Shown here one piece after another: positions 1-64,000 of a stretch of DNA of 64,000 nucleotides (positions are counted from its first letter, which is position 1; the number at the start of each line of letters is the position of its first letter). A program made the position numbers and the translations under genes. Under the pieces are notes generated by a model, which did not search any database, was not told where the DNA came from, and saw only the letters and a program-made list of their open reading frames with translations. The stretch spans positions 4,282,546 through 4,346,545 of the forward strand of contig NZ_CP032157.1 in NCBI RefSeq assembly GCF_003555545.1. The letters are read 5' to 3'. The DNA comes from Paraflavitalea soli. Its GTDB lineage: Bacteria > Bacteroidota > Bacteroidia > Chitinophagales > Chitinophagaceae.

Positions 1-20
1 CCTGTATTCTGTATTCTTCC

Positions 21-1562
21 TCACGGCTTATCCCACCACACCCTTGTACTCAGCTTATCCGGCCCCTGGTTCGTGATCGCTTTATTCAGATTCTCCGTAT
101 TCACACTCAACTCCGAAGTAGGATAGGTAAGCCGCCTGATAAAAGTACCGTTGGGCACATCCGGATTATTAGGCTGCCCGTATGGATTGGGCGTCAGCGC
201 CGGGAAGCCGCTCCTTCTAAAATTAGCGAAAGCTTCCGGACCATTCAAAAATGAAGCGATCCAGTATTGCGTATTGATCTGCTGCAGTTCACTGCCCGCC
301 ACAAGCGGATTGGCAGCTACATACGTATCGCGGGCCGCAGCGCTCACCGCCGAATTAGGATCGTACACCACCATCTGATCCATATGCGCACGGATCCCCT
401 CCGCAAAATATTGCTCCGCCGTACCCGTGGTCACCCATCCTTTCAACCGGGCTTCCGCCAGCAGCAGGTTCGTCTGTGCAGCAGTGACCAGAAATACCGG
501 CGAAGAGATCTTCACTATCCTGCGGCGGTCCACCTGGCTGTAACCATAAAAACTGGGCAGGCCATCCGCGGTGGCCGAAGCACCGATCGTGCCATTGTCT
601 TTCCCGATCGGCATACCAATTTGTTTCGTAGGGTCAGTAGAGCCCACCGCCACCGTTTGCTCCGCACCGCTCGTGGCGCCCACATACCGGATAGCAATGG
701 CCTGCAGACGTGGATCATTGGTATTTTTCAGCTGGTCTACAAACGGCTTGGTGAGGTAGAAATTAGCAGCCTCAGGACCGTTAAGCGTACCACCGATAGG
801 CTGCGTGAAATTCGCATCGTGACGGATATAGGCATTGTCCGCATTGGAAGTAATAACTCCCCCGGCCACAGCTGCCTGTACAGCACTTTGCGCTTTAGCA
901 GCATCTACCTTAATAAGCCGCATACCCGCGCGCAGCAACAATGAATAGGCAAATTTCTTCCACTTGGCCACATCCCCTGCATACAACAGATCACCCGTTT
1001 CAATAATGCCCGCCGGGTTCAGCGCCGCAGCTGCATCCGTTAACTCCTGGATGATCTTGGGGTAGATATCCTGCTGACGGTCGTATTTTGGAAAGAGTAC
1101 ATGACCTGTCATACCTGCCCCGCCTTCCGTATACGGTATATCACCAAATTCATCCGTGAGGATCATAAATACATACGACTGATAAATACGCGCCATCTGG
1201 TACATATTGCTCCTGGCTGTATTTTCCTTGGCACGTGCCAGCGCGTCACTCGTATTCTTGATCACACTTTGGTAGTAGGCTGTCCACAAGGGCTGCGTGG
1301 TCACATCCCGGCTGTCCTGGTTGAAATTGGCCCCCGCCAGCACACCGCCGTTGGGCGTTACCATTTGCTGTACAATACCCACGTCAAACACCAGCGACTT
1401 TACAGGAAATGAAGTATTGATGATGCCCTGGTTCAACAACAACGCCGGGTCCAGCCCCGTGGGATTTGTTTTATTCACGTTCAGGTCCGACAGCCCCTTT
1501 TCACAGGACACTGCCACCGCCATGAATAAAAAGAGTAAACTATAATGAAGTATCTTTTTCAT
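21..1562 (-). CDS. SusD/RagB-like outer-membrane lipoprotein (SusD-like_2 type)
   Basis: Surface glycan-binding lipoprotein expected to cap the SusC-type channel encoded just upstream. I start at the second Met (MKKILHYSLL), 12 codons into the longer frame, because it begins a clean lipoprotein signal: basic n-region, hydrophobic core and lipobox AVSC with the acylated Cys at residue 20. The mature part opens with acidic/Asn-rich sequence (DLNVNKTNPTGLDP), typical of SusD-like_2 proteins, and the length (513 aa) fits. The C-terminal half has the aromatic and Asn-Pro rich stretches of the family. The gene lies about 120 bp downstream of the susC-like gene on the same strand, so the two are presumably cotranscribed. 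The ligand cannot be read from the sequence. Confidence 0.9.
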   Translation of the reverse strand: MKKILHYSLLFLFMAVAVSCEKGLSDLNVNKTNPTGLDPALLLNQGIINTSFPVKSLVFDVGIVQQMVTPNGGVLAGANFNQDSRDVTTQPLWTAYYQSVIKNTSDALARAKENTARSNMYQMARIYQSYVFMILTDEFGDIPYTEGGAGMTGHVLFPKYDRQQDIYPKIIQELTDAAAALNPAGIIETGDLLYAGDVAKWKKFAYSLLLRAGMRLIKVDAAKAQSAVQAAVAGGVITSNADNAYIRHDANFTQPIGGTLNGPEAANFYLTKPFVDQLKNTNDPRLQAIAIRYVGATSGAEQTVAVGSTDPTKQIGMPIGKDNGTIGASATADGLPSFYGYSQVDRRRIVKISSPVFLVTAAQTNLLLAEARLKGWVTTGTAEQYFAEGIRAHMDQMVVYDPNSAVSAAARDTYVAANPLVAGSELQQINTQYWIASFLNGPEAFANFRRSGFPALTPNPYGQPNNPDVPNGTFIRRLTYPTSELSVNTENLNKAITNQGPDKLSTRVWWDKP

Positions 1563-1635
1563 AATCGAAATTGTTAGAATGAATGTTTTTGAATGCATCT
1601 GTCACCCTCTCCTCAGGCAGCCTATCGCCCTTTCA

Positions 1636-1683
1636 CTTTGCCTTTCTTACTCGTTGCCTTTATGCCTTGTTGCCTCGTTGCCC
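1636..1683. repeat. Degenerate GTTGCCTC octamer repeat
   Basis: Short direct repeat of an approximately 8-bp word (GTTGCCTC, GTTGCCTT, TATGCCTT) directly 3' of the susC-like stop codon. Similar runs occur near 7748, 21625, 36609 and 45513, so this is a dispersed family. No coding role is seen here. Confidence 0.7.
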
Positions 1684-1684
1684 T

Positions 1685-4600
1685 TTAAAACTTAATATTC
1701 AAATTCAACCCCAGGCTCCGCGTAGTAGGCAGACCGGGCGATTCCAATCCAACCTGGTTATCCGAACCAAAACCAAATGTTTCAGGATCGATATTGTCCA
1801 CCCACTTCTTCAACACCAATACATTGTTGGCCACAAAATCAAGCTTCAAACCTTTGATAGGCCATTTGGCTGGAACGTGTTTCGTAAAGTCATAACCGAT
1901 CGATAACTGCCGCAACTTCCAGTAACCACCATTATACACCACCGGTTCCACAATCTGCTGCGTGCGCAGGTGCTCCCAATAAGTTTGTACAGCCGCCACC
2001 GCATTGTTGGGATTGCCGCTGGCATCAACGCCTACGCCTTTCACACCACCCACGCGGCCTTCCAGCGTCATTTGGTGCAGACCTTCCCGCACCGCGTTGA
2101 AATTTGTGCCCGACAATATTTTACCACCCAGCTTGTAATCGATGAACACCGTCAGGTGAATACCCTTGTAATTGAAAGTGTTCAGAAAGCCGCCTACCCA
2201 TTTGGGAAGCGCGCTGCCAAACAATACCAGGTCGGGCGTACGCAGCGGCAAGCCGTTCGACTGGAATATCCGTTGCCCCTTATCATTCCGCGCATAACCA
2301 AAACCGGCAATTTGGCCGATCTCCTCACCCACTACCTGCCTCGTCTCCCCATTGAATACGTGCGTCCCCGTAGTGATACGCTCACCTGGTTTGTCCGTAA
2401 TGATGCTCAGCACCTTGGTAATATTGTAAGAAGTATTGGCTGTAAATTCCCAGTTAAAATACCTGTTCTTGATCGGCACCAGGTTCAGCATGCCCTCAAA
2501 GCCATAGTTGCGGCTTTTGCCACTGTTGATCGGTGTATTGAGATAACCCGATGCATCTGATATCTGTACCGACACGATCTGGTCGCTCGTGATCTTGCGG
2601 TAGGCCGCCAGGTCGATATTCACCCGGTTATTGAACATCCGCAGCTCTAGCCCGATCTCTGTTTCCGCCACCCGGGCTGGCTTCAGATTGGGGTTGGGCA
2701 AGGTAGTACCGCTGGCGCCGTTAAAGATATTGCTGGTACCCACGGGCACCGGTATCCCGGCAGGGTTATTAATGAAGTTGGCATTGACAGTATAGAACAG
2801 TTGATCCGAATAAGGCGCCACATCTCCATCACTACCCACTTCTGCATAACCCACCCGCACTTTACCAAAGTTCAGCCAGGTGGCAGTCTTCAGATGCTCC
2901 GAAAATACATAGCTGCCCGAAACAGATGGATACAAAATGCTCCTGTTCGCCGGTGAAAGCGTGGAAAACCAATCGTTGCGCACCGTACCCGTCAGGTAGA
3001 AAGTTTTCTGCCAATTCAGTTCTGCCGATCCATACAAAGAATTGACCCCTTGCTCTATGAGCGTATACACCGGGTCTTTGGCCCTTCCGTTCTGCACCGT
3101 ATACAATCCCCGGATGATAAAATCAGTTACTACCACATTATTGATGTCCGACCGCTTCCGCATCTGGTTGCCGCCGGCATTGACATTGATGCCCAGGTCA
3201 CCAAACTCTTTATTCGCATTCACCAGGAAATCCAGGTTCGTTTCCCGGAAACGGCGCGACTCCTGCGTATAGATGCCATTCACAAAACCCGGAGGGGCAG
3301 CTGCCCGCGAAGCCTGTCCCGTAGGGAAATTATTAACATCTTCATCGCGCGACCAGTAGTCCTGTCCAATGCGGCCTTGTACACTCAGCCACTTGAGCAA
3401 TTCATACCGCAGCGTCACATTGCCAAACACCCGGTCACGTTTAATATTATGGAACTGCTCCGCCAATACCCAGTAAGGGTTCGTACGGTTCGTAAACCGG
3501 CTCCAGGGATACTCATTACCGGCCGCATTGTATTTGTTGTCGTTGAGCACACTCAGCGGCATAGAGGTTGATATCCCCATCAACGTAGTGGTGATCGAAT
3601 TATCCTGGTTCGTGATATTCGGCGGGTTCTTATTGAACTCCCGGGAATAGTTAACGTTACCTGCAACCGTAAACTGCTCAGTCAGGTCATAACTAAAGCC
3701 CAGGTTCACCGTCTTGCGGTTAAACGAGTTGTTGGGCATGATCCCCTTGTTGTCCGTATTGTTCAGCGACAACCGTAAGCCACCCTTGTCATTGCTGGTT
3801 TCGAAGGCTACCGAATTGGATAAATTCTGTCCATGCCGGTAGAATTCCTTGATCCGGCTTCCCTGCCATTGATAAGGAACCGTCAGGTTATTAAACAGCA
3901 CTTGGGTAGCACCAGGCGTAAACTTTTCACCAAACGACCATTGTCCCGAAGTAGGATTAGGAGTAGTAGGCCGCACCCCGTTTTCTCCCTGCCCGTACTC
4001 ACTCTGGTATTCCGTAAAATCCAGCGGCGTTTCATTCGTATAGTTCAGGTTATAGGTTACGCCGATGCCTTTTACCTTTCCTTTTGTTTTTGTAGTGATC
4101 ATAATGACCCCATCCTTGGCCCGCGAGCCATAGAGCGCCGAGGCCGGTGCCCCTTTCAGTATCGTCATACTTTCAATATCATCCGGGTTGATGCTGGACA
4201 ACCCATCTCCGCCGTCCGCAAATACACCGCCACCTTTTACCGAGATCGTGTTATCATTGAAATTCGTATTGTCGATCGGTACCCCATTGATAACGATCAA
4301 TGGGTTGTTCTGACCCGACAGCGACGATTGTCCCCGGATACGGATCTTGGAGGTACCGCCCGGTCCTGTACCCAGCGAAGAAATATTTACCCCCGCCACC
4401 TTGCCCTGCAACGAGTTCATCACATTGCTCGTGCGGTTCACACTTAGCTCTTCCGGTTTCACACTCGTGGCCGAATAACCCAGGCTGCGCGCCTGCCTTT
4501 TAATACCCAGCGCAGTGACCACCACTTCACCCATTTCCTCGTTCAGCGATGCCAGCGATACATTGACCACCGTGCGCCCTCCAATGCCCACCTCCTGGAT

Positions 4601-4867
4601 CTTATACCCTACCGAACTGAAAATAAGCGTAGGATTGCTGCCGGCAGCTGGCGGTATACCAATGCTGTATTTGCCATCATTGTCGGTAACAGTACCCTGT
4701 GAAGTTCCTTTTACCAGTACAGATATTCGTGAAAGCTTCGTACCTTTTTCATCCGATACAGTTCCTGTAACCGTCTGTGCGTGGGCCGCAGATATAAATA
4801 GGAGAAGAAAGCTAAGCAGCCATAGTCCCGAAGAGCGGGAAGGTCCGCCGCTGGAATACTTTTTCAT
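1685..4867 (-). CDS. SusC/RagA-family TonB-linked outer-membrane receptor
   Basis: TonB-dependent importer, 1060 aa. The N-terminus is a Sec signal (hydrophobic LLSFLLLFISAAHA, cleavage before QTVTG). A carboxypeptidase-regulatory-like domain follows (about residues 32-115, TVTGTVSDEKGTKLS). Then comes the SusC signature region (EVVVTALGI) and a plug domain with NVMNSLQGKVAGVNI and the conserved RIRGQSSLSG motif (about 120-260). The rest is a 22-strand-type beta-barrel ending in LGLNLNIKF with a terminal aromatic residue, as expected for BAM-dependent barrels. It is paired with the SusD-like gene downstream and is divergent from the AraC regulator at 5167, which could regulate it. The substrate is unknown. 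Confidence 0.95.
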   Translation of the reverse strand: MKKYSSGGPSRSSGLWLLSFLLLFISAAHAQTVTGTVSDEKGTKLSRISVLVKGTSQGTVTDNDGKYSIGIPPAAGSNPTLIFSSVGYKIQEVGIGGRTVVNVSLASLNEEMGEVVVTALGIKRQARSLGYSATSVKPEELSVNRTSNVMNSLQGKVAGVNISSLGTGPGGTSKIRIRGQSSLSGQNNPLIVINGVPIDNTNFNDNTISVKGGGVFADGGDGLSSINPDDIESMTILKGAPASALYGSRAKDGVIMITTKTKGKVKGIGVTYNLNYTNETPLDFTEYQSEYGQGENGVRPTTPNPTSGQWSFGEKFTPGATQVLFNNLTVPYQWQGSRIKEFYRHGQNLSNSVAFETSNDKGGLRLSLNNTDNKGIMPNNSFNRKTVNLGFSYDLTEQFTVAGNVNYSREFNKNPPNITNQDNSITTTLMGISTSMPLSVLNDNKYNAAGNEYPWSRFTNRTNPYWVLAEQFHNIKRDRVFGNVTLRYELLKWLSVQGRIGQDYWSRDEDVNNFPTGQASRAAAPPGFVNGIYTQESRRFRETNLDFLVNANKEFGDLGINVNAGGNQMRKRSDINNVVVTDFIIRGLYTVQNGRAKDPVYTLIEQGVNSLYGSAELNWQKTFYLTGTVRNDWFSTLSPANRSILYPSVSGSYVFSEHLKTATWLNFGKVRVGYAEVGSDGDVAPYSDQLFYTVNANFINNPAGIPVPVGTSNIFNGASGTTLPNPNLKPARVAETEIGLELRMFNNRVNIDLAAYRKITSDQIVSVQISDASGYLNTPINSGKSRNYGFEGMLNLVPIKNRYFNWEFTANTSYNITKVLSIITDKPGERITTGTHVFNGETRQVVGEEIGQIAGFGYARNDKGQRIFQSNGLPLRTPDLVLFGSALPKWVGGFLNTFNYKGIHLTVFIDYKLGGKILSGTNFNAVREGLHQMTLEGRVGGVKGVGVDASGNPNNAVAAVQTYWEHLRTQQIVEPVVYNGGYWKLRQLSIGYDFTKHVPAKWPIKGLKLDFVANNVLVLKKWVDNIDPETFGFGSDNQVGLESPGLPTTRSLGLNLNIKF

Positions 4868-5007
4868 ACCGGCAAGTTGTTTTGGTGATTAATCGTTAAG
4901 CTGCTAAATTATTTCCTGTTGCCCTCAAAAACTTCCAAAATAGAACTGTGTTGAATTTTGTACATCTGACACGAATAAATTTCTTTTCTTTATATAAGCT
5001 GACAATT

Positions 5008-5130
5008 GTCACCCTGAGCAATGTCACCCTGAGCTTGTCGAAGGGTTGTCAAAGGTGGCTCAAAGGGTGGGTCGCCCTTTAAGGGTGGCTCAAAGGGTGG
5101 GTCGCCCTTTAAGGGCGGCTCACCCTGATC
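5008..5130 (+). repeat. Intergenic hairpin repeats between susC-like and araC-like genes
   Basis: This 300-bp divergent intergenic region (4868-5166) holds CACCCTGAGC / GAGCTTGTCGAAGGG words, then two tandem copies of a hairpin element (left arm AGGGTGGGTCGCCCTT, right arm AAGGGCGGCTCACCCT). The arms can form a 16-bp stem with two G-U wobbles in plus-strand RNA. The same element follows most genes of the 6-12.8 kb locus and the SusD gene at 28844. I could not identify a clear -7 element for either divergent gene here. Confidence 0.75.
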
Positions 5131-5166
5131 AAAAGCCGGTTGCAAAAATCCCATAGCTAACGCCAT

Positions 5167-6054
5167 ATGAATCAATTCCTGCTACAACAAGGCAAGGCTG
5201 CTGAACTGCGGTTATTCCCGCACTTGCTCGAAGTGGGCGTAAAAAAGAATGGCGCTATCCAACTCAATGCATTCCTCACCACCACCACCGAATGCCTCAG
5301 GATATATTATATTATAGAAGGCAAGTTCGAATGGCGCATCAACCACCAGTCCTATGTCTTTTATCCCGGTGATGTAGCCGTTATACTACCCGGCACACCA
5401 TTTGGCAGCGACAACGGCATACTGGAAATTGGCTCCTTCACCTGGCTGCACCTCGCCATTCAAAAACTCGACAACGGTCACCTCCTGCCCGGCAAGTGGA
5501 GCGGCCTCACCGAAAGCGAAGGCGCTGCCATTGGCAAAATATTATCATTGAACAGTTCTCCTGTATTAACCAGGTTCACCGAAGCCGGCAAAATTCTCAA
5601 ATGCATTCAGGCCGAACTCTTCAACCATGAAATTGGTTTCCAGGCATGCATCAATCACCAGTTGGATGAACTGATGATACAAACCACCCGGCACATGACC
5701 CGGCAAAGCCAGCCCGGCAGGGATTTTCCCAAAACATTCATGCGCCTCGAAGAAGTATTGCGGCAGGATCTCTCCCATCAATGGACAGTGGAGGAGATGG
5801 CTGCCCTCGTAGGTCTCGGCACCACCCTTTTCACTGAAAGAGTAAAAAGCTATTCCGGGTTTTCGCCCATCAACTACCTGATCAATATCCGTATTTCAGA
5901 AGCCATTAAATTATTGAAGCGGCCCGATATCAGCGTCACCGATATAGCACTCGATACCGGGTTCTATTCATCACAACATTTTTCCACCACCTTTAAAAAA
6001 CTGACCGGCTACAGACCCAGTGAATTCAGAAAAAACCATTTGAAGAATAAATAA
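5167..6054 (+). CDS. AraC-family transcriptional regulator
   Basis: Cytoplasmic one-component regulator, 295 aa. The N-terminal half is a cupin-like sensor domain (about residues 15-120, with RIYYIIEGKFEWRINHQSY and the proline/glycine turn VFYPGDVAVILPGTPFG). The C-terminal ~100 residues hold two helix-turn-helix motifs of AraC type: WTVEEMAALVGLGTTLFTERVK and DIALDTGFYSSQHFSTTFKK ending in GYRPSEFRK. The kinase gene starts 12 bp after its stop, so they form an operon. It is the obvious regulator for the sugar-acid genes downstream and perhaps for the divergent susC-like gene. The effector is unknown; a sugar or sugar acid is the natural guess. Confidence 0.93.
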   Translation: MNQFLLQQGKAAELRLFPHLLEVGVKKNGAIQLNAFLTTTTECLRIYYIIEGKFEWRINHQSYVFYPGDVAVILPGTPFGSDNGILEIGSFTWLHLAIQKLDNGHLLPGKWSGLTESEGAAIGKILSLNSSPVLTRFTEAGKILKCIQAELFNHEIGFQACINHQLDELMIQTTRHMTRQSQPGRDFPKTFMRLEEVLRQDLSHQWTVEEMAALVGLGTTLFTERVKSYSGFSPINYLINIRISEAIKLLKRPDISVTDIALDTGFYSSQHFSTTFKKLTGYRPSEFRKNHLKNK

Positions 6055-6065
6055 TTATTATACAC

Positions 6066-7619
6066 ATGAAATGTATCATCACCATTGAGCTGGGAACAAA
6101 CGGGATAAGGGTGTTTGCCTTCGACCTCAATGGCCGTGTCATCGGTTCCCTGAAAGGCTACTACCCCACCTTTCATACCGAACCCGACCACAGTGAGCAG
6201 GATCCCGAGCAGATATTCATTACCACCCTCTACGTACTGAAGAACCTGCTCAACGAACACGTACATCCGAAGAAATATAAATGCGCCTGTATTTGTTTCA
6301 GCGCCGCCATGCACAGCGTATTGGCTGTTGACAACAATGGCAACCCCCTCGGCAACGCCATTACCTGGTCCGATAACCGCGCCAAAAAAGAAGCACAGGA
6401 ATTACGCAGTTCCCCACTCGGCAAAAAATTGTACGATGCTACCGGCACCCCCATCCATCCCATGAGCCCCCTGCTCAAAATAGCCTGGCTCAGGGAGCAC
6501 GATCCCGTGCGTTTCCGGCAAACCAGTAAATTCCTGTCCATCAAGAGCTACATCATCCACCAGTTGACCGGTGAATACCTGATCGATTACAGCATTGCTT
6601 CTGCCACCGGTCTCCTCAACATCCATACCATTGCCTGGGAGCCCGATGCCTTGCAGTATGCCGGTATTACTGCCGATCAACTGCCCACCCTGGCGCCCAT
6701 CTTTACCACTGCGGGCAAATTGAGGAAAGCGTACCAGCAATCCCTGGGACTGCCCGCCGATACCAAAATACTGATCGGCTCCAGCGATGGTTGCCTCGCT
6801 ACCCTGGGCGACGGAGTGAATGGTGAAGGCAATGCCACTATCACTATTGAGGACAGTGGCGCCGTGCGCATCATGGGGCCCACCGTTTTAAAAGACGATC
6901 AAATGCGTTTCTTTAATTACCTCCTCACCGAAGGAAGTTATGTATCCGGCGGTCCTACCAACAACGGTGGTAATATCTTCGAATGGTTCACCCGCCAGTT
7001 CGGCGATTTCACCAATCCTTTCGATATCGAGCACAGCATGCAGCAACTGATCGAAGAGGCTGCCCAGGTGCCGGTGGGTTCCGAGGGACTGTTGTTCCTG
7101 CCTTACCTGTTGGGTGAACGTGCCCCCATCTGGAATGCCAATGCCCGCGGTGCTTATTTCGGCCTCAACATCAAACACGAACACAAACATTTTGTGCGCG
7201 CCACCATCGAAGGCATCCTGTATGAAATATACAGCATTGGTAAAAGCCTGGGCGAGCAGCGCACCATCAAAAGCCTGTCCGTGAATGGTAGCTTTGGCAC
7301 CTTGCCATTCTGTACCCAATTGATTGCCGACATGTACAACAAGCCTGTACGCCTGCGGCAACAGTTTCACAGCGTGAGTTTTGGCGCCTGGTTAGTAAGC
7401 GCCACCGAGATGGGTATTTACAAATCACTCGAGGAGGCTGCGCAAACCGTACAGCTGCCCGATGTGTACAAACCCAATCCACAGCACCACGCCGTATATG
7501 CCGATTACTTTGCCATCTTCGAAAAGCTGAGCACCAAACTCTTTGATGAGTTTGAGGCCATCGGCAACCTGCAGCAAAAGCACGCCGCCACCGAAACAAC
7601 CGTTAAAATGTCCGGCTAG
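6066..7619 (+). CDS. FGGY-family carbohydrate kinase (gluconokinase/xylulokinase-like)
   Basis: ATP-dependent sugar or sugar-acid kinase of the FGGY fold, 517 aa, cytosolic (no signal peptide). Visible motifs are the N-terminal phosphate-binding strand (IELGTNGIRVFAFD, residues ~5-18), substrate-site ITWSDNR (~100), and the catalytic-region IGSSDGCLATLGDG (~237-250). A C-terminal ATPase-like half contains LLGERAPIWNANARGAYFGL. One oddity: the first phosphate motif has Glu where most family members have Asp (ELGT instead of DxGT). It sits right after the AraC gene and ahead of dehydratase-like and RraA-like genes, which favours a sugar-acid substrate such as gluconate or a 2-keto-3-deoxy acid. 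Specificity is inferred only. Confidence 0.9.
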   Translation: MKCIITIELGTNGIRVFAFDLNGRVIGSLKGYYPTFHTEPDHSEQDPEQIFITTLYVLKNLLNEHVHPKKYKCACICFSAAMHSVLAVDNNGNPLGNAITWSDNRAKKEAQELRSSPLGKKLYDATGTPIHPMSPLLKIAWLREHDPVRFRQTSKFLSIKSYIIHQLTGEYLIDYSIASATGLLNIHTIAWEPDALQYAGITADQLPTLAPIFTTAGKLRKAYQQSLGLPADTKILIGSSDGCLATLGDGVNGEGNATITIEDSGAVRIMGPTVLKDDQMRFFNYLLTEGSYVSGGPTNNGGNIFEWFTRQFGDFTNPFDIEHSMQQLIEEAAQVPVGSEGLLFLPYLLGERAPIWNANARGAYFGLNIKHEHKHFVRATIEGILYEIYSIGKSLGEQRTIKSLSVNGSFGTLPFCTQLIADMYNKPVRLRQQFHSVSFGAWLVSATEMGIYKSLEEAAQTVQLPDVYKPNPQHHAVYADYFAIFEKLSTKLFDEFEAIGNLQQKHAATETTVKMSG

Positions 7620-7636
7620 TTTATCAAATGTCAGGC

Positions 7637-7681
7637 TGAGCTTGTCGAAGGGTGGGTCGCCCTTTCGGGGCGGCTCACCCG
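7637..7681 (+). repeat. 3'-end hairpin repeat after kinase gene
   Basis: Contains GAGCTTGTCGAAG followed by the hairpin arms GGGTGGGTCGCCC and GGGGCGGCTCACCC. It lies 17 bp after the kinase stop, in the same orientation as the other copies of the family. Confidence 0.75.
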
Positions 7682-7747
7682 ATCTAAAGGACTCGCCAAA
7701 TTCTTAACCACAAACCAGCATCCTGTGCAAACCTGTGAAATCTGTGA

Positions 7748-7780
7748 GCTGCCTCGTTGCCTTGTTGCCTCGATGCCTTC
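7748..7780. repeat. GTTGCC octamer repeat
   Basis: Run of CTGCCTCGTTGCCTTGTTGC-type words about 20 bp upstream of the first RraA-like gene. It belongs to the same dispersed family as at 1636, 21625, 36609 and 45513. Confidence 0.65.
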
Positions 7781-7799
7781 TAAAAACAAAACCTGCCAT

Positions 7800-8723
7800 A
7801 TGATAAAAAACACACTTACCATGATCCTCCTGCTGCTGTGCACCATGCTACACGCCCAGCAGACAACCCTCTCCCCCGAGCAGATCAAAGCCATCACTCC
7901 CGAGTGGAAAGGTGAACGATCCGCCGACGGGCGCCCCCACGTACCCGATCGCTTATTGGAGCGCCTCAAGGCTGTTCACCTCGAAGAGGCCTGGGGCATC
8001 CTGCGCAACAAAGGTTACCAGAACCAGTTTGAAGGCGATTGGATCGTATTGCATCCCGATTCCGCCATGACAGGCCGCGCCGTCACAGCACAATACCTGC
8101 CACTGCGGCCCGATGCCGACAAGCTCATCAAAGACAAAGGCAAGGCCGAAGGCCGTATCGGCGCGCCCAACTCCTGGCCCATTGATGTATTGAAAAATGG
8201 CGACATCTACATTGCCGATAGCTATGGCAAGGTGATAGATGGCACCCTCATCGGCGACAACCTCGGCAATGCCATTTATGCGAAGTCTGCCCGCGGTGTT
8301 ATTTTCTATGGTTCTGTACGCGATGTGGAGGGCCTCGAAGAGATCAAAGGATTCAATGCCTGGATCAAAGGGTATGATCCTTCTTATATACAACAGATGA
8401 TGCTGGGCGGTATCAATGTGCCCATTCGTATGGGCAGGGCCACCGTATTGCCGGGCGATGCTGTGCTGGCGAAGAAAGGCGGTGTGGTATTTATCCCGGC
8501 CCATTTGCTCGAAGAGGTTGTATTGAATGCCGAGTTCATTGCCCTGCGTGATGCCTTTGGTCACCAGCGACTGCGTGAAGGGAAGTATACCCCCGGCCAG
8601 ATCGATACCCAATGGACCGACGAGATCAAAAAAGATTTTCTGCAATGGCTGGATGCCAATCCCGGCAAACTCCCCATGAGCCGAAAGGAACTCGACCAGT
8701 TCATGAAAGACCGTACCTGGTAA
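7800..8723 (+). CDS. Exported RraA-like protein (HMG/CHA aldolase-like fold), copy 1
   Basis: RraA-fold protein, 307 aa. I chose the ATG at 7800 because it begins a Sec signal peptide (MIKNTLTMILLLLCTMLHAQ). An in-frame upstream Met would put 25 non-signal residues, partly encoded by the GTTGCC repeat, in front. The core shows the family's IGDNLGNAIYAKSA and the substrate/metal motif YGSVRDVEGL, with the R-D pair used by class II pyruvate aldolases. Several family members are 4-hydroxy-4-methyl-2-oxoglutarate aldolases or oxaloacetate decarboxylases, while RraA itself inhibits RNase E. A periplasmic location argues for the enzyme role. It is closely paralogous to the gene at 11833; both end in KDRTW. 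Exact substrate unknown. Confidence 0.85.
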   Translation: MIKNTLTMILLLLCTMLHAQQTTLSPEQIKAITPEWKGERSADGRPHVPDRLLERLKAVHLEEAWGILRNKGYQNQFEGDWIVLHPDSAMTGRAVTAQYLPLRPDADKLIKDKGKAEGRIGAPNSWPIDVLKNGDIYIADSYGKVIDGTLIGDNLGNAIYAKSARGVIFYGSVRDVEGLEEIKGFNAWIKGYDPSYIQQMMLGGINVPIRMGRATVLPGDAVLAKKGGVVFIPAHLLEEVVLNAEFIALRDAFGHQRLREGKYTPGQIDTQWTDEIKKDFLQWLDANPGKLPMSRKELDQFMKDRTW

Positions 8724-8729
8724 TGTCAG

Positions 8730-8762
8730 AGGGTGGGTCGCCCTTGAAGGGCGGCTCACCCT
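8730..8762 (+). repeat. 3'-end hairpin repeat after RraA-like gene 1
   Basis: Clean copy of the hairpin: arms AGGGTGGGTCGCCCTT and AAGGGCGGCTCACCCT with almost no loop, 6 bp after the stop codon. The two non-Watson-Crick positions are G-U only in plus-strand RNA and would be C-A on the other strand. Confidence 0.8.
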
Positions 8763-8790
8763 GATCCAGGCAGTAACAACAGATCAAAGC

Positions 8791-8834
8791 AAAGGGTATT
8801 ATGCCCCATAGGGGCTATCGCTTTGTAGCAAACG
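8791..8834 (+). repeat. GCCCC-AGGGGC ... TTTGTAGC repeat element
   Basis: About 44 bp containing ATGCCCCATAGGGGCTAT (palindromic core) and the tail CGCTTTGTAGCAAACG. A close copy lies at 12967-13011. Each copy sits between an RraA-like gene and the following enolase-superfamily gene. This is the style of small dispersed palindromic elements seen in Bacteroidota genomes. Confidence 0.6.
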
Positions 8835-8927
8835 AACCGGGCAAAAGCATTGCGGCGCCTTTAGGTGACGCCCCGCTAAACGACAATTTATGAACCCAAC
8901 CAATCAAAACAATTAAAATCATTCACC

Positions 8928-10424
8928 ATGACACCATCACAACACCTCCTCACCAAACTGGGCCTTACCGACCCTACCCCCCTCCACCACAATCCTCTTC
9001 ATCCGGACACCCCACCGTCCAACAGCCGCCGTTCCTTTTTTAAGAACGCTTCCCTCGGTGGCCTTGCCCTCGGCGGCGCCTTCATGTTCAGTCCGGTGGA
9101 AGACCTCGTAGCCCAATCCACCCAGCGCGTCAACCGCGCCTCCGCCCCTTCTGAGCTAAAGATCACCGACATGCGTTATTGCGTTACAACCGTGCTCGGC
9201 AGAACCGCCATGATACGCATCGATACCAACCAGGGCATCTATGGATTGGGCGAAGTAAGAGATGGCGCCGATGAACGCTATGCCTTGTTCCTCAAAAGCC
9301 GCTTGCTGGGTGAGAATCCCTGCAATGTAGAAATGCTCTTCAAAAAGATAAAACAGTTTGGCGGACCAGCCCGGCAGGCCGGCGGTGTATGTGCTGTGGA
9401 GATGGCCTTGTGGGATCTTTGCGGTAAAGCCTACAATGTGCCCGCCTGGCAATTACTGGGTGGCCGCTACCGTGATAAGGTCAGGTTGTATGCCGATACC
9501 CCCGAAGCCAGTTCTCCCGAAGAACAAAAGCGCCTCATCAATTACCGCCTGAAAGAACAAGGCTATACCTGGTTGAAGATGGATATTTCCATCAATGAAT
9601 TGAAGGACAAGCCCGGCACCCTCGTCAATGCAGATAAATGGCGCAATGCACAAGGCAATCTGGCTCAGTGGGGTGATATGAACAATTCCATGTCTTATGC
9701 CAACACCCTCCATCCCTTCACACAGATACAGATTACCGACAAAGGCCTGGCCGAGTTGGCCGCTATCGTAGATAATGTACGCAGCATGGTCGGTTATGAG
9801 ACTCCTATTTCCTCTGATCACTATGGCCATTTTGATTTAAACAATGGCATACGCCTCGGAAGGGCTTTGGAAAAATACCGCCTCGCCTGGCTGGAGGATG
9901 TTGTATCCTGGGAGCTTACCGATCAATGGAAGACCTTGAGCGACGCCCTGGAAACACCTTGCCTCACCGGAGAAGATATTTTCCTGTTGAAAGGTTTCAA
10001 AGCCTTGATCGATAAAAGGGCCGTTGACATTGTACACCCCGATCTCGCTTCATCCGGCGGCTTGCTCGAGACCAAGCGCATTGGTGATTATGCCGAAGAG
10101 AATGGCATCGCCATGGCCATGCACCAGGCTGGCACTCCCATCTCTTTTATGGCCAGTGTGCATTGTGCCGCCGCCACCCAAAATTTCCTGGCCCTCGAGC
10201 ATCACTCTATCGACTTGCCCTGGTGGGAAGACCTTGTTAAAACAACCGACGGCAGAAAGCTCATCACCAAAGGATTTGCCAACCTCCCATTGACCGCTCC
10301 CGGCCTGGGCATCGAATTGAATGACGAAGTCGTGAAGCAACACTTACACGCCTCCGACAAATCCTATTTCGCCCCGACGCCCGAATGGAATGCTATTCGT
10401 TCACACGACAGGATCTATAGTTGA
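8928..10424 (+). CDS. Tat-exported enolase-superfamily (mandelate racemase/sugar-acid dehydratase-like) protein 1
   Basis: Mg-dependent enolase-superfamily enzyme of the mandelate racemase/muconate lactonizing group, 498 aa. An N-terminal twin-arginine motif SRRSFFK at residues 33-39 is followed by a hydrophobic stretch (ASLGGLALGGAFMF), so it should be exported folded. Visible active-site elements are WLKMD (KxD) on strand two, metal ligands in SSDHYG, WLEDV and TGEDI, and HPDLASSGG followed by MAMHQ for the Asp/His general base pair. The lid loop around residues 215-265 is longer than usual. The family abstracts the alpha-proton of carboxylate substrates. A sugar-acid dehydratase is the best guess from context; racemase or epimerase is possible. 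Confidence 0.87.
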   Translation: MTPSQHLLTKLGLTDPTPLHHNPLHPDTPPSNSRRSFFKNASLGGLALGGAFMFSPVEDLVAQSTQRVNRASAPSELKITDMRYCVTTVLGRTAMIRIDTNQGIYGLGEVRDGADERYALFLKSRLLGENPCNVEMLFKKIKQFGGPARQAGGVCAVEMALWDLCGKAYNVPAWQLLGGRYRDKVRLYADTPEASSPEEQKRLINYRLKEQGYTWLKMDISINELKDKPGTLVNADKWRNAQGNLAQWGDMNNSMSYANTLHPFTQIQITDKGLAELAAIVDNVRSMVGYETPISSDHYGHFDLNNGIRLGRALEKYRLAWLEDVVSWELTDQWKTLSDALETPCLTGEDIFLLKGFKALIDKRAVDIVHPDLASSGGLLETKRIGDYAEENGIAMAMHQAGTPISFMASVHCAAATQNFLALEHHSIDLPWWEDLVKTTDGRKLITKGFANLPLTAPGLGIELNDEVVKQHLHASDKSYFAPTPEWNAIRSHDRIYS

Positions 10425-10432
10425 TAGACAAA

Positions 10433-10463
10433 GGGGGGTCGCCCTCCCAGGGGCGGCTCACCC
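10433..10463 (+). repeat. 3'-end hairpin repeat after enolase-superfamily gene 1
   Basis: Variant copy: GGGGGGTCGCCCTC then GGGGCGGCTCACCC, 8 bp after the stop. It is followed by a second weak hairpin (GAAAGACCCTGTCGAAGGTCT) and CAAACCTGTCAGGTC, another common dispersed palindrome. Confidence 0.65.
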
Positions 10464-10618
10464 GCATCCGAAAGACCCTGTCGAAGGTCTCCCTTGTCGG
10501 ATGTCGGAGTTTATCCCGCTCGGCGGGATTTTGCAGAGCTATAGCCGGGCAAACCTGTCAGGTCTAAAGTCGACAATAACCGCAATAATCAATAATTATT
10601 AATTAATAATTATTACAC

Positions 10619-11725
10619 ATGAATCGTTCCACAGTTTACTATTTGATATCGGCTCTTGTTCTAATAATATACATCATCTTGTCTCTGCAGCAGCAACACC
10701 AATGGGGAGGCTGGTTATTACTCTTGTTCTTCTTCAGCCTCGCTTTGGCCTTCCGCCAACACCGTTTGTTGAAAGGCCTTTCTTATACCTTGATGGTGAT
10801 GGCTGTCGTAAGCCTGGCCATGTATTATCCCCAGCATTTCAAAACCTATCGAGGCTTTAAGCTCTCGGATCTTATCATCCCTCTCTTGCAGATTATCATG
10901 TTTGGCATGGGCACCGAATTAAGCCTCAAAGATTTTGCCAACGTCGTCCGCATGCCCAAGGGTATTATCGTTGGCGTGGTATGCCATTATATCATCATGC
11001 CCCTGGTCGGGTTTTCCCTGGCCTACCTGTTCAACTTTCCGCCCGAGATCGCTGCCGGTATTATACTGGTGGGTTGCTGTCCCAGCGGACTGGCCTCCAA
11101 TGTCATGTGTTACCTCGCCAAGGGCAACCTGGCATTGTCCGTATCCGTCACTACCGTTTCTACCATGGTGGCACCGTTCTTAACCCCCTTGCTCATGCGC
11201 TTGCTGGGCGGCAGTTTTGTGGCCATTGATTTCTGGGGTATGGTATGGGACATTACCAAGATCGTGATCCTGCCCGTGGCAGCTGGTCTGGCATTTCATT
11301 ACCTCATACACGGCAAATTCAAATGGCTGGATAAAGCCATGCCCCTCGTATCCATGGCCGGCATTGGTATTATCCTTACCATCATTACTGCGGCGGGTAG
11401 AGACAACCTGTTGAAGGTAGGCGCCCTCTTGCTCATCGCCACTATCCTGCACAATGTACTCGGTTATATTATGGGTTATTGGTCTGCCAGGCTATTGCGT
11501 TTTCACGAAAGAGACTGCCGCACCATTGCCCTCGAAGTGGGGATGCAGAATGCCGGACTCGCTTCCGGCCTGGCCCTGGCCATGGGTAAACTGTCCACTG
11601 CCGGCCTCGCCCCTGCCATCTTTGGCCCTGTGATGAACATCAGCGGTTCTTCCCTCGCCAGTTGGTGGCACAACCATCCACCGAAGGAAGACGAACAGGC
11701 CGTAACGAAAAGCCTGTCTACATAA
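10619..11725 (+). CDS. BASS (bile acid:sodium symporter)-family transporter
   Basis: Inner-membrane secondary transporter, 368 aa, with about ten hydrophobic segments. An extra N-terminal pair (to residue ~75) precedes the canonical SBF domain. Family hallmarks are GMGTELSLKDF, the crossover-helix region VGCCPSGLASNVMCYLAKG (~158-176) with conserved Pro and Ser/Asn residues, and the second half motif LEVGMQNAGLASGLAL. BASS proteins move organic anions with Na+; bacterial members include keto-acid and pantoate carriers. Lying between two RraA/enolase-type gene pairs, it most likely imports a small keto acid or sugar-acid product into the cytosol. That substrate is inferred from position only. 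Confidence 0.9.
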   Translation: MNRSTVYYLISALVLIIYIILSLQQQHQWGGWLLLLFFFSLALAFRQHRLLKGLSYTLMVMAVVSLAMYYPQHFKTYRGFKLSDLIIPLLQIIMFGMGTELSLKDFANVVRMPKGIIVGVVCHYIIMPLVGFSLAYLFNFPPEIAAGIILVGCCPSGLASNVMCYLAKGNLALSVSVTTVSTMVAPFLTPLLMRLLGGSFVAIDFWGMVWDITKIVILPVAAGLAFHYLIHGKFKWLDKAMPLVSMAGIGIILTIITAAGRDNLLKVGALLLIATILHNVLGYIMGYWSARLLRFHERDCRTIALEVGMQNAGLASGLALAMGKLSTAGLAPAIFGPVMNISGSSLASWWHNHPPKEDEQAVTKSLST

Positions 11726-11731
11726 TATCCA

Positions 11732-11767
11732 AAGGGTGGGTCGCCCTTTAAGGGGCGGCTCACCCTT
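11732..11767 (+). repeat. 3'-end hairpin repeat after BASS transporter
   Basis: Arms AAGGGTGGGTCGCCCTTT and AAGGGGCGGCTCACCCTT, starting 7 bp after the stop codon, in sense orientation. Confidence 0.75.
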
Positions 11768-11832
11768 GTCGACTGTCAACCGGAGCCTGCCGAAACCATC
11801 CAATTAAAAATACTCATGTCAAACCTATCTAT

Positions 11833-12777
11833 ATGTTTCAATTTAAAAACCTGCTCACTGCATTTCTCCTGATCCTCCTTGCCCAATACACCAGGGCACA
11901 GGAAGTGCAGATCAGCAAAGAAGAACTCATAGCCTTAACACCTGAATGGAAAGGCGAACGCTTTCCCGATGGCAGACCCAAAGTGCCCGATAAGATATTG
12001 GAGCGCATGAAACAGGTGAGCGTGGAAGAAGCCTGGGCCACCATGAAAAATGCCGGCTATGGCTACCAGGTAGCCGAGCAATGGCAGGTCATCAATCCCG
12101 ATAGCGTACTCGTGGGCAGGGCCGTCACCGCCATGTTCATGCCTGCCCGGCCCGATGTGTGGAAAGCCATTGATACCGTGGGTAAGAAGAAAGGCAGGCG
12201 CGGACAAAACACCTGGCCCGTGGATATACTCGTGAAGGGTGATGTATACGTGGCCGATCAGTTTGGCGCCCACCGCAACGGTCCCACCATTGGCGATAAT
12301 GTGGGCAATGCCATCTATGCCCGTACCGGCAACGGCATTGTATACGATGGCGCTTTGCGCGATGTGGAGGGCCTCAAAGAAATTGGTGGCTTTACTTCCT
12401 ATTACACCAGTTATGATCCTTCTTATCACAATCCGCCGGGCGACCTCAACACCATGATCGTGGGCATCAACCGGCCTACCCGCATCCGCACTGTTACCGT
12501 GATGCCCGGCGATGTCGTATTGGGTAAATTAGGAGTGGTCGTATTTGTGCCGCCCCATTTGGCCGAGAAGGTATGTACTACGTCAGAGATTGTACGCCTG
12601 CGCGATATGTTTGGCCACCAGCGACTGCGCGAAGGCAAATACACTGCCGGCCAGATCGATACCCGCTGGACCGCCGACATTGAAAAGGATTTTTCCAGAT
12701 GGGTCAATGACCACATCAATGAATTGCCCGTACCCAAAGAGACCATTCAGCAATTCCTGAAAGACCGTACCTGGTAA
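11833..12777 (+). CDS. Exported RraA-like protein (aldolase-like fold), copy 2
   Basis: Paralogue of the gene at 7800, 314 aa. It shares TPEWKGER..DGRP..VPD near the N-terminus and KDRTW at the end. Sec signal MFQFKNLLTAFLLILLAQYTRAQ, so periplasmic. Fold motifs are IGDNVGNAIYA and YDGALRDVEGL (R-D pair for substrate and divalent metal), then VMPGDVVLGKLGVVVFVP, the conserved Gly-Asp turn preceding the trimer-interface strand. It differs from copy 1 in an insert near residue 200 (YTSYDPSYHNPPGDLN). It is followed by enolase-superfamily gene 2, repeating the gene order of copy 1. Likely an aldolase or decarboxylase on a 2-keto acid; not demonstrated. Confidence 0.85.
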   Translation: MFQFKNLLTAFLLILLAQYTRAQEVQISKEELIALTPEWKGERFPDGRPKVPDKILERMKQVSVEEAWATMKNAGYGYQVAEQWQVINPDSVLVGRAVTAMFMPARPDVWKAIDTVGKKKGRRGQNTWPVDILVKGDVYVADQFGAHRNGPTIGDNVGNAIYARTGNGIVYDGALRDVEGLKEIGGFTSYYTSYDPSYHNPPGDLNTMIVGINRPTRIRTVTVMPGDVVLGKLGVVVFVPPHLAEKVCTTSEIVRLRDMFGHQRLREGKYTAGQIDTRWTADIEKDFSRWVNDHINELPVPKETIQQFLKDRTW

Positions 12778-12787
12778 AGATGAAAAA

Positions 12788-12955
12788 TGTCAGCCTGAGC
12801 CTGTCGAAGGCGGCTAAAGAGCTTGCCCCCCTCCGTGGGAAGCTTGTCGAAGGGCTATCGAAGCCGGCTTTGGAAACGGCTGTCACCCTGAGCTTGTCGA
12901 AGGGCTGTCGAAGGTGTCTAAAGAGCTTGTCCCGCTCCGCGGGAAGCTTGTAGAA
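12788..12955 (+). repeat. Cluster of GAGCTTGTCGAAGG / CGCGGGAAGCTTGT repeats
   Basis: About 170 bp in which GAGC(C/T)TGTCGAAGG and GGGAAGCTTGT(C/A)GAAG recur in two approximately 100-bp blocks, the second starting at GTCACCCTGAGC (about 12880). It lies directly after the second RraA-like gene, where the hairpin repeat would be expected. No open frame of interest. Confidence 0.6.
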
Positions 12956-12966
12956 GAGATCATAGC

Positions 12967-13011
12967 AAAAGGTTTTCATGCCCCAGAGGGGCTACCGCTT
13001 TGTAGCAATCG
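12967..13011 (+). repeat. GCCCC-AGGGGC ... TTTGTAGC repeat element, second copy
   Basis: ATGCCCCAGAGGGGCTAC core plus CGCTTTGTAGCAATCG tail, matching 8791-8834. Again located just ahead of an enolase-superfamily gene. Confidence 0.6.
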
Positions 13012-13111
13012 TATCAAAGTTGATTTCATGTCTTTTTAAGGCCTACCCTTTACGATATTGTGAAAGAGCAAACCCAGGCCATTTTATTGCAAATCCGATA
13101 AACAAAATAGT

Positions 13112-14386
13112 ATGTCAAATTCCCGCAGATCATTCTTATCCAAGGCCGCCATCGCCGCCGCCATGTCTCCCCTGGCGGCCCTCAACAGTTTCGGCAGCCA
13201 ATACGAAACCGCTATCGGCAATACCCCAAAACCCTCCGCTCCCTCCGACCTAAAGATCACCGATATCAAATGCGGTTATATCCGCGGCAGCCTGTTTGTT
13301 AAGATATACTCCAACCAGGATATCTGGGGATGTGGCGAGGGCGTGGATGCCATTCCCGGCACCTATCACCTCGTGAAGAATTTCGGGGAACGCATCAAGG
13401 GAAAGAACCCGTTAAATGTACACAGGCTGTTTGAGGACATCCGCAAGTCAGGCTTCTTCCAGGGAGCCCAGTCTGGGATGTACGTGGCTGTATTGTCTGC
13501 TATTGAAGCAGCCTTGTGGGATCTGGCAGGTAAGGCCCTGCGCCTGCCTGTGTACCAGTTGTTGGGTGGCAAGTTCCGCGATAAGGTACGGGTGTATTGC
13601 GATACCGCGTTGTACCAGCGCAACCTGCCTACGCCCGCCGACTTTGCCGAAGCCGCGAAGAAAGCAAAGCAGATGGGTTTCAATGCCATCAAGTTCGACC
13701 TCGACCAGGCCAATGATCCCAACAAATATGATTTCTACAACTGGACTGCCAGTCCAGCCGAGTTGCAGCGCATGTATGATCAGCTGGCCGCTGCCCGCGA
13801 GGCCGTAGGTCCCAATATTGATATTTGTGCTGATATGCATGGGCGATATGATGCCGTCACTGCCCAGGCCATTGCGAAAAGGCTGGAACCTTTGAACCTC
13901 ATGTGGCTGGAGGAGCCGATCCCGGCCGAGAATGTAGAAGCTTACAAGTTGATCACCGAATCCACCAGTACCCCCATCTGTGCCGGCGAGAACCATTACC
14001 TGGCTTATGGTTTCCGGAGAATGTTGGAGCTGGGCGCTGTGGATATCGTGATGCCCGACCTCCAAAAATGCGGTGGGCTGGGCGAAGGACAGCGCATCGC
14101 CAACCTGGCCAATTTATACTATGTTCCTTTTGCCCCGCATATGGTTGCTTCCTTCCTCGGCGCCATGGCCTGTGCGCATGTATGCGCCGCCGTGCCCAAC
14201 TTCATGATCATGGAATGGCAATCTTACTTCCACACCCAGCCCATGTTCAAGGAGATCGTAACTTATGATGGTGAGTGGGTGAAGGATAGCTTTATCACCG
14301 TATCCGAAAAACCAGGCATCGGTGTGGAGATCAATGAAGCGGGCATGAAGAAATATGCGATACCGGGAGTGCCTTTTTTTGAGTAG
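13112..14386 (+). CDS. Tat-exported enolase-superfamily (galactonate-dehydratase-like) protein 2
   Basis: Mandelate racemase/muconate lactonizing group enzyme, 424 aa. Twin-arginine motif SRRSFLSK at residues 4-11 plus hydrophobic AAIAAAMSPLAAL indicates export. Active-site landmarks are FNAIKFD on strand two, DMHG (Asp and His in the DxH arrangement known from galactonate-type dehydratases), LEEP, AGENH, PDLQKCGG and APHM supplying the second His. This fits a sugar-acid dehydratase better than copy 1 does, although reaction and stereochemistry cannot be read from sequence. It ends the plus-strand locus; the next gene is on the other strand in AT-rich DNA. Confidence 0.88.
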   Translation: MSNSRRSFLSKAAIAAAMSPLAALNSFGSQYETAIGNTPKPSAPSDLKITDIKCGYIRGSLFVKIYSNQDIWGCGEGVDAIPGTYHLVKNFGERIKGKNPLNVHRLFEDIRKSGFFQGAQSGMYVAVLSAIEAALWDLAGKALRLPVYQLLGGKFRDKVRVYCDTALYQRNLPTPADFAEAAKKAKQMGFNAIKFDLDQANDPNKYDFYNWTASPAELQRMYDQLAAAREAVGPNIDICADMHGRYDAVTAQAIAKRLEPLNLMWLEEPIPAENVEAYKLITESTSTPICAGENHYLAYGFRRMLELGAVDIVMPDLQKCGGLGEGQRIANLANLYYVPFAPHMVASFLGAMACAHVCAAVPNFMIMEWQSYFHTQPMFKEIVTYDGEWVKDSFITVSEKPGIGVEINEAGMKKYAIPGVPFFE

Positions 14387-14402
14387 ACGTAACAAAATTT
14401 TT

Positions 14403-15110
14403 TTAAGACTCAAAATTACTCCATAAATCATCAGCCTCCTCTATTGGATTTAGTATTTCAAGTCTATCATTGATTTCTGTATAAATAGAGGCAACATCTG
14501 ATGGCAAATTTTTTCTTTCTCTATACAAGTAAGGCAATATTTTATAGTATGTACTTTTAATAATAATTTTTAAATTTTCTTTCTCAGATTCCTTTAAGTC
14601 TGATCGTTCCAAATAAATAATCGTATCATTCATTATTGCCAAAATAGAGCCAATTTGTCTTATATATAAGGCATAATGATTATTAATATTTTGTGGTCCG
14701 GAGGCTATCCATATTTGTAAGCTTTGATCAATTGCTTGAAAGCCTTTAAATCCTCCAAATGAAAACTCGTGAATATCGTCACGTAAAAATTTTATCCGAT
14801 CCGTAATATTACCCAATATCCTATCTCGGGTTTCATCGTTCTTTTGCTCATCAAACTGGTTAACAATTATTTCGTTTGCTGCAATTTGCGCTTGAAGGGC
14901 TTTATATATCAAGAATGATCCTAACAATGAGGCAATGGGGGCCGTTATACCGCCAATTGTATCGCCAATTTGACCGGTGTCCTTAAATGAAGTCGGTTTA
15001 ATGGCAGTCACCATAATCCAAGGTGCCAATACTATAATAACGATCCCAATACAAAAGATTATCACGGTGAGCAAATCTTTCGATTTTCCCTTTTTTAAAG
15101 CATTTACCAT
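14403..15110 (-). CDS. Membrane protein resembling AbiC-type putative phage abortive-infection proteins
   Basis: 235 aa, AT-rich and unlike its neighbours in base composition. Two N-terminal membrane helices (about residues 12-35 and 52-70) bracket the loop TGQIGDTIGGITAP, followed by YKALQAQIAANEIIVNQF. This GDxxGG..P pattern next to a second helix and a Q-rich start of a long helical cytoplasmic domain is characteristic of the putative abortive-infection (AbiC-like) group. The remainder is helical and charged. I rate the family link as moderate, since only the N-terminal motif supports it. It starts about 750 bp from the nearest intact neighbour gene (15891), so it is probably transcribed alone. 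A phage-defence role is inference. Confidence 0.6.
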   Translation of the reverse strand: MVNALKKGKSKDLLTVIIFCIGIVIIVLAPWIMVTAIKPTSFKDTGQIGDTIGGITAPIASLLGSFLIYKALQAQIAANEIIVNQFDEQKNDETRDRILGNITDRIKFLRDDIHEFSFGGFKGFQAIDQSLQIWIASGPQNINNHYALYIRQIGSILAIMNDTIIYLERSDLKESEKENLKIIIKSTYYKILPYLYRERKNLPSDVASIYTEINDRLEILNPIEEADDLWSNFES

Positions 15111-15656
15111 AAGAGTAGTTAGATTATTTTTCCTTATTAATTCAACAAAGAAGCTGCTACATATTATTACTTATTCACTTGCGAAGACTCTTTCGAAAAT
15201 TATATTTCTAAAAGTCCAGTAAACTTATAACTCGGAGAAAGAATTTTGTATTGCATGACCTCTTCCCAAAGACCAATGCTACATGATACAACTATTTTAT
15301 CTGCAAGTAGTTTGTTGGCAACCCTTATCAGGTTATCTTTGACATCTCCTTTCAACTCTGTCGCACTGAATTTCTTTTTTCAACACTTGTATCCTTCTCT
15401 AAGGTATAATGATTTTGTTCGGGAAGAATATTTATCCGTATCGGTCAAATCAAGGAGTATTTAAAAACCTTAAGTTATATTCTATTTATAATATTTTTTA
15501 TCGGAAATAATGACTAGAGCAATATTTATAAATTTAAATAAAATTATGATTACCCAGCGCTTGAAGTTGAAAGAATTGCATCATTCACATTTTTCGGTCA
15601 ACATTTGCGTACAAACAACACTTTCGCACAATTTACTTGGACTATAATATATTCTG
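15111..15656. other. AT-rich intergenic stretch, no supported gene
   Basis: About 550 bp of AT-rich DNA inside the accessory island. A 72-codon plus-strand frame at 15246-15464 exists but has no signal, motif or convincing composition. Nothing else is recognisable. Confidence 0.5.
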
Positions 15657-15860
15657 CTATGCTATCACCAAACAAAAAGGTGCTTCTTCTGACGGATCAA
15701 AATAATTATAAATGTCGTTCTGTTCCTCATTAGTGCCTGCCTCCATAAACACCCCCATTTTTTGTAGAAAACATTCCAAAACTCAAACAATCCTTGTTTC
15801 CGACGAGCTTTATCTGTTTGGGCTAGTTCTTTGTATTTTTGCTAAGGTTACAATATCCAT
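15657..15860 (-). pseudogene. Frameshifted small gene remnant
   Basis: Read on the minus strand from ATG at 15860, three consecutive frames give protein-like sequence. MDIVTLAK comes first. After a shift at an A5 run comes YKELAQTDKARRKQG leading to FEFWNVFYKKWG. After a shift at a G5 run comes VFMEAGTNEEQNDIYNYFD, ending near 15657. Joined, this would be a ~68-residue charged protein. Both breaks fall at homopolymers, so real decay or sequencing error are both possible. No family recognised. Confidence 0.4.
15834..15841 (+). promoter_or_regulatory. Possible -7 element TATTTTTG for gene at 15891
   Basis: Perfect match to the Bacteroidota -7 pattern TAnnTTTG, 49 bp ahead of the ATG at 15891. 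No good -33 TTG at the usual 19-21 bp spacing was found, so this is tentative. Confidence 0.3.
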
Positions 15861-15890
15861 AATTTTTTTATCCCTCTAAACACTATAACT

Positions 15891-16283
15891 ATGTGGGAAA
15901 ATATAAAAGATTACTCTTTTGCCTTATTTGGCTTACTATTAACACTTGTTCCTTTAATTCATGAAGTAAGAAAGTCAAACGGATTTAAGTTTACAGGTTA
16001 CATAATTATTTTGATTATACTTGGTTTATCTACTATCGGTCTTACAATAGATAAAGTTCGAAGAGACGGTAAAGAAAAAAATGCCAATAATCAAACCATC
16101 AATAACCTACAAATGTCACTTGATGAATTAACCGCTGGAAGAAAAAAAGATAGCACTTCGTTTTCTGAATTTTTAATATCTCTTGAAAAGAAATATAAAA
16201 TATTAAGAGATAGCAATACCAACCAACCCATCATATATAATACACAAATTGGGCATGCCGACCGAGTAAATATAGGGCAATAA
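15891..16283 (+). CDS. Small membrane-anchored coiled-coil protein, unrecognised
   Basis: 130 aa. Two hydrophobic segments (about residues 8-23 and 35-53, YIIILIILGLSTIGLTI) are followed by a charged helical stretch (~58-110) likely to form a coiled coil. The C-terminal tail reads IIYNTQIGHADRVNIGQ. The tail resembles residues 22-34 of the convergent gene at 16289 (IYNTSIRKAEKVTIKG), and the two stop codons are only a few bases apart. No family recognised; AT-rich composition marks it as part of the accessory island. Confidence 0.6.
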   Translation: MWENIKDYSFALFGLLLTLVPLIHEVRKSNGFKFTGYIIILIILGLSTIGLTIDKVRRDGKEKNANNQTINNLQMSLDELTAGRKKDSTSFSEFLISLEKKYKILRDSNTNQPIIYNTQIGHADRVNIGQ

Positions 16284-16288
16284 GAATA

Positions 16289-16771
16289 CTATTTACTGGT
16301 CGAAATACCGTATATGTCAGCTGTCAATGGTTTCATGCTTTTTAAAGTAATAGTGATCCCTGTTGACGTTGTGTTTCCTGTAGCATGAATCCAATAATCG
16401 CCACAATCAACAGTCATTGGTATTATACCTGGACTCAAAGAGCTAACTGCACTGATGCAATAACGCCTTAGAATTGGTTTATCGAATTTCATTGCAATGT
16501 CAAACGGAAAACTTAACTCGCCTCCTCCGGGGACAAATGTGTAAGTAGTAGTAAAGATTCCACTTGTATCCTTTTCGACCTTTTTTCCAGCAAAAAGCAT
16601 CTCAATTCGTTTTTCAGTCTCTATATAAACAGTATCAGCATGGGTAATAAAATTGTTTCCTCCTTTTATTGTAACTTTTTCAGCTTTTCTAATAGAGGTA
16701 TTATAGATTTTCTTTTGAGCTAAACATGGTTGAGCAGCTAAAAATACAATTGCGAGTAAACAATATTTCAT
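16289..16771 (-). CDS. Secreted hypothetical protein with YNTxI motif
   Basis: 160 aa, Sec signal MKYCLLAIVFLAAQPCLAQ cut before KKIYNTS. The mature protein is beta-rich, with GGELSFPFDIAMKFDKP in the middle and two cysteines (RRYCIS, VDCGDYW) that could form a disulfide. The start of the mature region shares the pattern YNT.I..A..V.I with the C-terminus of the convergent 15891 gene. Function unknown. Together the two may form a membrane-plus-periplasm pair, but that rests only on adjacency and the motif. Confidence 0.65.
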   Translation of the reverse strand: MKYCLLAIVFLAAQPCLAQKKIYNTSIRKAEKVTIKGGNNFITHADTVYIETEKRIEMLFAGKKVEKDTSGIFTTTYTFVPGGGELSFPFDIAMKFDKPILRRYCISAVSSLSPGIIPMTVDCGDYWIHATGNTTSTGITITLKSMKPLTADIYGISTSK

Positions 16772-17517
16772 TTTGCTATTTTTTTGTCTCTAAAGGTATT
16801 AATAACAAATTAAATGTCGCACCGTTAAAACACGCATTAATTCTTGACTAAAGGATATGAAAAACTCCACTTTTGAAAGGTTCGAGGCAATTGCACTAAG
16901 ACAATCCCATAGGATTACCTAATGTTATAGGTAAAAAAGCAGTAAAAAATGTGACCCTCTACTTATATACACTCTGCAACATATCAACTCAAATATTTGA
17001 TAAGCTATTTTTTGCTTAATCGTGATGAACAAAAAGGTTTGAGCGTCATTCCCAAATCTTTGTCATTACTTCCCGGCTTTGGCAGATATCGAATTTTATA
17101 CCCTGTCCAGCCTTCTCTCTCAGGCTCCATCCCCTTCCTCCCAAAAAACATTAAAACCTGCCAGCAAAATAATGCGGCATGCCCGCCCACGCCAACCCAC
17201 ATCCACGCCGCCCCACTCACCCCTCCATAGAAAATTCACCTATAGTAATTAGTGACATTAAACCCAGACAGCTACAACTTCTCCTCCAACGTACCTGCCG
17301 CCCCACTCATCCCTCCATTGAAAATACTTCCTCACCAGCATGTATCCTTAAACCCGGCAGCCATATCATCCCCTCAAACCACTCGCCATTCACCCCTCGC
17401 CACTAGCCCCCTCCCACCGGCCGCCAAAAAGGTTCGGCATAAAGCCTTAGTACAAACCCTCATCGACACATCCCGCACCAGCTTCCACCGGAATTTCAGC
17501 GGATGCAATCCGCGCAT
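16772..17517. other. Intergenic stretch with a 90-bp spaced repeat, no supported gene
   Basis: The first ~250 bp are AT-rich like the island, then composition turns C-rich. A ~26-bp word containing GCCGCCCCACTCA and CCCTCCAT occurs at about 17206 and again 90 bp later at about 17296. Small open frames here show no motifs. I see no RNA gene or promoter. Confidence 0.5.
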
Positions 17518-18996
17518 TTATTCCGCATTCCTTTTTGGCCTTGCGCTCATGCCGCATTGAATACTGCAGGCAGCTTTTGCTGTTATTTTTTCATTTTTAA
17601 ATGTTTTGTTATGAAGTATTATCTCGTCGCTTCCACTGGTTGCTCGCTGGTAGGCATTGAGCAGTGCGTTGTTTTCGTTGTTGGCCCCTCCCGTCAGGCG
17701 GCCTTTGAGCGGCAGTACAAAGGCCGCATCCTCATGGTCAGCACCTGCCGGCAGGCCTTGCCGCAGGCTCCCGGCCAGGTTTATCATTAAGGGCTCCGGC
17801 CCTTTTTTTGTTGACACCAATCCATGCGCTAATGCGCCGCCACCATCATCTGCTGCCACCACTAGAGGTGTTGCAATCTCACAGGGCTCATCAATCGCCA
17901 GTCCAGCTACTCCCCCAATTCCATTACCTGAAACATCTACAACCACCGTCGCAAGCTCTTCCCCGCTCGTAGCCTTGTCCCGCCCCACCGGCAGCGAAGC
18001 CAGGATCACTCTTTGCCCTTCGCCGTTCATAGCTTGTCCCATCTCAACTTGCCCCGTTACAACGCAAACAGGAGCTTGATTCTCCTCTGAAACCTGCTCC
18101 CTTATCTTCCCCTTCTGTATTCCGCTCGTAGCCCTGTCCCAACTGGGCGACAGCGAGGTCGGGATCGCAGTTCCTGGCTCAAGGCTCGCAGCTTGTCTTT
18201 CCATCCCCTCCTGTATTCCGCTCGCAGCTCGTAGCTCGCCGCTCGAAGCTTGACTTTCCCTCGTAGCTCGCAGCTCACAGCTCACAGCTTGCCTTCCCTC
18301 CGCAGCTTGTTCTCCCACCCACACCACCCGCATCCCCGAATCACTCATGATCCGCGCAGCCCCCTCCCCCTGCAAATGCGGCACGATCCCCATCAGCAAT
18401 ATATAAGGAGCACCCTTCCCCGACAGCTCAATCGGCAGGTCAAGCGTATTCAACTCATCTTTATATTTCGTCAGCGGACCCAGCACTGCTGTCTTATGGA
18501 ATGTTCCATTAGCAGCATCTAGTGTAATCAGTACAAAACGTACCTGATAACCCGTTCTCGGCAGTTCGTCATCTGCCGCCGGATGCCCATGTAACTGCAC
18601 GTATATGCCTAATTGATTTTGCGATTCCGTTGCAGAAAGATCATAGCCTTTGGGAAGCACTTCCCCCAGCTTATGTTGTAAATTACATTCAAGTCCTTGC
18701 AGGCAGGCCAGGCCCAGCGGCCGGCCACCTTTTAACTCGGCAAACAACTTGCTTACCAGGCGCGACCAGAGCCCGCCATCTGGCATTTCTGCCTTCAAAG
18801 CCTGGAAAACAGGCTTCGCGTACTGGTTACACTGCTGCAGCCGCACCTTGCTTTCTGCCAGCGCAGCCGTCATCACAAAGGGCGTTTTGGAATTCTTCCG
18901 GGCGCGTACATGAGGTTTATAACGCCGGCTGTTAACGAAAGTGAGATCCTCAATCGTTCCCTGGAACTTGAAGATGGGAGATACCGTTTTTGCCAT
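17518..18996 (-). CDS. Unrecognised Bacteroidota-type protein with repeat-derived C-terminal extension
   Basis: 492 codons. Residues 1 to ~246 form a recognisable unit related to the gene at 19828. Both begin with a short beta segment around a Gly-(T/S)-Ile (FKFQGTIEDLTF versus IEIHGSIGNQTY), continue with a helical RLQQ/LFRQ-type stretch, and finish with GMRVVWVG versus AMRVVEWIG. After ~246 the frame runs through DNA made of AGCTCG-type and other short repeats, giving low-complexity sequence (SCELRATRESQ, SSGELRAASGIQEG, RATSGIQKGK), then ends in unrelated sequence. The genuine protein may be the first half with a tail acquired by repeat insertion over its stop. Function unknown. Confidence 0.65.
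   Translation of the reverse strand: MAKTVSPIFKFQGTIEDLTFVNSRRYKPHVRARKNSKTPFVMTAALAESKVRLQQCNQYAKPVFQALKAEMPDGGLWSRLVSKLFAELKGGRPLGLACLQGLECNLQHKLGEVLPKGYDLSATESQNQLGIYVQLHGHPAADDELPRTGYQVRFVLITLDAANGTFHKTAVLGPLTKYKDELNTLDLPIELSGKGAPYILLMGIVPHLQGEGAARIMSDSGMRVVWVGEQAAEGRQAVSCELRATRESQASSGELRAASGIQEGMERQAASLEPGTAIPTSLSPSWDRATSGIQKGKIREQVSEENQAPVCVVTGQVEMGQAMNGEGQRVILASLPVGRDKATSGEELATVVVDVSGNGIGGVAGLAIDEPCEIATPLVVAADDGGGALAHGLVSTKKGPEPLMINLAGSLRQGLPAGADHEDAAFVLPLKGRLTGGANNENNALLNAYQRATSGSDEIILHNKTFKNEKITAKAACSIQCGMSARPKRNAE
18180..18292. repeat. AGCTCGC/AGCTCGT heptamer repeats inside the reading frame
   Basis: Runs such as GCTCGCAGCTCGTAGCTCGC and GCTCGTAGCTCGCAGCTCAC. The same word family is intergenic at 23963-23997, 53401-53430 and 53467-53502. 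Here it lies within an open frame without breaking it. Confidence 0.7.
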
Positions 18997-19086
18997 AAAA
19001 TTGGATTTAATTGATTATGAATAAGATATTAAACTCAAGCCATTGTACGCCTCGTCCGAATACCGGATTTCGCTCCTCCTGCCATT

Positions 19087-19146
19087 GACCCTTATCGAGA
19101 CCTTTCCGAGACCTTTTCGAGACCTTATCGGGACTTCTTCGAGACC
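19087..19146. repeat. CGAGACCTT(A/T)T degenerate tandem repeat
   Basis: About five copies of a 11-13 bp unit (TATCGAGACC, TTCCGAGACC, TTTCGAGACC, TATCGGGACTT, CTTCGAGACC) upstream of the 17518-18996 gene. The region 18997-19354 otherwise shows no gene. A structurally similar but differently worded array (GCGACCTTATA) lies at 59122-59197. Confidence 0.7.
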
Positions 19147-19354
19147 AACCTCCGCATCAGACAGGTACATCCTCCGTAGAACATAGCTGCCACACAGCCC
19201 GCTCAGCTCATTGCTCCTTATCACCTATAAATAGATGATCAACTCACCGTATTCCATACCGGCACGACCAACCACCACCGTATTTCTTTGCATCCCCGTT
19301 ACACATCAGGCCACCCTCCTCAGCACCCGCCGGCATCACCCCACACCACCATAC

Positions 19355-19396
19355 TAAAAAAGCCACCACAGGGAACCATTCCCGTGGTGGCTTTTA
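19355..19396. terminator. Bidirectional intrinsic terminator
   Basis: Inverted repeat AAAAGCCACCAC / GTGGTGGCTTTT with inner GGGAA/TTCCC, flanked by an A-run on one side and Ts on the other. On the minus strand it would end transcripts of the 19457-20598 genes. Confidence 0.75.
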
Positions 19397-19456
19397 TTCG
19401 TTCATCCATGGTGCGTAAGTTAAAAAGATGGGTGGCTCCTCCACCACCCATTTAAT

Positions 19457-19612
19457 TTAAGACGCCGTAACCAATATCCAGGTCGCACTATGGCCACCTT
19501 CTGAGCAAGGAGGAAATGTTTCACCCTTGCTTAAGGATATTCTCTTAGACGAATGCAGAGAGCATTTATAAATGCCACTCTCTTGACAGGTTTGCCCTGT
19601 AGTTCCAGACAT
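19457..19612 (-). CDS. Small Cys/His protein resembling the YjzC-like group
   Basis: 51-aa reading frame. It opens MSGTTGQTCQESGIYKCS and continues with HSSKRISLSKGETFPPCSE, then GGHSATWILV. The layout G..C..SGIY.C ... K/S-G-E-x-FPPC ... H..TW is the pattern of small YjzC-like proteins, with three Cys and two His that could bind a metal. An alternative start three codons upstream (19621) is possible. It ends ~60 bp before a strong terminator on the same strand and lies downstream of the 19828 gene, so it is probably the last gene of that transcript. No function is established for the group that I know of. Confidence 0.65.
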   Translation of the reverse strand: MSGTTGQTCQESGIYKCSLHSSKRISLSKGETFPPCSEGGHSATWILVTAS

Positions 19613-19827
19613 AAGATCCATTTGAAAATGATTCCAGACTTATCCATCGGCTCTGAAAATTTCCGGACAATACATCATCCACATAAATATCGATGAGATA
19701 AAATAACCAAGGTCCTTCCAATATGGTAAACCTTGATACTTACCCAAGCAACATAGTGTAGGATTAGATGTAGTGCCAGGCCAAAAGTAGAAGCCTCAAA
19801 TCGCTGATTCTTACGGAAACCCGTATC
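19613..19827. other. Short gap with start-less protein-like frame
   Basis: On the minus strand, one frame from about 19795 to 19640 reads without stops (NPTLCCLGKYQGLPYWKDLG) but has no start codon until near its end. It may be a gene remnant. Nothing else is seen. Confidence 0.25.
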
Positions 19828-20598
19828 TCATATGATGAAGTTCAAAGTATAAGAAAGGCCAATCCACTCCACCACCCGCATGGCGCCTCCCTTCACCAAC
19901 TTAACTGTTTCACCCACCAGTTGGTAAAACGAAATGCCCACCAGCCAGAAACAGCCTTGCGCATCCACTGGCGGAATTTCCTGCTCCACACAAAAGCCAG
20001 CCCCTGCCGCACGTCCCATCACACAAAGCGGCCCTTCCTGTATGTCCCGGGTAAACCTTCTCTTGTCAAAATCGATTGTCAGCAGGCAGCTTACCAACCG
20101 GTAGTGCGTAGCTTCCGCCGGTATGCTTTTCTTCTTCCGTAGCCGGAATGCCGGGATATCAATTGTCACTTTACCTGCTTCCCGGCAAAGATGATTACCA
20201 GTATTGAAAGGCAGCACATCATCCAGTTCCCTGTCCACATGGAATTCAAATCCTGCCAGCCCCGAAAAGTCCCCCGCGCTCATCGTCCGCTCGCCCTTGT
20301 CATGTAGGCGATCACCCATGATCACATCATGCAGCCAGCCAACCATGCGGCTACTCAATCGCTGATTGTTCACACCAGCCAGCACCGCCCCCATCGCCTG
20401 GCGAAAGAGTTTCGCTGCCTCCGAAGCACGTTTGAATTCCGCCGCATTGAGCCGCGCATTGAGGAAGTTCGCCCCATACTTCATGGCATGTGCGCTGGGA
20501 CTTCCTGTCGACTTTACCTGCTTGCCATACCCATTCGTATAGTAAGTCTGGTTCCCAATCGATCCATGGATCTCTATATTCGATACATACCTGGCCAT
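19828..20598 (-). CDS. Unrecognised protein, same family as 17518-18996
   Basis: 256 aa from the Met of MARYVSNIEIHGSIGNQTYY. I chose this start because related proteins begin with a similar MA(R/K) followed at once by the beta segment and Gly; two upstream Met codons exist (20628, 20604). No signal peptide or membrane helix. The N-terminal ~80 residues carry a basic, Asn/Ala-rich helix (FLNARLNAAEFKRASEAAKLFRQAM). The C-terminal part is a beta-rich domain (THYRLVSCLLTIDFDKRRF ... GISFYQLV) that aligns by eye with residues 155-246 of the 17518 gene. Function unknown. Confidence 0.65.
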   Translation of the reverse strand: MARYVSNIEIHGSIGNQTYYTNGYGKQVKSTGSPSAHAMKYGANFLNARLNAAEFKRASEAAKLFRQAMGAVLAGVNNQRLSSRMVGWLHDVIMGDRLHDKGERTMSAGDFSGLAGFEFHVDRELDDVLPFNTGNHLCREAGKVTIDIPAFRLRKKKSIPAEATHYRLVSCLLTIDFDKRRFTRDIQEGPLCVMGRAAGAGFCVEQEIPPVDAQGCFWLVGISFYQLVGETVKLVKGGAMRVVEWIGLSYTLNFII

Positions 20599-21248
20599 AC
20601 GCATTGATTTTATTGAATGTACTACCATTGCTCATTGTTACCAAATGGCCGCTGTCGCGCCTTGGCCTGCATTGTCGCTTGGTGTCGCAATGAATTGTTA
20701 AATCTTGTACAGACTAAAATTACAGCTCCACAGTGCCCGTGCCTAATACATTGGGATACCATCTGGGACACCCTGTGACAAGATCAGGGACATCCCTTGA
20801 TGAGCGGTAACACCGGCAATGCGTCCGCCCCGGGCGGCACTCATCCCGCTCCACGGAAAGGGCTTTCCGCGGAGCAGCACCCGGCTGTTTCCCATATCAT
20901 TCTCTGATCAACGCGTGGTACACGCCCCATCAGGGCCATAGTAGTTCCAGAATCAGTCCTGGGTTCTCCGTGGTCAAGTCCGGGTCAGCAGTAAAGCAAC
21001 AGTAAAGGAATAGTGGAGCAATAGTATCACTTCATTACTCAAATGCAGGCGCAGCGCGGGTTCATATTGTTTTGAATGAGCAAACCCAATCCCCGCAAGG
21101 GTTTGATCGAAACAGAAGATTTGAAAGAAGCTAACATAGTAGTAGAATTACCTGCTCCTGTAATATACGAAATTCTAACCAACCCACCACACAACCCACA
21201 CACCAGGAACCCAAAACACCAAACTCAAAACCCGAAACCACTAACACC
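20599..21248. other. 650-bp region without a supported gene
   Basis: It contains TGTCGC words near 20650-20690, an imperfect GGAAAGGGCTTTCC-type palindrome near 20860, and a degenerate run of AGTAAAG/ATAGTG words at about 20990-21030. A plus-strand frame from 21076 begins plausibly (MSKPNPRKGLIETEDLKEAN) but turns into low-complexity Pro/Asn/His sequence after ~35 residues. I do not call it a gene. Confidence 0.45.
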
Positions 21249-21575
21249 CTACTCTTCATATTCCTCTATCGGATCCCTGAATTCCACCCCCAGCTGTCGC
21301 TTTAAAAAGAACAACAACCCCCACACCCTTTCATGAAAGGGTCGTAGCCCATTCACACTACTCACATTATACTCAATGATCCTGTAATGGTTTTTATCCG
21401 CCAGCTCAAAAATATACCGCCAGGAATCCGTATCCATAGATTGGGAACCGCTGATCGCAGCATTGGAAGGCCCTTCTTGTAAGTTGAAATATTGGAGCGA
21501 ATCAATAAACCGCTGCAAGGGAATGCTCGGCGTCAATACACGTGTATGAAAACTGTCAACGATCGGGATGCACAA
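21249..21575 (-). CDS. Hypothetical protein, probably 5'-truncated
   Basis: Up to 108 codons with ordinary amino-acid composition (PLQRFIDSLQYFNLQEG, SWRYIFELADKNHYRIIEYN, ERVWGLLFFLKRQLGVEF). No ATG near the front: an in-frame stop lies just upstream and the only early start candidate is TTG at 21575. Beyond that lies a GTTGCC repeat tract and the end of the histidine kinase gene. It looks like the 3' part of a gene disrupted by repeat growth, or a TTG-started small gene. No family recognised. Confidence 0.4.
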   Translation of the reverse strand: MCIPIVDSFHTRVLTPSIPLQRFIDSLQYFNLQEGPSNAAISGSQSMDTDSWRYIFELADKNHYRIIEYNVSSVNGLRPFHERVWGLLFFLKRQLGVEFRDPIEEYEE

Positions 21576-21624
21576 GCCTCAATATTCCATACCACTTCCC
21601 CCCTCAAAACCGTATTCCATATTC

Positions 21625-21678
21625 CCTCGTTGCCTTTTCCCCCCTGTTGCCTCACTGCCTGGTTGCCTCGTTGCCTTT
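21625..21678. repeat. GTTGCC octamer repeat overlapping a stop codon
   Basis: CTCGTTGCC, CTGTTGCC, CTCACTGCC, TGGTTGCC and TCGTTGCC in succession. The histidine kinase stop at 21652 lies inside it, so the last residues (KGNEATRQ) are encoded by the repeat. Confidence 0.7.
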
Positions 21679-23844
21679 CACCAAAATCCCCGACACCCTG
21701 ATCTTCACCCCACCCTCGTTCACAATCTCCAGCTGCGCCCCCAATTGCTCACTCAGCCCTTTGATCAATTGAAAGCCCAGCGAGCCCGCAGTATCCACAT
21801 CAAAGTCTGCATCCAGGCCTTTTCCATTGTCCGCAAGCAGCAGTTCATAGGCTGAAGCCTCCGTAGCTTTCAGGCTGATATGAATTTCTCCCTGCTCCCC
21901 TTTTTTAAACGCATATTTCATCGAGTTCGTCACCCCTTCATTGATGATCAGCCCCAGCGGCACTGCTTCCTCCACAGGCAGCACCAAAGCCGGGTCCATA
22001 TCCATAACCACAACACAATGACCATCCATACCAAAGCATTCTTTCAGATAAGACACCAGCTCCGGTATATACACCCCCATATCGATCGTCTTCACATCTT
22101 CATCCGTTTGATACAGTTGCTGGTGAATAAGCGACATCGAAAAGATCCGCGATTGCGAGTTCTTGATCGCCGCCAGCGCATCATCATGCAAATACGCCGA
22201 TTGAAATTCCAGCAGGTTCATGATCGTATGCAGGTTGTTCTTCACCCGATGGTGCATCTCTTTCAACAGCCAGCTCTTATCCTTCACCAACTGCTCCAAT
22301 TGCACATTCTTCCCCGTGATCACTTTGTTCGATTGTAGCTTCGACCAAAACAACCAGATAAGCAGGCCTATGATAACCGCCAGTAACGAGATAATGATGA
22401 TCGTCACCTGCTTCCGCACCCGGGCCTGTTCCATCGCCCCCTGCAGCGCCGCTTCCTTTTTCTGCGTCTGGTATTCCACTTCCAGCTCCTGCAGCACTTT
22501 TTCTTTGCTCACCACATAGATCGAATCCGAGATCCCTTTACTTTTCACCAGGTAACCATACGCATCCCGGTAATCACCCAGCGCAGCCGCGCTCTGCGCG
22601 ATATACGACAAATTACTCGCCTGCATCACTTCATTCGTCAATCCTTTCTCCGCCGTTTTAAAAGCTGCCAATGCCTTTGTATGTTCATTCATTTGCTGGT
22701 ACAACGATCCCAGGTTGAAATACACCACCGATGCCGTGTAATGCGCCGAATCAGCATACCTGATCGATGCCAGGAAATGCTGTTCAGCCCTATCATATTG
22801 CCCCATATCCTTGTACCCATTCCCAAGCGCCAAATGGTAAAAGATATGATCATAATACTCTTGTAACGGACACGCTTCTTTAAATTTTTGTAAGAAAGGC
22901 AGTATCTCTTTCGTGCGGTGCAACTTTCTTAAATTATTACAATAACTGTTTGCGATCGCATAGATGAACACATAATACCGGTACTTGTCAGGCTCCGCCA
23001 GCATCCTGCCCCCATACACAAGCGCCTGCTCATACTTTTCCTGCGTCGTATACAAACTGGCCAGCGTCGTATTGATCAGCGAAAGGTCTTCCACATCACT
23101 ATCCTTCGTCAATGCTTTTTCTGCGTTGATCCCATAGCTCAATGCCTTGTAGAAATTGCCTTCATCCGAATAGATCCTGCTTAGATTACCAAGCGTGCGC
23201 GCTTTCGAAGGATAACTCCCGCCTTTGCCATATTGTTCCGCTAATAAATAATACTTTTCAGCCAGCCCCCTTTCATGCCGGGTACTATATTGTATCGCTA
23301 CCTGTTCCAGCCGCTGCAGCGCAGTCTTCTGACGCATCTTGATTTTCAAGGCCAGCCGTACAGCCGCTTCCGCATAATGACCGCCCGAATCCAGCAGCGA
23401 ATGATCCTCCCGTACCACAGGCATCTCATTCACATACGTGATACTGATATATAGCAGCAATTTAAGCTGGCTGCTGTCATCCAGCACAGCCAGCATTTTT
23501 TTCGCCCCCGCCATATCTCTCCGCTCCAGGTCCACCATCCCCATCAACAGCAGCGATTCATTGACAAACCGGACCCTGCCAAGCTGCTCACCGAGCGCCC
23601 TGGCCGCCCGCGCATAATACAGCGTACTGTCCAGGTCAGCCTTGGCCTCCCCCGCTTTATACAGGTAACCCAGGCCGATCTTTATCAACACAGCTGCCTT
23701 TTGTTCCGCCGGCAGCTCCTTGTCCAACTGTTTCACCAGGCCAGGTATCTCATCCGCACCCACCATTTCATCCCCATCAATATATTGCCCATAGCCCGTA
23801 AAGAAAAAGCAGACCATAGCCATAAACAGCGATAATATCTTCAT
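21652..23844 (-). CDS. TPR-containing sensor histidine kinase (HisKA_2/HWE-like)
   Basis: Two-component sensor, about 730 aa. I start at MKILSLFMAMVCFFF, which begins a Sec signal (cleavage near GYGQ), rather than at the upstream Met. The periplasmic part (~20-480) is a series of TPR-like helical repeats (ALSYGINAEKAL, KALAAFKTAEKGL). One membrane helix VTIIIISLLAVIIGLLIWLFW is followed by a coiled coil and the dimerisation/phospho-acceptor box LLKEMHHRVKNNLHTIMNLL (His of MHHRVKNN). The ATPase domain has INEGVTNSMKYAFKKG (N box) and LLLADNGKGLDADF (G box). The extreme C-terminus comes from the GTTGCC repeat. No response regulator is adjacent. It is divergent from the SusC-like gene at 24357. 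Confidence 0.9.
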   Translation of the reverse strand: MKILSLFMAMVCFFFTGYGQYIDGDEMVGADEIPGLVKQLDKELPAEQKAAVLIKIGLGYLYKAGEAKADLDSTLYYARAARALGEQLGRVRFVNESLLLMGMVDLERRDMAGAKKMLAVLDDSSQLKLLLYISITYVNEMPVVREDHSLLDSGGHYAEAAVRLALKIKMRQKTALQRLEQVAIQYSTRHERGLAEKYYLLAEQYGKGGSYPSKARTLGNLSRIYSDEGNFYKALSYGINAEKALTKDSDVEDLSLINTTLASLYTTQEKYEQALVYGGRMLAEPDKYRYYVFIYAIANSYCNNLRKLHRTKEILPFLQKFKEACPLQEYYDHIFYHLALGNGYKDMGQYDRAEQHFLASIRYADSAHYTASVVYFNLGSLYQQMNEHTKALAAFKTAEKGLTNEVMQASNLSYIAQSAAALGDYRDAYGYLVKSKGISDSIYVVSKEKVLQELEVEYQTQKKEAALQGAMEQARVRKQVTIIIISLLAVIIGLLIWLFWSKLQSNKVITGKNVQLEQLVKDKSWLLKEMHHRVKNNLHTIMNLLEFQSAYLHDDALAAIKNSQSRIFSMSLIHQQLYQTDEDVKTIDMGVYIPELVSYLKECFGMDGHCVVVMDMDPALVLPVEEAVPLGLIINEGVTNSMKYAFKKGEQGEIHISLKATEASAYELLLADNGKGLDADFDVDTAGSLGFQLIKGLSEQLGAQLEIVNEGGVKIRVSGILVKGNEATRQ

Positions 23845-23962
23845 CTTACTGATTTCAAAAAGGTATCCAACAAATGTATTCTGTATCCCTTCAACTAAGG
23901 TAGGATTAGTAAAGCCCCGTCCCCATCCACCCGCCCACACCCACCCTACAAAAAAAACCTTC

Positions 23963-24041
23963 CGCTCGCAGCTCGTAGCTCATAGCTCGCAGCTTGTATT
24001 CCAATTGCCGACTATCGACTGCCCATTGCCAACTATCAGCC
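23963..24041. repeat. AGCTCG heptamer repeat plus GACTATCGACT words
   Basis: GCTCGCAGCTCGTAGCTCAT run (23963-23997) followed by CCGACTATCGACTGCCCATT and CCAACTATCAGC. It sits in the 510-bp divergent region 23845-24356 between the kinase and the SusC-like gene. No clear promoter was identified in the rest of that region. Confidence 0.6.
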
Positions 24042-24356
24042 TCTCCCGATAACTAACCTGCAAAATCTTGCACACAGCCTTGTCTTGTATCATCAAAATG
24101 GACTATTAGTATTGAATATCAAATAGATTCACGTAATTTAATGGTGTACTACTGCAACACCCGCTTATTACTATTCACCAAAACCAAACTATGATCGATC
24201 TGTTTTGCACCTCGTGAAAACAACTTCCTTTCCGCTCATCCAACCAACCCCCGACCCGCCGAAGATCAACATCGCAAACCTTATCTGTCCGGCTTGGCCA
24301 ACTAAAGCCTCACTATATCCATTGTCCATTATTCATTAATTCGAAAAAAAAGGTTT

Positions 24357-27300
24357 ATGACGACACCTCTAAGTAAGAATGGCCGGCCCCTCCGGGTCCT
24401 GGGCCTGTTCCTGATCAGCAACCTGGTGGCCATCATGGCTATGGCACAGGTTACCATCAGCGGTAAGGTCACCGGGCCAGGCGAGCAAGCCCTCAACGGC
24501 ATTTCAGTATCGGTCAAAAATACCACCTTTGGTACCGCCACCGATGCCGCCGGCAATTTCAGTTTAACCGCTCCACTCAAACCCGGCACGTACACATTGG
24601 CATTTTCGGGCGTGGGATTCAAGGCCGTCGAACGCACCCTGCAGATCGGCAGCGCCACCACCTACACCCAACAGGTCACCCTCGTAGAAGATGCACTCGG
24701 CCTCGATGAAGTGATCGTGACCGGCACCTCCGCAGGCACCACCCGCAAGCAGGTAGGTAGCTACATCAGCACCCTCAAAGCAGATGACCTCAACAAAGGC
24801 GCTACCAGCAATGTACTGGCCGCCTTACAAGGCAAGACCGCCGGCGCTCAGATCATTCAGAACTCCGGCGACCCCGCAGGAGGCATCTCTGTAAGACTGC
24901 GCGGTATTAGTTCCGTCAACAGCTCTTCCGAACCTTTATATATTGTAGATGGTGTCATCGTCAACAACGCTACCAACCGCGTTACCAATACCCAAAACAC
25001 TTACGATGCTCCCAATGCCGCCACCAACAATACCGGGGGCAACCTCTTTGTAGGTACCGTTGGTCAAAGCCGCATGGCCGATATCAACCCCGCCGATATC
25101 GAACGCGTGGAAGTATTGAACGGCGCAGCCGCCGCCGCTATCTACGGTTCAAGAGCCAATGCCGGTGTAGTGCAGATCTTCACCAAAAGAGGCAGCACCG
25201 GCGCACCCGTGGTGAGTTTCTCCACCGGTCTTATGGTTAGCAGCTTACGCAAAAAACTCGATGTCAACCAGGCCCCCATTAAGTTTGGCGGACCAACCGA
25301 TGGCCCCGGTGCATTAACCCAGGACCTCATCACCGCAGTAGGTGGCGTCCTGCCCACCAATACCACCCCCGTCACCCGCTACGATTACCAGGACTATATC
25401 TTCCGCACCGCCCTCGGTACCGACAACAACGTATCCGTCAGCGGAGGAAAGGACAAAACAAAATATTACGCTTCCGCTTCCTATTTCTTCAACCAGGGTA
25501 TTATTAAGAATACCGATTACAAGCGCTTCAGCTTCCGCATGAACCTCGATCAGGAGCTCACCAAATGGGCCAGCATGAGCGTTGGCCTGAATTACATCAA
25601 CAGCAACGCCAATGAAAAGCCCGATGGCAATTCATTTTTCTCCCCCATGAACGCCGTCACCATCCTTGGTAATTTCCACGACATCTGGAAACGCGATGCC
25701 CTTGGCAATTTACAGGCAGTAGGCGAACGCGGCCGCATCAATCCCGTATCCGTGATCGAAGATTTTAAACAAAAGCAGGAAACAAACCGCCTCATCGCCA
25801 GCGCTGCTATTAAGTTGAGACCCATGAAAGGATTGACCATCGATTATACCCTGGGTATCGACAACTATGCACAGCGTGGCACCACATTGATGCCGCCGTT
25901 TACATATAATGCCAGCACTGCGTTCTTTGGCGGAGGTCCCGACCTTTCAGCATCACTCAATGGTTATGCCAGCGCTGCCAATAATAATTTCTTCCAGATC
26001 AACCACGAGTTGAACGGTACCTATCAGTTCGATATCAGCGATAATATTACCAGCACCACCCAGGCCGGTTATTCCGTGCAGTATGAAAAGAATGGATATA
26101 CCCTGTCACATGGCAGGGGACTCGCGCCTTTCGTGGAAACCGTCAATGCCGCTGCTACTATATTGCCCGGCTCAGATGAACGTACCGAATTCTCCGTGTC
26201 CGGCGTTTACCTGCAACAGAATTTTAAGTTCAATAACCAATTGTTCCTCACAGGCGCCGTTCGTATGGATGGCTCCTCTGTATTCGGCGAAGATCAGCGC
26301 AACCAGGTCTACCTCAAAGCAAGCGGTAGCTATGTGTTGTCAGAATCAGAGTTCTGGAACAAACTATCCCTGTCCAAATGGTGGAACCTCGCCAAAATAA
26401 GGGTCGCCTACGGCGAATCCGGCAACCTTACCGGCATCACCCCTTATGCCCGGTTCAATGGATACAATGCAGTCGCCTTCCTCGGCCGTAGCGCTATCTT
26501 CAGCAACACCCAGTATGTTGATCCCGACATCAAGCCCGAGCGCCAAAAGGAGCTCGAATTTGGTACCGACCTTTCCTTTTTCAACAACAGGTTGGGCCTT
26601 CAGTTCAACTACTATATTAAAAAAGTGAATGACCTGCTTATTAGCCGTGTCATCGCTCCTAGCAACGGTTATGCCAGCTACCTCTCCAACCTGGGTTCAC
26701 TCCGCAACAAAGGTTTCGAAGTAGTACTCACCGGCACACCCGTCAAGAACAAAGACTGGCGTTGGGATATAACAGCCATCTACAACCACAACCGCAATGA
26801 AGCCCTTAAAATAGGACAGGCATTGACCTTACTGAGCACCAATGCCGGCGCACCCGTTGCCATCCTCGAAGGTGAACCCATTGGTGTATTCTATGGTGCC
26901 TTCTTCGCACGCGATGCTAATGGCAACCAGATAAAAAATGCAACAGGATTACCCCTCCAGGAAAGAGGTACACAGAACGGCCCATTGAATTATACCACCC
27001 AGCGTGATGCCAATGGCCTGCCAACAGGTACCCCATTACGCAAAGTGGTGGGCGACCCCAATCCCGATTACACCGCCTCCATCATCAATGAAGTAAGCTA
27101 TAAGAAGTTTGGCCTGCGCGTACAGTTCGATGCCGTACAGGGTGTCGATGTATGGAATGCAGATTTCAGAACAAGGCAGGGCGTAGGCAATGGTAAGGTA
27201 GCCGAGCAGGAATACCTGGGCCAGGTGCCCCGCGGATACATCAACAGCGTATACCAGATAGACGAATGGCGCGTGGATGATGGTTCCTTTGTGAAGCTGC

Positions 27301-27515
27301 GCGAGATCTCATTGAGCTACCGCTTCGGCAAGGTGAAAGTGTTCAGCGACCTCACCGTGAGCGCCAGCGGCCGCAACCTGATCTCCTGGGATGATTACAA
27401 AGGATACGATCCCGAAGTAACATCCGGTGGGCAAAGTACTGTTTTGCGTGGTATTGATTTCGGAACAGTGCCCATTCCACGCACCTTCAGTATTTCCGTG
27501 GCAGCTAAATTCTAA
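24357..27515 (+). CDS. SusC/RagA-family TonB-linked outer-membrane receptor
   Basis: 1052 aa. Signal peptide MTTPLSKNGRPLRVLG followed by FLISNLVAIMAMAQ, then a carboxypeptidase-regulatory-like domain (VTISGKVTGPGEQALNGISV, ~30-110), DEVIVTGTSAG, and a plug with NVLAALQGKTAGAQI, SVRLRGISSVNSSSEPLYIV and AAIYGSRANAGVVQIFTKRG. A long barrel ends in PRTFSISVAAKF. The SusD-like gene begins 18 bp downstream. Placement opposite a TPR histidine kinase and facing a GH31 gene suggests an alpha-glucan or alpha-xylosyl-type glycan, but nothing in this protein itself shows that. Confidence 0.95.
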   Translation: MTTPLSKNGRPLRVLGLFLISNLVAIMAMAQVTISGKVTGPGEQALNGISVSVKNTTFGTATDAAGNFSLTAPLKPGTYTLAFSGVGFKAVERTLQIGSATTYTQQVTLVEDALGLDEVIVTGTSAGTTRKQVGSYISTLKADDLNKGATSNVLAALQGKTAGAQIIQNSGDPAGGISVRLRGISSVNSSSEPLYIVDGVIVNNATNRVTNTQNTYDAPNAATNNTGGNLFVGTVGQSRMADINPADIERVEVLNGAAAAAIYGSRANAGVVQIFTKRGSTGAPVVSFSTGLMVSSLRKKLDVNQAPIKFGGPTDGPGALTQDLITAVGGVLPTNTTPVTRYDYQDYIFRTALGTDNNVSVSGGKDKTKYYASASYFFNQGIIKNTDYKRFSFRMNLDQELTKWASMSVGLNYINSNANEKPDGNSFFSPMNAVTILGNFHDIWKRDALGNLQAVGERGRINPVSVIEDFKQKQETNRLIASAAIKLRPMKGLTIDYTLGIDNYAQRGTTLMPPFTYNASTAFFGGGPDLSASLNGYASAANNNFFQINHELNGTYQFDISDNITSTTQAGYSVQYEKNGYTLSHGRGLAPFVETVNAAATILPGSDERTEFSVSGVYLQQNFKFNNQLFLTGAVRMDGSSVFGEDQRNQVYLKASGSYVLSESEFWNKLSLSKWWNLAKIRVAYGESGNLTGITPYARFNGYNAVAFLGRSAIFSNTQYVDPDIKPERQKELEFGTDLSFFNNRLGLQFNYYIKKVNDLLISRVIAPSNGYASYLSNLGSLRNKGFEVVLTGTPVKNKDWRWDITAIYNHNRNEALKIGQALTLLSTNAGAPVAILEGEPIGVFYGAFFARDANGNQIKNATGLPLQERGTQNGPLNYTTQRDANGLPTGTPLRKVVGDPNPDYTASIINEVSYKKFGLRVQFDAVQGVDVWNADFRTRQGVGNGKVAEQEYLGQVPRGYINSVYQIDEWRVDDGSFVKLREISLSYRFGKVKVFSDLTVSASGRNLISWDDYKGYDPEVTSGGQSTVLRGIDFGTVPIPRTFSISVAAKF

Positions 27516-27533
27516 TCCTAAAAATTTGATTGT

Positions 27534-28844
27534 ATGAAACTGATCAATATAAAATTATCATCCGCCTTCCTGCTGGCCCTGGTCCTCATACAGGGTGTGG
27601 GATGTAAGAAGAATTATACCGATCCTTCCAAAGTGCCCCCCGATAATGCATTGACCACCGCACGTGGTCTCACCGGCGTGGTGGTAGGTTTGCATAGGGT
27701 ATATACCTTCCAGCGCGCCAGCTCCCTCTACAACCAGATAACCACCGATGGGTTTGTGACCAGGCAACTCAACATCATCAACCAGGGCAATACCGCCGAA
27801 TACCAGTTATTCCAGGGAGGCACCGCCGTTGATGGTACCAACACCATCCTGGCAGGGTTATGGACAGGTAGCAACAAACTCATCTTCGATGCCAACAACG
27901 TACTCAGGAATGCACCGGCCCTCGTCGATAAAGGCTACGCCAGCGGGTTGATCGCTTACGCCAGTATTTTCAAAGCCCTGGCACTCGGCAACCTCGCCAT
28001 GAATTGGGACCATGTACCTGATTCCATTAGTACCATTGGGAACAGTGTAACTTTTATCACCGCTGCCGAAGCGTATAACAAAGCCATCGGCGTGCTCGAC
28101 AATGCCCTGAATGTGATCGCAGCCAATCCCATCAGCACCCAGTTTCTGGCCAATGTTCCGGCAGGCATCGATATCGTCAATACCATACACGCGTTGAAAG
28201 CAAGGTACGCATTGAATGCAGGCAATTGGGCCCTGGCCCTCACCGAGGCCAATGCCGTTGACCTTACCAAAAAATCAACCTTCAATTTCGACGCCGTTAC
28301 ACTCAATCCCATCTGGGAGACCGCTACCTCTACCAACAATGTGTACCAGCCCATCGATTCTACCATGGGATTGCCGCCTTCCATCGCACCCAGCCTCACC
28401 GATAAGCGCGTACCTTTCTATATTGTCGTAGATCCGCCTTCTGCACAGCGTTTCAAGATCAAAGGATTCGGTGCCACCTCTTCATCTGCCTGGCCACTCT
28501 ACCTCCCCGGCGAGATGACACTCATCAAAGCAGAAGTATCCGCACGGCAAAACAACCTGCCCAATACCATCATTTTCCTCAACCAGGTACTCACCAAAAA
28601 ACCCGCCGACGATCCCTTTGGCGTAGGCGCCGATCAGCCTCCCTATGCAGGTGCTGTTACACAGCCAGCCCTCCTCGAGCAGATATACCGCAACCGCAGT
28701 ATCGAGCTCTATATGTCTGGGTTGCGCCTGCAGGACCAGCGCCGCCTCGAGCGCCCCCTGGCTGAGCGCAAGCGCAACTATATGCCTTATCCCTTCGTGG
28801 AGCGCGACAACAATACCAACACCCCACCCGATCCACCAAACTGA
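27534..28844 (+). CDS. SusD/RagB-family outer-membrane lipoprotein
   Basis: 436 aa. Lipoprotein signal MKLINIKLSSAFLLALVLIQ with lipobox GVGC and mature start CKKNYTDPSK. Helical TPR-like SusD core with RGLTGVVVGLHRVYTF near the front and a C-terminal segment rich in Pro and charged residues (DQRRLERPLAERKRNYMPYP) that includes the usual PYP-type ending. It is shorter than the SusD-like protein at 21-1562 and belongs to a different sub-branch. Cotranscribed with the SusC-like gene (18-bp gap). Its stop is followed within 10 bp by the hairpin repeat cluster. Confidence 0.93.
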   Translation: MKLINIKLSSAFLLALVLIQGVGCKKNYTDPSKVPPDNALTTARGLTGVVVGLHRVYTFQRASSLYNQITTDGFVTRQLNIINQGNTAEYQLFQGGTAVDGTNTILAGLWTGSNKLIFDANNVLRNAPALVDKGYASGLIAYASIFKALALGNLAMNWDHVPDSISTIGNSVTFITAAEAYNKAIGVLDNALNVIAANPISTQFLANVPAGIDIVNTIHALKARYALNAGNWALALTEANAVDLTKKSTFNFDAVTLNPIWETATSTNNVYQPIDSTMGLPPSIAPSLTDKRVPFYIVVDPPSAQRFKIKGFGATSSSAWPLYLPGEMTLIKAEVSARQNNLPNTIIFLNQVLTKKPADDPFGVGADQPPYAGAVTQPALLEQIYRNRSIELYMSGLRLQDQRRLERPLAERKRNYMPYPFVERDNNTNTPPDPPN

Positions 28845-28852
28845 TCCTGCCA

Positions 28853-29122
28853 AAGGGTGGATCGCCCTTTTAGGGCGGCTCACCCTCCAAGAGCGGCTCA
28901 CCCTCCAAAGGCGGCTCACCCCGATCCAATTCATGTCACCTGAGAGAAAAACATGCCAGGGAGTCAATCAAAGGGTGGGTCACCCTCCAAGGGCGGCTCA
29001 CCCTCCAAAGGCGGCTCACCCCGATCCAATTCATGCCACCTGAGAGAAAAACATGCCAGGGAGTCAATCAAAGGGTGGGTCGCCCTCCAAGGGCGGCTCA
29101 CCCTGACCCAAATCATGTCACC
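28853..29122 (+). repeat. Hairpin repeat cluster with 100-bp tandem duplication
   Basis: One hairpin copy directly follows the SusD stop. Then come two tandem 100-bp units (28881-28980 and 28981-29080) and a partial third. Each unit carries GGGCGGCTCACCCTCCAA arms, CCGATCCAATTCATG and CACCTGAGAGAAAAACATGC. All hairpins are in sense orientation with the SusCD genes. Confidence 0.8.
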
Positions 29123-29146
29123 TTCATTCAACAACCTTATATCAAC

Positions 29147-29182
29147 ACAGCGGGCCGTTCCACTCCAGGAACGGCCCGCTGT
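29147..29182. terminator. Strong inverted repeat between convergent genes (likely terminator)
   Basis: Perfect 15-bp stem ACAGCGGGCCGTTCC / GGAACGGCCCGCTGT with a 6-nt loop, 20 bp from the GH31 stop and 303 bp after the SusD stop. No long T-run, so it may act from both sides or need factors. Confidence 0.6.
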
Positions 29183-29201
29183 CTTTAATCCAATATTGAC
29201 T

Positions 29202-32200
29202 TCAAAACTTTATTACATTCAATTCCCTGTCTACCAGCAGCCCATCCTGCACCTTCAGATCCAGCTCCACCTGTCGTTTCGCCTTCAGCCTGATAACAAA
29301 CAGATCATTGCTGCCCTCCAACGGTGCCTCATTGCCCACATTCACAAACGTAGCATACAAGGCTTTCTTACCATTGCTGTGCAGCCGGTCATTCGTCATG
29401 TTCTGCATATGTCCCATATTACGTGGTACAACCCCCACCAATTCCAGGTCCTGCGCGTTATAAGGCAACGCAAAACTCAGCCCGTTCACCGAATGCAGCC
29501 CAATCCCTTTTACCGTTATTTCAACTACCTCATCTTTGTTATAAGTTGTTTTATCCGCCCTGATCTCCAGCCTGCCCGCCAAACTATCTTTTTCATCACT
29601 TGGGTCCCCCTCACCAAGCCGCGTGGCTACCGTAGAAATATCATAGGCATCTATCAGGTCATTTTTGTTCACGTCTCCTTTACTTACATACCCTTCAAAA
29701 TCACCATCCCCCTTACGCAAACCTGTATAATTATAATAAGATGTCAGGTCATTATGATCGATCTTGTTATCATGGTTGATATCCCCGGGAATAAAACTGG
29801 CCGAACCAGCCACCTTGTACACATACAACTCCCTGCCCGAACCAAAGCCCCCCACCGCATCACTGACCGCAATCCTGATATACCGCACCATCGGATGATG
29901 GTTGAATACAAACTCCTTCACACTCCCATTCCTGCCCCATTCAAATGGTTGCCCTGCCGACCAGTTCACTTTATCTTCACTGTAAGCGATCGTTCCTTTC
30001 AATAAGATACCATTGCCCCTGTCGCGCGGCAGGTACTGCAGCTTCTCCAGTTCGTTCACCGATTGCAGGTCCATCGTAAGCGTAAAAGGTACCGCCTTCG
30101 TACCCCACGCCGTATGCCACATATTGCTCTCATCAAAATCAAACAGGTTCGAAATTTCCGTTCCTTCCTCAGCATCCACCGAGCATGTTGCCTTTATATT
30201 TTTGATTGCAAATTCCAGCGGATTCACTTTTGTTTTGCCCGTAAAAGATACCCAGGCCGAAGCCCCTGTCTTGTTTACCGAACGCAGCTTAAATGTATAC
30301 GTCGTTTCAGGCACCAGGTCTTCAAACAGGAAACTGGTATCCCTGATCGTACTATAGAGTTGGCCATTAAAAGCGATTTCATAATAATTGGCTTTCCCGT
30401 CCCTGCGCCAGCTGGGCCGTAAGCTATAAGCCTGCGAGTTGGAATCCGGTACCTGCGCCTGAGCCGGCCCTGCCAAAGCACCCGTTGATGTACGCAAATG
30501 ATCCTTGGGTGAAAAACCGAATCCCGTTACAGTCAGCACAACACCATTTACCGTAATATCTGTTGCCCCTGCTTTTACCAGCAATTGCGGGTTCTTGGTA
30601 ATTACTACCTTTTCAAAGCCGCTCCCCTTCGTGGCAAACTCGTTCAGGTTGGGCGCCGCGTTGTAGAAATACACATTCGTACCATGCAGAAAATCCGCAT
30701 AGGAGTTCACCTTTGTTAAGCCCATCTTCTTCCCCCCTGTCGCCACTTGCACACCAGTAGGCGCCTGCGTTACGTTGATACGAAACTCCGTCACCTTATT
30801 TTTCTCAAATCCATCGAAGCTGCCTTTTGTCGGATGCACAGTAACCATCACTACATTGCCCGCTGCCGAAGATTCAATGAGTGTAGTAGTCCCCTTCCCG
30901 TTTTTATAAGCCTCCGTCAATCCATCGTCATCATATTCCGTAAAAGAACTCTTCCCTGCCGGGTACACTTCATATATCCGCAGTCCCTTATCCATCTTCG
31001 ATACCTGGTTATGAGCCCGCGTCATAGGAATGATAGCACCCCGCTTCACAAACACCGGCAATTTCCAGATCGGCGCATCAAAATCATTGATGATCCGGTC
31101 CCCTTCATACAGATCACCCGAAAAATAATCCACCCACTGCCCCTTGGGCAAATAAATGCCATGACGCACATCATTACCAGCCCCATCCGCCTTCGTTTCT
31201 TTATAGATCGGCGCTACCAGGAACCAGGGGCCATATAAATATTCGTATTGAGTAGATTTCCCCAGCGTATAACTATTCGGATATGCCAAAAACAGTGCAC
31301 GCATGATGGGCAGCCCCGTCACCGCTTCATGCGCAATGCTATAGCTATAGGGAACCAGCGCAGATTTTAATTTCAGGTACGTACGGTTAATAGACGTAGC
31401 CGGTTCGCCCAATGCCTGCGGGTATTTTTCATTGGCGCCCCAGCCGTCCATGTTCAGTTGCATCGGCGTAAAGGCCTTCCACTGAAAATCACGCATATTC
31501 ACCGTAGCGTTCTTACCGCCAAATATGCCATCCATATCAGAAGTGATATTCGGTTGTCCCGACAAACCCGTTCCCAGGTAAGTAGGAATATGAAAACGTA
31601 TATACTCCCACACACCCCCTGTTTGATCTCCCGTCCATATCGTAGCATACCGTTGTGTGCCTGCCCACCCGTCCAGCGAAATAATAAAGGGCCGCGCACC
31701 ATTCCCATACTGCGGCATAATATGCGCTGCATCCGCCACACCATTCAGGCCAAACGAATAACCCCGGCCTACCCAGGCCACATCCGTTTTCAATACCCGC
31801 ACACCTGCTACACCTACCTCCTTCACAATATCTCGTTGCAACAAGGCACTGATCCCTTCTTTCGGATGCAGGTCCGATTGCGTCCATAACCCGATCTGCA
31901 CACCCTGCTGCCGCGCATAATCCCCAAATGATTGCAGGTTAAGCATATTGCTGTCCAATGTACCAGTCTGTCCATAGCCCGCGCCATAACCGTCATTGGG
32001 CAGTATCCAGCCAAAGGGCATGTCATGCGCTTTATAACGGTCGATCACCGCCCTGGCCGAGAACTGGTAATTGTTCTTTTCTCCGTTCAGCGATTCCTTG
32101 ATACCCCCGTTGTCTTTCTGACTTTCTTTATAACGCTTGCCATCTTCAAACAAGATACCCGTGCTGTCAGCCTTCCAGTAATCCCGGTTATACGCATTCA

Positions 32201-33047
32201 GCTGCCCTTCATACAACCCAAACTTAGGTATCAATACCGGGTTGCCTGTCAGTTGGTAAAAGTCATTGAGCAACGACACCGGTCCCCCATCCACCATAAA
32301 AAACACATCTACATAGTCCGTCTCATGCGAAAGATTAACAACCCCCTTTTCTTTCGCTCCAAAATCATACTTCCCCTTTTTAAACGTGTACCACATAAAC
32401 CCATATCCATTCGTCGACCAGTAAAAAGGAGTGGGAGAAGCTACCCCGCCATCCGTCCAGCTGTTCTGGTTTTCGATCGCAATACTTTTCCCTTTATGCG
32501 AAAACCGGCCATTCTGCACACCACCTCCATAAAAATATTCCTGCCCGTTTTCTTTCAACCGCAGCGTTACCTGCTTCCTGCCAAGTTGAACAGCGTCTAT
32601 TATTTCAACTACTTTTTTACCCTCCTTGTTCAGGATGCTTAGCCCAAACGAAGCCTTCTTCAACTCAACAGTGATCTTGCCACTGTTGATCATCGTTTTG
32701 TTTCCGTTATTATTGATGCTTAAGGCGGAGACCGGCTTGCGTGGGTTGTCCACCAGCATGTTTGCCGGCGGGCTGGCCTGTGGTTCACGGAACCCCTTCC
32801 CCACACTATCATATAGTAGCCGGAAGATATGATCTCCATAGAAATCCAGCAACAGGTGTTGCCCGTTGGAGTAGAGGATGTCCACCGTGGTGGAATTGAG
32901 CTTTTGGGCACTGATCATCCTGGCAGTATCCTGCTGCGAATCGCCCGTCACCTTTTTGGGTGCTTGACCTGTAGCAGCATAGTCAATAGATACCAGTAAC
33001 AGTACCAGTAGTACCGGGAGTAGAGAGGTCCGGAAAATATATATCAT
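29202..33047 (-). CDS. Multidomain GH31 glycosidase with discoidin, dockerin and cohesin-like domains
   Basis: 1281 aa exported enzyme (N-terminal hydrophobic signal RTSLLPVLLVLLLVSIDYAA). The order is an N-terminal beta-sandwich (to ~235), then a GH31 barrel with nucleophile-region VLKTDVAW (~425) and acid/base-region IWTGDQTGGVW (~475). Distal beta domains follow (to ~800), an FN3-like segment (~860-950), and an F5/8 type C-like carbohydrate-binding domain (~950-1080). The type I dockerin has two EF-hand loops (GDINHDNKIDHND, GDVNKNDLIDAYD; ~1086-1147). The cohesin-like terminal domain is LEIRADKTTYNKDEVVEITV to the end. GH31 members act on alpha-glucosides or alpha-xylosides; which one is not visible. 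It converges on the SusCD pair. A dockerin and a cohesin-like domain in one chain is unusual. Confidence 0.88.
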   Translation of the reverse strand: MIYIFRTSLLPVLLVLLLVSIDYAATGQAPKKVTGDSQQDTARMISAQKLNSTTVDILYSNGQHLLLDFYGDHIFRLLYDSVGKGFREPQASPPANMLVDNPRKPVSALSINNNGNKTMINSGKITVELKKASFGLSILNKEGKKVVEIIDAVQLGRKQVTLRLKENGQEYFYGGGVQNGRFSHKGKSIAIENQNSWTDGGVASPTPFYWSTNGYGFMWYTFKKGKYDFGAKEKGVVNLSHETDYVDVFFMVDGGPVSLLNDFYQLTGNPVLIPKFGLYEGQLNAYNRDYWKADSTGILFEDGKRYKESQKDNGGIKESLNGEKNNYQFSARAVIDRYKAHDMPFGWILPNDGYGAGYGQTGTLDSNMLNLQSFGDYARQQGVQIGLWTQSDLHPKEGISALLQRDIVKEVGVAGVRVLKTDVAWVGRGYSFGLNGVADAAHIMPQYGNGARPFIISLDGWAGTQRYATIWTGDQTGGVWEYIRFHIPTYLGTGLSGQPNITSDMDGIFGGKNATVNMRDFQWKAFTPMQLNMDGWGANEKYPQALGEPATSINRTYLKLKSALVPYSYSIAHEAVTGLPIMRALFLAYPNSYTLGKSTQYEYLYGPWFLVAPIYKETKADGAGNDVRHGIYLPKGQWVDYFSGDLYEGDRIINDFDAPIWKLPVFVKRGAIIPMTRAHNQVSKMDKGLRIYEVYPAGKSSFTEYDDDGLTEAYKNGKGTTTLIESSAAGNVVMVTVHPTKGSFDGFEKNKVTEFRINVTQAPTGVQVATGGKKMGLTKVNSYADFLHGTNVYFYNAAPNLNEFATKGSGFEKVVITKNPQLLVKAGATDITVNGVVLTVTGFGFSPKDHLRTSTGALAGPAQAQVPDSNSQAYSLRPSWRRDGKANYYEIAFNGQLYSTIRDTSFLFEDLVPETTYTFKLRSVNKTGASAWVSFTGKTKVNPLEFAIKNIKATCSVDAEEGTEISNLFDFDESNMWHTAWGTKAVPFTLTMDLQSVNELEKLQYLPRDRGNGILLKGTIAYSEDKVNWSAGQPFEWGRNGSVKEFVFNHHPMVRYIRIAVSDAVGGFGSGRELYVYKVAGSASFIPGDINHDNKIDHNDLTSYYNYTGLRKGDGDFEGYVSKGDVNKNDLIDAYDISTVATRLGEGDPSDEKDSLAGRLEIRADKTTYNKDEVVEITVKGIGLHSVNGLSFALPYNAQDLELVGVVPRNMGHMQNMTNDRLHSNGKKALYATFVNVGNEAPLEGSNDLFVIRLKAKRQVELDLKVQDGLLVDRELNVIKF

Positions 33048-33150
33048 GATCCATCGCCAGTTGTTTAAAATGGCATGGACGTAAAGTTAAATACTAAATC
33101 ATGCCCCGCTGGCAATATGCGCCATCGATTGCATCAATACACAAGCGGTA

Positions 33151-33282
33151 CTATTTAGCCGAATTGGGTAATGTAACTCCCGGTATAAAATCCTGTTGCC
33201 CTTGCCCCGCCTTGCGGCCAACTACCGAACTGGCAAATACAGTTAAAATAAGGGCAGTCGTCAATATCAGCAGCTTAGTCAT
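33151..33282 (-). CDS. Possible 43-aa secreted or membrane peptide
   Basis: Short frame starting MTKLLILTTALILTVFASS, a plausible signal or membrane helix, then VVGRKAGQGQQDFIP and VTLPNSAK. It sits alone upstream of the GH31 gene on the same strand. Composition looks coding, but there is no family match and no other support. Confidence 0.35.
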   Translation of the reverse strand: MTKLLILTTALILTVFASSVVGRKAGQGQQDFIPGVTLPNSAK

Positions 33283-33597
33283 AAAAACAGTTTAAGATGA
33301 ATAATTATATAAGTACTCCTAAACCTAGAGGCACCCGCAACAGCCAGCCAAATTAGCCATTCGCCTGACCTGTTCGCCAGCCAATCGCTCAAAACCCTTG
33401 TTGCAGGAAATAAAGCCAATAACCAGGGCAAATGGTATTGGGTAACAAAACAATACTGTTTATCGAAAATTTGAGTCGTTAGTCTTTTTTGCAGCACCTA
33501 AAAGAATGATCCGTTAAAATCCATCAACCAATCTTACTGTCAATTAAATGTCTGCCTCAGGCTGAAGCATGCTGGGTGTAATGAGGAATGACTTAAA
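33283..33597. other. Gap before the tRNA/GIY-YIG array, nothing recognised
   Basis: About 315 bp with no open frame showing motifs and no RNA structure apart from the array terminator at its end. Confidence 0.5.
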
Positions 33598-33628
33598 ACA
33601 AAAAAGCCTCACATTACTGTGAGGCTTC
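33598..33628 (-). terminator. Terminator at the end of the tRNA/GIY-YIG array
   Basis: On the minus strand AAGCCTCACAGTAATGTGAG followed by GCTTTTTTG: a hairpin with a T-run. Unlike the internal hairpins of the array it has its own sequence, so it is the original end of the tRNA transcript or comes from flanking DNA. Confidence 0.75.
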
Positions 33629-33631
33629 TTG

Positions 33632-33713
33632 CGGACCGGACGGGACTCGAACCCGTCCCCACACTGCTGTGGGGATGACAGGGCGGCATGCTGACCAACT
33701 GATCTACCGATCA
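33632..33713 (-). pseudogene. tRNA-Asp-like pseudogene A with hairpin in place of the anticodon 3' arm
   Basis: 82 nt, 8 longer than the intact tRNA-Asp at 35206-35279. D-arm region, ATGCCGCCCTGTCA (5' anticodon stem and loop), T-arm GGGTTCGAGTCCC and 3' acceptor CCGGTCC are kept. The 12 nt after CTGTCA are replaced by a 20-nt palindrome (TCCCCACA, GCAG, TGTGGGGA). The first bases are TGATCGG, breaking the acceptor stem, and TGA is the stop of the nuclease gene 1. It cannot fold as a normal tRNA-Asp. Confidence 0.85.
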
Positions 33714-33989
33714 GTTTCCCCCGGTGAATTGAGCCACAATATTTTTGGAATGTGTAAGCAACGCATAAATCCTTTCCCTGGTCGCCTTCTTCAGATTTTT
33801 TTCCCGGATCAATGCCTCAGTTTTGGAGGCCATTTGTTCAACGTAAACCAGTTTCCAGGGAATCAAAAACCGTGTGCTTAAAGTTTCTCCGGCATTATGT
33901 TGTAAGAGGCGTTTAAACGGGTCTTCTGAAAAGCCTTTGTAGAAGCTTTCATCAACCGTACTTTGAATGATATAAACATAGAAGGACAT
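33711..33989 (-). CDS. GIY-YIG (URI-type) nuclease, array copy 1
   Basis: 92 aa, a single GIY-YIG domain: YVYIIQS for the GIY strand, FYKG for YIG, the catalytic Arg in KRLLQHN, and the catalytic Glu in SKTEALIREKNLKK. Members of this minimal URI-type group are putative endonucleases, many unassigned, some related to homing enzymes. The C-terminus (VAQFTGGN) and stop codon run into the tRNA-Asp-like copy A. It is nearly identical in DNA to copy 2 over most of its length, differing in the last ~30 bp, where it matches copy 4. Confidence 0.88.
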   Translation of the reverse strand: MSFYVYIIQSTVDESFYKGFSEDPFKRLLQHNAGETLSTRFLIPWKLVYVEQMASKTEALIREKNLKKATRERIYALLTHSKNIVAQFTGGN

Positions 33990-33993
33990 AAAT

Positions 33994-34026
33994 GCAAAAG
34001 GCTCCGAATTTCTTCAGAGCCTTTGC
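33994..34026 (-). terminator. Array terminator-like hairpin 1
   Basis: Minus strand: GCAAAGGCTCTGAAG then AATTCGGAGCCTTTTGC, a stem ending in Ts between tRNA-like copy B and the start of nuclease gene 1. Repeated in each unit. Confidence 0.7.
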
Positions 34027-34107
34027 GGACCGGACGGGACTCGAACCCGTCCCCACACTGCTGTGGGGATGACAGGGCGGCACAACAATCAACTGAACTA
34101 CAGATCC
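34026..34107 (-). pseudogene. tRNA-Asp-like pseudogene B with hairpin insert
   Basis: 82 nt. 5' end GGATCTGTAGTTCAGTTG (one change in the acceptor arm versus the intact gene), altered D-loop (ATTGTTGTG), same CCGCCCTGTCA, same 20-nt palindrome, intact T-arm and 3' acceptor strand. It overlaps the last 10 nt of nuclease gene 2. Confidence 0.85.
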
Positions 34108-34382
34108 CCTTCCCGGATAAATTGAATTACTATATTCTTGGAATGTGTAAGCAACGCATAAATCCTTTCCCTGGTCGCCTTCTTCAGATTTTTTTCCCGG
34201 ATCAATGCCTCAGTTTTGGAGGCCATTTGTTCAACGTAAACCAGTTTCCAGGGAATCAAAAACCGTGTGCTTAAAGTTTCTCCGGCATTATGTTGTAAGA
34301 GGCGTTTAAACGGGTCTTCTGAAAAGCCTTTGTAGAAGCTTTCATCAACCGTACTCTGAATGATATAAACGTAGAAGGCCAT
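34098..34382 (-). CDS. GIY-YIG (URI-type) nuclease, array copy 2
   Basis: 94 aa, same catalytic layout as copy 1 (YVYIIQS, FYKG, KRLLQHN, ALIREKNLKK). The C-terminus is VIQFIREGDL: Gly-Asp-Leu-stop is read from GGGATCTGTAG, the 5' end of tRNA-like copy B. It begins MAFYVY where copy 1 has MSFYVY. The start codon follows an array hairpin by a few bases, so there may be no promoter of its own. Confidence 0.88.
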   Translation of the reverse strand: MAFYVYIIQSTVDESFYKGFSEDPFKRLLQHNAGETLSTRFLIPWKLVYVEQMASKTEALIREKNLKKATRERIYALLTHSKNIVIQFIREGDL

Positions 34383-34386
34383 AAAT

Positions 34387-34419
34387 GCAAAAGGCTCCGA
34401 ATTTCTTCAGAGCCTTTGC
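34387..34419 (-). terminator. Array terminator-like hairpin 2
   Basis: Same AAAGGCTC / GAGCCTTTT stem as hairpin 1, between tRNA-like copy C and nuclease gene 2. Confidence 0.7.
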
Positions 34420-34500
34420 GGACCGGACGGGACTCGAACCCGTCCCCACACTGCTGTGGGGATGACAGGGCGGCACAACAATCAACTGAACTACAGATCC
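34419..34500 (-). pseudogene. tRNA-Asp-like pseudogene C with hairpin insert
   Basis: 82 nt, identical in design and apparently in sequence to copy B: GGATCTGTAG start, ATTGTTGTG D-loop, palindrome replacing the anticodon 3' arm. Overlaps the end of nuclease gene 3 by 10 nt. Confidence 0.85.
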
Positions 34501-34775
34501 CCTTCCCGGATAAATTGAATTACTATATTCTTGGGATGTGTAAGCAAGGCATGAATCCTTTCCCTGGTGGCTTTCTTGAGATTTTTTTCCCGGATCAATG
34601 CCTCAGTTTTGGAGGCCATTTGTTCAACGTAAACCAGTTTCCAGGGAATCAAAAACCGTGTGCTTAAAGTCTCTCCGGCATTGTGCTGTAACAGCCGTTT
34701 AAGAGGGTCTTCAGAAAACCCCTTGTAGAAGCTTTCATCAACCTTACTTTGAATGATATAAACATAGAAGGACAT
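34491..34775 (-). CDS. GIY-YIG (URI-type) nuclease, array copy 3
   Basis: 94 aa with intact GIY-YIG motifs. Mosaic: N-terminal half (QSKVDESF, PLKRLLQ) matches copy 4, C-terminal end (VIQFIREGDL) matches copy 2. Small private changes are ERIHALLTHPKN. Stop codon TAG again lies in the 5' end of the following tRNA-like sequence. Confidence 0.88.
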   Translation of the reverse strand: MSFYVYIIQSKVDESFYKGFSEDPLKRLLQHNAGETLSTRFLIPWKLVYVEQMASKTEALIREKNLKKATRERIHALLTHPKNIVIQFIREGDL

Positions 34776-34779
34776 AAAT

Positions 34780-34812
34780 GCAAAAGGCTCCGAATTTCTT
34801 CAGAGCCTTTGC
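34780..34812 (-). terminator. Array terminator-like hairpin 3
   Basis: Same AAAGGCTC / GAGCCTTTT stem, between tRNA-like copy D and nuclease gene 3. Confidence 0.7.
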
Positions 34813-34893
34813 GGACCGGACGGGACTCGAACCCGTCCCCACACTGCTGTGGGGATGACAGGGCGGCATGCTGACCAACTGATCTATCGATCA
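34812..34893 (-). pseudogene. tRNA-Asp-like pseudogene D with hairpin insert
   Basis: 82 nt, closest to copy A (TGATCGATAGATCAGTTGG start, CAGCATG D-loop), with the same palindrome. The first three bases are the TGA stop of nuclease gene 4. Confidence 0.85.
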
Positions 34894-35169
34894 GTTTCCC
34901 CCGGTGAATTGAGCCACAATATTTTTGGAATGTGTAAGCAACGCATAAATCCTTTCCCTGGTCGCCTTCTTCAGATTTTTTTCCCGGATCAATGCCTCAG
35001 TTTTGGAAGCCATTGCTTCAACATAAACCAATTTCCAGGGTGCTAAGTATCGTGTACTGGAAGTCTCTCCGGCATTGTGCTGTAACAGCCGTTTAAGAGG
35101 GTCTTCAGAAAACCCTTTGTAGAAGCTTTCGTCAACCTTACTTTGAATGATATAAACGTAGAAGGCCAT
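34891..35169 (-). CDS. GIY-YIG (URI-type) nuclease, array copy 4
   Basis: 92 aa, first nuclease gene after the intact tRNA-Asp and the most divergent copy (TSSTRYLAPWKLVYVEAMAS where the others have TLSTRFLIPWKLVYVEQMAS). Catalytic Arg and Glu regions are kept. C-terminus VAQFTGGN as in copy 1. All four frames are open, which argues that selection or recent copying keeps them intact. Confidence 0.88.
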   Translation of the reverse strand: MAFYVYIIQSKVDESFYKGFSEDPLKRLLQHNAGETSSTRYLAPWKLVYVEAMASKTEALIREKNLKKATRERIYALLTHSKNIVAQFTGGN

Positions 35170-35173
35170 AAAT

Positions 35174-35206
35174 GCAAAAAGCTCCGAATTTCTTCAGAGC
35201 CTTTGC
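35174..35206 (-). terminator. Array terminator-like hairpin 4, after intact tRNA-Asp
   Basis: AAAGGCTCTGAAG / CGGAGCTTTTTGC stem with T5, directly 3' of the intact tRNA-Asp. Probably the native tRNA terminator that was copied with each unit. Confidence 0.75.
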
Positions 35207-35279
35207 GGACCGGACGGGACTCGAACCCGCGACCTCCGCCGTGACAGGGCGGCATTCTAACCAACTGAACTACCGATCC
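35206..35279 (-). tRNA. tRNA-Asp (anticodon GTC)
   Basis: 74 nt. Acceptor GGATCGG / CCGGTCC (one G-U), D-arm TAGTTCAGTTGGTTAGAAT, anticodon arm CCGCC-CTGTCAC-GGCGG with anticodon GTC, T-arm CGGG-TTCGAGT-CCCG, discriminator G. CCA is not encoded. It is the only complete tRNA in this cluster. Confidence 0.95.
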
Positions 35280-35317
35280 AATATGTTGAGCGATCAATCG
35301 CTTAAGAACTTTGTTTG

Positions 35318-35398
35318 CGGACCGGCGAGACTTGAACCCGTCCCCACACTGCTGTGGGGATGACAGGGCGGCATTCTAACCAACTGAACTACCGATCC
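35318..35398 (-). pseudogene. tRNA-Asp-like pseudogene F with hairpin insert
   Basis: 81 nt, upstream of the intact gene. The 5' half is identical to intact tRNA-Asp (GGATCGGTAGTTCAGTTGG ... CCGCCCTGTCA), then the same 20-nt palindrome, then a T-arm with changes (GGGTTCAAGTCTCGCC). No nuclease gene lies between it and the intact tRNA. The flanks (AATATGTTGAGCGA, CGCTTAAGA) are shared with the region after it, so this is another duplication. Confidence 0.8.
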
Positions 35399-35437
35399 AA
35401 TATGTTGAGCGAATCATCGCTTAAGAGCTTCTCTTCT

Positions 35438-35516
35438 TACCGTATACGGGATTCGAACCCGTATCACCACTTTTAACCTCCAACCTCTTAATAACCAGTC
35501 CCTTCTACCGACCGTT
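35438..35516 (-). pseudogene. tRNA remnant: T-arm and 3' acceptor strand only
   Basis: Minus strand ATACGGGTTCGAATCCCGTATACGGT gives a good T-arm and a 3' acceptor strand in tRNA spacing. The 5' part (GAACGGTCGGTAGAAGGG, GGTTATTAAGAGGTTGGAGG) does not pair with it and has no anticodon arm I can fold. Another decayed tRNA gene at the front of the cluster. Confidence 0.4.
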
Positions 35517-35534
35517 CTATCGTTTTTGGGATGG

Positions 35535-35564
35535 CAAAGATAGCAGTTTTTTAATTTCAACCAA
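35535..35564 (-). promoter_or_regulatory. Promoter of the tRNA/GIY-YIG array
   Basis: Minus strand -7 element TATCTTTG (35535-35542), a full TAnnTTTG match, with TTG (35562-35564) 19 bp upstream as the -33 element. Transcription would start near 35528 and enter the first tRNA remnant. Confidence 0.7.
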
Positions 35565-35647
35565 CAAAAAAACCAGATTTCCTGAACTTTATTTTCTTTT
35601 TTTCTCACGACGACCGGAAAGCCGATTTCCCTCCCCTTCCCCACGCA

Positions 35648-36523
35648 CTAAAACAACGACAATTGCTGGTCATTAGGCCGCCGCTTGGGCTTCGAAAGAA
35701 CGAATGCCGGTGCTACCGGCTCTACAGGTCTTTTTATCTCCCCCAGCATTTCCCCCGAAGATTGAATATGATAGACCGCCGTTTCCTCAAACCGCGAGGC
35801 TACCACAATAGATGTATTGCTCGTATGCTGGTCAAACAGGTCCTTCACCAGCTGCGGGTTATTATTATCCTTCGACAAGTGCGCCAGCAACAGGTGACTC
35901 ATAAAGGAAGGCCGGTACAGCTTAAACAATTCCAGCGCCTGCGCATTCGACAAATGCCCATGCCCGCCCTTGATCCGGTTTTTCAAAGATGCCGGATACC
36001 GGCCATTCATCAGCATCTCCTCATCATAATTCGTTTCCAGGAAAGCCGCATGACAATGCTGAAAATGATTGATCACATGCGCACATGCCTTACCTATATC
36101 AGTAAATACCCCCACCCGCACCGTAGACGATGCTACAATGAAGCTATGAGGATCAGAAGCATCATGAAACTTGGGAAAAGCCGTTACAGATATACCGCCG
36201 ATGCGCACCGCTTCATAAGCGGCAAAAGGAATGACCAGCTCCCGCGCCAGGTCCATCCGGCCATGCCGTAGCGTTCCTTCCGTAATATAAACCGGCAACC
36301 GGTACTTTTTGGCCAGCACAGGAATACCTGATATATGGTCCGAATGCTCGTGCGATACGAAGATCGCCTTTACCTTGTCCATCGACAATCCCAGCCGTTT
36401 CATCCGCTTTTCCGTCTCCCGGCACGAGATCCCCGCATCCACAAAGATCCCCTCCTCATCGTTACCGATGTAGTAGCAATTCCCATTGCTCCCCGAATTC
36501 AATGAGGTAATGTATAATGACAT
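35648..36523 (-). CDS. MBL-fold metallo-hydrolase (YycJ/VicX-like)
   Basis: 291 aa from the Met of MSLYITSLNSGSNGNCYYIG, the normal start of this family; the longer frame upstream is encoded by a GTTGCC repeat tract. Metallo-beta-lactamase motifs are FVDAGISCRE (first Asp), VSHEHSDHISG (HxHxDH), a His in FPKFHDASDPHSF, GVFTDIGKA (metal-bridging Asp) and SHLLLAHLSKDNNNP near the end. YycJ-type proteins are cytosolic two-metal hydrolases, some with DNA exonuclease activity. Stands alone, downstream of the M1 peptidase promoter region and convergent with none. Confidence 0.88.
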   Translation of the reverse strand: MSLYITSLNSGSNGNCYYIGNDEEGIFVDAGISCRETEKRMKRLGLSMDKVKAIFVSHEHSDHISGIPVLAKKYRLPVYITEGTLRHGRMDLARELVIPFAAYEAVRIGGISVTAFPKFHDASDPHSFIVASSTVRVGVFTDIGKACAHVINHFQHCHAAFLETNYDEEMLMNGRYPASLKNRIKGGHGHLSNAQALELFKLYRPSFMSHLLLAHLSKDNNNPQLVKDLFDQHTSNTSIVVASRFEETAVYHIQSSGEMLGEIKRPVEPVAPAFVLSKPKRRPNDQQLSLF

Positions 36524-36608
36524 ATCCGGCTGCAAATTATAACTATTCATTGACATCAGCATTTCGGCCTCCACCTGCCTCCTTCCTCCTTGCTGCTGTA
36601 TTTGTATT

Positions 36609-36642
36609 CCTCCGTTGCCTTGTTGCCTCAATGCCTCCTCCC
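36609..36642. repeat. GTTGCC octamer repeat
   Basis: TCCGTTGCC, TTGTTGCC, TCAATGCC in a 220-bp divergent intergenic region. If the MBL gene were started upstream, this tract would encode the Gln/Gly-rich residues of the extension. Confidence 0.6.
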
Positions 36643-36745
36643 CCCTTAACCCCCGCTTAACCTCCATTCCTCCTTATCTCCTTCCCCGCTTAGCTCCATT
36701 TTCCTATATTTAGTTTTTCTTTCATTAAAATCAACCGTTTTCATC

Positions 36746-38713
36746 ATGATTTTTTCATCCAAAAGGCTCCTCAGTAGCTGTCTGATAGTTATGGGACTTC
36801 AGGCTGCTGCGCAAACCACATCCGTGTACGACCAGCACGAAGCATTCGCCCCATTCTTCTATCCCGCCTATGGCGATGAAGTAAGGGCCGCCGATGGCAC
36901 CCCCGGACCTAAATACTGGCAAAACAAAGCCGATTATAAGATCGAGGCAGCACTGGACGATGCCAAACACCACGTGGCAGGCAGCGTTCAGATCACTTAT
37001 ACCAACAACAGCCCTCAGTCATTACCCTTCCTGTGGCTGCAGCTCGACCAGAATATTTACAGCCTCGAATCAAGAGGCGTGGCAGCTACTGCTGTCGGTG
37101 GTGGCCGCTGGGCCAACCGCAACGCTTTCGATGGTGGCTACGGTATTCAATCTGTCTCCCTCATCGAGAATGGAAAAGCAGTACCCGTAAAATATGAAGT
37201 AGTAGATACCCGCATGCAGATCAAACTGCCCAAAGCAGTGAAAGGCAGTGGCGGAAGCACCCAGCTAAAGATCACCTACGAATTTACTGTGCCAGAATAT
37301 GGAACAGACCGTATGGGCCGCCTCAATACCAAAAATGGTTGGATCTATGAAATAGCACAATGGTTCCCCCGCATGTGCGTATATGATAACGTACAAGGTT
37401 GGAACACCCTTCCCTACCTGGGCCAGGGCGAGTTCTACCTCGAGTATGGCGATATCACCTACAACATCACCGTCCCTTCCAATCACATTGTAGTAGGTTC
37501 CGGCGAATTGCTCAACCCCACAGAAGTACTCACAGCAGAACAACTCAAACGTTGGAATGCCGCTAAAAATAGCGACAAGACCGTTTTACTCCGTTCTGCT
37601 GATGAAGTGACCAACCCCGCCACCCGCCCGTCCGCTACCAAAACACTCACCTGGAAATTCAAGTGTATCAATACACGCGATGTAGCCTGGGCCAGCTCTA
37701 CCTCCTTCGTATGGGACGCTGCCCGTATGAACCTGCCCGGTGGTAAAAAATCACTCGCTATGTCTGCTTATCCCGCAGAAGTAGCACAGGATACAGCCTG
37801 GAGCCGCTCTACCGAATATGTAAAAGGAGCCATCGAATTTTACTCCGATTACCTCTACCCCTACTCCTATCCCATGGCTGTCAACGTAGCCGGTATCGTA
37901 GGTGGTATGGAATATCCCGGTATCGTATTTTGCGGTGCTCGTGCAAAGAAAGGCGGCTTATGGGGCGTTACCTCCCACGAATTTGGGCACAACTGGTTCC
38001 CCATGATCGTAGGCAGCAACGAAAGAAAATTCCCCTGGATGGATGAAGGCTTCAATACATTCATCAATACCCTCGCCGAAAAGAAATTCAACAATGGTGA
38101 GTATGCAGGCAACCGCGCCATGAATGCCCGTAACTTTATCGGTGCCTTCTTTGGAGCTAACTCCGAGAGCATTTCTACTGTACCTGATGTTACCAATCCT
38201 GCCAACCTCGGTACCATCGCTTACCGCAAACCCGGCTTTGGATTGCAATTACTCCGCGAGAACGTATTGGGCCAGGATCGCTTTGATAGCGCCTTCCGCT
38301 ATTATGTACACAAATGGGCCTTCAAACACCCCACACCATACGATTTCTTCCATTGCATAGAGAACTATGCCGGAGAAACACTCGACTGGTTCTGGAGAGG
38401 TTGGTTCCTCGAAAACTGGAAGATAGACCAGGCCGTACAGGATGTAGCCTATATCCAGGATGATGCCACCAAAGGAAGCATCATCACCATTGCCAACCTC
38501 GAAAAACTGCCCATGCCCGTGGTAGTGGAAGTAACAGAAGAAAATGGAAAGAAGGATCGTGTAAAACTGCCCGTTGAAGTATGGCAGCATGGAAGCGTTT
38601 GGAAGTTTGCCTACAAGTCTACTTCAAAACTCCAGAAAGTGACCCTCGATCCCGACAACACCTTACCCGATGTAAATAGTAAGAACAATACCTGGCCCTT
38701 GCAAGGTTTCTAA
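36746..38713 (+). CDS. M1-family (gluzincin) metallopeptidase
   Basis: 655 aa exported aminopeptidase-type enzyme. Signal peptide [18 protein letters not shown]. The N-terminal beta domain (~55-320) contains [20 protein letters not shown]. The catalytic domain has [10 protein letters not shown] in the position of the exopeptidase GAMEN motif, the zinc site [10 protein letters not shown] (HExxH) and the third ligand Glu in [11 protein letters not shown] 18 residues on. The second Gly and Tyr in the exopeptidase motif differ from the classical form, as in many Bacteroidota members. It is followed by a strong terminator, so monocistronic. Confidence 0.92.
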
Positions 38714-38782
38714 GCAACCAAAAAGCTTCCGGCAATGAGCCGCAAGTTCTAGGCTACAAGGTATTTACCGATAATAGATAAA

Positions 38783-38821
38783 AGAGTTGGGTCTCCCTAC
38801 AAAGGAGACCCAACTCTTTTT
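38783..38821 (+). terminator. Intrinsic terminator of M1 peptidase gene
   Basis: Perfect stem AGAGTTGGGTCTCC / GGAGACCCAACTCT followed by TTTT, 70 bp after the stop. Confidence 0.88.
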
Positions 38822-38909
38822 ATAACTAACCGCTTACCCTTACTCATCGATTTAAGGCTATGGCCGCCTGTAGTTAATCAAGCTGTATAACCTGGGGAGG
38901 AGCAGGCTC

Positions 38910-38947
38910 GCCAGGCCGCCCGGAGGGATCGGGCCTGGCTTGATTTT
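38910..38947. terminator. GC-rich hairpin with trailing Ts
   Basis: GCCAGGCC / GGCCTGGC stem followed by TTGATTTTT on the plus strand. It could be a second terminator behind the M1 gene or a dispersed element. Confidence 0.4.
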
Positions 38948-38956
38948 TCTTTGGTT

Positions 38957-38984
38957 ACTTTCTTTGCATCAAGGCAAAGAAAGT
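38957..38984. repeat. ACTTTCTTTGC inverted repeat 3' of esterase
   Basis: Perfect 11-bp stem ACTTTCTTTGC / GCAAAGAAAGT, 6 bp beyond the esterase stop. Sequences of this look recur as small dispersed palindromes in bacterial genomes. It may protect or end the esterase transcript. Confidence 0.5.
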
Positions 38985-38990
38985 GACAAA

Positions 38991-39818
38991 TTACCTCTTA
39001 AAGTACCTACTCATAAACAACAACTGATACCCCACCGAGTTATCCCAGTACTCCCAGTTATGCGCCCCCGGCCGCGAAATAAAATCATGCGGAATATTTC
39101 GCTCCAGCAATTTCTCATGCAGGTTCACATTCACCACATAAAAGAAATCACTTGTTCCACAATCGATGATCAATGCCAATGATTCCTTCGTCAGTAAGTG
39201 CGTAAGATTGATCACACTGTTCTGCTCCCATTGCTCAGGATGATCTTTATAACTACCAATACGTTTGGCAATATCCCAGTTCAAGGGAAAAGGCCGCAAG
39301 TCTACGCCGCCGCTCATGCTGCCCGCCGCGCCAAATACATCCTGGTGGCGAAAGGCCAGGTACAACGCCCCATGCCCTCCCATACTAAGACCCGTAATAG
39401 CCCTGCCTGTTCTGTTTTTGATCGTACTATAATGATCGTCAACCCAGCTCACCAGTTCCTTCGATACATATGTTTCATATTTCCACGAGCTGTCGATCGG
39501 GCTATCAAAATACCAGCTGCTGAAATTACCATCCGGACACACGATGATCATATTATACAGATCTGCAGCAGCAGACACCCCCTTTACTTTCTTCACCCAG
39601 CCAGCGTAATTATCACTGTACCCATGCAGCAGGTATACCACCGGGTAACTTTTACTTTTATCATAGGAAGCAGGCTTTACCACCACCGCCTTAATATCTT
39701 TCTTCATCGACCCACTGAAAGTGGTCACCGTATCAACCGTGGCGCCAAAAGCACCGGCTACCAGTAGGATCAGCAAACCAACAGAAACTCCTTTTTTAAA
39801 TAGGCTGTTTATTATCAT
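38991..39818 (-). CDS. Exported alpha/beta-hydrolase esterase (putative esterase family)
   Basis: 275 aa from MIINSLFKKGVSVGLLILL, chosen because it gives a signal peptide (cleavage after GAFGA); an upstream Met adds 19 unlikely residues. Esterase features are YPVVYLLHGYSDNYAGW (oxyanion region), nucleophile Ser in TGLSMGGHGALYLA, Asp in DCGTSDFFYVV and His in PGAHNWEYWDNS. This is the D-type esterase/feruloyl-esterase/antigen-85-like group; the true substrate (acetyl or feruloyl esters on glycans, or others) is unknown. Monocistronic. Confidence 0.88.
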   Translation of the reverse strand: MIINSLFKKGVSVGLLILLVAGAFGATVDTVTTFSGSMKKDIKAVVVKPASYDKSKSYPVVYLLHGYSDNYAGWVKKVKGVSAAADLYNMIIVCPDGNFSSWYFDSPIDSSWKYETYVSKELVSWVDDHYSTIKNRTGRAITGLSMGGHGALYLAFRHQDVFGAAGSMSGGVDLRPFPLNWDIAKRIGSYKDHPEQWEQNSVINLTHLLTKESLALIIDCGTSDFFYVVNVNLHEKLLERNIPHDFISRPGAHNWEYWDNSVGYQLLFMSRYFKR

Positions 39819-39965
39819 AGGTGCAATACATTTTAAGTAACTGTAAATATAAAAATCCTGGGCTAATAAACACATTCAATATCATTGGATTAACCCGTTT
39901 TTAAAATAAACAGTACCACGATTCCAGGCCCTCTGCTAAAAAAGATTTGCTCACTTCACCAATTA

Positions 39966-40001
39966 CTCTACATTTGTAGAGCAACATCTAAACATGTAGA
40001 G
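39966..40001. promoter_or_regulatory. BlaI-type operator
   Basis: Perfect palindrome CTCTACA-TT-TGTAGAG at 39966-39981 and a second half-site TGTAGAG at 39995-40001, ending one base before the BlaI start codon. BlaI/MecI repressors bind TACA..TGTA dyads, so autoregulation is likely. Confidence 0.7.
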
Positions 40002-40002
40002 C

Positions 40003-40374
40003 ATGCAACTGACCAAAGCAGAAGAACAGTTAATGGAATACCTCTGGCAATTGGAAAAGGCCTTTCTGAAAGACCTGATCGAGGCCTTCCCCGATCCCAA
40101 ACCTGCCACCACCACCGTCGTCACCCTGCTCAAAAGAATGCAGGATAAAGGTTTTGTAGACCACAAACTTTTCGGCAATTCCCGTCAGTACTACCCCTTG
40201 GTCAAAAAAGCCGATTATTTTTCAAAACATGTCAATGGCATGATCAAAAATTTCTTTAATGACTCCGCCCTGCAGTTTGCTTCTTTCTTCACCAAATCAA
40301 CCAAACTCTCGGCAAAGGAACTGGAAGAATTAAGAAAGATCATTGACCAGGAAATTGAAAAAAAGAAGAAATGA
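40003..40374 (+). CDS. BlaI/MecI/CopY-family repressor
   Basis: 123 aa winged-helix repressor. LTKAEEQLMEYLWQLEKAFL (helix 1-2), recognition region TTTVVTLLKRMQDKGFVDHK, wing GNSRQYYPLVKK, then a C-terminal dimerisation helix with a Ser-rich cleavage-prone region and a poly-Lys end. Family members are released from DNA when the M56 sensor triggers proteolysis. The downstream M56 gene overlaps by 4 bp (ATGA), so they are translationally coupled. Regulated genes beyond this operon are not visible. Confidence 0.93.
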   Translation: MQLTKAEEQLMEYLWQLEKAFLKDLIEAFPDPKPATTTVVTLLKRMQDKGFVDHKLFGNSRQYYPLVKKADYFSKHVNGMIKNFFNDSALQFASFFTKSTKLSAKELEELRKIIDQEIEKKKK

Positions 40375-41855
40375 TAACCTACATCATTAAATCCGCCGTC
40401 TGCTCCATGTTGCTCCTGCTGGTGTATCGACTACTCCTGCAGCGTGAAAAAATGTATGCATTCAACAGGTTCTATCTTTTATTCAGCATCCTCTTTTCCC
40501 TGCTGGTTCCCCTCCTGTCCTTCCAGATCACACAACAGGCCCCGGCAATAATCGAAGACCTCTACCTCCCTGTCATCATCCCATTGGAACCCGAAGCCCA
40601 GGCACAACCACAGGCGATCACCGGATCACCGGCCCCTCCCCCAAATGCCATCTCCCTTTCATTCCTGGCCATAATAATATATGCACTGATCACCCTCTTC
40701 TTATTGATCCGTTTTATCCGTAACCTCGTCCGCATCCGCAGCGCAATGGCAGGCAACCCTATCCTCCCTTACCAACAGGCACAGCTCATCCTCGTCAACA
40801 ACGATATGCCCGTCCATTCCTTTCTGCACTATGTTTTTATGAGCCAGGCAGATTACAACGATCCCCCTACCCGCAATGCCTTACTCACCCACGAATTATC
40901 ACACGTACGACAAAAACATTCCTGGGATATCCTGTTCATCGAACTACTGCAGGTCTTTTGCTGGCTCAACCCTTCCCTCATCTTTTATAAAAAAGCCATT
41001 CAGCTCAATCATGAGCTTCAGGCCGATGATACCGTCATCAAAACACATGGCGATATCCGCAGCTACCAGCACCTGCTGCTCGATAAAATACAGCAACGCC
41101 AAATCATCCCCCTGACCAGCTCTTTCAATTATTTCATCACCAAAAAAAGATTGACCATGATGACCCGATCCTCCAACCCCACCCGCATCACCTGCCTTCA
41201 ACTGGCCTTACTGCCCCTGTTCCTGGTAGCCGTTTTTCTGTTCAGCGGAAGAACCTACGCGCAGACCAAAAACGCACCCGAAAAGAAGCCCCAGCCTACC
41301 ACCTCGCCTGAAAAGAAGCGACAAGAGGCAGATACAACTGTCCCCCGAATAGTATCTTTCGCTTTGCCCCTCGGCCCAGGCGCTTCACCCGAACAATTGG
41401 ATGAATTCAAAAGTATCCTCGGCAAGTCTGCCGACACCAGTGGAAAATCCATCATTTATAAATTTTCTGCAGAACAAAGAAAGCAGCTGAAGACCTTGTA
41501 CAGTGCCATGAACGCAGAACAAAGAAAGCAATACCCCATGCTCATGTTCATTAAACCACGCCCTAAAAAATCACCCACCGCCGCTGACCTGCAAAGATGG
41601 AGCGACCCCAAAATGTACGGTGTGTGGATAGGTAGTAAACGCGTTGATAATGCAGAATTGGCCAATTACAAGCCCGAAGATTTTGTATTATATGACGAAA
41701 GCAGGCTCGCCAATAATGCTGTCAATTATGGTAAACACTATGTTCAGGTGAGTCTGTACACCTCACCACAGTACGACGCCATGTATAAAGATGGAGAAGA
41801 ATCCCTCGTTATTCTTAAACCTTACACTGGCAAACCCCGTCCCAAAGCCAAATAA
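40371..41855 (+). CDS. BlaR1/M56-family membrane metallopeptidase sensor
   Basis: 494 aa. About four membrane helices (MITYIIKSAVCSMLLLLVYR, LLFSILFSLLVPLLSF, SFLAIIIYALITLFLLIRF and a last one near residue 280, LALLPLFLVAVFLF). The cytosolic zinc peptidase has LLTHELSHVRQKHSWD (HExxH) and NHELQADD further on. After the last helix is a periplasmic domain of ~200 residues with low-complexity Lys/Pro and two AEQRKQ motifs. It lacks a recognisable penicillin-binding domain, so the signal is probably not a beta-lactam. Partner of the BlaI gene. Confidence 0.9.
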   Translation: MITYIIKSAVCSMLLLLVYRLLLQREKMYAFNRFYLLFSILFSLLVPLLSFQITQQAPAIIEDLYLPVIIPLEPEAQAQPQAITGSPAPPPNAISLSFLAIIIYALITLFLLIRFIRNLVRIRSAMAGNPILPYQQAQLILVNNDMPVHSFLHYVFMSQADYNDPPTRNALLTHELSHVRQKHSWDILFIELLQVFCWLNPSLIFYKKAIQLNHELQADDTVIKTHGDIRSYQHLLLDKIQQRQIIPLTSSFNYFITKKRLTMMTRSSNPTRITCLQLALLPLFLVAVFLFSGRTYAQTKNAPEKKPQPTTSPEKKRQEADTTVPRIVSFALPLGPGASPEQLDEFKSILGKSADTSGKSIIYKFSAEQRKQLKTLYSAMNAEQRKQYPMLMFIKPRPKKSPTAADLQRWSDPKMYGVWIGSKRVDNAELANYKPEDFVLYDESRLANNAVNYGKHYVQVSLYTSPQYDAMYKDGEESLVILKPYTGKPRPKAK

Positions 41856-41908
41856 GCCTATTAATAATCAATAGCTTACAATTTATTATCTATAATTTCG
41901 CTTTATCG

Positions 41909-41940
41909 GCCTGCCCAAATTATTCCGGGGCAGGCTTTTT
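41909..41940 (+). terminator. Intrinsic terminator after BlaI/M56 operon
   Basis: GCCTGCCC / GGGCAGGC stem followed by TTTTT. Confidence 0.85.
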
Positions 41941-41970
41941 ACTGGCCATAAGGAAGCATTACGCAGAAAC

Positions 41971-42003
41971 TTTCGTTAAAAAAGCCCTCAACCCTTAATT
42001 TTA
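41971..42003 (+). promoter_or_regulatory. Probable accA promoter
   Basis: TTTCG (41971-41975) and TAATTTTA (41996-42003) with a 20-bp spacer, near matches to the Bacteroidota -33/-7 pattern, 21 bp ahead of the ATG. Confidence 0.45.
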
Positions 42004-42024
42004 CAGCTTTATATTTTCTAAAAT

Positions 42025-42996
42025 ATGCCGCAAGATAAAAACCGCCAATTTCTCGAATTTGAAAAACCCATCAAGGAGCTGTTTGACGACATTGAAGGAC
42101 TGAAACAAAAAGCTGAAAAAAGTAAGATTGACCTGAGCGACCCCATAAAAAAGCTGGAAGAGCGCGTAATTGAAACCCGCAAGGCCATTACCCAAAACCT
42201 TACCCCCTGGCAGAAAGTACAATTAAGCCGCCACCCCGACCGCCCCTACACCCTTAAGTATATAGATAAACTCTTTACTGATTTTGTAGAGCTTTTTGGC
42301 GACCGCAATGTACGCGATGACAAAGCCATGGTAGGTGGTTTTGCTTCCCTGGATGGCAAAACCGTCATGGTCATCGGACAGCAAAAGGGGATCAATACAA
42401 AAGCCCGCCAGTTGCGCAACTTTGGTATGGCCAATCCCGAAGGCTACCGCAAAGCCCTCCGTCTCATGAAACTGGCCGAGAAATTCAACAAGCCCGTCAT
42501 TACCTTAATAGATACACCCGGTGCCTATCCCGGCCTCGAAGCAGAAGAAAGAGGACAAGGTGAAGCCATTGCCCGCAATATCTACGAAATGATGCGCCTC
42601 AAAGTACCTGTTATTTGTGTGGTCATAGGTGAAGGTGCTTCTGGTGGTGCCATGGGTATTGGTGTGGGCGACAGAGTATTCATGTTGGAAAATACCTGGT
42701 ACACCGTCATCTCCCCCGAATCCTGTAGCTCCATCTTGTGGCGCAGCTGGGATCAGAAGGAAAAAGCCGCCGAGCAGCTAAAGCTTACACCCGACTATAT
42801 GCACCAGTTTGGCCTCATCGATGAGATCATCCCCGAACCAGTGGGAGGAGCACATTGGGACTATACAGAGGCTGCCAACCTGTTAAAGCCCTACCTCATC
42901 AATACCATCAATGAACTAAGCCGGCTATCACCCGAAGAGCGCGTACAGAAGCGTATTGAGAAGTTTGGTAAAATGGGCTTCTACGACGAATTGTGA
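42025..42996 (+). CDS. accA: Acetyl-CoA carboxylase carboxyltransferase subunit alpha
   Basis: 323 aa, standard length. AccA with AccD transfers CO2 from biotin to acetyl-CoA, the committed step of fatty-acid synthesis. The N-terminal helical segment ([17 protein letters not shown]) and the carboxyltransferase core [38 protein letters not shown] and [17 protein letters not shown] (oxyanion Gly pairs) are all present. Complete and ordinary. accD is not in the window. Confidence 0.97.
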
Positions 42997-43101
42997 TCCG
43001 TGGCACAGCCTTACGCTGAGCCTTTTTGCTTTGCAAACGCCTTTTCAAACAGCAATTTATCAGCCCTCCGGCAGTTTCCTTCAGAAAAAATTTGGGCGGA
43101 A

Positions 43102-43109
43102 TACTTTTG
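43102..43109 (+). promoter_or_regulatory. -7 element TACTTTTG ahead of a short transcript
   Basis: Full TAnnTTTG match 22 bp before a 20-codon frame. The -33 region is weak (TTTCC about 20 bp upstream). Confidence 0.4.
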
Positions 43110-43131
43110 CTGATTATTTTTGATACTCATC

Positions 43132-43194
43132 ATGCAATTAATAAAGAAACATACAAAGCAAGTCAAGAAACACTCCATGTACGGGGAAGGTTGA
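43132..43194 (+). CDS. Possible 20-aa basic peptide with its own promoter and terminator
   Basis: Frame MQLIKKHTKQVKKHSMYGEG, rich in Lys and His, between a -7 element and an intrinsic terminator, so the region 43110-43254 reads as a ~145-nt independent transcript in the accA-dapA gap. It could be a small protein or a small RNA whose frame is fortuitous. No family recognised. Confidence 0.4.
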   Translation: MQLIKKHTKQVKKHSMYGEG

Positions 43195-43221
43195 AGACAA
43201 TTTGTATGTCTTAAATAGATT

Positions 43222-43254
43222 AAAGCCTTCCTGTCACGGGAAGGCTTTTGTTTT
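43222..43254 (+). terminator. Intrinsic terminator before dapA
   Basis: AAAGCCTTCC / GGAAGGCTTT stem followed by TGTTTT. Confidence 0.85.
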
Positions 43255-43301
43255 ATAGTATATTTTTCATTTGATCATTAAATTAAAAACCAACAATAGC
43301 A

Positions 43302-44183
43302 ATGTCGCTCAGGCAAACATTACAAGGCACAGGCGTAGCCCTCGTCACCCCTTTCAAAGCTAACTATGAGGTCGATTATGAAGCATTAGGCAAAGTGATC
43401 GACTTTGTTATTAAGGGCGGAGTTGAATATGTAGTCACGCTGGGAACCACCGGCGAAACACCTACCCTCAGCAAGAAGGAAAAGATAGCCATCGTACAAT
43501 ACACCTACGATAAGGTAGCCAATCGCGTGCCCGTAGTGGTAGGTATAGGTGGCAACGATACACAGGAACTCATCAAAGACCTGGGCGAGTTTCCCCTCGA
43601 CAAAGCAACAGCCGTACTGAGCGCCAGCCCCTATTACAACAAGCCATCACAGGAAGGTATCTTCCAGCATTATAAATTACTGGCAGCCGCCTCTCCAAAA
43701 CCAATCTTGCTATACAATGTACCCGGCAGAACAGGTAGGAATATGACCGCTGCCACTACCCTGCGCCTGGCCAATGAAGTAGCCAACATAGCAGGTATCA
43801 AGGAAGCCAGCGGCGACATGGCCCAGTGCAGCCTCCTGCTGCGCGATCGCCCGGAAAACTTCCTGGTAGTAAGTGGAGATGATGCCCTGACCTTTCCACA
43901 GGTAGCCACAGGCATGGATGGCGTCATCAGCGTGGCAGCCAATGCCTTTCCAAGAGTGTTTACCGATATGGTCCGTTTTACCCTCAAACAAGACCTTACC
44001 ACAGCCAAAAAGCTCAATGATCAACTCATAGAAGCCTACGACCTGATGTTTGCAGAAAACAATCCGGCCGGTATCAAAGCATTCTTAACAGAATTGGAAT
44101 TAATTGAAAACAATTTGCGCCTGCCCATGACTCCCTTGAGCAGTGCATTGCATGAACAGGTAAAAGACTACCTGAGAAATTAA
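43302..44183 (+). CDS. dapA: 4-hydroxy-tetrahydrodipicolinate synthase
   Basis: 293 aa class I aldolase condensing pyruvate with aspartate semialdehyde in lysine/diaminopimelate synthesis. Visible: GTTGETPTLSKKEK (Thr-Thr of the proton relay), YNVPGRTGRNM (Tyr and Arg of the active site), Schiff-base Lys in IAGIKEASGDM, and the C-terminal helix FAENNPAGIKAFL. Complete, cytosolic, standard length. Downstream hairpin at 44202 suggests a single-gene unit. Confidence 0.97.
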   Translation: MSLRQTLQGTGVALVTPFKANYEVDYEALGKVIDFVIKGGVEYVVTLGTTGETPTLSKKEKIAIVQYTYDKVANRVPVVVGIGGNDTQELIKDLGEFPLDKATAVLSASPYYNKPSQEGIFQHYKLLAAASPKPILLYNVPGRTGRNMTAATTLRLANEVANIAGIKEASGDMAQCSLLLRDRPENFLVVSGDDALTFPQVATGMDGVISVAANAFPRVFTDMVRFTLKQDLTTAKKLNDQLIEAYDLMFAENNPAGIKAFLTELELIENNLRLPMTPLSSALHEQVKDYLRN

Positions 44184-44201
44184 ATAATTGATGGGTTAGC
44201 T

Positions 44202-44245
44202 AAGGCGTGAAGCACATCCTCAAATGGCTTTGCGCCTTTCTTTTT
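44202..44245 (+). terminator. Probable dapA terminator
   Basis: AAGGCGTGAAGC / GCTTTGCGCCTT imperfect stem followed by TCTTTTTC. Confidence 0.55.
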
Positions 44246-44260
44246 CTTCCGGACTATACC

Positions 44261-44375
44261 GTAAGTCAGTAAGTCTGCAAGTCGGTAAGTAGTACAGTAG
44301 TTGCGTTGCCGTTTTTCTTCCGGACTTCCCGTCTTCCATCTTTCCATCTTTCCGTCTTTCGGACTTTCGGACTAT
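44261..44375. repeat. GTAAGTC(A/G)GTAAGT and CTTTCGGA degenerate repeats
   Basis: 44261-44300 repeats AGTCAGTAAGTCTGCAAGTC-like words. 44317-44375 repeats CTTCCGGACTTCCCGTCTTC, then CTTTCGGACTTTCGGACTA. The second run includes the rnz stop codon. A related run lies at 59363-59400, directly beyond the GH92 stop. Confidence 0.65.
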
Positions 44376-45274
44376 ACCTTATACGTCACCCCCTCAAGCG
44401 CAAGATCCGTATTCGGAAATACTTCACAGGCTTCATCCCGGAATACATCCAGTTTATCATATTTAGAGCTGAAGTGGCCGATCAATAAACGGCCTACATT
44501 GGCCTTTTTGGCAATACAGGCAGCCTGTGTAGTAGTGGAGTGGAATCGGCTGGCTGCCCGGTCATTCAGGTCTTTCAGGTAAGTAGTTTCGTGGTACAAC
44601 ATGTCCACTCCCTGCACCTTTTCTATTAATTCTTCATCGTAAAGCGTATCCGCACTATAAGCGTAAGATTGAGGTTTCGGCGCCGCGTCTGTTACCAGTT
44701 CATTCTTTATCAGCTCACCAGTCTTCGTTTCATAATCCTCTCCTTGTTTAAGCCGGTCATAAAAAGAAGAGGGCACACCATGCTGAATAGCTTTTTCCGG
44801 ATTTACACGCCGGGGAGCTTTTACCTGGTCAAAGCGAAAACCCCAACAGGGAATGCGGTGCTTGGTAGCAAAACTCGTTACCTTAAACCGGTCCGTCTTC
44901 ACCAACACTCCCTCTCCCTCCAAAGGGTGGAAATGCAGCGCATAGGGCAACACCGTAGCGGCAGCCTTCAATTGCAGGTTCAGTATTTCTTGTAAGGGTG
45001 CCGGAGCAAACAAATGCAGGTCATTTTCCCGGTGCAGCAGCCCCATGCTGTTGATGAATCCGGGCAAACCAAAATAATGGTCTCCATGCAGGTGCGAAAT
45101 GAAGATATGGTTGATACGGCCCCAGCGAATGCGGTATTTGGATAACTGTACCTGCGTCCCTTCCCCGCAATCTACCAGGAATAAATGGTCGTCCAGCGTC
45201 ACCAGTTGTGAAGTTGGATGCCGGTCGTAGGCCGGTAGCGCTGAATTATTTCCCAGTATAGTAACTGCGAGCAT
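44372..45274 (-). CDS. rnz: Ribonuclease Z
   Basis: 300 aa tRNA 3'-processing endonuclease of the MBL fold. LLFLVDCGEGTQVQ-type segment (FLVDCGEGTQVQLSKY), zinc motif SHLHGDHYFGLPG, LYHETTYLKD, and STTTQAACIAKKANVGRLLI then GHFSSKYD near the end, all in the order of RNase Z short forms. Starts MLAVTILGNNSALP, typical. It would trim tRNA precursors lacking encoded CCA, as tRNA-Asp at 35206 does. Its stop lies in a degenerate repeat. Confidence 0.95.
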   Translation of the reverse strand: MLAVTILGNNSALPAYDRHPTSQLVTLDDHLFLVDCGEGTQVQLSKYRIRWGRINHIFISHLHGDHYFGLPGFINSMGLLHRENDLHLFAPAPLQEILNLQLKAAATVLPYALHFHPLEGEGVLVKTDRFKVTSFATKHRIPCWGFRFDQVKAPRRVNPEKAIQHGVPSSFYDRLKQGEDYETKTGELIKNELVTDAAPKPQSYAYSADTLYDEELIEKVQGVDMLYHETTYLKDLNDRAASRFHSTTTQAACIAKKANVGRLLIGHFSSKYDKLDVFRDEACEVFPNTDLALEGVTYKV

Positions 45275-45512
45275 TCCGTAAATAAAGGTTTAGACTGCGA
45301 GTAAGACGGCCGCACAGGTCATTTTGCTGCTTATGGTCGCTAAATTAACTGATTACCATATAATAACGCAAATCAATAACGATCAATTGCACGCAAAATG
45401 CCAGGTAAGTAACCTTTTCCGGATAAATGGGCGCTGGCCGGGAAGTTGCCACCCTTAAACCGGCAGGGTTGGGCCCGGCCTTAAAAATAAGAAACTATCT
45501 GTAAGGTCTTTT
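45275..45512. other. Intergenic, no gene seen
   Basis: GGCCGGGC-type inverted segments around 45430-45480 may help termination of the heptose kinase transcript. Otherwise nothing recognised. Confidence 0.3.
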
Positions 45513-45550
45513 CTCGTTGCCTTAATGCCTTGTTGCCACGTTGCCTTTTA
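45513..45550. repeat. GTTGCC octamer repeat at heptose kinase stop
   Basis: CTCGTTGCC, TTAATGCC, TTGTTGCC, ACGTTGCC, abutting the stop codon at 45548. Confidence 0.65.
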
Positions 45551-46543
45551 TCCCAGGAGCAACTTACATTCCTCCAGCAGCTTCTCCTTATTGATAGCTA
45601 CTGTGCCTACCTCTTCGCACACCAGGCCGCCGGCAATATTGGCTACCTCTGCCATCAGGTCAATGCTTTTGGTAGCCGTGTAGATCAGCGAGGCTACGGC
45701 AATAACCGTATCCCCTGCCCCCGATACATCCGCAATATTGCGTAAATGCGAGGGAATGATCCGGGAAGTTTCGTGATTATGATAAAATACACCCTTTTCC
45801 GATAGCGTAATGAAGGAAATATGATGTTGGAGTTTCTCCTGCAATTGCTGGTGGATCTCCGTTAAGGAAGCCATGTTTACATCGTCCAGCAACAGGTTCA
45901 GGCCATCCTTTACCTCTTTCATATTGGGCTTGAAGATATCCACCCCAGCATACGCAAAGAAGTTCTTGCGTTTGGGATCCACCGTAGTGATCACCCCGTG
46001 TTGCTTACAAAGAGCGATCACTGCTTTGATCACCCTTTCTGTCAACACTCCTTTATTGTAGTCCTCCAGCACGATCGCCTGGGGCTTTTCGGTAACAATG
46101 TATTGCTCTACTTGCTGCAGCAAAGCCTGCTCTACCTCAGCCGTTAGATCTTTCGTAGTTTCTGAATCAAGCCGCATCATTTGCTGGTTCCGGCTAATGA
46201 TACGCACTTTGTTGGTGGTGATACGGGCAGGAGATTGTATCAGGTAATCAGTATTGATATTGAATTCCTTAAACAATCCTTTCAACAACTGGCCATCCTC
46301 ATCCTTTCCCGTTACCGACAAAGCCGTCACCTGCGCGCCCAGCGATACCAGGTTCAATGCCACATTCCCCGCCCCGCCAATGCGAAACTCCCTTTTATCC
46401 AGCGCTACTACCGGCACCGGCGCTTCAGGAGAAATACGGTCCACATGCCCCCACCAATACGTATCCAGCATCACGTCTCCAATAACCCCTACCTTAATAC
46501 CATTGAACTGAGCAAATAACTTATCAAAATCAATGACACCCAT
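45548..46543 (-). CDS. rfaE1: D-glycero-beta-D-manno-heptose-7-phosphate kinase (PfkB family)
   Basis: 331 aa ribokinase-fold kinase for the ADP-heptose branch of lipopolysaccharide core synthesis. VGVIGDVMLDTYWWGHVDRI and SPEAPVPV near the start are diagnostic of HldE/RfaE kinase domains. RIGGAGNVALNL contacts substrate, and DVSGAGDTVIAV carries the catalytic Asp and anion hole. The nucleotidyltransferase domain of bifunctional HldE is absent, so a separate RfaE2 enzyme is expected elsewhere. The last residues adjoin a GTTGCC repeat. Confidence 0.9.
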   Translation of the reverse strand: MGVIDFDKLFAQFNGIKVGVIGDVMLDTYWWGHVDRISPEAPVPVVALDKREFRIGGAGNVALNLVSLGAQVTALSVTGKDEDGQLLKGLFKEFNINTDYLIQSPARITTNKVRIISRNQQMMRLDSETTKDLTAEVEQALLQQVEQYIVTEKPQAIVLEDYNKGVLTERVIKAVIALCKQHGVITTVDPKRKNFFAYAGVDIFKPNMKEVKDGLNLLLDDVNMASLTEIHQQLQEKLQHHISFITLSEKGVFYHNHETSRIIPSHLRNIADVSGAGDTVIAVASLIYTATKSIDLMAEVANIAGGLVCEEVGTVAINKEKLLEECKLLLG

Positions 46544-46646
46544 ACTGCAACTTTCTTTTTAAAAATAGCGCTCTGCTGAGCTGTTGCAAGGTATCGAATT
46601 ATTGATAAAATCGGTAACCCTTACCCCTCCCGGTGGATTCCCGGGA

Positions 46647-48083
46647 CTAAGCCCCCTTCTTTTTGCTGGATACAGCAATATAGTACAACGGTATCCCCAC
46701 CAGCACAATACCCAGCCCCGCACCTGCGTAAACCGGCTTCATGATGATAAGGAATACACAGAAAGTAAGTGCCAGCAGAATGTAAATAGCCGGCAGCACC
46801 GGATAGCCAAATGCCTTATAAGGACGCTCAATATCTGGTCTTTTTTTCCGCAATACCGCAATACCGATAATCGTGAGCGCATAGAACAATACCACTACAA
46901 AAGAGATCATGTCCAGCAGGTCCCCATAGCTGCCGCTCAGACACAATATAGAAGCTACAATACATTGCAGCCATAAAGCAAATTCAGGAACCGCATTTTT
47001 ATTGAGCGTTCCGGTTTTCTTAAAGAACAACCCGTCATTGGCCATCGTATAATATACGCGGGCCCCTGCCAGGATAAGACCATTATTACAGCCAAAAGTG
47101 GAGATCATGATCATTACTGCAATAACGATCGATCCGTTGCTGCCAAACAGCGCATTGGAAGCAGCCACCGCCACCCGGTTGCCCTCAGGATAAGCAATAT
47201 CTTTTAAAGGAAGTACATACAGGTACATCAGGTTAGCAGTAACATAGATGATCGTCACGATCAGCGTTCCCAGGAACAGACTTAAACCGATATTCTTCTT
47301 GGGGTTTTTGATCTCACCGGCAATGAAGGTCACATTGTTCCAGGAATCACTACTGAAGATTGAACCTACCATAGCTGCAGCGATCGCCCCGATCAACGCG
47401 GTCCCCCCGATAGAGAACCAGGGCCCTTCTTTTATAAAATTGCCTGCCTCATCTCTTGGTAGCTGCATCGCCTTCAATCCTGTTTGCCAGTTCTCATCCC
47501 AGAAGCTGTGCTTGGCCAGTAGGAAGCCCAATATGATCAGGCCAAATAAGGAAAGTAGCTTTACAGTAGTAAAAGTGGTTTGAATGATCTTCCCTCCTTT
47601 GATACCCTTTGTATTCGTATAAGTTAAAAATATGATCAGCGCTATCCCCAGCAACTGCGCAGCTGATATTTTTAAGCTCCCAAGTGTAAGGATAATATTA
47701 CTTTCCCCCAGTTCTGGCACCAGGTAGGCCGTAAAACGGCTGAACGCCACTGCCACGGCAGCAATCGTAGCTGTTTGAATAACCGCAAAGAAACTCCAGC
47801 CATACAGGAACCCCGCCAGCGGATTGAATGCTTCTTTAAGGTATACATATTGGCCACCCGCTTTGGGAAACATGCCACTCAACTCCCCATAGGTCACTGC
47901 AGCAGTAATAGTCATAAAACCGGTAATAAGCCATACCAGGATCAGCCAGCCCGCACTACCCGTATAACGCATAATGTCAGAACTAACGATAAAGATACCG
48001 GAGCCGATCATCGAGCCCGCCACCACCATGGTAGCGTCTACTAAACTCAGTGAGGGTTTAAAAGCAGGTTGTGTTTCAGCCAT
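46647..48083 (-). CDS. APC-family amino-acid permease
   Basis: 478 aa from the ATG of MAETQPAFKPSLSL (a TTG three codons earlier is possible). Twelve hydrophobic segments. The first holds the unwound substrate motif GSMIGSGIFIVSSDIM, and WSFFAVIQTATIAAVAVAFS and EIKNPKKNIGLSLFLGTLIV are LAT/APC hallmarks. It resembles bacterial basic or neutral amino-acid antiporters of the YkbA/SteT type; the substrate is not clear. No operon partner is evident; the next gene upstream is separated by a terminator. Confidence 0.9.
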   Translation of the reverse strand: MAETQPAFKPSLSLVDATMVVAGSMIGSGIFIVSSDIMRYTGSAGWLILVWLITGFMTITAAVTYGELSGMFPKAGGQYVYLKEAFNPLAGFLYGWSFFAVIQTATIAAVAVAFSRFTAYLVPELGESNIILTLGSLKISAAQLLGIALIIFLTYTNTKGIKGGKIIQTTFTTVKLLSLFGLIILGFLLAKHSFWDENWQTGLKAMQLPRDEAGNFIKEGPWFSIGGTALIGAIAAAMVGSIFSSDSWNNVTFIAGEIKNPKKNIGLSLFLGTLIVTIIYVTANLMYLYVLPLKDIAYPEGNRVAVAASNALFGSNGSIVIAVMIMISTFGCNNGLILAGARVYYTMANDGLFFKKTGTLNKNAVPEFALWLQCIVASILCLSGSYGDLLDMISFVVVLFYALTIIGIAVLRKKRPDIERPYKAFGYPVLPAIYILLALTFCVFLIIMKPVYAGAGLGIVLVGIPLYYIAVSSKKKGA

Positions 48084-48157
48084 AGCAGTCAAATAAGGGT
48101 CAAGTGTTTAAAATATTGTAATCCTGAAGATAAGGAAATCAGACATATACAAGCTAC

Positions 48158-48188
48158 AAAAAAACGCAGCTATTGCGTAGCTGCGTTT
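48158..48188 (-). terminator. Intrinsic terminator of OmpH-like gene
   Basis: Minus strand AAACGCAGCTA / TAGCTGCGTTT stem followed by T-run (TTTTTTTG). Confidence 0.88.
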
Positions 48189-48220
48189 ACCTATTTTAAC
48201 GAAGTGTAATCAGTTAGTCC

Positions 48221-48817
48221 CTACTTCTTCTTCTTGCTCTTGTACTTCTCATTCAGACCCTGAACCAGCTCGCCCGTTACATCATACAAGGAGTCTTTAT
48301 AATACATAATAAACCCGGGCTCATAAGAGAAGATATAGGCATACCCCTTTTGTTTATTAAACTCAGAAAGGTAGTCCTCAATTTGTTTACGCATCAGTTT
48401 CGTCATGTCCATCTGCTGGTTCTGCAGATTGTCCTGCAGTTGTGCTTCTCTCTTACGATAGTCCTGCTCCATCTTGGCTACTTCCTTCTGCGCAGCTTCG
48501 CCCTCAGCTTGTGACATAGTAGGACCTTTTTCCTGTAATTGCTGGATCCTGCGCTGGAATTTGGCTTTAATATCCTGCAATTCTGCATTCGCAGCACTCT
48601 CTTTACCCTTCATCTCTTCCAATGCGTCTTTATAAAAGGTATAACTCGATTGCAGAGAGTCGATGTCAAAATAAGCGATCTTGAAATCGTGGTGCCCGTC
48701 TTTATCAGCAGCCACTGGTACATTTTTAGATGCTCCTTTAGAGGAAAAATGAAGATAGAAAAGCACACCGGTAAGCGCCAGTGCAATGATGCTTAAAATA
48801 GTAGAGATATTTCTCAT
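48221..48817 (-). CDS. OmpH/Skp-family periplasmic chaperone-like protein
   Basis: 198 aa. N-terminal hydrophobic signal/anchor (ISTILSIIALALTGVLFYLHF), then KIAYFDIDSLQSSYTFYKDAL, the entry strand of OmpH/Skp proteins. A long coiled-coil (~75-150; QRRIQQLQEKGP, EVAKMEQDYRKREAQLQDN) and the C-terminal strand YAYIFSYEPGFIMYYKDS with a Lys-rich end complete the fold. Skp-like trimers hold unfolded outer-membrane proteins in the periplasm. The signal may remain as an anchor because no clear cleavage site is seen. Located between an amino-acid permease and rpoC with own terminator. Confidence 0.88.
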   Translation of the reverse strand: MRNISTILSIIALALTGVLFYLHFSSKGASKNVPVAADKDGHHDFKIAYFDIDSLQSSYTFYKDALEEMKGKESAANAELQDIKAKFQRRIQQLQEKGPTMSQAEGEAAQKEVAKMEQDYRKREAQLQDNLQNQQMDMTKLMRKQIEDYLSEFNKQKGYAYIFSYEPGFIMYYKDSLYDVTGELVQGLNEKYKSKKKK

Positions 48818-49001
48818 TCACGCCTTTTTTGCAAGATAAAGTCTTGCGTTAAAAGAAAATTGTTAAAACTTTTAACACTCCTGTATTAGTTCAATAGGTC
48901 AACAAGATATACATAAATTTCTTTTGCACCATAGCATAATTTGCAACTATGTATGCATGGTATGCACATTTTTCTACCACTCCTGTATCCCGTATGCAAA
49001 T

Positions 49002-49032
49002 AAAAAAGCAGGAAGTCTTCACTTCCTGCTTT
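49002..49032 (-). terminator. Intrinsic terminator of the rpoBC operon
   Basis: Minus strand AAAGCAGGAAGT / ACTTCCTGCTTT with loop GAAG and trailing TTTT, 59 bp past the rpoC stop. Confidence 0.9.
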
Positions 49033-49090
49033 AGTCTATTTCTTATCGACCTGATCAGCGAAATCAGATCAATCCAATGATCCGCGATTA

Positions 49091-52000
49091 TTATTCATCA
49101 TCATCAAAGCTCATAGCCTCACGCGTAGTTTGCAGCAATTCATACTCTTCCTTGCTACCTACAACCATGTTCTCAAAGTCACGCAAGCCGGTACCAGCCG
49201 GGATCGGATGACCTGTGATAACATTCTCTTTCAGACCGAGCATGTCATCGCTCTTACCCTGGATGGCTGCAGAAGACAACACCTTTGTTGTTTCCTGGAA
49301 CGAAGCTGCTGAGATCCAGCTTTGTGTACCCAGAGAGGCTTTCGTAATACCCAACAGAACCGGGTGAGAAGTGGCCGGATTCGCATCACGGAAGTCCACC
49401 GGTTTCTTATCAGAACGACGCAGCAATGAATTTTCTTCACGGATCTCACGGAGGCTGGCGATCTGACCAGCACGCAGCTTGGAGCTTTCGCCCGGATCAG
49501 TTACCACTTTCTTATCGAAGATCCAGTCATTCTCTTCATTGAAGTCAAAGCGATCTTCCAGATCTTCCTCCAGGAAGCGCGTATCGCCCGGATCAACAAT
49601 CTCAACCTTCTTCATCATCTGGCGTACGATCACCTCAATGTGCTTATCATTGATCTTCACACCTTGTAGACGATAAACTTCCTGGATCTCATTCACCACG
49701 TACTCCTGTACAGCGAACGGACCTTTAATTGAAAGGATATCACCAGGAGCAACCTGTCCGTCAGACAGAGAAGCACCAGCCTTGATAAAGTCACCATCCT
49801 GTACCAGGATCTGACGTGTCAAAGGCACCAGGTATTTCTTCACTACACCATCTTTCGCTTCTACCACGATCTCGCGGTTACCACGTTTGATAGCGCCAAA
49901 CGATACCACACCATCAATTTCACATACAATAGCAGGGTTGCCCGGGTTACGTGCTTCAAACAGTTCAGTTACACGTGGCAGACCTCCCGTGATATCCCGC
50001 TGCATACGCAACGTACGGGGGATCTTCACCAGTACCTGTCCTGCGCGAACATCTTCCGCCTGATCTACTATGATGTGTGAACCTACCGGCAGGTTATACA
50101 ATTTCACTTCCTTACCTTCTACGATCAACGTCGGGATCTTGTTCTTATCCTTCGTTTCAATAACCACCTTTTCACGGTGACCAGTTTGCTCATCAGCCTC
50201 TTCACGGTAAGTAATACCTTCAATTACATTCTCAAACTTGATCTGACCCGCAATTTCAGCCATTACAACGTTGTTGAACGGATCCCATGTACAGATGATG
50301 TCACCTTTCTTCACATTCTGACCATCTTTCACAAACAGTGTAGCACCATAAGGTACGTTGTTCGTGATCAACAGACGGTCATTCTTCACATCCATGATAC
50401 GCAACTCACCTGTACGGCCAATTACGATCTGAACTTTATCTCCTTCATTATTTTCAGTAGTTACCGTACGCAAACCATCGAATTGTACAGTACCATCAAA
50501 CTTGGCAACCAATGATGATTCTACAGAAGCAGAACCAGCCACACCACCCACGTGGAAGGTACGAAGTGTCAACTGCGTACCAGGCTCACCGATCGACTGC
50601 GCAGCAATGATACCTACTGCATCACCCTTCTGTGTAATATTACCCGTAGCAAGGTTCTTACCATAACATTTCACACACACACCACGCTTGCTTTCGCAGG
50701 TCAGTACCGAACGGATCTCAACGGCTTCAATATTGGCCTCTTCAATTTCCTTACCAATATCTTCAGTGATCACTTCGCCGGCGCTCACGATCAGCTTATC
50801 GGCTTCAGGACTGTATACATTGTGCAGTGAAGTACGGCCAATGATACGGTCATACAGCGGCTCAACGATCTCTTCATTATCTTTCAGTGCACTGATGGCA
50901 ATACCACGCAGTGTACCACAATCTTCTTCAGTAATAACTACATCCTGCGCCACATCCACCAGACGACGGGTAAGGTAACCGGCATCCGCAGTTTTAAGGG
51001 CCGTATCCGCAAGACCTTTACGCGCACCGTGCGTAGAGATAAAGTAATCCAATACGTTCAGACCACCCTTGAAGTTGGAAAGGATCGGGTTTTCGATGAT
51101 CTCACTTCCGGTAGAACCAGACTTCCTTGGCTTCGCCATCAGACCTCTGATACCACAAAGCTGTTTGATCTGCTGTTTGGAACCACGGGCACCGGAGTCA
51201 AGCATCATGTACACAGAGTTGAACCCTTGTTTATGGCTGCTCATCTCACGGATAAGTGTTTCAGTAATACGGGTATCCACGCGAGACCAGATGTCAACGA
51301 TCTGGTTATAACGCTCGTTATTCGTGATAAGACCCATATTATAGTTATCCCAAACTTCGTCTACTTCACCTTTCGCATTCTCAAGCACTTCTTCTTTGAT
51401 AGAAGGAATGATCAGGTCATTGATGTTGAATGACAGACCACCCTGGAAGGCTGTACGGAAACCAAGCAACTTGATATCATCAAGGAACTTAGCTGTTTTA
51501 GGAACGTTGGTGATCTTGATGATATCACCAATGATCTCCCGTAAGCTCTTCTTCGTCAGCAGTGCATTGATATAACCTACTTCCTTAGGTACAAATTGGT
51601 TGAACAGGATGCGACCTACGGTAGTTTCGATGAGTTTCTTAACCAGTCTGCCGTCGTTTTCACGAACCATTACCTTCACCTTGATAAAGGCATGCAGGTC
51701 AACACGGGCTTCATTATAAGCGATGATCACCTCTTCAGCACTGTAAAATGCTTTTCCTTCTCCGCGAACGATCTCATCACCCATCGTCCTCTTTCCTTTG
51801 GAAATATAGTACAGACCGAGTACCATGTCCTGTGAAGGCAGGGTCATCGGAGCACCATTCTGCGGGTTGAGGATGTTGTGTGAAGACAGCATCAGTAACT
51901 GCGCTTCCAATACAGCAGCATTGCTGAGAGGAACGTGTACCGCCATCTGGTCACCGTCAAAGTCGGCGTTGAACGCAGCACACACCAGCGGGTGCAACTG

Positions 52001-53383
52001 GATCGCCTTACCTTCGATCAGTTTCGGTTGGAAAGCCTGGATAGACAACCGGTGCAGCGTAGGGGCCCGGTTAAGCATCACAGGGTGACCTTTCAATATA
52101 TTTTCCAGGATATCCCAGACCACAGCTTCCTTACGGTCTACCAGTTTACGGGCAGATTTAACTGTTTTTACGATACCCCTTTCAATCAACTTACGGATGA
52201 TAAACGGCTTGAACAGCTCAGCAGCCATATCCTTGGGCAAACCGCACTCATGCAGTTTCAGCTCAGGACCTACCACGATTACCGAACGACCGGAGTAGTC
52301 AACACGTTTACCCAACAGGTTTTGACGGAAACGACCTTGTTTACCTTTCAACACGTCACTCAGTGACTTCAGTGCACGTCCACCTTCTGCTTTTACGGCA
52401 TTGGATTTACGGCTATTGTCAAACAGGGAGTCAACCGCTTCCTGCAACATACGTTTTTCGTTACGCAGGATCACCTCAGGTGCCTTGATCTCCAACAACC
52501 TTTTCAAACGGTTATTACGGATGATCACCCGGCGATAAAGGTCATTCAGGTCAGAAGACGCAAAACGACCACCATCCAGGGGAACCAACGGACGTAATTC
52601 AGGAGGAATGACAGGAATGTACTGCATTACCATCCACTCAGGGCGGTTGGTGATGCGGCTGTTGGCCTCACGGAATGCTTCTACCACACTCAAACGCTTC
52701 AGCGCATCCGCCTTACGTTGTTGTGAAGTTTCGGTAGCAGCAGCATTACGCAGGGAGAAGGATAAGCTATCCAGCTCAATACGTTGCAGCATATCATGTA
52801 CCGCTTCAGCACCCATTTTGGCAATGAACTTCTGGGGATCTTCATCAGGCAGGTATTGATTCTCCTTAGGAAGATTTTCCAGAATCTCTAAATATTCTTC
52901 TTCAGTAAGCAGATCACCCATCTTTAATCCGCGGTCTTCACGGATACCAGCCTGGATCACTACAAACCTTTCATAATAAACAATGGTTTCCAGCTTCTTC
53001 GAACTTACACCCAACAGATAACCGATCTTGTTAGGTAAGCTCTTGAAATACCAGATATGAACTACAGGCACCACCAGCTTGATGTGGCCCATACGCTCAC
53101 GACGAACTTTCTTTTCAGTAACTTCTACACCGCAACGGTCACACACAATACCCTTATAACGGATACGTTTGTATTTTCCGCAGGCACACTCATAATCCTT
53201 TACAGGTCCGAAAATACGCTCGCAGAACAAACCGTCACGCTCTGGTTTGTACGTACGATAGTTAATTGTCTCAGGCTTCAATACCTCACCATAGCTACGC
53301 TCCAAAATAGAATCCGGTGAAGCCAAACCGATCGTGATCTTCGAAAAGGTGGCCCTGGGACGATTATCTTTCTTAATAGCCAT
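49091..53383 (-). CDS. rpoC: DNA-directed RNA polymerase subunit beta'
   Basis: 1430 aa catalytic subunit. N-terminal zinc site [19 protein letters not shown], the Mg-binding loop [19 protein letters not shown], bridge-helix/trigger-loop region [19 protein letters not shown]-like ([20 protein letters not shown]), the second zinc site around [13 protein letters not shown], and [18 protein letters not shown] are all intact. Size matches Bacteroidota RpoC. Follows rpoB by 120 bp that contain two AGCTCG repeat runs; the pair must be cotranscribed given the absence of any promoter I could find there. Confidence 0.98.
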
Positions 53384-53400
53384 ATTTAATTTTCTTTTTA

Positions 53401-53502
53401 GCTACGAGCTTCGAGCGATGAGCAACGAGCCCTATGCTAAGTTTTTGTTTTTTGTTCCTGTCAAAAGAGCTCGCAGCTCGTAGCTGGCAGCTCACAGCTT
53501 GC
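53401..53502. repeat. AGCTCG repeats in the rpoB-rpoC spacer
   Basis: Two runs (53401-53430 GCTACGAGCTTCGAGCGATG and 53467-53502 AGCTCGCAGCTCGTAGCTGG) with a T-rich gap (GTTTTTGTTTTTTGTT) between. The second abuts the rpoB stop at 53504. Confidence 0.75.
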
Positions 53503-53503
53503 A

Positions 53504-56500
53504 TTATTCAAACTTCAGGTCAAGTCCTAAACCTCTCAACTCATGCACCAATACGTTGAATGACTCAGGTATACCGGCTCTTGGAATGTTATCACCCTTC
53601 ACGATGGCTTCATAAGTCTTCGCACGACCGATGATGTCATCAGATTTAATGGTGAGCAGCTCCTGCAGGATGTTGGAGGCACCATAGGCTTCCAATGCCC
53701 ACACTTCCATTTCACCGAAACGCTGACCACCGAACTGCGCCTTACCACCCAACGGTTGTTGTGTGATCAAGCTGTATGGTCCGATAGAACGTGCGTGCAT
53801 CTTATCATCCACCATGTGGTGCAGTTTGATCATGTAGATCACACCCACCGTAGCACGTTGGTGGAAACGCTCCCCTGTTTCACCGTCATACAAATAAGTA
53901 TGACCAAAGCTTGGCAGGTTTGCTTTATCGATATGCTGAGCGATCTCTTCTACAGTAGCACCATCAAAGATCGGCGTAGCAAACTTCACACCCAGTTTCT
54001 GACCAGCCCATCCGAGTACAGTCTCATAGATCTGTCCAAGGTTCATACGGGAAGGTACACCAAGCGGGTTCAGTACAATATCCACCGGCTCACCATCAGA
54101 AAGGAACGGCATGTCTTCCGCACGAACGATCTTCGCAACGATACCTTTATTACCGTGACGACCGGCCATCTTATCACCCACTTTCAGCTTACGCTTAACA
54201 GCGAGGTATACTTTAGCCAGTTTCAATACACCGGCTGGCAGCTCATCACCGATAGAGATGTTGAACTTCTCTCTCTTATAACGACCCAGTTCTTCGTTGT
54301 ACTTGATGTTGTAGTTGTGCAGCAGGATGTTGATGTTGTCATCGATCGCTGCATCACCAGTCCAACCCAGCGGATTTACGTTTTGGTAATCAATAGAAGA
54401 CAGGTTCTTCGGATTGAATTTGGCGCCCTTGCCGATCTGTACTTCACCAAAGTTGTTGTTTACACCGGCAGAAGGTTTGTCCTTCAGCAATGTTTGCAGC
54501 TTATTCAGCAACAAATCCTTCAGCTCTTCTACATTCTTCTCATGTACCTTCTCCAGTTTCTCCAGGGCTGCCTTCTCACGGATCTTCGCGTTCTTATCTT
54601 TCTTGGCGCGTTGGAACAATTTCTTACCGATCACCACACCTTCCACACCATTCGGTGCTTTCAGAGAAGCATCCTTGGCATCACCTGCCTTATCACCGAA
54701 GATCGCCCTTAACAGCTTCTCTTCAGGAGTAGGATCACTTTCACCTTTAGGAGTGATCTTACCGATCAGGATATCACCTTCCTTGATAGCAGCACCCAGG
54801 CGGATGATACCATTTTCATCGAGGTCTTTCGTAGCCTCTTCAGAAACGTTGGGGATATCTGGTGTCAGTTCTTCTTCACCCAGCTTCGTATCGCGTACTT
54901 CCAGTTCATATTCAGAAATATGGATAGAAGTAAACAAGTCCTCGCGGGCAACCTTTTCATTGATTACGATGGCATCCTCAAAGTTGTAACCCTTCCATGG
55001 CATGAATGCCACACGCAGGTTACGACCCAGCGCCAGTTCACCAGCCTGTACAGCGTATCCTTCTGTAAGGAAGTCGCCTTTCTTCATACGCTGGCCTTTC
55101 TTAACAGCCGGCTTATGGTTGATACAGGTTTCCTGGTTCGTTTTAATGAACTTGGTCAGTTTATAGATTCGCAGATCGTCCTCAAAGCTTACCAGACGGT
55201 CGCCTTCAGTACGGTCATAACGAACATGAATTTCACTACCGTCAACATACTCCACCACACCTTCGCCTTCAGACAGGATCTGAACCCTTGCATCACGGGC
55301 AGCTTTGCCTTCCAGACCTGTACCCACGATCGGGTTCTCAGGACGGATCAGCGGTACAGCCTGACGTTGCATGTTTGATCCCATCAACGCACGGTTGGCA
55401 TCATCATGCTCCAGGAACGGAATCAGCGAAGCACTCAATCCAACGATCTGGTTGGGCGCTACGTCCATGAATTCCACTTCCGCTTTCTCCAGGATCGGGA
55501 AGTCACCTGTTTGACGGGAAGCAATTTTATCTTCTACGAAGTTGCCTTTCTCATCCAAAGGCGCACTCGCCTGGGCGATCTTGGCATTATCTTCTTCTTC
55601 TGCACTAAGGAATGTCAGCTTTTTCTGATCTACTTTACCACTGTCCACTTTGTGGTAGGGTGTTTCGATAAAGCCCATTTCATTGATCTTCGCGTGTACA
55701 CAAAGTGTAGAGATCAAACCGATGTTTGGACCTTCCGGTGTTTCGATCGTACACAAACGGCCGTAGTGGCTATAGTGTACGTCACGAACCTCAAAGCCCG
55801 CACGCTCACGGCTCAAACCACCTGGCCCGAGCGCGGAGATACGACGTTTGTGCGTGATCTCACTCAGCGGGTTGGTCTGATCCAGGAACTGGGACAATTG
55901 AGAAGTACCAAAGAAAGAGTTGATTACGGAAGACAGTGTTCTGGCATTGATCAGGTCAACCGGAGTAAACACCTCATTGTCACGTACGTTCATACGCTCA
56001 CGGATGGTACGGGCCATACGGGCCAAACCAACACCGAACTGAGCATACAACTGCTCACCCACCGTACGTACACGACGATTGCTCAGGTGATCAATATCAT
56101 CAATTTCCGCTTTACCATTGGTAAGGCGTACCAGGTATTTGATGATCTCGATGATATCTTCCTTGGTCAGTGTTTTTTGCTCCAGTGGCTGGTTCAGATT
56201 CAGTTTGCGGTTGATCTTGTAACGACCAACTTCTCCCAGATCATAACGCTTGTCACTGAAGAACAATTTATCGATGATACCACGGGCGGTCTCATCATCA
56301 GGAGCATCAGCGCCGCGCAACTGGCGGTAGATATGTTGCACCGCTTCCAGCTCACTGTTGGAAGTATCTTTGTTCAATGTGTTGTAGATGATCGCAAAAT
56401 CACCACCCACATCTTCTTTTTGTACGAATACACTCTTCACATCCATGTCAGCGATCATGTCGATGGCTTCTTCATCCAGCACCGTATCACGCTCCAGCAC

Positions 56501-57307
56501 CACCTCATTACGCTCAATGGATACTACTTCACCGGTATCCTCATCTACAAAGTCTTCTACCCATGTTCTCAGAACGCGGGCAGCCAGGCGTTTGCCCAGG
56601 TACTTTTGTAAGGATTTGGTATCACCGCTTACCTCGTCGGCCATTCCGAAGAGTTCCAGGATGTCCTTATCAGTCTCATAACCGATAGAACGCAACAGGG
56701 TTGTTACCGGGAATTTCTTCTTGCGGTCGATGTAGGCATACATCACGTTATTGATATCCGTAGCAAACTCCATCCAGGCTCCTTTGAAAGGAATTACCCG
56801 GGCAGAGTAGATCTTCGTACCGTTCGGGTGAATGGATTGACCGAAGAATACACCGGGCGAACGGTGCAGCTGCGATACCACCACACGCTCAGCACCGTTG
56901 ATCACGAAAGTACCACGGGGAGTCATGTAAGGAATGTTTCCTAAGAATACATCCTGCACAATTGTTTGGAAATCAACGTGCTCCTCGTCATTACAGCTCA
57001 AACGCAGTTTCGCTTTCAGCGGTACAGCGTAGGTCAATCCACGCTCCATACACTCTTCGATGGTGTAACGGGGCGGATCAATAAAATAATCCAGGAACTC
57101 CAGCACGAAGATGTTACGCGTATCGGTGATAGGAAAATTCTCCTTAAACACCTTAAATAACCCTTCGATGTTACGCTTGTCCGGAGTGGTCTCTAACTGG
57201 AAAAATTCTTTGAAAGATTGAATCTGTACTTCGAGTAGGTCAGGAGCTTCTGATAAATTTTTAATCTTACCGAAGTTGATCCTGCTTTGCAATTTTGTTG
57301 AAGACAT
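53504..57307 (-). CDS. rpoB: DNA-directed RNA polymerase subunit beta
   Basis: 1267 aa. N-terminus [18 protein letters not shown]. Rifampicin-region motif [20 protein letters not shown] with LDQTNPLSE and [12 protein letters not shown], the active-site lysine regions [20 protein letters not shown] and [14 protein letters not shown], and C-terminal [17 protein letters not shown] are all present. The rifampicin pocket residues look wild-type (Q, D, H-equivalent K, S). Unusually, no ribosomal protein genes (rplJ, rplL) lie upstream within the window; the next gene is a LacI regulator. The gene has its own promoter and a hairpin-containing leader. Confidence 0.98.
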
Positions 57308-57371
57308 ATTGATTAAAACCGGTTTTTTAGTTGTTCGAACGTTCCAAAATCATCAAAAATCGTCTATACAC

Positions 57372-57406
57372 AAAAAAATCACAGGAGAACAATGAAGTTC
57401 TCTGTG
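57372..57406 (-). terminator. Terminator-like hairpin in the rpoB leader (possible attenuator)
   Basis: Minus strand CACAGAGAAC-TTCATT-GTTCTCCTGTG (10 bp, one bulge) followed by ATTTTTTTG, a classical intrinsic terminator, 64 nt before the rpoB start codon and downstream of the promoter at 57486-57518. Its position suggests premature termination or attenuation. Confidence 0.75.
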
Positions 57407-57485
57407 CATTCAAAATGAAGTAGTTATGTAAATTTGGCCATGTAATAACGTACCCCAGCTAATTAGCATTGTGAAAAATGGACGG

Positions 57486-57518
57486 CAAAGGTAATGAAAA
57501 CCTCAACATTTCACAAAA
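57486..57518 (-). promoter_or_regulatory. rpoB promoter
   Basis: TTTTG (57514-57518) and TACCTTTG (57486-57493, full TAnnTTTG match) separated by 20 bp, the standard Bacteroidota arrangement. The predicted start near 57480 gives a ~170-nt leader. Confidence 0.7.
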
Positions 57519-57752
57519 TTTGTTCCAAAAGTACCGCCGGACAGATTGGGGGCTACAATACCGGCTCCGGTCACCTTGCCGAACGAATAAACTGCAACAA
57601 CTAATAAAACACTTTATTCAGCCAAAGGTTCAAAACCCGGGAGGCTTAAAAGTACAAAATTTTAAAACACAAACAGATACGTCTACCGGGAAAATTTCTG
57701 CTCCCTCCCACCAATACTTCTCAGCTACCTCAAAACCAAGGATACTCCGAAA

Positions 57753-58766
57753 TCACGTCGTACCCCGGATCACCAGCTTCGCCGGCAATTGCACCTTATT
57801 CTTTTTGGTAGGTTTGTTTTTACCTAGTTGCGACATGAGCAGGTTAATCGCCGTTTTAGCGATCTCCTCCACTGGCTGCTCAATGATCGTGATCCCCGGC
57901 GGAAACAGCCTGAATACATCATGGTCATCAAAGCTCAGCATAGCCACATCCTTCGGAATGCTCATACTCAGCTGCTGCAGGCTTTCAATGCCCAGCAAAC
58001 CCAGGTAGTTGGTCGCAAAAAAGAGCGCATCCAAATCAGGATTATTTCTAATGAAAGCTGAGATCTGGCTGATGGCATCCGCTTTCGTGACCTTATACCC
58101 CAGTGAAAGAATATGCTTTTTATTGACAGGAACTTTAGCTGTTTTTAAGCTCTCTATATACCCCTGCAGGCGCTCTTTGATCTGGATCAGTTGCAGGTCT
58201 ACCGTGATGAATCCGATCTTCTTATACCCACGGCTGATCAGGTGCTTCATCCCCTTCGCTACCCCGGCATAATTATCCACCAGCACATGCGGTACATCCA
58301 TATCCGGGATATAACTATCCAGCAAAACCACTGGTTTTTTATGATCGAGCAGCTGTTCTATATCCTCTTCCATTCCGATGGCCGGGGTAATAATATAACC
58401 ATCCACCTGTTGCTGTGATAACATCTTGATCAGTTCCTGGCCCTTTTTCCCATCATTCTCCGTAGCACAATACACCACTTTGTATCCATACTGCTCCGCT
58501 TCCTCTTCAATCACTTTGGCCAGCGCTGCAAAAAAGTTACCCGAAATACTCTCCACTACAAGCCCCAACATCTGAGATTTACCCGTTCTCAGCCTCACCG
58601 CTACCTGGTTGGGATGATACCCCTCCCTTTTGGCCGTTGCCACTATCTTTTTGGCCAGATCATCACTGATCCGCATTTCCCTTGCTTTACCATTGAGGAC
58701 AAATGATACGGTCGACGGAGAAGCTCCCGTCATTTTAGCGATATCTTTAAGCGATACACGTTTCAT
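57753..58766 (-). CDS. LacI-family transcriptional regulator
   Basis: 337 aa. N-terminal helix-turn-helix VSLKDIAKMTGASPSTVSFV with the hinge LNGKAREMRISDDLAKKI and GYHPNQVAVRLRTGKSQMLG. A periplasmic-binding-protein-like sensor follows (GLVVESISGNFFAALAKVIE, VDGYIITPAIG, LSFDDHDVFRLFPPGITII). Cytosolic. The ligand is likely a sugar. It may control the GH92 genes upstream on the same strand, or unlinked genes; a palindromic operator was not found. The 445 bp between its stop and the rpoB start hold the rpoB promoter and leader. Confidence 0.92.
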   Translation of the reverse strand: MKRVSLKDIAKMTGASPSTVSFVLNGKAREMRISDDLAKKIVATAKREGYHPNQVAVRLRTGKSQMLGLVVESISGNFFAALAKVIEEEAEQYGYKVVYCATENDGKKGQELIKMLSQQQVDGYIITPAIGMEEDIEQLLDHKKPVVLLDSYIPDMDVPHVLVDNYAGVAKGMKHLISRGYKKIGFITVDLQLIQIKERLQGYIESLKTAKVPVNKKHILSLGYKVTKADAISQISAFIRNNPDLDALFFATNYLGLLGIESLQQLSMSIPKDVAMLSFDDHDVFRLFPPGITIIEQPVEEIAKTAINLLMSQLGKNKPTKKNKVQLPAKLVIRGTT

Positions 58767-58879
58767 AATGTTGGCAGTAGTTTTAGGGGCTCATGCCTGT
58801 ATTTGCGGATACAGCGGCACTCTCGGGCAAACTTGTAAAACGTAATGGCAAGAATCCGTAGCCCTTCAAATTTAAGGGT

Positions 58880-58913
58880 TCCCGCCCAACGGTGGGAAAT
58901 TTTTTAGAATTCC
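58880..58913 (+). terminator. Weak terminator-like hairpin upstream of the LacI gene
   Basis: TTCCCGCC-CAAC-GGTGGGAA followed by ATTTTTT on the plus strand. No plus-strand gene precedes it nearby; it could end an antisense or small transcript. Confidence 0.3.
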
Positions 58914-59121
58914 GCGCATAATCACCCCCAAAATCAAGTCCTAAGGCCTGTTTTTATCGTATATTTAGAATGCTTAATGAAAGACGTCAGGAGCAGCTCA
59001 TTTGGTTCCCTAAACAAGGCACTCCAAAGCCCGACAAGGCAGAATTTCCCCTCGAAGGGTCAATTTAGACATGCTGACCTGCTTCAGACACTTACCCCAC
59101 AAAGACCCTTGCCCGGCCTTC

Positions 59122-59197
59122 TGGCGAGCGTTCAACGACACTATAGCGAGCTTCCAGCGACCTTTTAGCGACGTTATAGCGACCTTATAGCGACATA
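59122..59197. repeat. GCGACCTTATA degenerate tandem repeat
   Basis: Six or so units of about 11-13 bp (GCGAGCGTTCAAC, GACACTATAGC, GAGCTTCCAGC, GACCTTTTAGC, GACGTTATAGC, GACCTTATAGC). The rest of the 640-bp gap 58767-59405 shows no gene. Confidence 0.7.
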
Positions 59198-59362
59198 CCT
59201 TCACTGATCCTTCGTATACAAGCCGTTGCACAGCCGTGTATCAACCTACTCCAGCCTGTCTGCTCCCCCCACCAGAAAACGAAAGATGCCACGCCAAACC
59301 AATTATTCATCAGTTCAACGTGGCACCTTACCAACTACTTTCGCTATATCAATCTCATTACG

Positions 59363-59400
59363 CCTTCCGGACTTTCGGTCTTTCAGACTTTCGGTCTCCT
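59363..59400. repeat. CTTTCGG degenerate repeat next to GH92 stop
   Basis: CTTCCGGACTTTCGGTCTTT, then CAGACTTTCGGTCTCC, ending 5 bp from the GH92 stop; same word family as 44317-44375. Confidence 0.6.
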
Positions 59401-59405
59401 TTAAC

Positions 59406-61703
59406 TTACTTCTTCTTAGGTTTCTCCCCCATCACAAAGACCAGCTTCCCGCCACTGGTTATGTCACCATGCGTAAGGTACAGCCGGTTCAGTGGCTGGC
59501 CGTTGAGCACCATCTTCTGTACATAAACATTCTTTTCACTTTGGTTTTGCGCCTCAATAACAAAGGTTTTGCCGTTCTCCAGCTGCAGCGTAGCGCCATC
59601 CACCGCCGGACTGCCAATAGCATACTGGTCAGATCCCGGAGCCACAGGATAAAAGCCCAACGCCGTAAAAATGTACCAGGCACTCATTTGACCGCAATCA
59701 TCATTGCCGCCCAGGCCATCAGGAGTAGGCTTAAACTGCTTTTTTAGGATCATCCGCACACGTTCCTGCGTTTTCCAGGGCTGGTCCGTCCAGTTGTATA
59801 AATAAGGTACATGGTGCGAAGGCTCATTGCCATGCACGTAGTTACCGATAATGCCATCACGGGTAATATCTTCCGTTTCTGCAAAATATTTATCCGGCAG
59901 GTGCATCGTGAACAAAGAATCCAGGTGCGCCACAAAACGTTTCTTGCCGCCCATCATCCCGATCAGTTGTTCCGGCTCGTGCGGTACATACAAACTGTAA
60001 TTCCAGGCATTGCCTTCAATGAATCCCTGGTTATGCGTGCTCAACACATCAAATGCCGCGCGGAAACTGCCATCACTCAACCGCGGACGCATATAACCAA
60101 TAGAAGCATCATACACATTTTTAAAATTTTGCGCCCGTTTGCTGAACTCATCGTAGATATCCATTCTGCCCAGCTTTTTAGCCATCTGCGCTATACTCCA
60201 GTCATCATAAGCATACTCCAGTGTTTTAGACACGGAAGAACCGTTTTTATCTTCCGGTACATAACCCATATTCATATAATAGCTCAGCCCATCATAGGTA
60301 CCATGCCGTGCTGTAGTTACACAGGCATCCAATGCCTTATTCGCATCAAAAGGCGCATTGCCTTTTATAACGGCATCGGCAATCAGTGATACACTGTGAT
60401 AGCCGATCATGCACCAGTTCTCATTCGCATAATGACTCCACACCGGCAACATATGCTGGGCGCTTTGGTCATAATGCGCCAGCATCGATTTGATCATGTC
60501 TGCATTCCGGGAGGGCTGCACAAGATTAAAGAACGGGTGCAACGCCCGGTATGTATCCCACAAAGAGAAAATGGTATAGTTCGTAAAATCCTTTGTCTTA
60601 TGAATGTTCTGATCCAATCCCCGGTAAGAACCATCCACATCCATATAAGTAATGGGCGTCAGGAAAGCATGATACATAGAAGTATAAAAATTCTCCTTGT
60701 CATCCTTATTTTTCGACTGGATCGTGATCTTACTCAGTTCTTTATTCCATGCCTGCTGTGCTTGCTGTTTTACCTGGTCAAAGTCCCAGCCCGGTGCCTC
60801 TGTACGGAGATTCAACAAGGCGCCTTCCGTACTCACAGATGACAAGGCAAACTTTATTTTGATCTTCTCCCCTGCCGTAGTTTTGAAATCAAAATAAGCC
60901 CGCAATTGTTTGCCGGCCATTTCAGGGAAGTTCTTAGTTTGGTCAAACTTGCGCCAGAATCCCTGGTATACCTGGCGTTTGGAGAAATTCTTATTGCCGT
61001 ATTGGTAGAAAGGTTTTGAAAAGGTCATGGCGAAATATACCGTCCTCGTCCTTCCCCATCCATTAGTCTGCCGATAACCCGTGACCAGCGTATCATTTTC
61101 CACCCTTAAAAAAGTCCATACATTCTTATCCTCATAATTGTAGATGCCCGACATCAGGTCCAATACAATATGCGACTGATCCGATTGGGGAAAAGTATAC
61201 TGGTGAAAGCCTACCCGGTTGGTAGCCGTAAGCTCAGCCAGAATATTGTAATCATCCAGCTTCACCTTATAATAACCTGCTTCCGCCACTTCATTGTTAT
61301 GCGAATACGCAGAACGGAATCCGCTGCGTGGTTCATTGGCTGTACCAGGGTTCAGCTTCAGTTCACCTACCGTTGGCATGATCAGGAAATCACCCAGGTC
61401 AGAATGCCCTGTACCACTAAAGTGTGTATGGCTAAATCCTACGATCGTCTTATCCTCGTATTGGTACCCGGCGCAGTATTTATAAACATCCCCGTTGTAT
61501 TTCCCATTCATTTCATAGGGGATCGTATCCGTATCAGGGCTCAGCTGCACCATACCAAAGGGTACCGTAGCACCGGGATAGGTATGTCCCATCCGCTGCG
61601 TGCCGATGATGGGTTTCACATAAGGCACCAGGTTTTCAGAGGATGTTTGCGCTACACCCCAGGCAGGTATGCTTAACAAACTACACAACAATAGATTTCT
61701 CAT
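59406..61703 (-). CDS. GH92 family alpha-1,2-mannosidase-type glycosidase
   Basis: 765 aa. Signal MRNLLLCSLLSIPAWGVAQ. N-terminal beta-sandwich with VKPIIGTQRMGHTYPGATVP and FGMVQLSPDT and the substrate strand VGFSHTHFSGTGHSDLGDF. The catalytic (alpha/alpha)6 barrel has SLWDTYRALHPFFNLVQP, GYVPEDKNG, LEYAYDDWSIAQMAKKLGR and GLGGNDDCGQMSAWYIFTAL, all GH92 landmarks. These Ca-dependent inverting enzymes remove alpha-mannose from N-glycans and mannans, with Bacteroidota as the main hosts. A second GH92 gene and a BSP protein lie upstream on the same strand. Confidence 0.95.
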   Translation of the reverse strand: MRNLLLCSLLSIPAWGVAQTSSENLVPYVKPIIGTQRMGHTYPGATVPFGMVQLSPDTDTIPYEMNGKYNGDVYKYCAGYQYEDKTIVGFSHTHFSGTGHSDLGDFLIMPTVGELKLNPGTANEPRSGFRSAYSHNNEVAEAGYYKVKLDDYNILAELTATNRVGFHQYTFPQSDQSHIVLDLMSGIYNYEDKNVWTFLRVENDTLVTGYRQTNGWGRTRTVYFAMTFSKPFYQYGNKNFSKRQVYQGFWRKFDQTKNFPEMAGKQLRAYFDFKTTAGEKIKIKFALSSVSTEGALLNLRTEAPGWDFDQVKQQAQQAWNKELSKITIQSKNKDDKENFYTSMYHAFLTPITYMDVDGSYRGLDQNIHKTKDFTNYTIFSLWDTYRALHPFFNLVQPSRNADMIKSMLAHYDQSAQHMLPVWSHYANENWCMIGYHSVSLIADAVIKGNAPFDANKALDACVTTARHGTYDGLSYYMNMGYVPEDKNGSSVSKTLEYAYDDWSIAQMAKKLGRMDIYDEFSKRAQNFKNVYDASIGYMRPRLSDGSFRAAFDVLSTHNQGFIEGNAWNYSLYVPHEPEQLIGMMGGKKRFVAHLDSLFTMHLPDKYFAETEDITRDGIIGNYVHGNEPSHHVPYLYNWTDQPWKTQERVRMILKKQFKPTPDGLGGNDDCGQMSAWYIFTALGFYPVAPGSDQYAIGSPAVDGATLQLENGKTFVIEAQNQSEKNVYVQKMVLNGQPLNRLYLTHGDITSGGKLVFVMGEKPKKK

Positions 61704-61826
61704 TCTTTCTTTTGATTTAAAAACATTCTACTGAATACTCCGGCAGAGGTCTCCCCCTGGCGGAATCATAATTTGTGTGGTAGCGGTAAGGCTAAACCCC
61801 AACAGCTCTATCCGCCAATAATTAGC

Positions 61827-62525
61827 TTAAATAACAGGATTCTTCGCGTATTCTCCCCACAGCTCGTCCAGCGTTTTACCCGTCAACTCTTTCCATATTT
61901 CCGGCTTATAGGTTTTAGTACGCATGGCATTGTCCAGCTTATTCACCAGCTTCTTATTGTAATTCTTCTCTGTCCACACCAGGAATCGTGCAGTGATCCG
62001 GTAAGCCTTGGTATAATGATGCGTCGTATCAAATTTGGGCAAAGACCATTTGCCCGCCTCATTGTTCACTCCAAATACATAGCGCACATAATCTGCAATC
62101 CCCTCTGTAAGCCATCCGGGACCAGCACCACCGGGATAGGACTGTACAATGTGCATGGATTCATGCGTCACTACATCCAGGTCCTCCGGATGGTCCGTCA
62201 TCCACTTGGGATTCACACGAATTATACCACCACCGGCAGCAGCTACGCCCTTATACCCGGGATCAATAATAAAGGTCACCATCTTCATCGTCTTCTTGTT
62301 AAAGCGCTTCGCCTCTTTGGGATAAACTTTAAAGTAGGTATCGATCATCCGTTGCCGGGTAACCGTACTAAAGCCTGAATCCTTATTGATAAAAAGGATC
62401 GTATAACCTTTCTTTTTGATAGAGTCTTTGGAAACGATGCCTTCCGTGCCAATGCGGTTCCAATCGCCCTGCGCAAAGGAAGACACAGTGGCAAAACATA
62501 ATGCCAGAAATAGGGGTGCTTTCAT
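61827..62525 (-). CDS. Basic secretory protein (BSP)-family putative zinc peptidase
   Basis: 232 aa. Signal MKAPLFLALCFATVSSFAQ. The core has KTMKMVTFIIDPGYKGVAAA and VTHESMHIVQ (HExxH-type site) followed by the third-ligand region GWLTEGIADYVRYVFG. The tail is WKELTGKTLDELWGEY. This matches the plant/bacterial BSP family, thought to be metallopeptidases. It sits between two GH92 genes on the same strand, 26 bp downstream of the next one, so it may help clear glycoprotein after mannose trimming. That role is inference. Confidence 0.85.
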   Translation of the reverse strand: MKAPLFLALCFATVSSFAQGDWNRIGTEGIVSKDSIKKKGYTILFINKDSGFSTVTRQRMIDTYFKVYPKEAKRFNKKTMKMVTFIIDPGYKGVAAAGGGIIRVNPKWMTDHPEDLDVVTHESMHIVQSYPGGAGPGWLTEGIADYVRYVFGVNNEAGKWSLPKFDTTHHYTKAYRITARFLVWTEKNYNKKLVNKLDNAMRTKTYKPEIWKELTGKTLDELWGEYAKNPVI

Positions 62526-62551
62526 CCGTGTATTTTTTTAGATTGTAAGTG

Positions 62552-64000
62552 TTATTTATTTGCCTCTGTTGAAAAGGAATAAGGGAACGCATCGGGTGTA
62601 GTGCCCCGCGTCTTACTAGGTGTGCTGCCCATATTGAAATCCAGTGTGCCACCTTTGAACAGGTCGAAGTGATCCACCCAGTTTTTCGAATATACCACAC
62701 CATTTCTCTTTACCTGTTGTACGTACTTATTCGCATCACTGTTGGCGGGCGCATTGATCGTCAGTTTCTTTCCGTTGTCCAGGGTAAGCGTCATCTTTTT
62801 GAACAAGGGAGTTCCCAATACATACTGTGTAGTACCCGGACATACCGGATAAAAACCCATGGCAGAGAACACATACCAGGCAGAAGTTTGTCCATTGTCC
62901 TCATCTCCACAATAACCATCAGGGGTGGCCTTGTACAGTTGCTCCATTACCCGGCGCACCCAATACTGGGTTTTCCAGGGCTCACCGCCATAGTTATACA
63001 GGTAGATCATATGTTGGATGGGCTGGTTGCCATGTGCATACTGTCCCATGTTCATGATCTGCATCTCTCTTATTTCATGGATCACACCGCCATAATAGCT
63101 TTCATCAAATACAGGGGGCATATTGAACACAGAATCCAGCATACCAACAAAGGCTTTATTACCGCCCATCAGCCTCTTCAATCCTTCAATATCATGAAAC
63201 ACACTCCAGCTATAATGCCAGCTATTACCCTCTGTAAACGCATCACCCCACTTGAATGGATTGAAAGGAGATTGGAATTTCCCGTCCTGGTTCTTTCCAC
63301 GCATCAGCTTTGTTTCGGGATCAAACAGGTTACGGTAGTTCTGACTGCGTTTCATATACAGATCCGTTTCTTCCTTAGGGCGGCCCAAAGCTTTTCCCAA
63401 CTGCCAGATCGTAAAGTCATCATAAGCATACTCCAATGTGCGGGCTGCATTTTCATTGATCTTCACATCATAAGGCACATAACCCAGTTCATTGTAATAC
63501 TTCACCCCTGCACGTCCCACAGCCGTCATAGGCCCTTCATTATTGGCCCCATGGATCAAGGCTTCATACAATTTATTAATGTCGTAACCACGCATTCCTT
63601 TGATATAGGCATCCGCTACCACAGAGGCAGAGTTGTTACCCACCATCACACTCCTGAAACCCGGGCTACTCCATTCAGGCAAAAACCCGCCTTCTTTATA
63701 ATCATTAAGTAATCCTTCCTGCATTTCCTTATTGATGGAAGGATACATAAAGTTGAGAAATGGATACAAGGCACGGAAAGTATCCCAGAAGCCTGTGCCG
63801 GCAAACATATATCCTGGTACCACCTCTCCGTTGTAGGGACTGTAGTGAACGATCTTGCCAGCTGCATCCAGCTCATAATGCTTTTGCGGGAATTGCAGCA
63901 TACGATATAGGCAGGAGTAGAATGTCCTGGTCTGGTCTACCGTGCCGCCTTCTACCAGTATGCGGTTCAGTTGCTTATTCCAGGCGGCCTTCGCTTTTTG
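62552..64000 (-). CDS. GH92 family glycosidase, 5' end outside window
   Basis: At least 482 codons; the frame stays open to the window edge (preceding residues KAAWNKQLNRILVEGG and TFYSCLYRMLQF continue a GH92 match), so the N-terminal sandwich domain and signal are missing from view. Visible catalytic-half motifs are GTGFWDTFRALYPFLNFMYP, LEYAYDDFTIWQLGKALGRP, QPIQHMIYLYNYGGEPW and GYCGDEDNGQTSAWYVFSAM, paralogous to the 59406 gene. The C-terminal sandwich ends in SFSTEANK. Likely acts with the other GH92 enzyme on alpha-mannosides of different linkage. Confidence 0.93.
   Translation of the reverse strand, partial: QKAKAAWNKQLNRILVEGGTVDQTRTFYSCLYRMLQFPQKHYELDAAGKIVHYSPYNGEVVPGYMFAGTGFWDTFRALYPFLNFMYPSINKEMQEGLLNDYKEGGFLPEWSSPGFRSVMVGNNSASVVADAYIKGMRGYDINKLYEALIHGANNEGPMTAVGRAGVKYYNELGYVPYDVKINENAARTLEYAYDDFTIWQLGKALGRPKEETDLYMKRSQNYRNLFDPETKLMRGKNQDGKFQSPFNPFKWGDAFTEGNSWHYSWSVFHDIEGLKRLMGGNKAFVGMLDSVFNMPPVFDESYYGGVIHEIREMQIMNMGQYAHGNQPIQHMIYLYNYGGEPWKTQYWVRRVMEQLYKATPDGYCGDEDNGQTSAWYVFSAMGFYPVCPGTTQYVLGTPLFKKMTLTLDNGKKLTINAPANSDANKYVQQVKRNGVVYSKNWVDHFDLFKGGTLDFNMGSTPSKTRGTTPDAFPYSFSTEANK

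Follow-up and report, generated by a model that had tools for sequence, protein, structure and literature searches.

The window analysed here is a 64-kb stretch of the Paraflavitalea soli genome. It contains a tandem array, on the minus strand throughout, in which small GIY-YIG nuclease genes alternate with copies of a tRNA-Asp gene (Table 1). The program TRF placed the repeat at 33629-35229, with a period of 393 and 4.1 copies, and the start-to-start spacing of the units is 393, 393 and 394 bp. A preliminary description of the window had reported four open GIY-YIG genes in a unit of about 393 bp. All four predicted proteins (92-94 aa, all frames open) do match Pfam PF01541, with scores of 50.2-56.6 bits against a cut-off of 22.6. 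The candidate promoter box at the array head resembles TAnnTTTG, which we take to be the Bacteroidota -7 consensus. The array closes with a terminator-like hairpin that, as had been proposed, is unlike the internal ones.

A single intact tRNA was called by ARAGORN in the window, the tRNA-Asp(GTC) of the array. When the 8.44 Mb single-contig genome was searched with one of the defective copies, five defective copies (the query included) and this one intact tRNA-Asp were recovered, with no further match better than E 0.33. The defects are of one kind, also as described: the 20-nt hairpin TCCCCACAGCAGTGTGGGGA replaces the 3' anticodon strand and the variable loop in 5/5 copies. Remnants located 3' to the array nuclease genes have drifted at their 5' ends into two types. 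The segment comprising the hairpin, the tRNA 3' half and the terminator is invariant among three internal units (0 of 91 nt differ), which suggests that the hairpin has some function and is not just an inert remnant, unless the copies are homogenized by local gene conversion. In an Rfam scan of 33300-36000, tRNA alone reached a gathering score.

Table 1. Predicted features of the tRNA-Asp/nuclease array (window coordinates, listed in the direction of transcription)
Feature	Position	Strand	Basis
Candidate Bacteroidota -7 promoter box (TATCTTTG; CAAAGATA on the plus strand), array head	35535..35542	-	Direct sequence reading
Upstream tRNA-Asp copy with complete 5' part, hairpin-substituted at 35341-35360	35318..35398	-	Sequence; Rfam tRNA 29.2 bits
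Intact tRNA-Asp (GTC), sole intact copy recovered genome-wide	35205..35279	-	ARAGORN, Rfam, genome search
Element-type terminator-like hairpin, 3' of intact tRNA	35175..35202	-	Sequence; unlike the sequence 3' of the congener tRNA-Asp
GIY-YIG nuclease gene 4, 92 aa	34891..35169	-	ORF, Pfam, AlphaFold2, Foldseek
Hairpin-substituted tRNA-Asp remnant, hairpin 34836-34855	34812..34890	-	Sequence
GIY-YIG nuclease gene 3, 94 aa	34491..34775	-	ORF, Pfam
Hairpin-substituted tRNA-Asp remnant, hairpin 34443-34462	34419..34499	-	Sequence
GIY-YIG nuclease gene 2, 94 aa	34098..34382	-	ORF, Pfam
Hairpin-substituted tRNA-Asp remnant, hairpin 34050-34069	34026..34106	-	Sequence
GIY-YIG nuclease gene 1, 92 aa	33711..33989	-	ORF, Pfam
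Last hairpin-substituted tRNA-Asp remnant, hairpin 33656-33675	33633..33712	-	Sequence
Tail terminator-like hairpin, unlike internal ones	33602..33630	-	Sequence

The nuclease proteins

Residues Y6, Y17, G19, R27, H31, E63 and K67 are invariant across 26 aligned nuclease proteins and presumably include the catalytic GIY-YIG residues. The AlphaFold2 model of the window nuclease (pLDDT 93.3) has a GIY-YIG fold. By PDB sequence search and Foldseek, the closest solved sequences and folds are 1zg2 and 1ywl (UPF0213), followed by SLX1. No close phage relative was found, all 17 phage records being below 60% identity; the best ten matches in a predicted-virus library were GIY-YIG proteins at 17-30% identity.

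The four genes had been called almost identical. This applies to the proteins, which are close, but not to the DNA, where 5 to 21.5 of about 55 synonymous sites differ between copies. For the six pairs of copies, dS is 0.10-0.55 and dN 0.015-0.059, which we count as selection on the protein. From the synonymous divergence it follows that the duplication is neither fresh nor made by assembly. An assembly artefact was ruled out by this divergence, by the single-contig genome and by the presence of arrays in many other genomes.

Association of related nucleases with tRNA genes

A family of related loci was collected with a profile (A1) derived from nine nucleases linked to a tRNA or hairpin-tRNA, plus L079, which has a hairpin without a called tRNA. 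The preliminary description stood to be refuted by homologues lacking any tie to tRNA genes, and this check left it standing. Among the matches listed, an intact tRNA lies on the same strand within 300 bp of the nuclease gene at 104 of 125 loci, a count that describes this subfamily rather than all GIY-YIG genes, since the profile was built from tRNA-linked members. The tRNA is 5' to the nuclease in 87 of these matches and on the 3' side in 17, and no opposite-strand tRNA was found near any of the 125. The corresponding figure for control GIY-YIG loci outside the family is 0/13. Eight further loci with only a remnant, detected by a T-arm motif, were left out of the 104 because this motif also occurs near 3 of the 13 controls. 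Some matches of a sequence search proved not to be tRNAs, no tRNA being called at L075, L077, L084, L085, L087, L090 and L091; L222 and L198 (the latter outside the tree described below) may be one record.

Of the 18 closest relatives of the window nuclease, nine have an intact tRNA-Asp within 1 kb, six have a tRNA-Asp remnant recognized by eye, two are beside another tRNA and one was too short to score. A search for tandem nuclease/tRNA units, which had been recommended, found them in other genera too. The family, with nucleases of about 80-100 codons, is associated with many tRNA isotypes across the Bacteroidota. In the common layout the nuclease gene lies between an intact and a hairpin-substituted copy of the same tRNA, the hairpin standing in place of part of an arm or, often, of a whole cloverleaf arm. 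Where the intact tRNA is downstream, a mirror layout with a hairpin-bearing 5' remnant upstream was seen in 10 of 13 loci examined.

Hairpins, replaced arms and nuclease clades

Nuclease clades track tRNA identity, and the replaced arm tends to track the clade. On a tree of 102 nucleases (a quick build from few columns, using only rows with a tRNA nearby), the anticodon label changes 38 times, against a mean of 77.4 and a minimum of 71 in 200 shuffles. The replaced-arm class changes 12 times, against a mean of 22.4 and a minimum of 18 in 500 shuffles (n=58, including the apparently misassigned rows L101, L142, L176, L182 and L201). The hairpin detector made false calls at L147 (the second tRNA's own arm) and at L142 and L172 (a wrong stem), and missed L115, L125, L176, L183, L194 and L201; longer or imperfect stems were recognized by eye. 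The relation of arm to isotype is imperfect: Val, Met and Arg are mixed in a group of 15 rows whose hairpins lie mostly in the anticodon arm, T-loop hairpins occur at one locus each for Lys, Ser, Pro and Glu, and a Phe locus within the initiator-Met clade has a Met-type hairpin in the D arm. The many isotypes, the whole-arm substitution and the tendency of the arm to characterize a nuclease clade go beyond the preliminary description.

One clade of six rows (SH-aLRT 98) is found at Leu, Asp, Val, Lys and His tRNAs, with an identical double hairpin at an identical T-arm site. Its proteins are 45-72% identical, and BLAST finds no flank match between the loci. A downstream flank is common to L149 and L173, as expected from vertical descent. 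A single sequence family of hairpins was ruled out; the types observed are TCCCGA, TCCGCC, TCCCCACAG, GCCCCGCC, CCTGCC and GCTGACC. Among 16 distinct hairpins (L176 being misassigned), pairing is kept while the letters vary: pair 6 is AT, CG or GC and pair 7 is TA, CG or AT. TCCCGA hairpins are present also away from tRNAs.

Congeners and hairpin copies without a nuclease

The tRNA-Asp gene is bare in all four congeners, and in two of them the same neighbouring gene precedes it. The nuclease gene shows the distribution expected of a free-standing homing endonuclease gene, being located beside its presumed target (104/125, among the matches listed) and absent from homologous alleles (4/4 congeners). 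Congener G001 has no small GIY-YIG match; both of its GIY-YIG matches fall within open frames, one of 463 and one of 610 codons. Its tRNA-Asp is 100% identical to the intact window copy, and no resistant recoding of the latter is seen; the presumed site is replaced in one tRNA copy and unchanged in the intact copy. Hairpin copies without an adjacent nuclease were found in tRNA-Thr (L030) and tRNA-Pro (L039) of P. soli and in tRNA-Thr (L046) of G001.

Comparison with known systems

In T-even phages, the GIY-YIG enzyme SegB is reported to cut inside tRNA genes, with the motif RAWTSGAAC, and to make tandem tRNA/segB repeats; its 3' end shares microhomology with the tRNA 5' end (available part of PMC13096335). 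By our reading, this motif would fit the complement of the tRNA T loop. The likeness lies in a GIY-YIG enzyme beside tRNA genes and in tandem tRNA/nuclease repeats; hairpin-substituted tRNA copies are not described for SegB in the same part of PMC13096335. SegB resides in phage genomes, whereas the Bacteroidota units are chromosomal, encode about 80-100 aa and tend to one isotype per clade. Judged by title, none of the papers listed in our literature searches describes a small nuclease/hairpin-tRNA unit.

The UPF0213/SLX1-like proteins resemble the window nuclease most closely in solved sequence and fold. To our knowledge no function is known for UPF0213 proteins, and SLX1 is reported to be inactive without SLX4. 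The available part of PMC1564403 describes no tRNA-gene link for this group. A group I intron was ruled out for the array, with no Rfam group I match at E<=1 in 33300-36000 and an uninterrupted tRNA. Group I introns with homing endonucleases are mobile elements that reside in tRNA genes and leave them functional. Our units likewise keep the tRNA gene alive, but the nuclease lies outside an intact, uninterrupted tRNA and no splicing is needed. The type III toxin-antitoxin system ToxIN has the order structured RNA repeats, terminator, nuclease gene. This order recurs at L093, and at L008 an intact tRNA lies between the repeats and the nuclease. Unlike ToxIN, the window nuclease has a GIY-YIG rather than a ToxN-type fold, the repeats are tRNA-derived, and most loci scored have a single remnant rather than a repeat array. 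REP palindromes are short dispersed hairpins of bacterial genomes; in contrast to REP/RAYT, the hairpins described here stand in for tRNA arms and are linked with a GIY-YIG nuclease.

A candidate mobile unit in tRNA genes

From the sequence comparisons we lean towards a SegB-like minimal mobile unit resident in tRNA genes, which would act as a free-standing homing endonuclease, the hairpin marking the targeted arm. The nuclease would recognize and cut the tRNA gene at the arm whose place the hairpin takes, and repair of the break from a unit-bearing tRNA would insert the unit by recombination through tRNA homology. The hairpin would delete the target from the nuclease-linked tRNA copy and may also hinder clean recombination between the two copies. 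Selection on the essential tRNA would leave surviving lineages with one intact copy, and the nuclease gene is probably transcribed by leakage through the tRNA terminator, which would keep its expression low.

The idea that the nuclease targets the tRNA-Asp gene was already in the preliminary description. It gains from the tRNA link of homologues and from the bare tRNA-Asp of congeners, but its simple version is opposed by the intact tRNA-Asp beside the nuclease, which is unchanged and so should still be a target. Also counting against a homing unit are the hairpin copies without an adjacent nuclease, the invariance of the 91-nt segment, the imperfect relation of arm to isotype, the common downstream flank of L149 and L173, the array L131, where nuclease copies have no excess of synonymous change, and the nearest structures, which are UPF0213/SLX1 and not I-TevI. 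Neither the Pfam match nor the AlphaFold2 model makes a separate DNA-binding domain apparent in the 92 aa of the nuclease, a further point against it.

Alternatively, the arm-swapped tRNA may be a working nucleic-acid partner rather than a scar, serving as an RNA antitoxin or as a recognition element, of RNA or DNA, that steers the nuclease to one arm of one tRNA (gene); we regard this as rather unlikely. If it were so, a tRNA-derived, structure-addressed nuclease system would extend across a bacterial phylum. As an RNA-based toxin-antitoxin or defence module of type III-like design, a serious rival to which we nevertheless give similarly low probability, the nuclease would attack, or be held by, the tRNA, and it would be inhibited by a co-transcribed tRNA-like RNA in which a hairpin that it cannot cleave stands for the attacked arm. 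Such a module would account for hairpin pairing kept despite changed letters, for the invariant 91-nt segment of the window units and for the common strand of nuclease and tRNA at the 104 loci with a tRNA near (among the matches listed). It is also consistent with L093, where tandem hairpin-tRNA repeats precede a terminator-like hairpin and then the nuclease, and with L008, where five repeats are followed by the intact tRNA and then by the nuclease. For a prokaryotic fusion of an Slx1-like GIY-YIG domain to a tRNA methyltransferase, others have suggested a role in RNA metabolism (available part of PMC1564403), which points the same way. However, many remnants are without most of the tRNA 5' half, so that a full tRNA mimic cannot form, and G001 has hairpin copies without a small GIY-YIG match. 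PADLOC did not match the window protein and gave weak, partial matches for two of three relatives, and we know of no GIY-YIG ribonuclease.

Two further explanations appear improbable to a greater degree. The hairpin might insulate the mRNA: if the nuclease message ended in a complete second tRNA, RNase P and RNase Z would excise that tRNA, so that a disrupted second copy would be selected for message stability; homing by the nuclease would be compatible with this. At loci of the 3'-remnant type the nuclease gene does end in the disrupted copy, and at several loci the nuclease stop codon is in or just before the hairpin; L195, L196 and L126, however, have a complete tRNA overlapping the nuclease stop codon and the disrupted copy upstream, and the link between replaced arm and clade is not predicted. 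Equally doubtful, and already disfavoured, is a by-product of tRNA recombination hot spots, with dispersed palindromes invading duplicated tRNAs and small GIY-YIG genes as passengers. The TCCCGA hairpins away from tRNAs and the hairpin copies without a nuclease would suit it, but not the arm-exact replacement at many loci, its dependence on clade, the same-strand placement, the low dN relative to dS in the window copies or the same hairpin with related nucleases in unrelated tRNA genes.

Should the mobile-unit reading be correct, it would explain why so many small GIY-YIG genes were encountered here in Bacteroidota and would offer a chromosomal counterpart to phage SegB. Mobile units of very small size, consisting of one gene (about 90 codons) and a hairpin, would then land in essential genes and keep them alive. 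Because clade and replaced arm are linked, target specificity can be tested for each clade in turn. Genome annotation is disturbed as well, since the units give rise to false tRNA calls.

Organization of the array

No second intact tRNA-Asp was found when the 8.44 Mb genome was searched. The four nuclease genes of the array all encode proteins that match PF01541, and in all five hairpin copies T-CCCCACAGCAGTGTGGGG-A replaces the 3' anticodon strand and the variable loop. The 91 nt from the hairpin site to the next start codon are identical in the three internal units. Despite this, the adjoining genes 2, 3 and 4 show 15-21.5 pairwise differences per ~55 synonymous sites. In the six pairs of window genes dN is 0.015-0.059 and dS is 0.10-0.55, so the window proteins are under purifying selection; array L131 from another locus showed no synonymous excess (1-4 of 57 synonymous and 2-6 of 207 nonsynonymous changes). 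The tRNA-like stretch next to the array, which received no tRNA call from ARAGORN, is possibly a tRNA of unusual type or in decay, and it has a similar counterpart at the equivalent position in congener G001 (L230).

Features of the array, in 5' to 3' order, and of its surroundings
Feature	Position	Strand	Remarks
tRNA-like stretch, ~84 nt	35441-35524	minus	has T arm; immediately 5' of array
Promoter-like box		minus	start of array
Hairpin-substituted tRNA-Asp copy	35398-35318	minus	after promoter-like box
Intact tRNA-Asp	35279-35205	minus	between upstream hairpin copy and four units
Four units		minus	each: terminator-like hairpin, GIY-YIG gene, hairpin-substituted tRNA-Asp
Terminator-like hairpin		minus	array end; unlike those in units
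Tandem repeat	28872-29104		100 bp, 2.3 copies, 96% match; 18-bp GGGCGGCTCACCCTCCA-like words

Association of the nucleases with tRNA genes

When 395 genomes of the phylum were searched with a pattern for a hairpin preceding a T loop, 62 had matches, some of which were not tRNAs; the reversed pattern gave one hit. A small GIY-YIG gene lay within ~1.5 kb in 12 of 29 scored loci. Of 117 genomes from the window's family, 82 had matches to profile A1, which was built from ten nucleases, and many tandem arrays with ~300-380 bp spacing were present among the matches listed. These listed matches, minus those of the window array and of tRNA-Ser(GGA), made up a census of 125 loci. An intact same-strand tRNA was found within 300 bp on the 5' side in 87 and on the 3' side in 17, the T-arm motif alone in 8, and neither in 13; no locus of the 125 had an opposite-strand tRNA. 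Control loci were 13 other GIY-YIG matches in the genus; a tRNA within 300 bp was found at none of them. The T-arm motif was near three of these controls, and the eight motif-only loci were therefore left uncounted.

Of the 128 loci L097-L224, 122 encode a nuclease 70 aa or more in length, and 88 of these had an intact tRNA within 450 bp 5' of it, at a median distance of 38 bp (at most 60 bp in 72). A 3' tRNA remnant was located downstream in 61 of the 88, the contig edge being reached in two; a hairpin was scored in 55 of the 61 remnants by a detector that errs in both directions. Inspection upstream of 13 mirror loci, where the intact tRNA is 3' of the nuclease gene, revealed a hairpin-bearing tRNA copy or 5' fragment in 10 (L126, L153, L157, L166, L178, L181, L185, L195, L196 and L205, the last with an imperfect hairpin) and a partial hairpin copy in L148; none was seen upstream in L175 and L186. 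From both sets of counts, the usual state is one intact and one disrupted tRNA copy.

ARAGORN called the hairpin-substituted copies in L107 and L125 tRNA-Stop or tRNA-Pro, so false tRNA genes are possible in automatic annotation. Nuclease copies that are truncated (40-48 codons) or broken into two pieces occur in L177, L197, L198 and L199. One of 43 codons, in L197, adjoins a copy of 90 codons, which suggests turnover of units.

Nuclease clades and the replaced arm

In many loci the limits of the replaced stretch coincide with those of a single cloverleaf arm: the anticodon arm (17 nt) for Ala, Arg, Lys, Val and Met, the D arm for Pro and Phe, and the T-arm region for others. For Asp and initiator Met, the hairpin takes the place of the 3' anticodon strand together with the variable loop. 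Specificity was evident on a tree of 102 nucleases, where the anticodon label required 38 changes (200 shuffles: mean 77.4, minimum 71) and the amino-acid label 28 (shuffled mean 73.4, minimum 68). Arm class required 12 (n=58; 500 shuffles: mean 22.4, minimum 18). When the 18 nearest relatives of the window nuclease were selected by protein alone and the neighbouring tRNA scored, nine had an intact tRNA-Asp within 1 kb, six a tRNA-Asp remnant by eye (that of L216 could be an intact tRNA truncated where the contig ends) and two a different tRNA (Ser, His); one was an unscored fragment.

The six loci of the most informative clade (SH-aLRT 98) cover tRNA-Leu (two anticodons), -Asp, -Val, -Lys and -His. 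In all of them a double hairpin occupies one and the same site in the T arm and continues into the 3' end of the local tRNA. Its proteins are 45-72% identical, and no BLAST match was found between the flanks of the loci. As judged from these sequences, nuclease and hairpin probably move together among tRNA genes, the tRNA part being local. This clade, in which the near-universal T arm is replaced, spans isotypes, whereas the Asp, Ala and initiator-Met groups are each of a single isotype with few exceptions; this combination would be expected if the nuclease targets the arm that has been replaced. Exceptions are a 15-row group, mainly of anticodon-arm hairpins, in which Val, Met and Arg occur together; L169 (Phe), within the initiator-Met clade, with a Met-type hairpin in its D arm; and single T-loop hairpins at Lys, Ser, Pro and Glu loci. 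Some descent is vertical, because two Met loci (L149 and L173) have a common downstream flank.

Bare sites and other loci

Each of the four congeners has a single intact tRNA-Asp (99-100% identical). Its 5' leader is similar to that in the window, and the sequence that follows it is the congener's own; neither a hairpin copy nor a nuclease was found beside it in any of the four. It is located behind the window's own neighbouring gene in G002 and G004; a distance of at least ~16 kb separates it from that gene in G001 and G003.

The P. soli genome has ten GIY-YIG matches: the four window genes, three small open frames immediately 3' of tRNA-Met, tRNA-Ser(TGA) and tRNA-Ser(GGA), and open frames of 224, 507 and 646 codons. 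The tRNA-Met and tRNA-Ser(GGA) loci also have tRNA copies, five in tandem at the latter, with a TCCCGA..TCGGGA hairpin in place of the anticodon region. At L005 the small gene is ~142 bp behind tRNA-Ser(TGA); by eye, no hairpin copy was visible and a transposase-like ORF ends ~0.8 kb upstream of the tRNA. Hairpin-substituted copies of tRNA-Thr (L030) and tRNA-Pro (L039) have no nearby nuclease, nor has a tRNA-Thr copy in G001 (L046); the stem of one of the three is decayed. Such copies are possibly leftovers of lost units or products of a nuclease-independent process. Dispersed TCCCGATAGCTATCGGGA palindromes occur within similar intergenic sequence at L024, L027, L028 and L041, which have no tRNA call.

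Possible mechanism

By analogy with SegB, which PMC13096335 describes as cutting inside tRNA genes and yielding tandem tRNA/segB repeats, we propose that these elements are homing-like units. The nuclease would cut the tRNA gene at the arm, homology of the tRNA would let the break be repaired from a copy that carries the unit, only cells keeping one intact tRNA would survive, and units would be amplified by unequal exchange; the hairpin may be protective and expression leaky. What the sequences show is the anatomy, the specificity, the occurrence of a single clade at several tRNA genes and selection on the window proteins; cutting and movement are inferred. The weak point is that the intact copy would be a self-target. 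Cutting of the donor allele by free-standing GIY-YIG enzymes is stated to be typically inefficient (PMC13096335).

The main rival is that the hairpin tRNA is a tRNA-mimic RNA antitoxin, which paired changes in the hairpin stem would suit, as would the frozen 91-nt module unless it reflects local gene conversion; the missing 5' tRNA halves, however, fit such a mimic poorly, as do hairpin copies without a nuclease.

UPF0213 and SLX1 are the nearest matches both to the model of the window nuclease (pLDDT 93.3) and to its profile, and a structure-specific enzyme that cuts tRNA arms or hairpins once they are extruded is thus a real possibility. Most of its nearest named relatives are from genera of the Chitinophagaceae. 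Single-strand folding z-scores were -2.76 for each of two hairpin copies tested and -0.96 for the intact tRNA.
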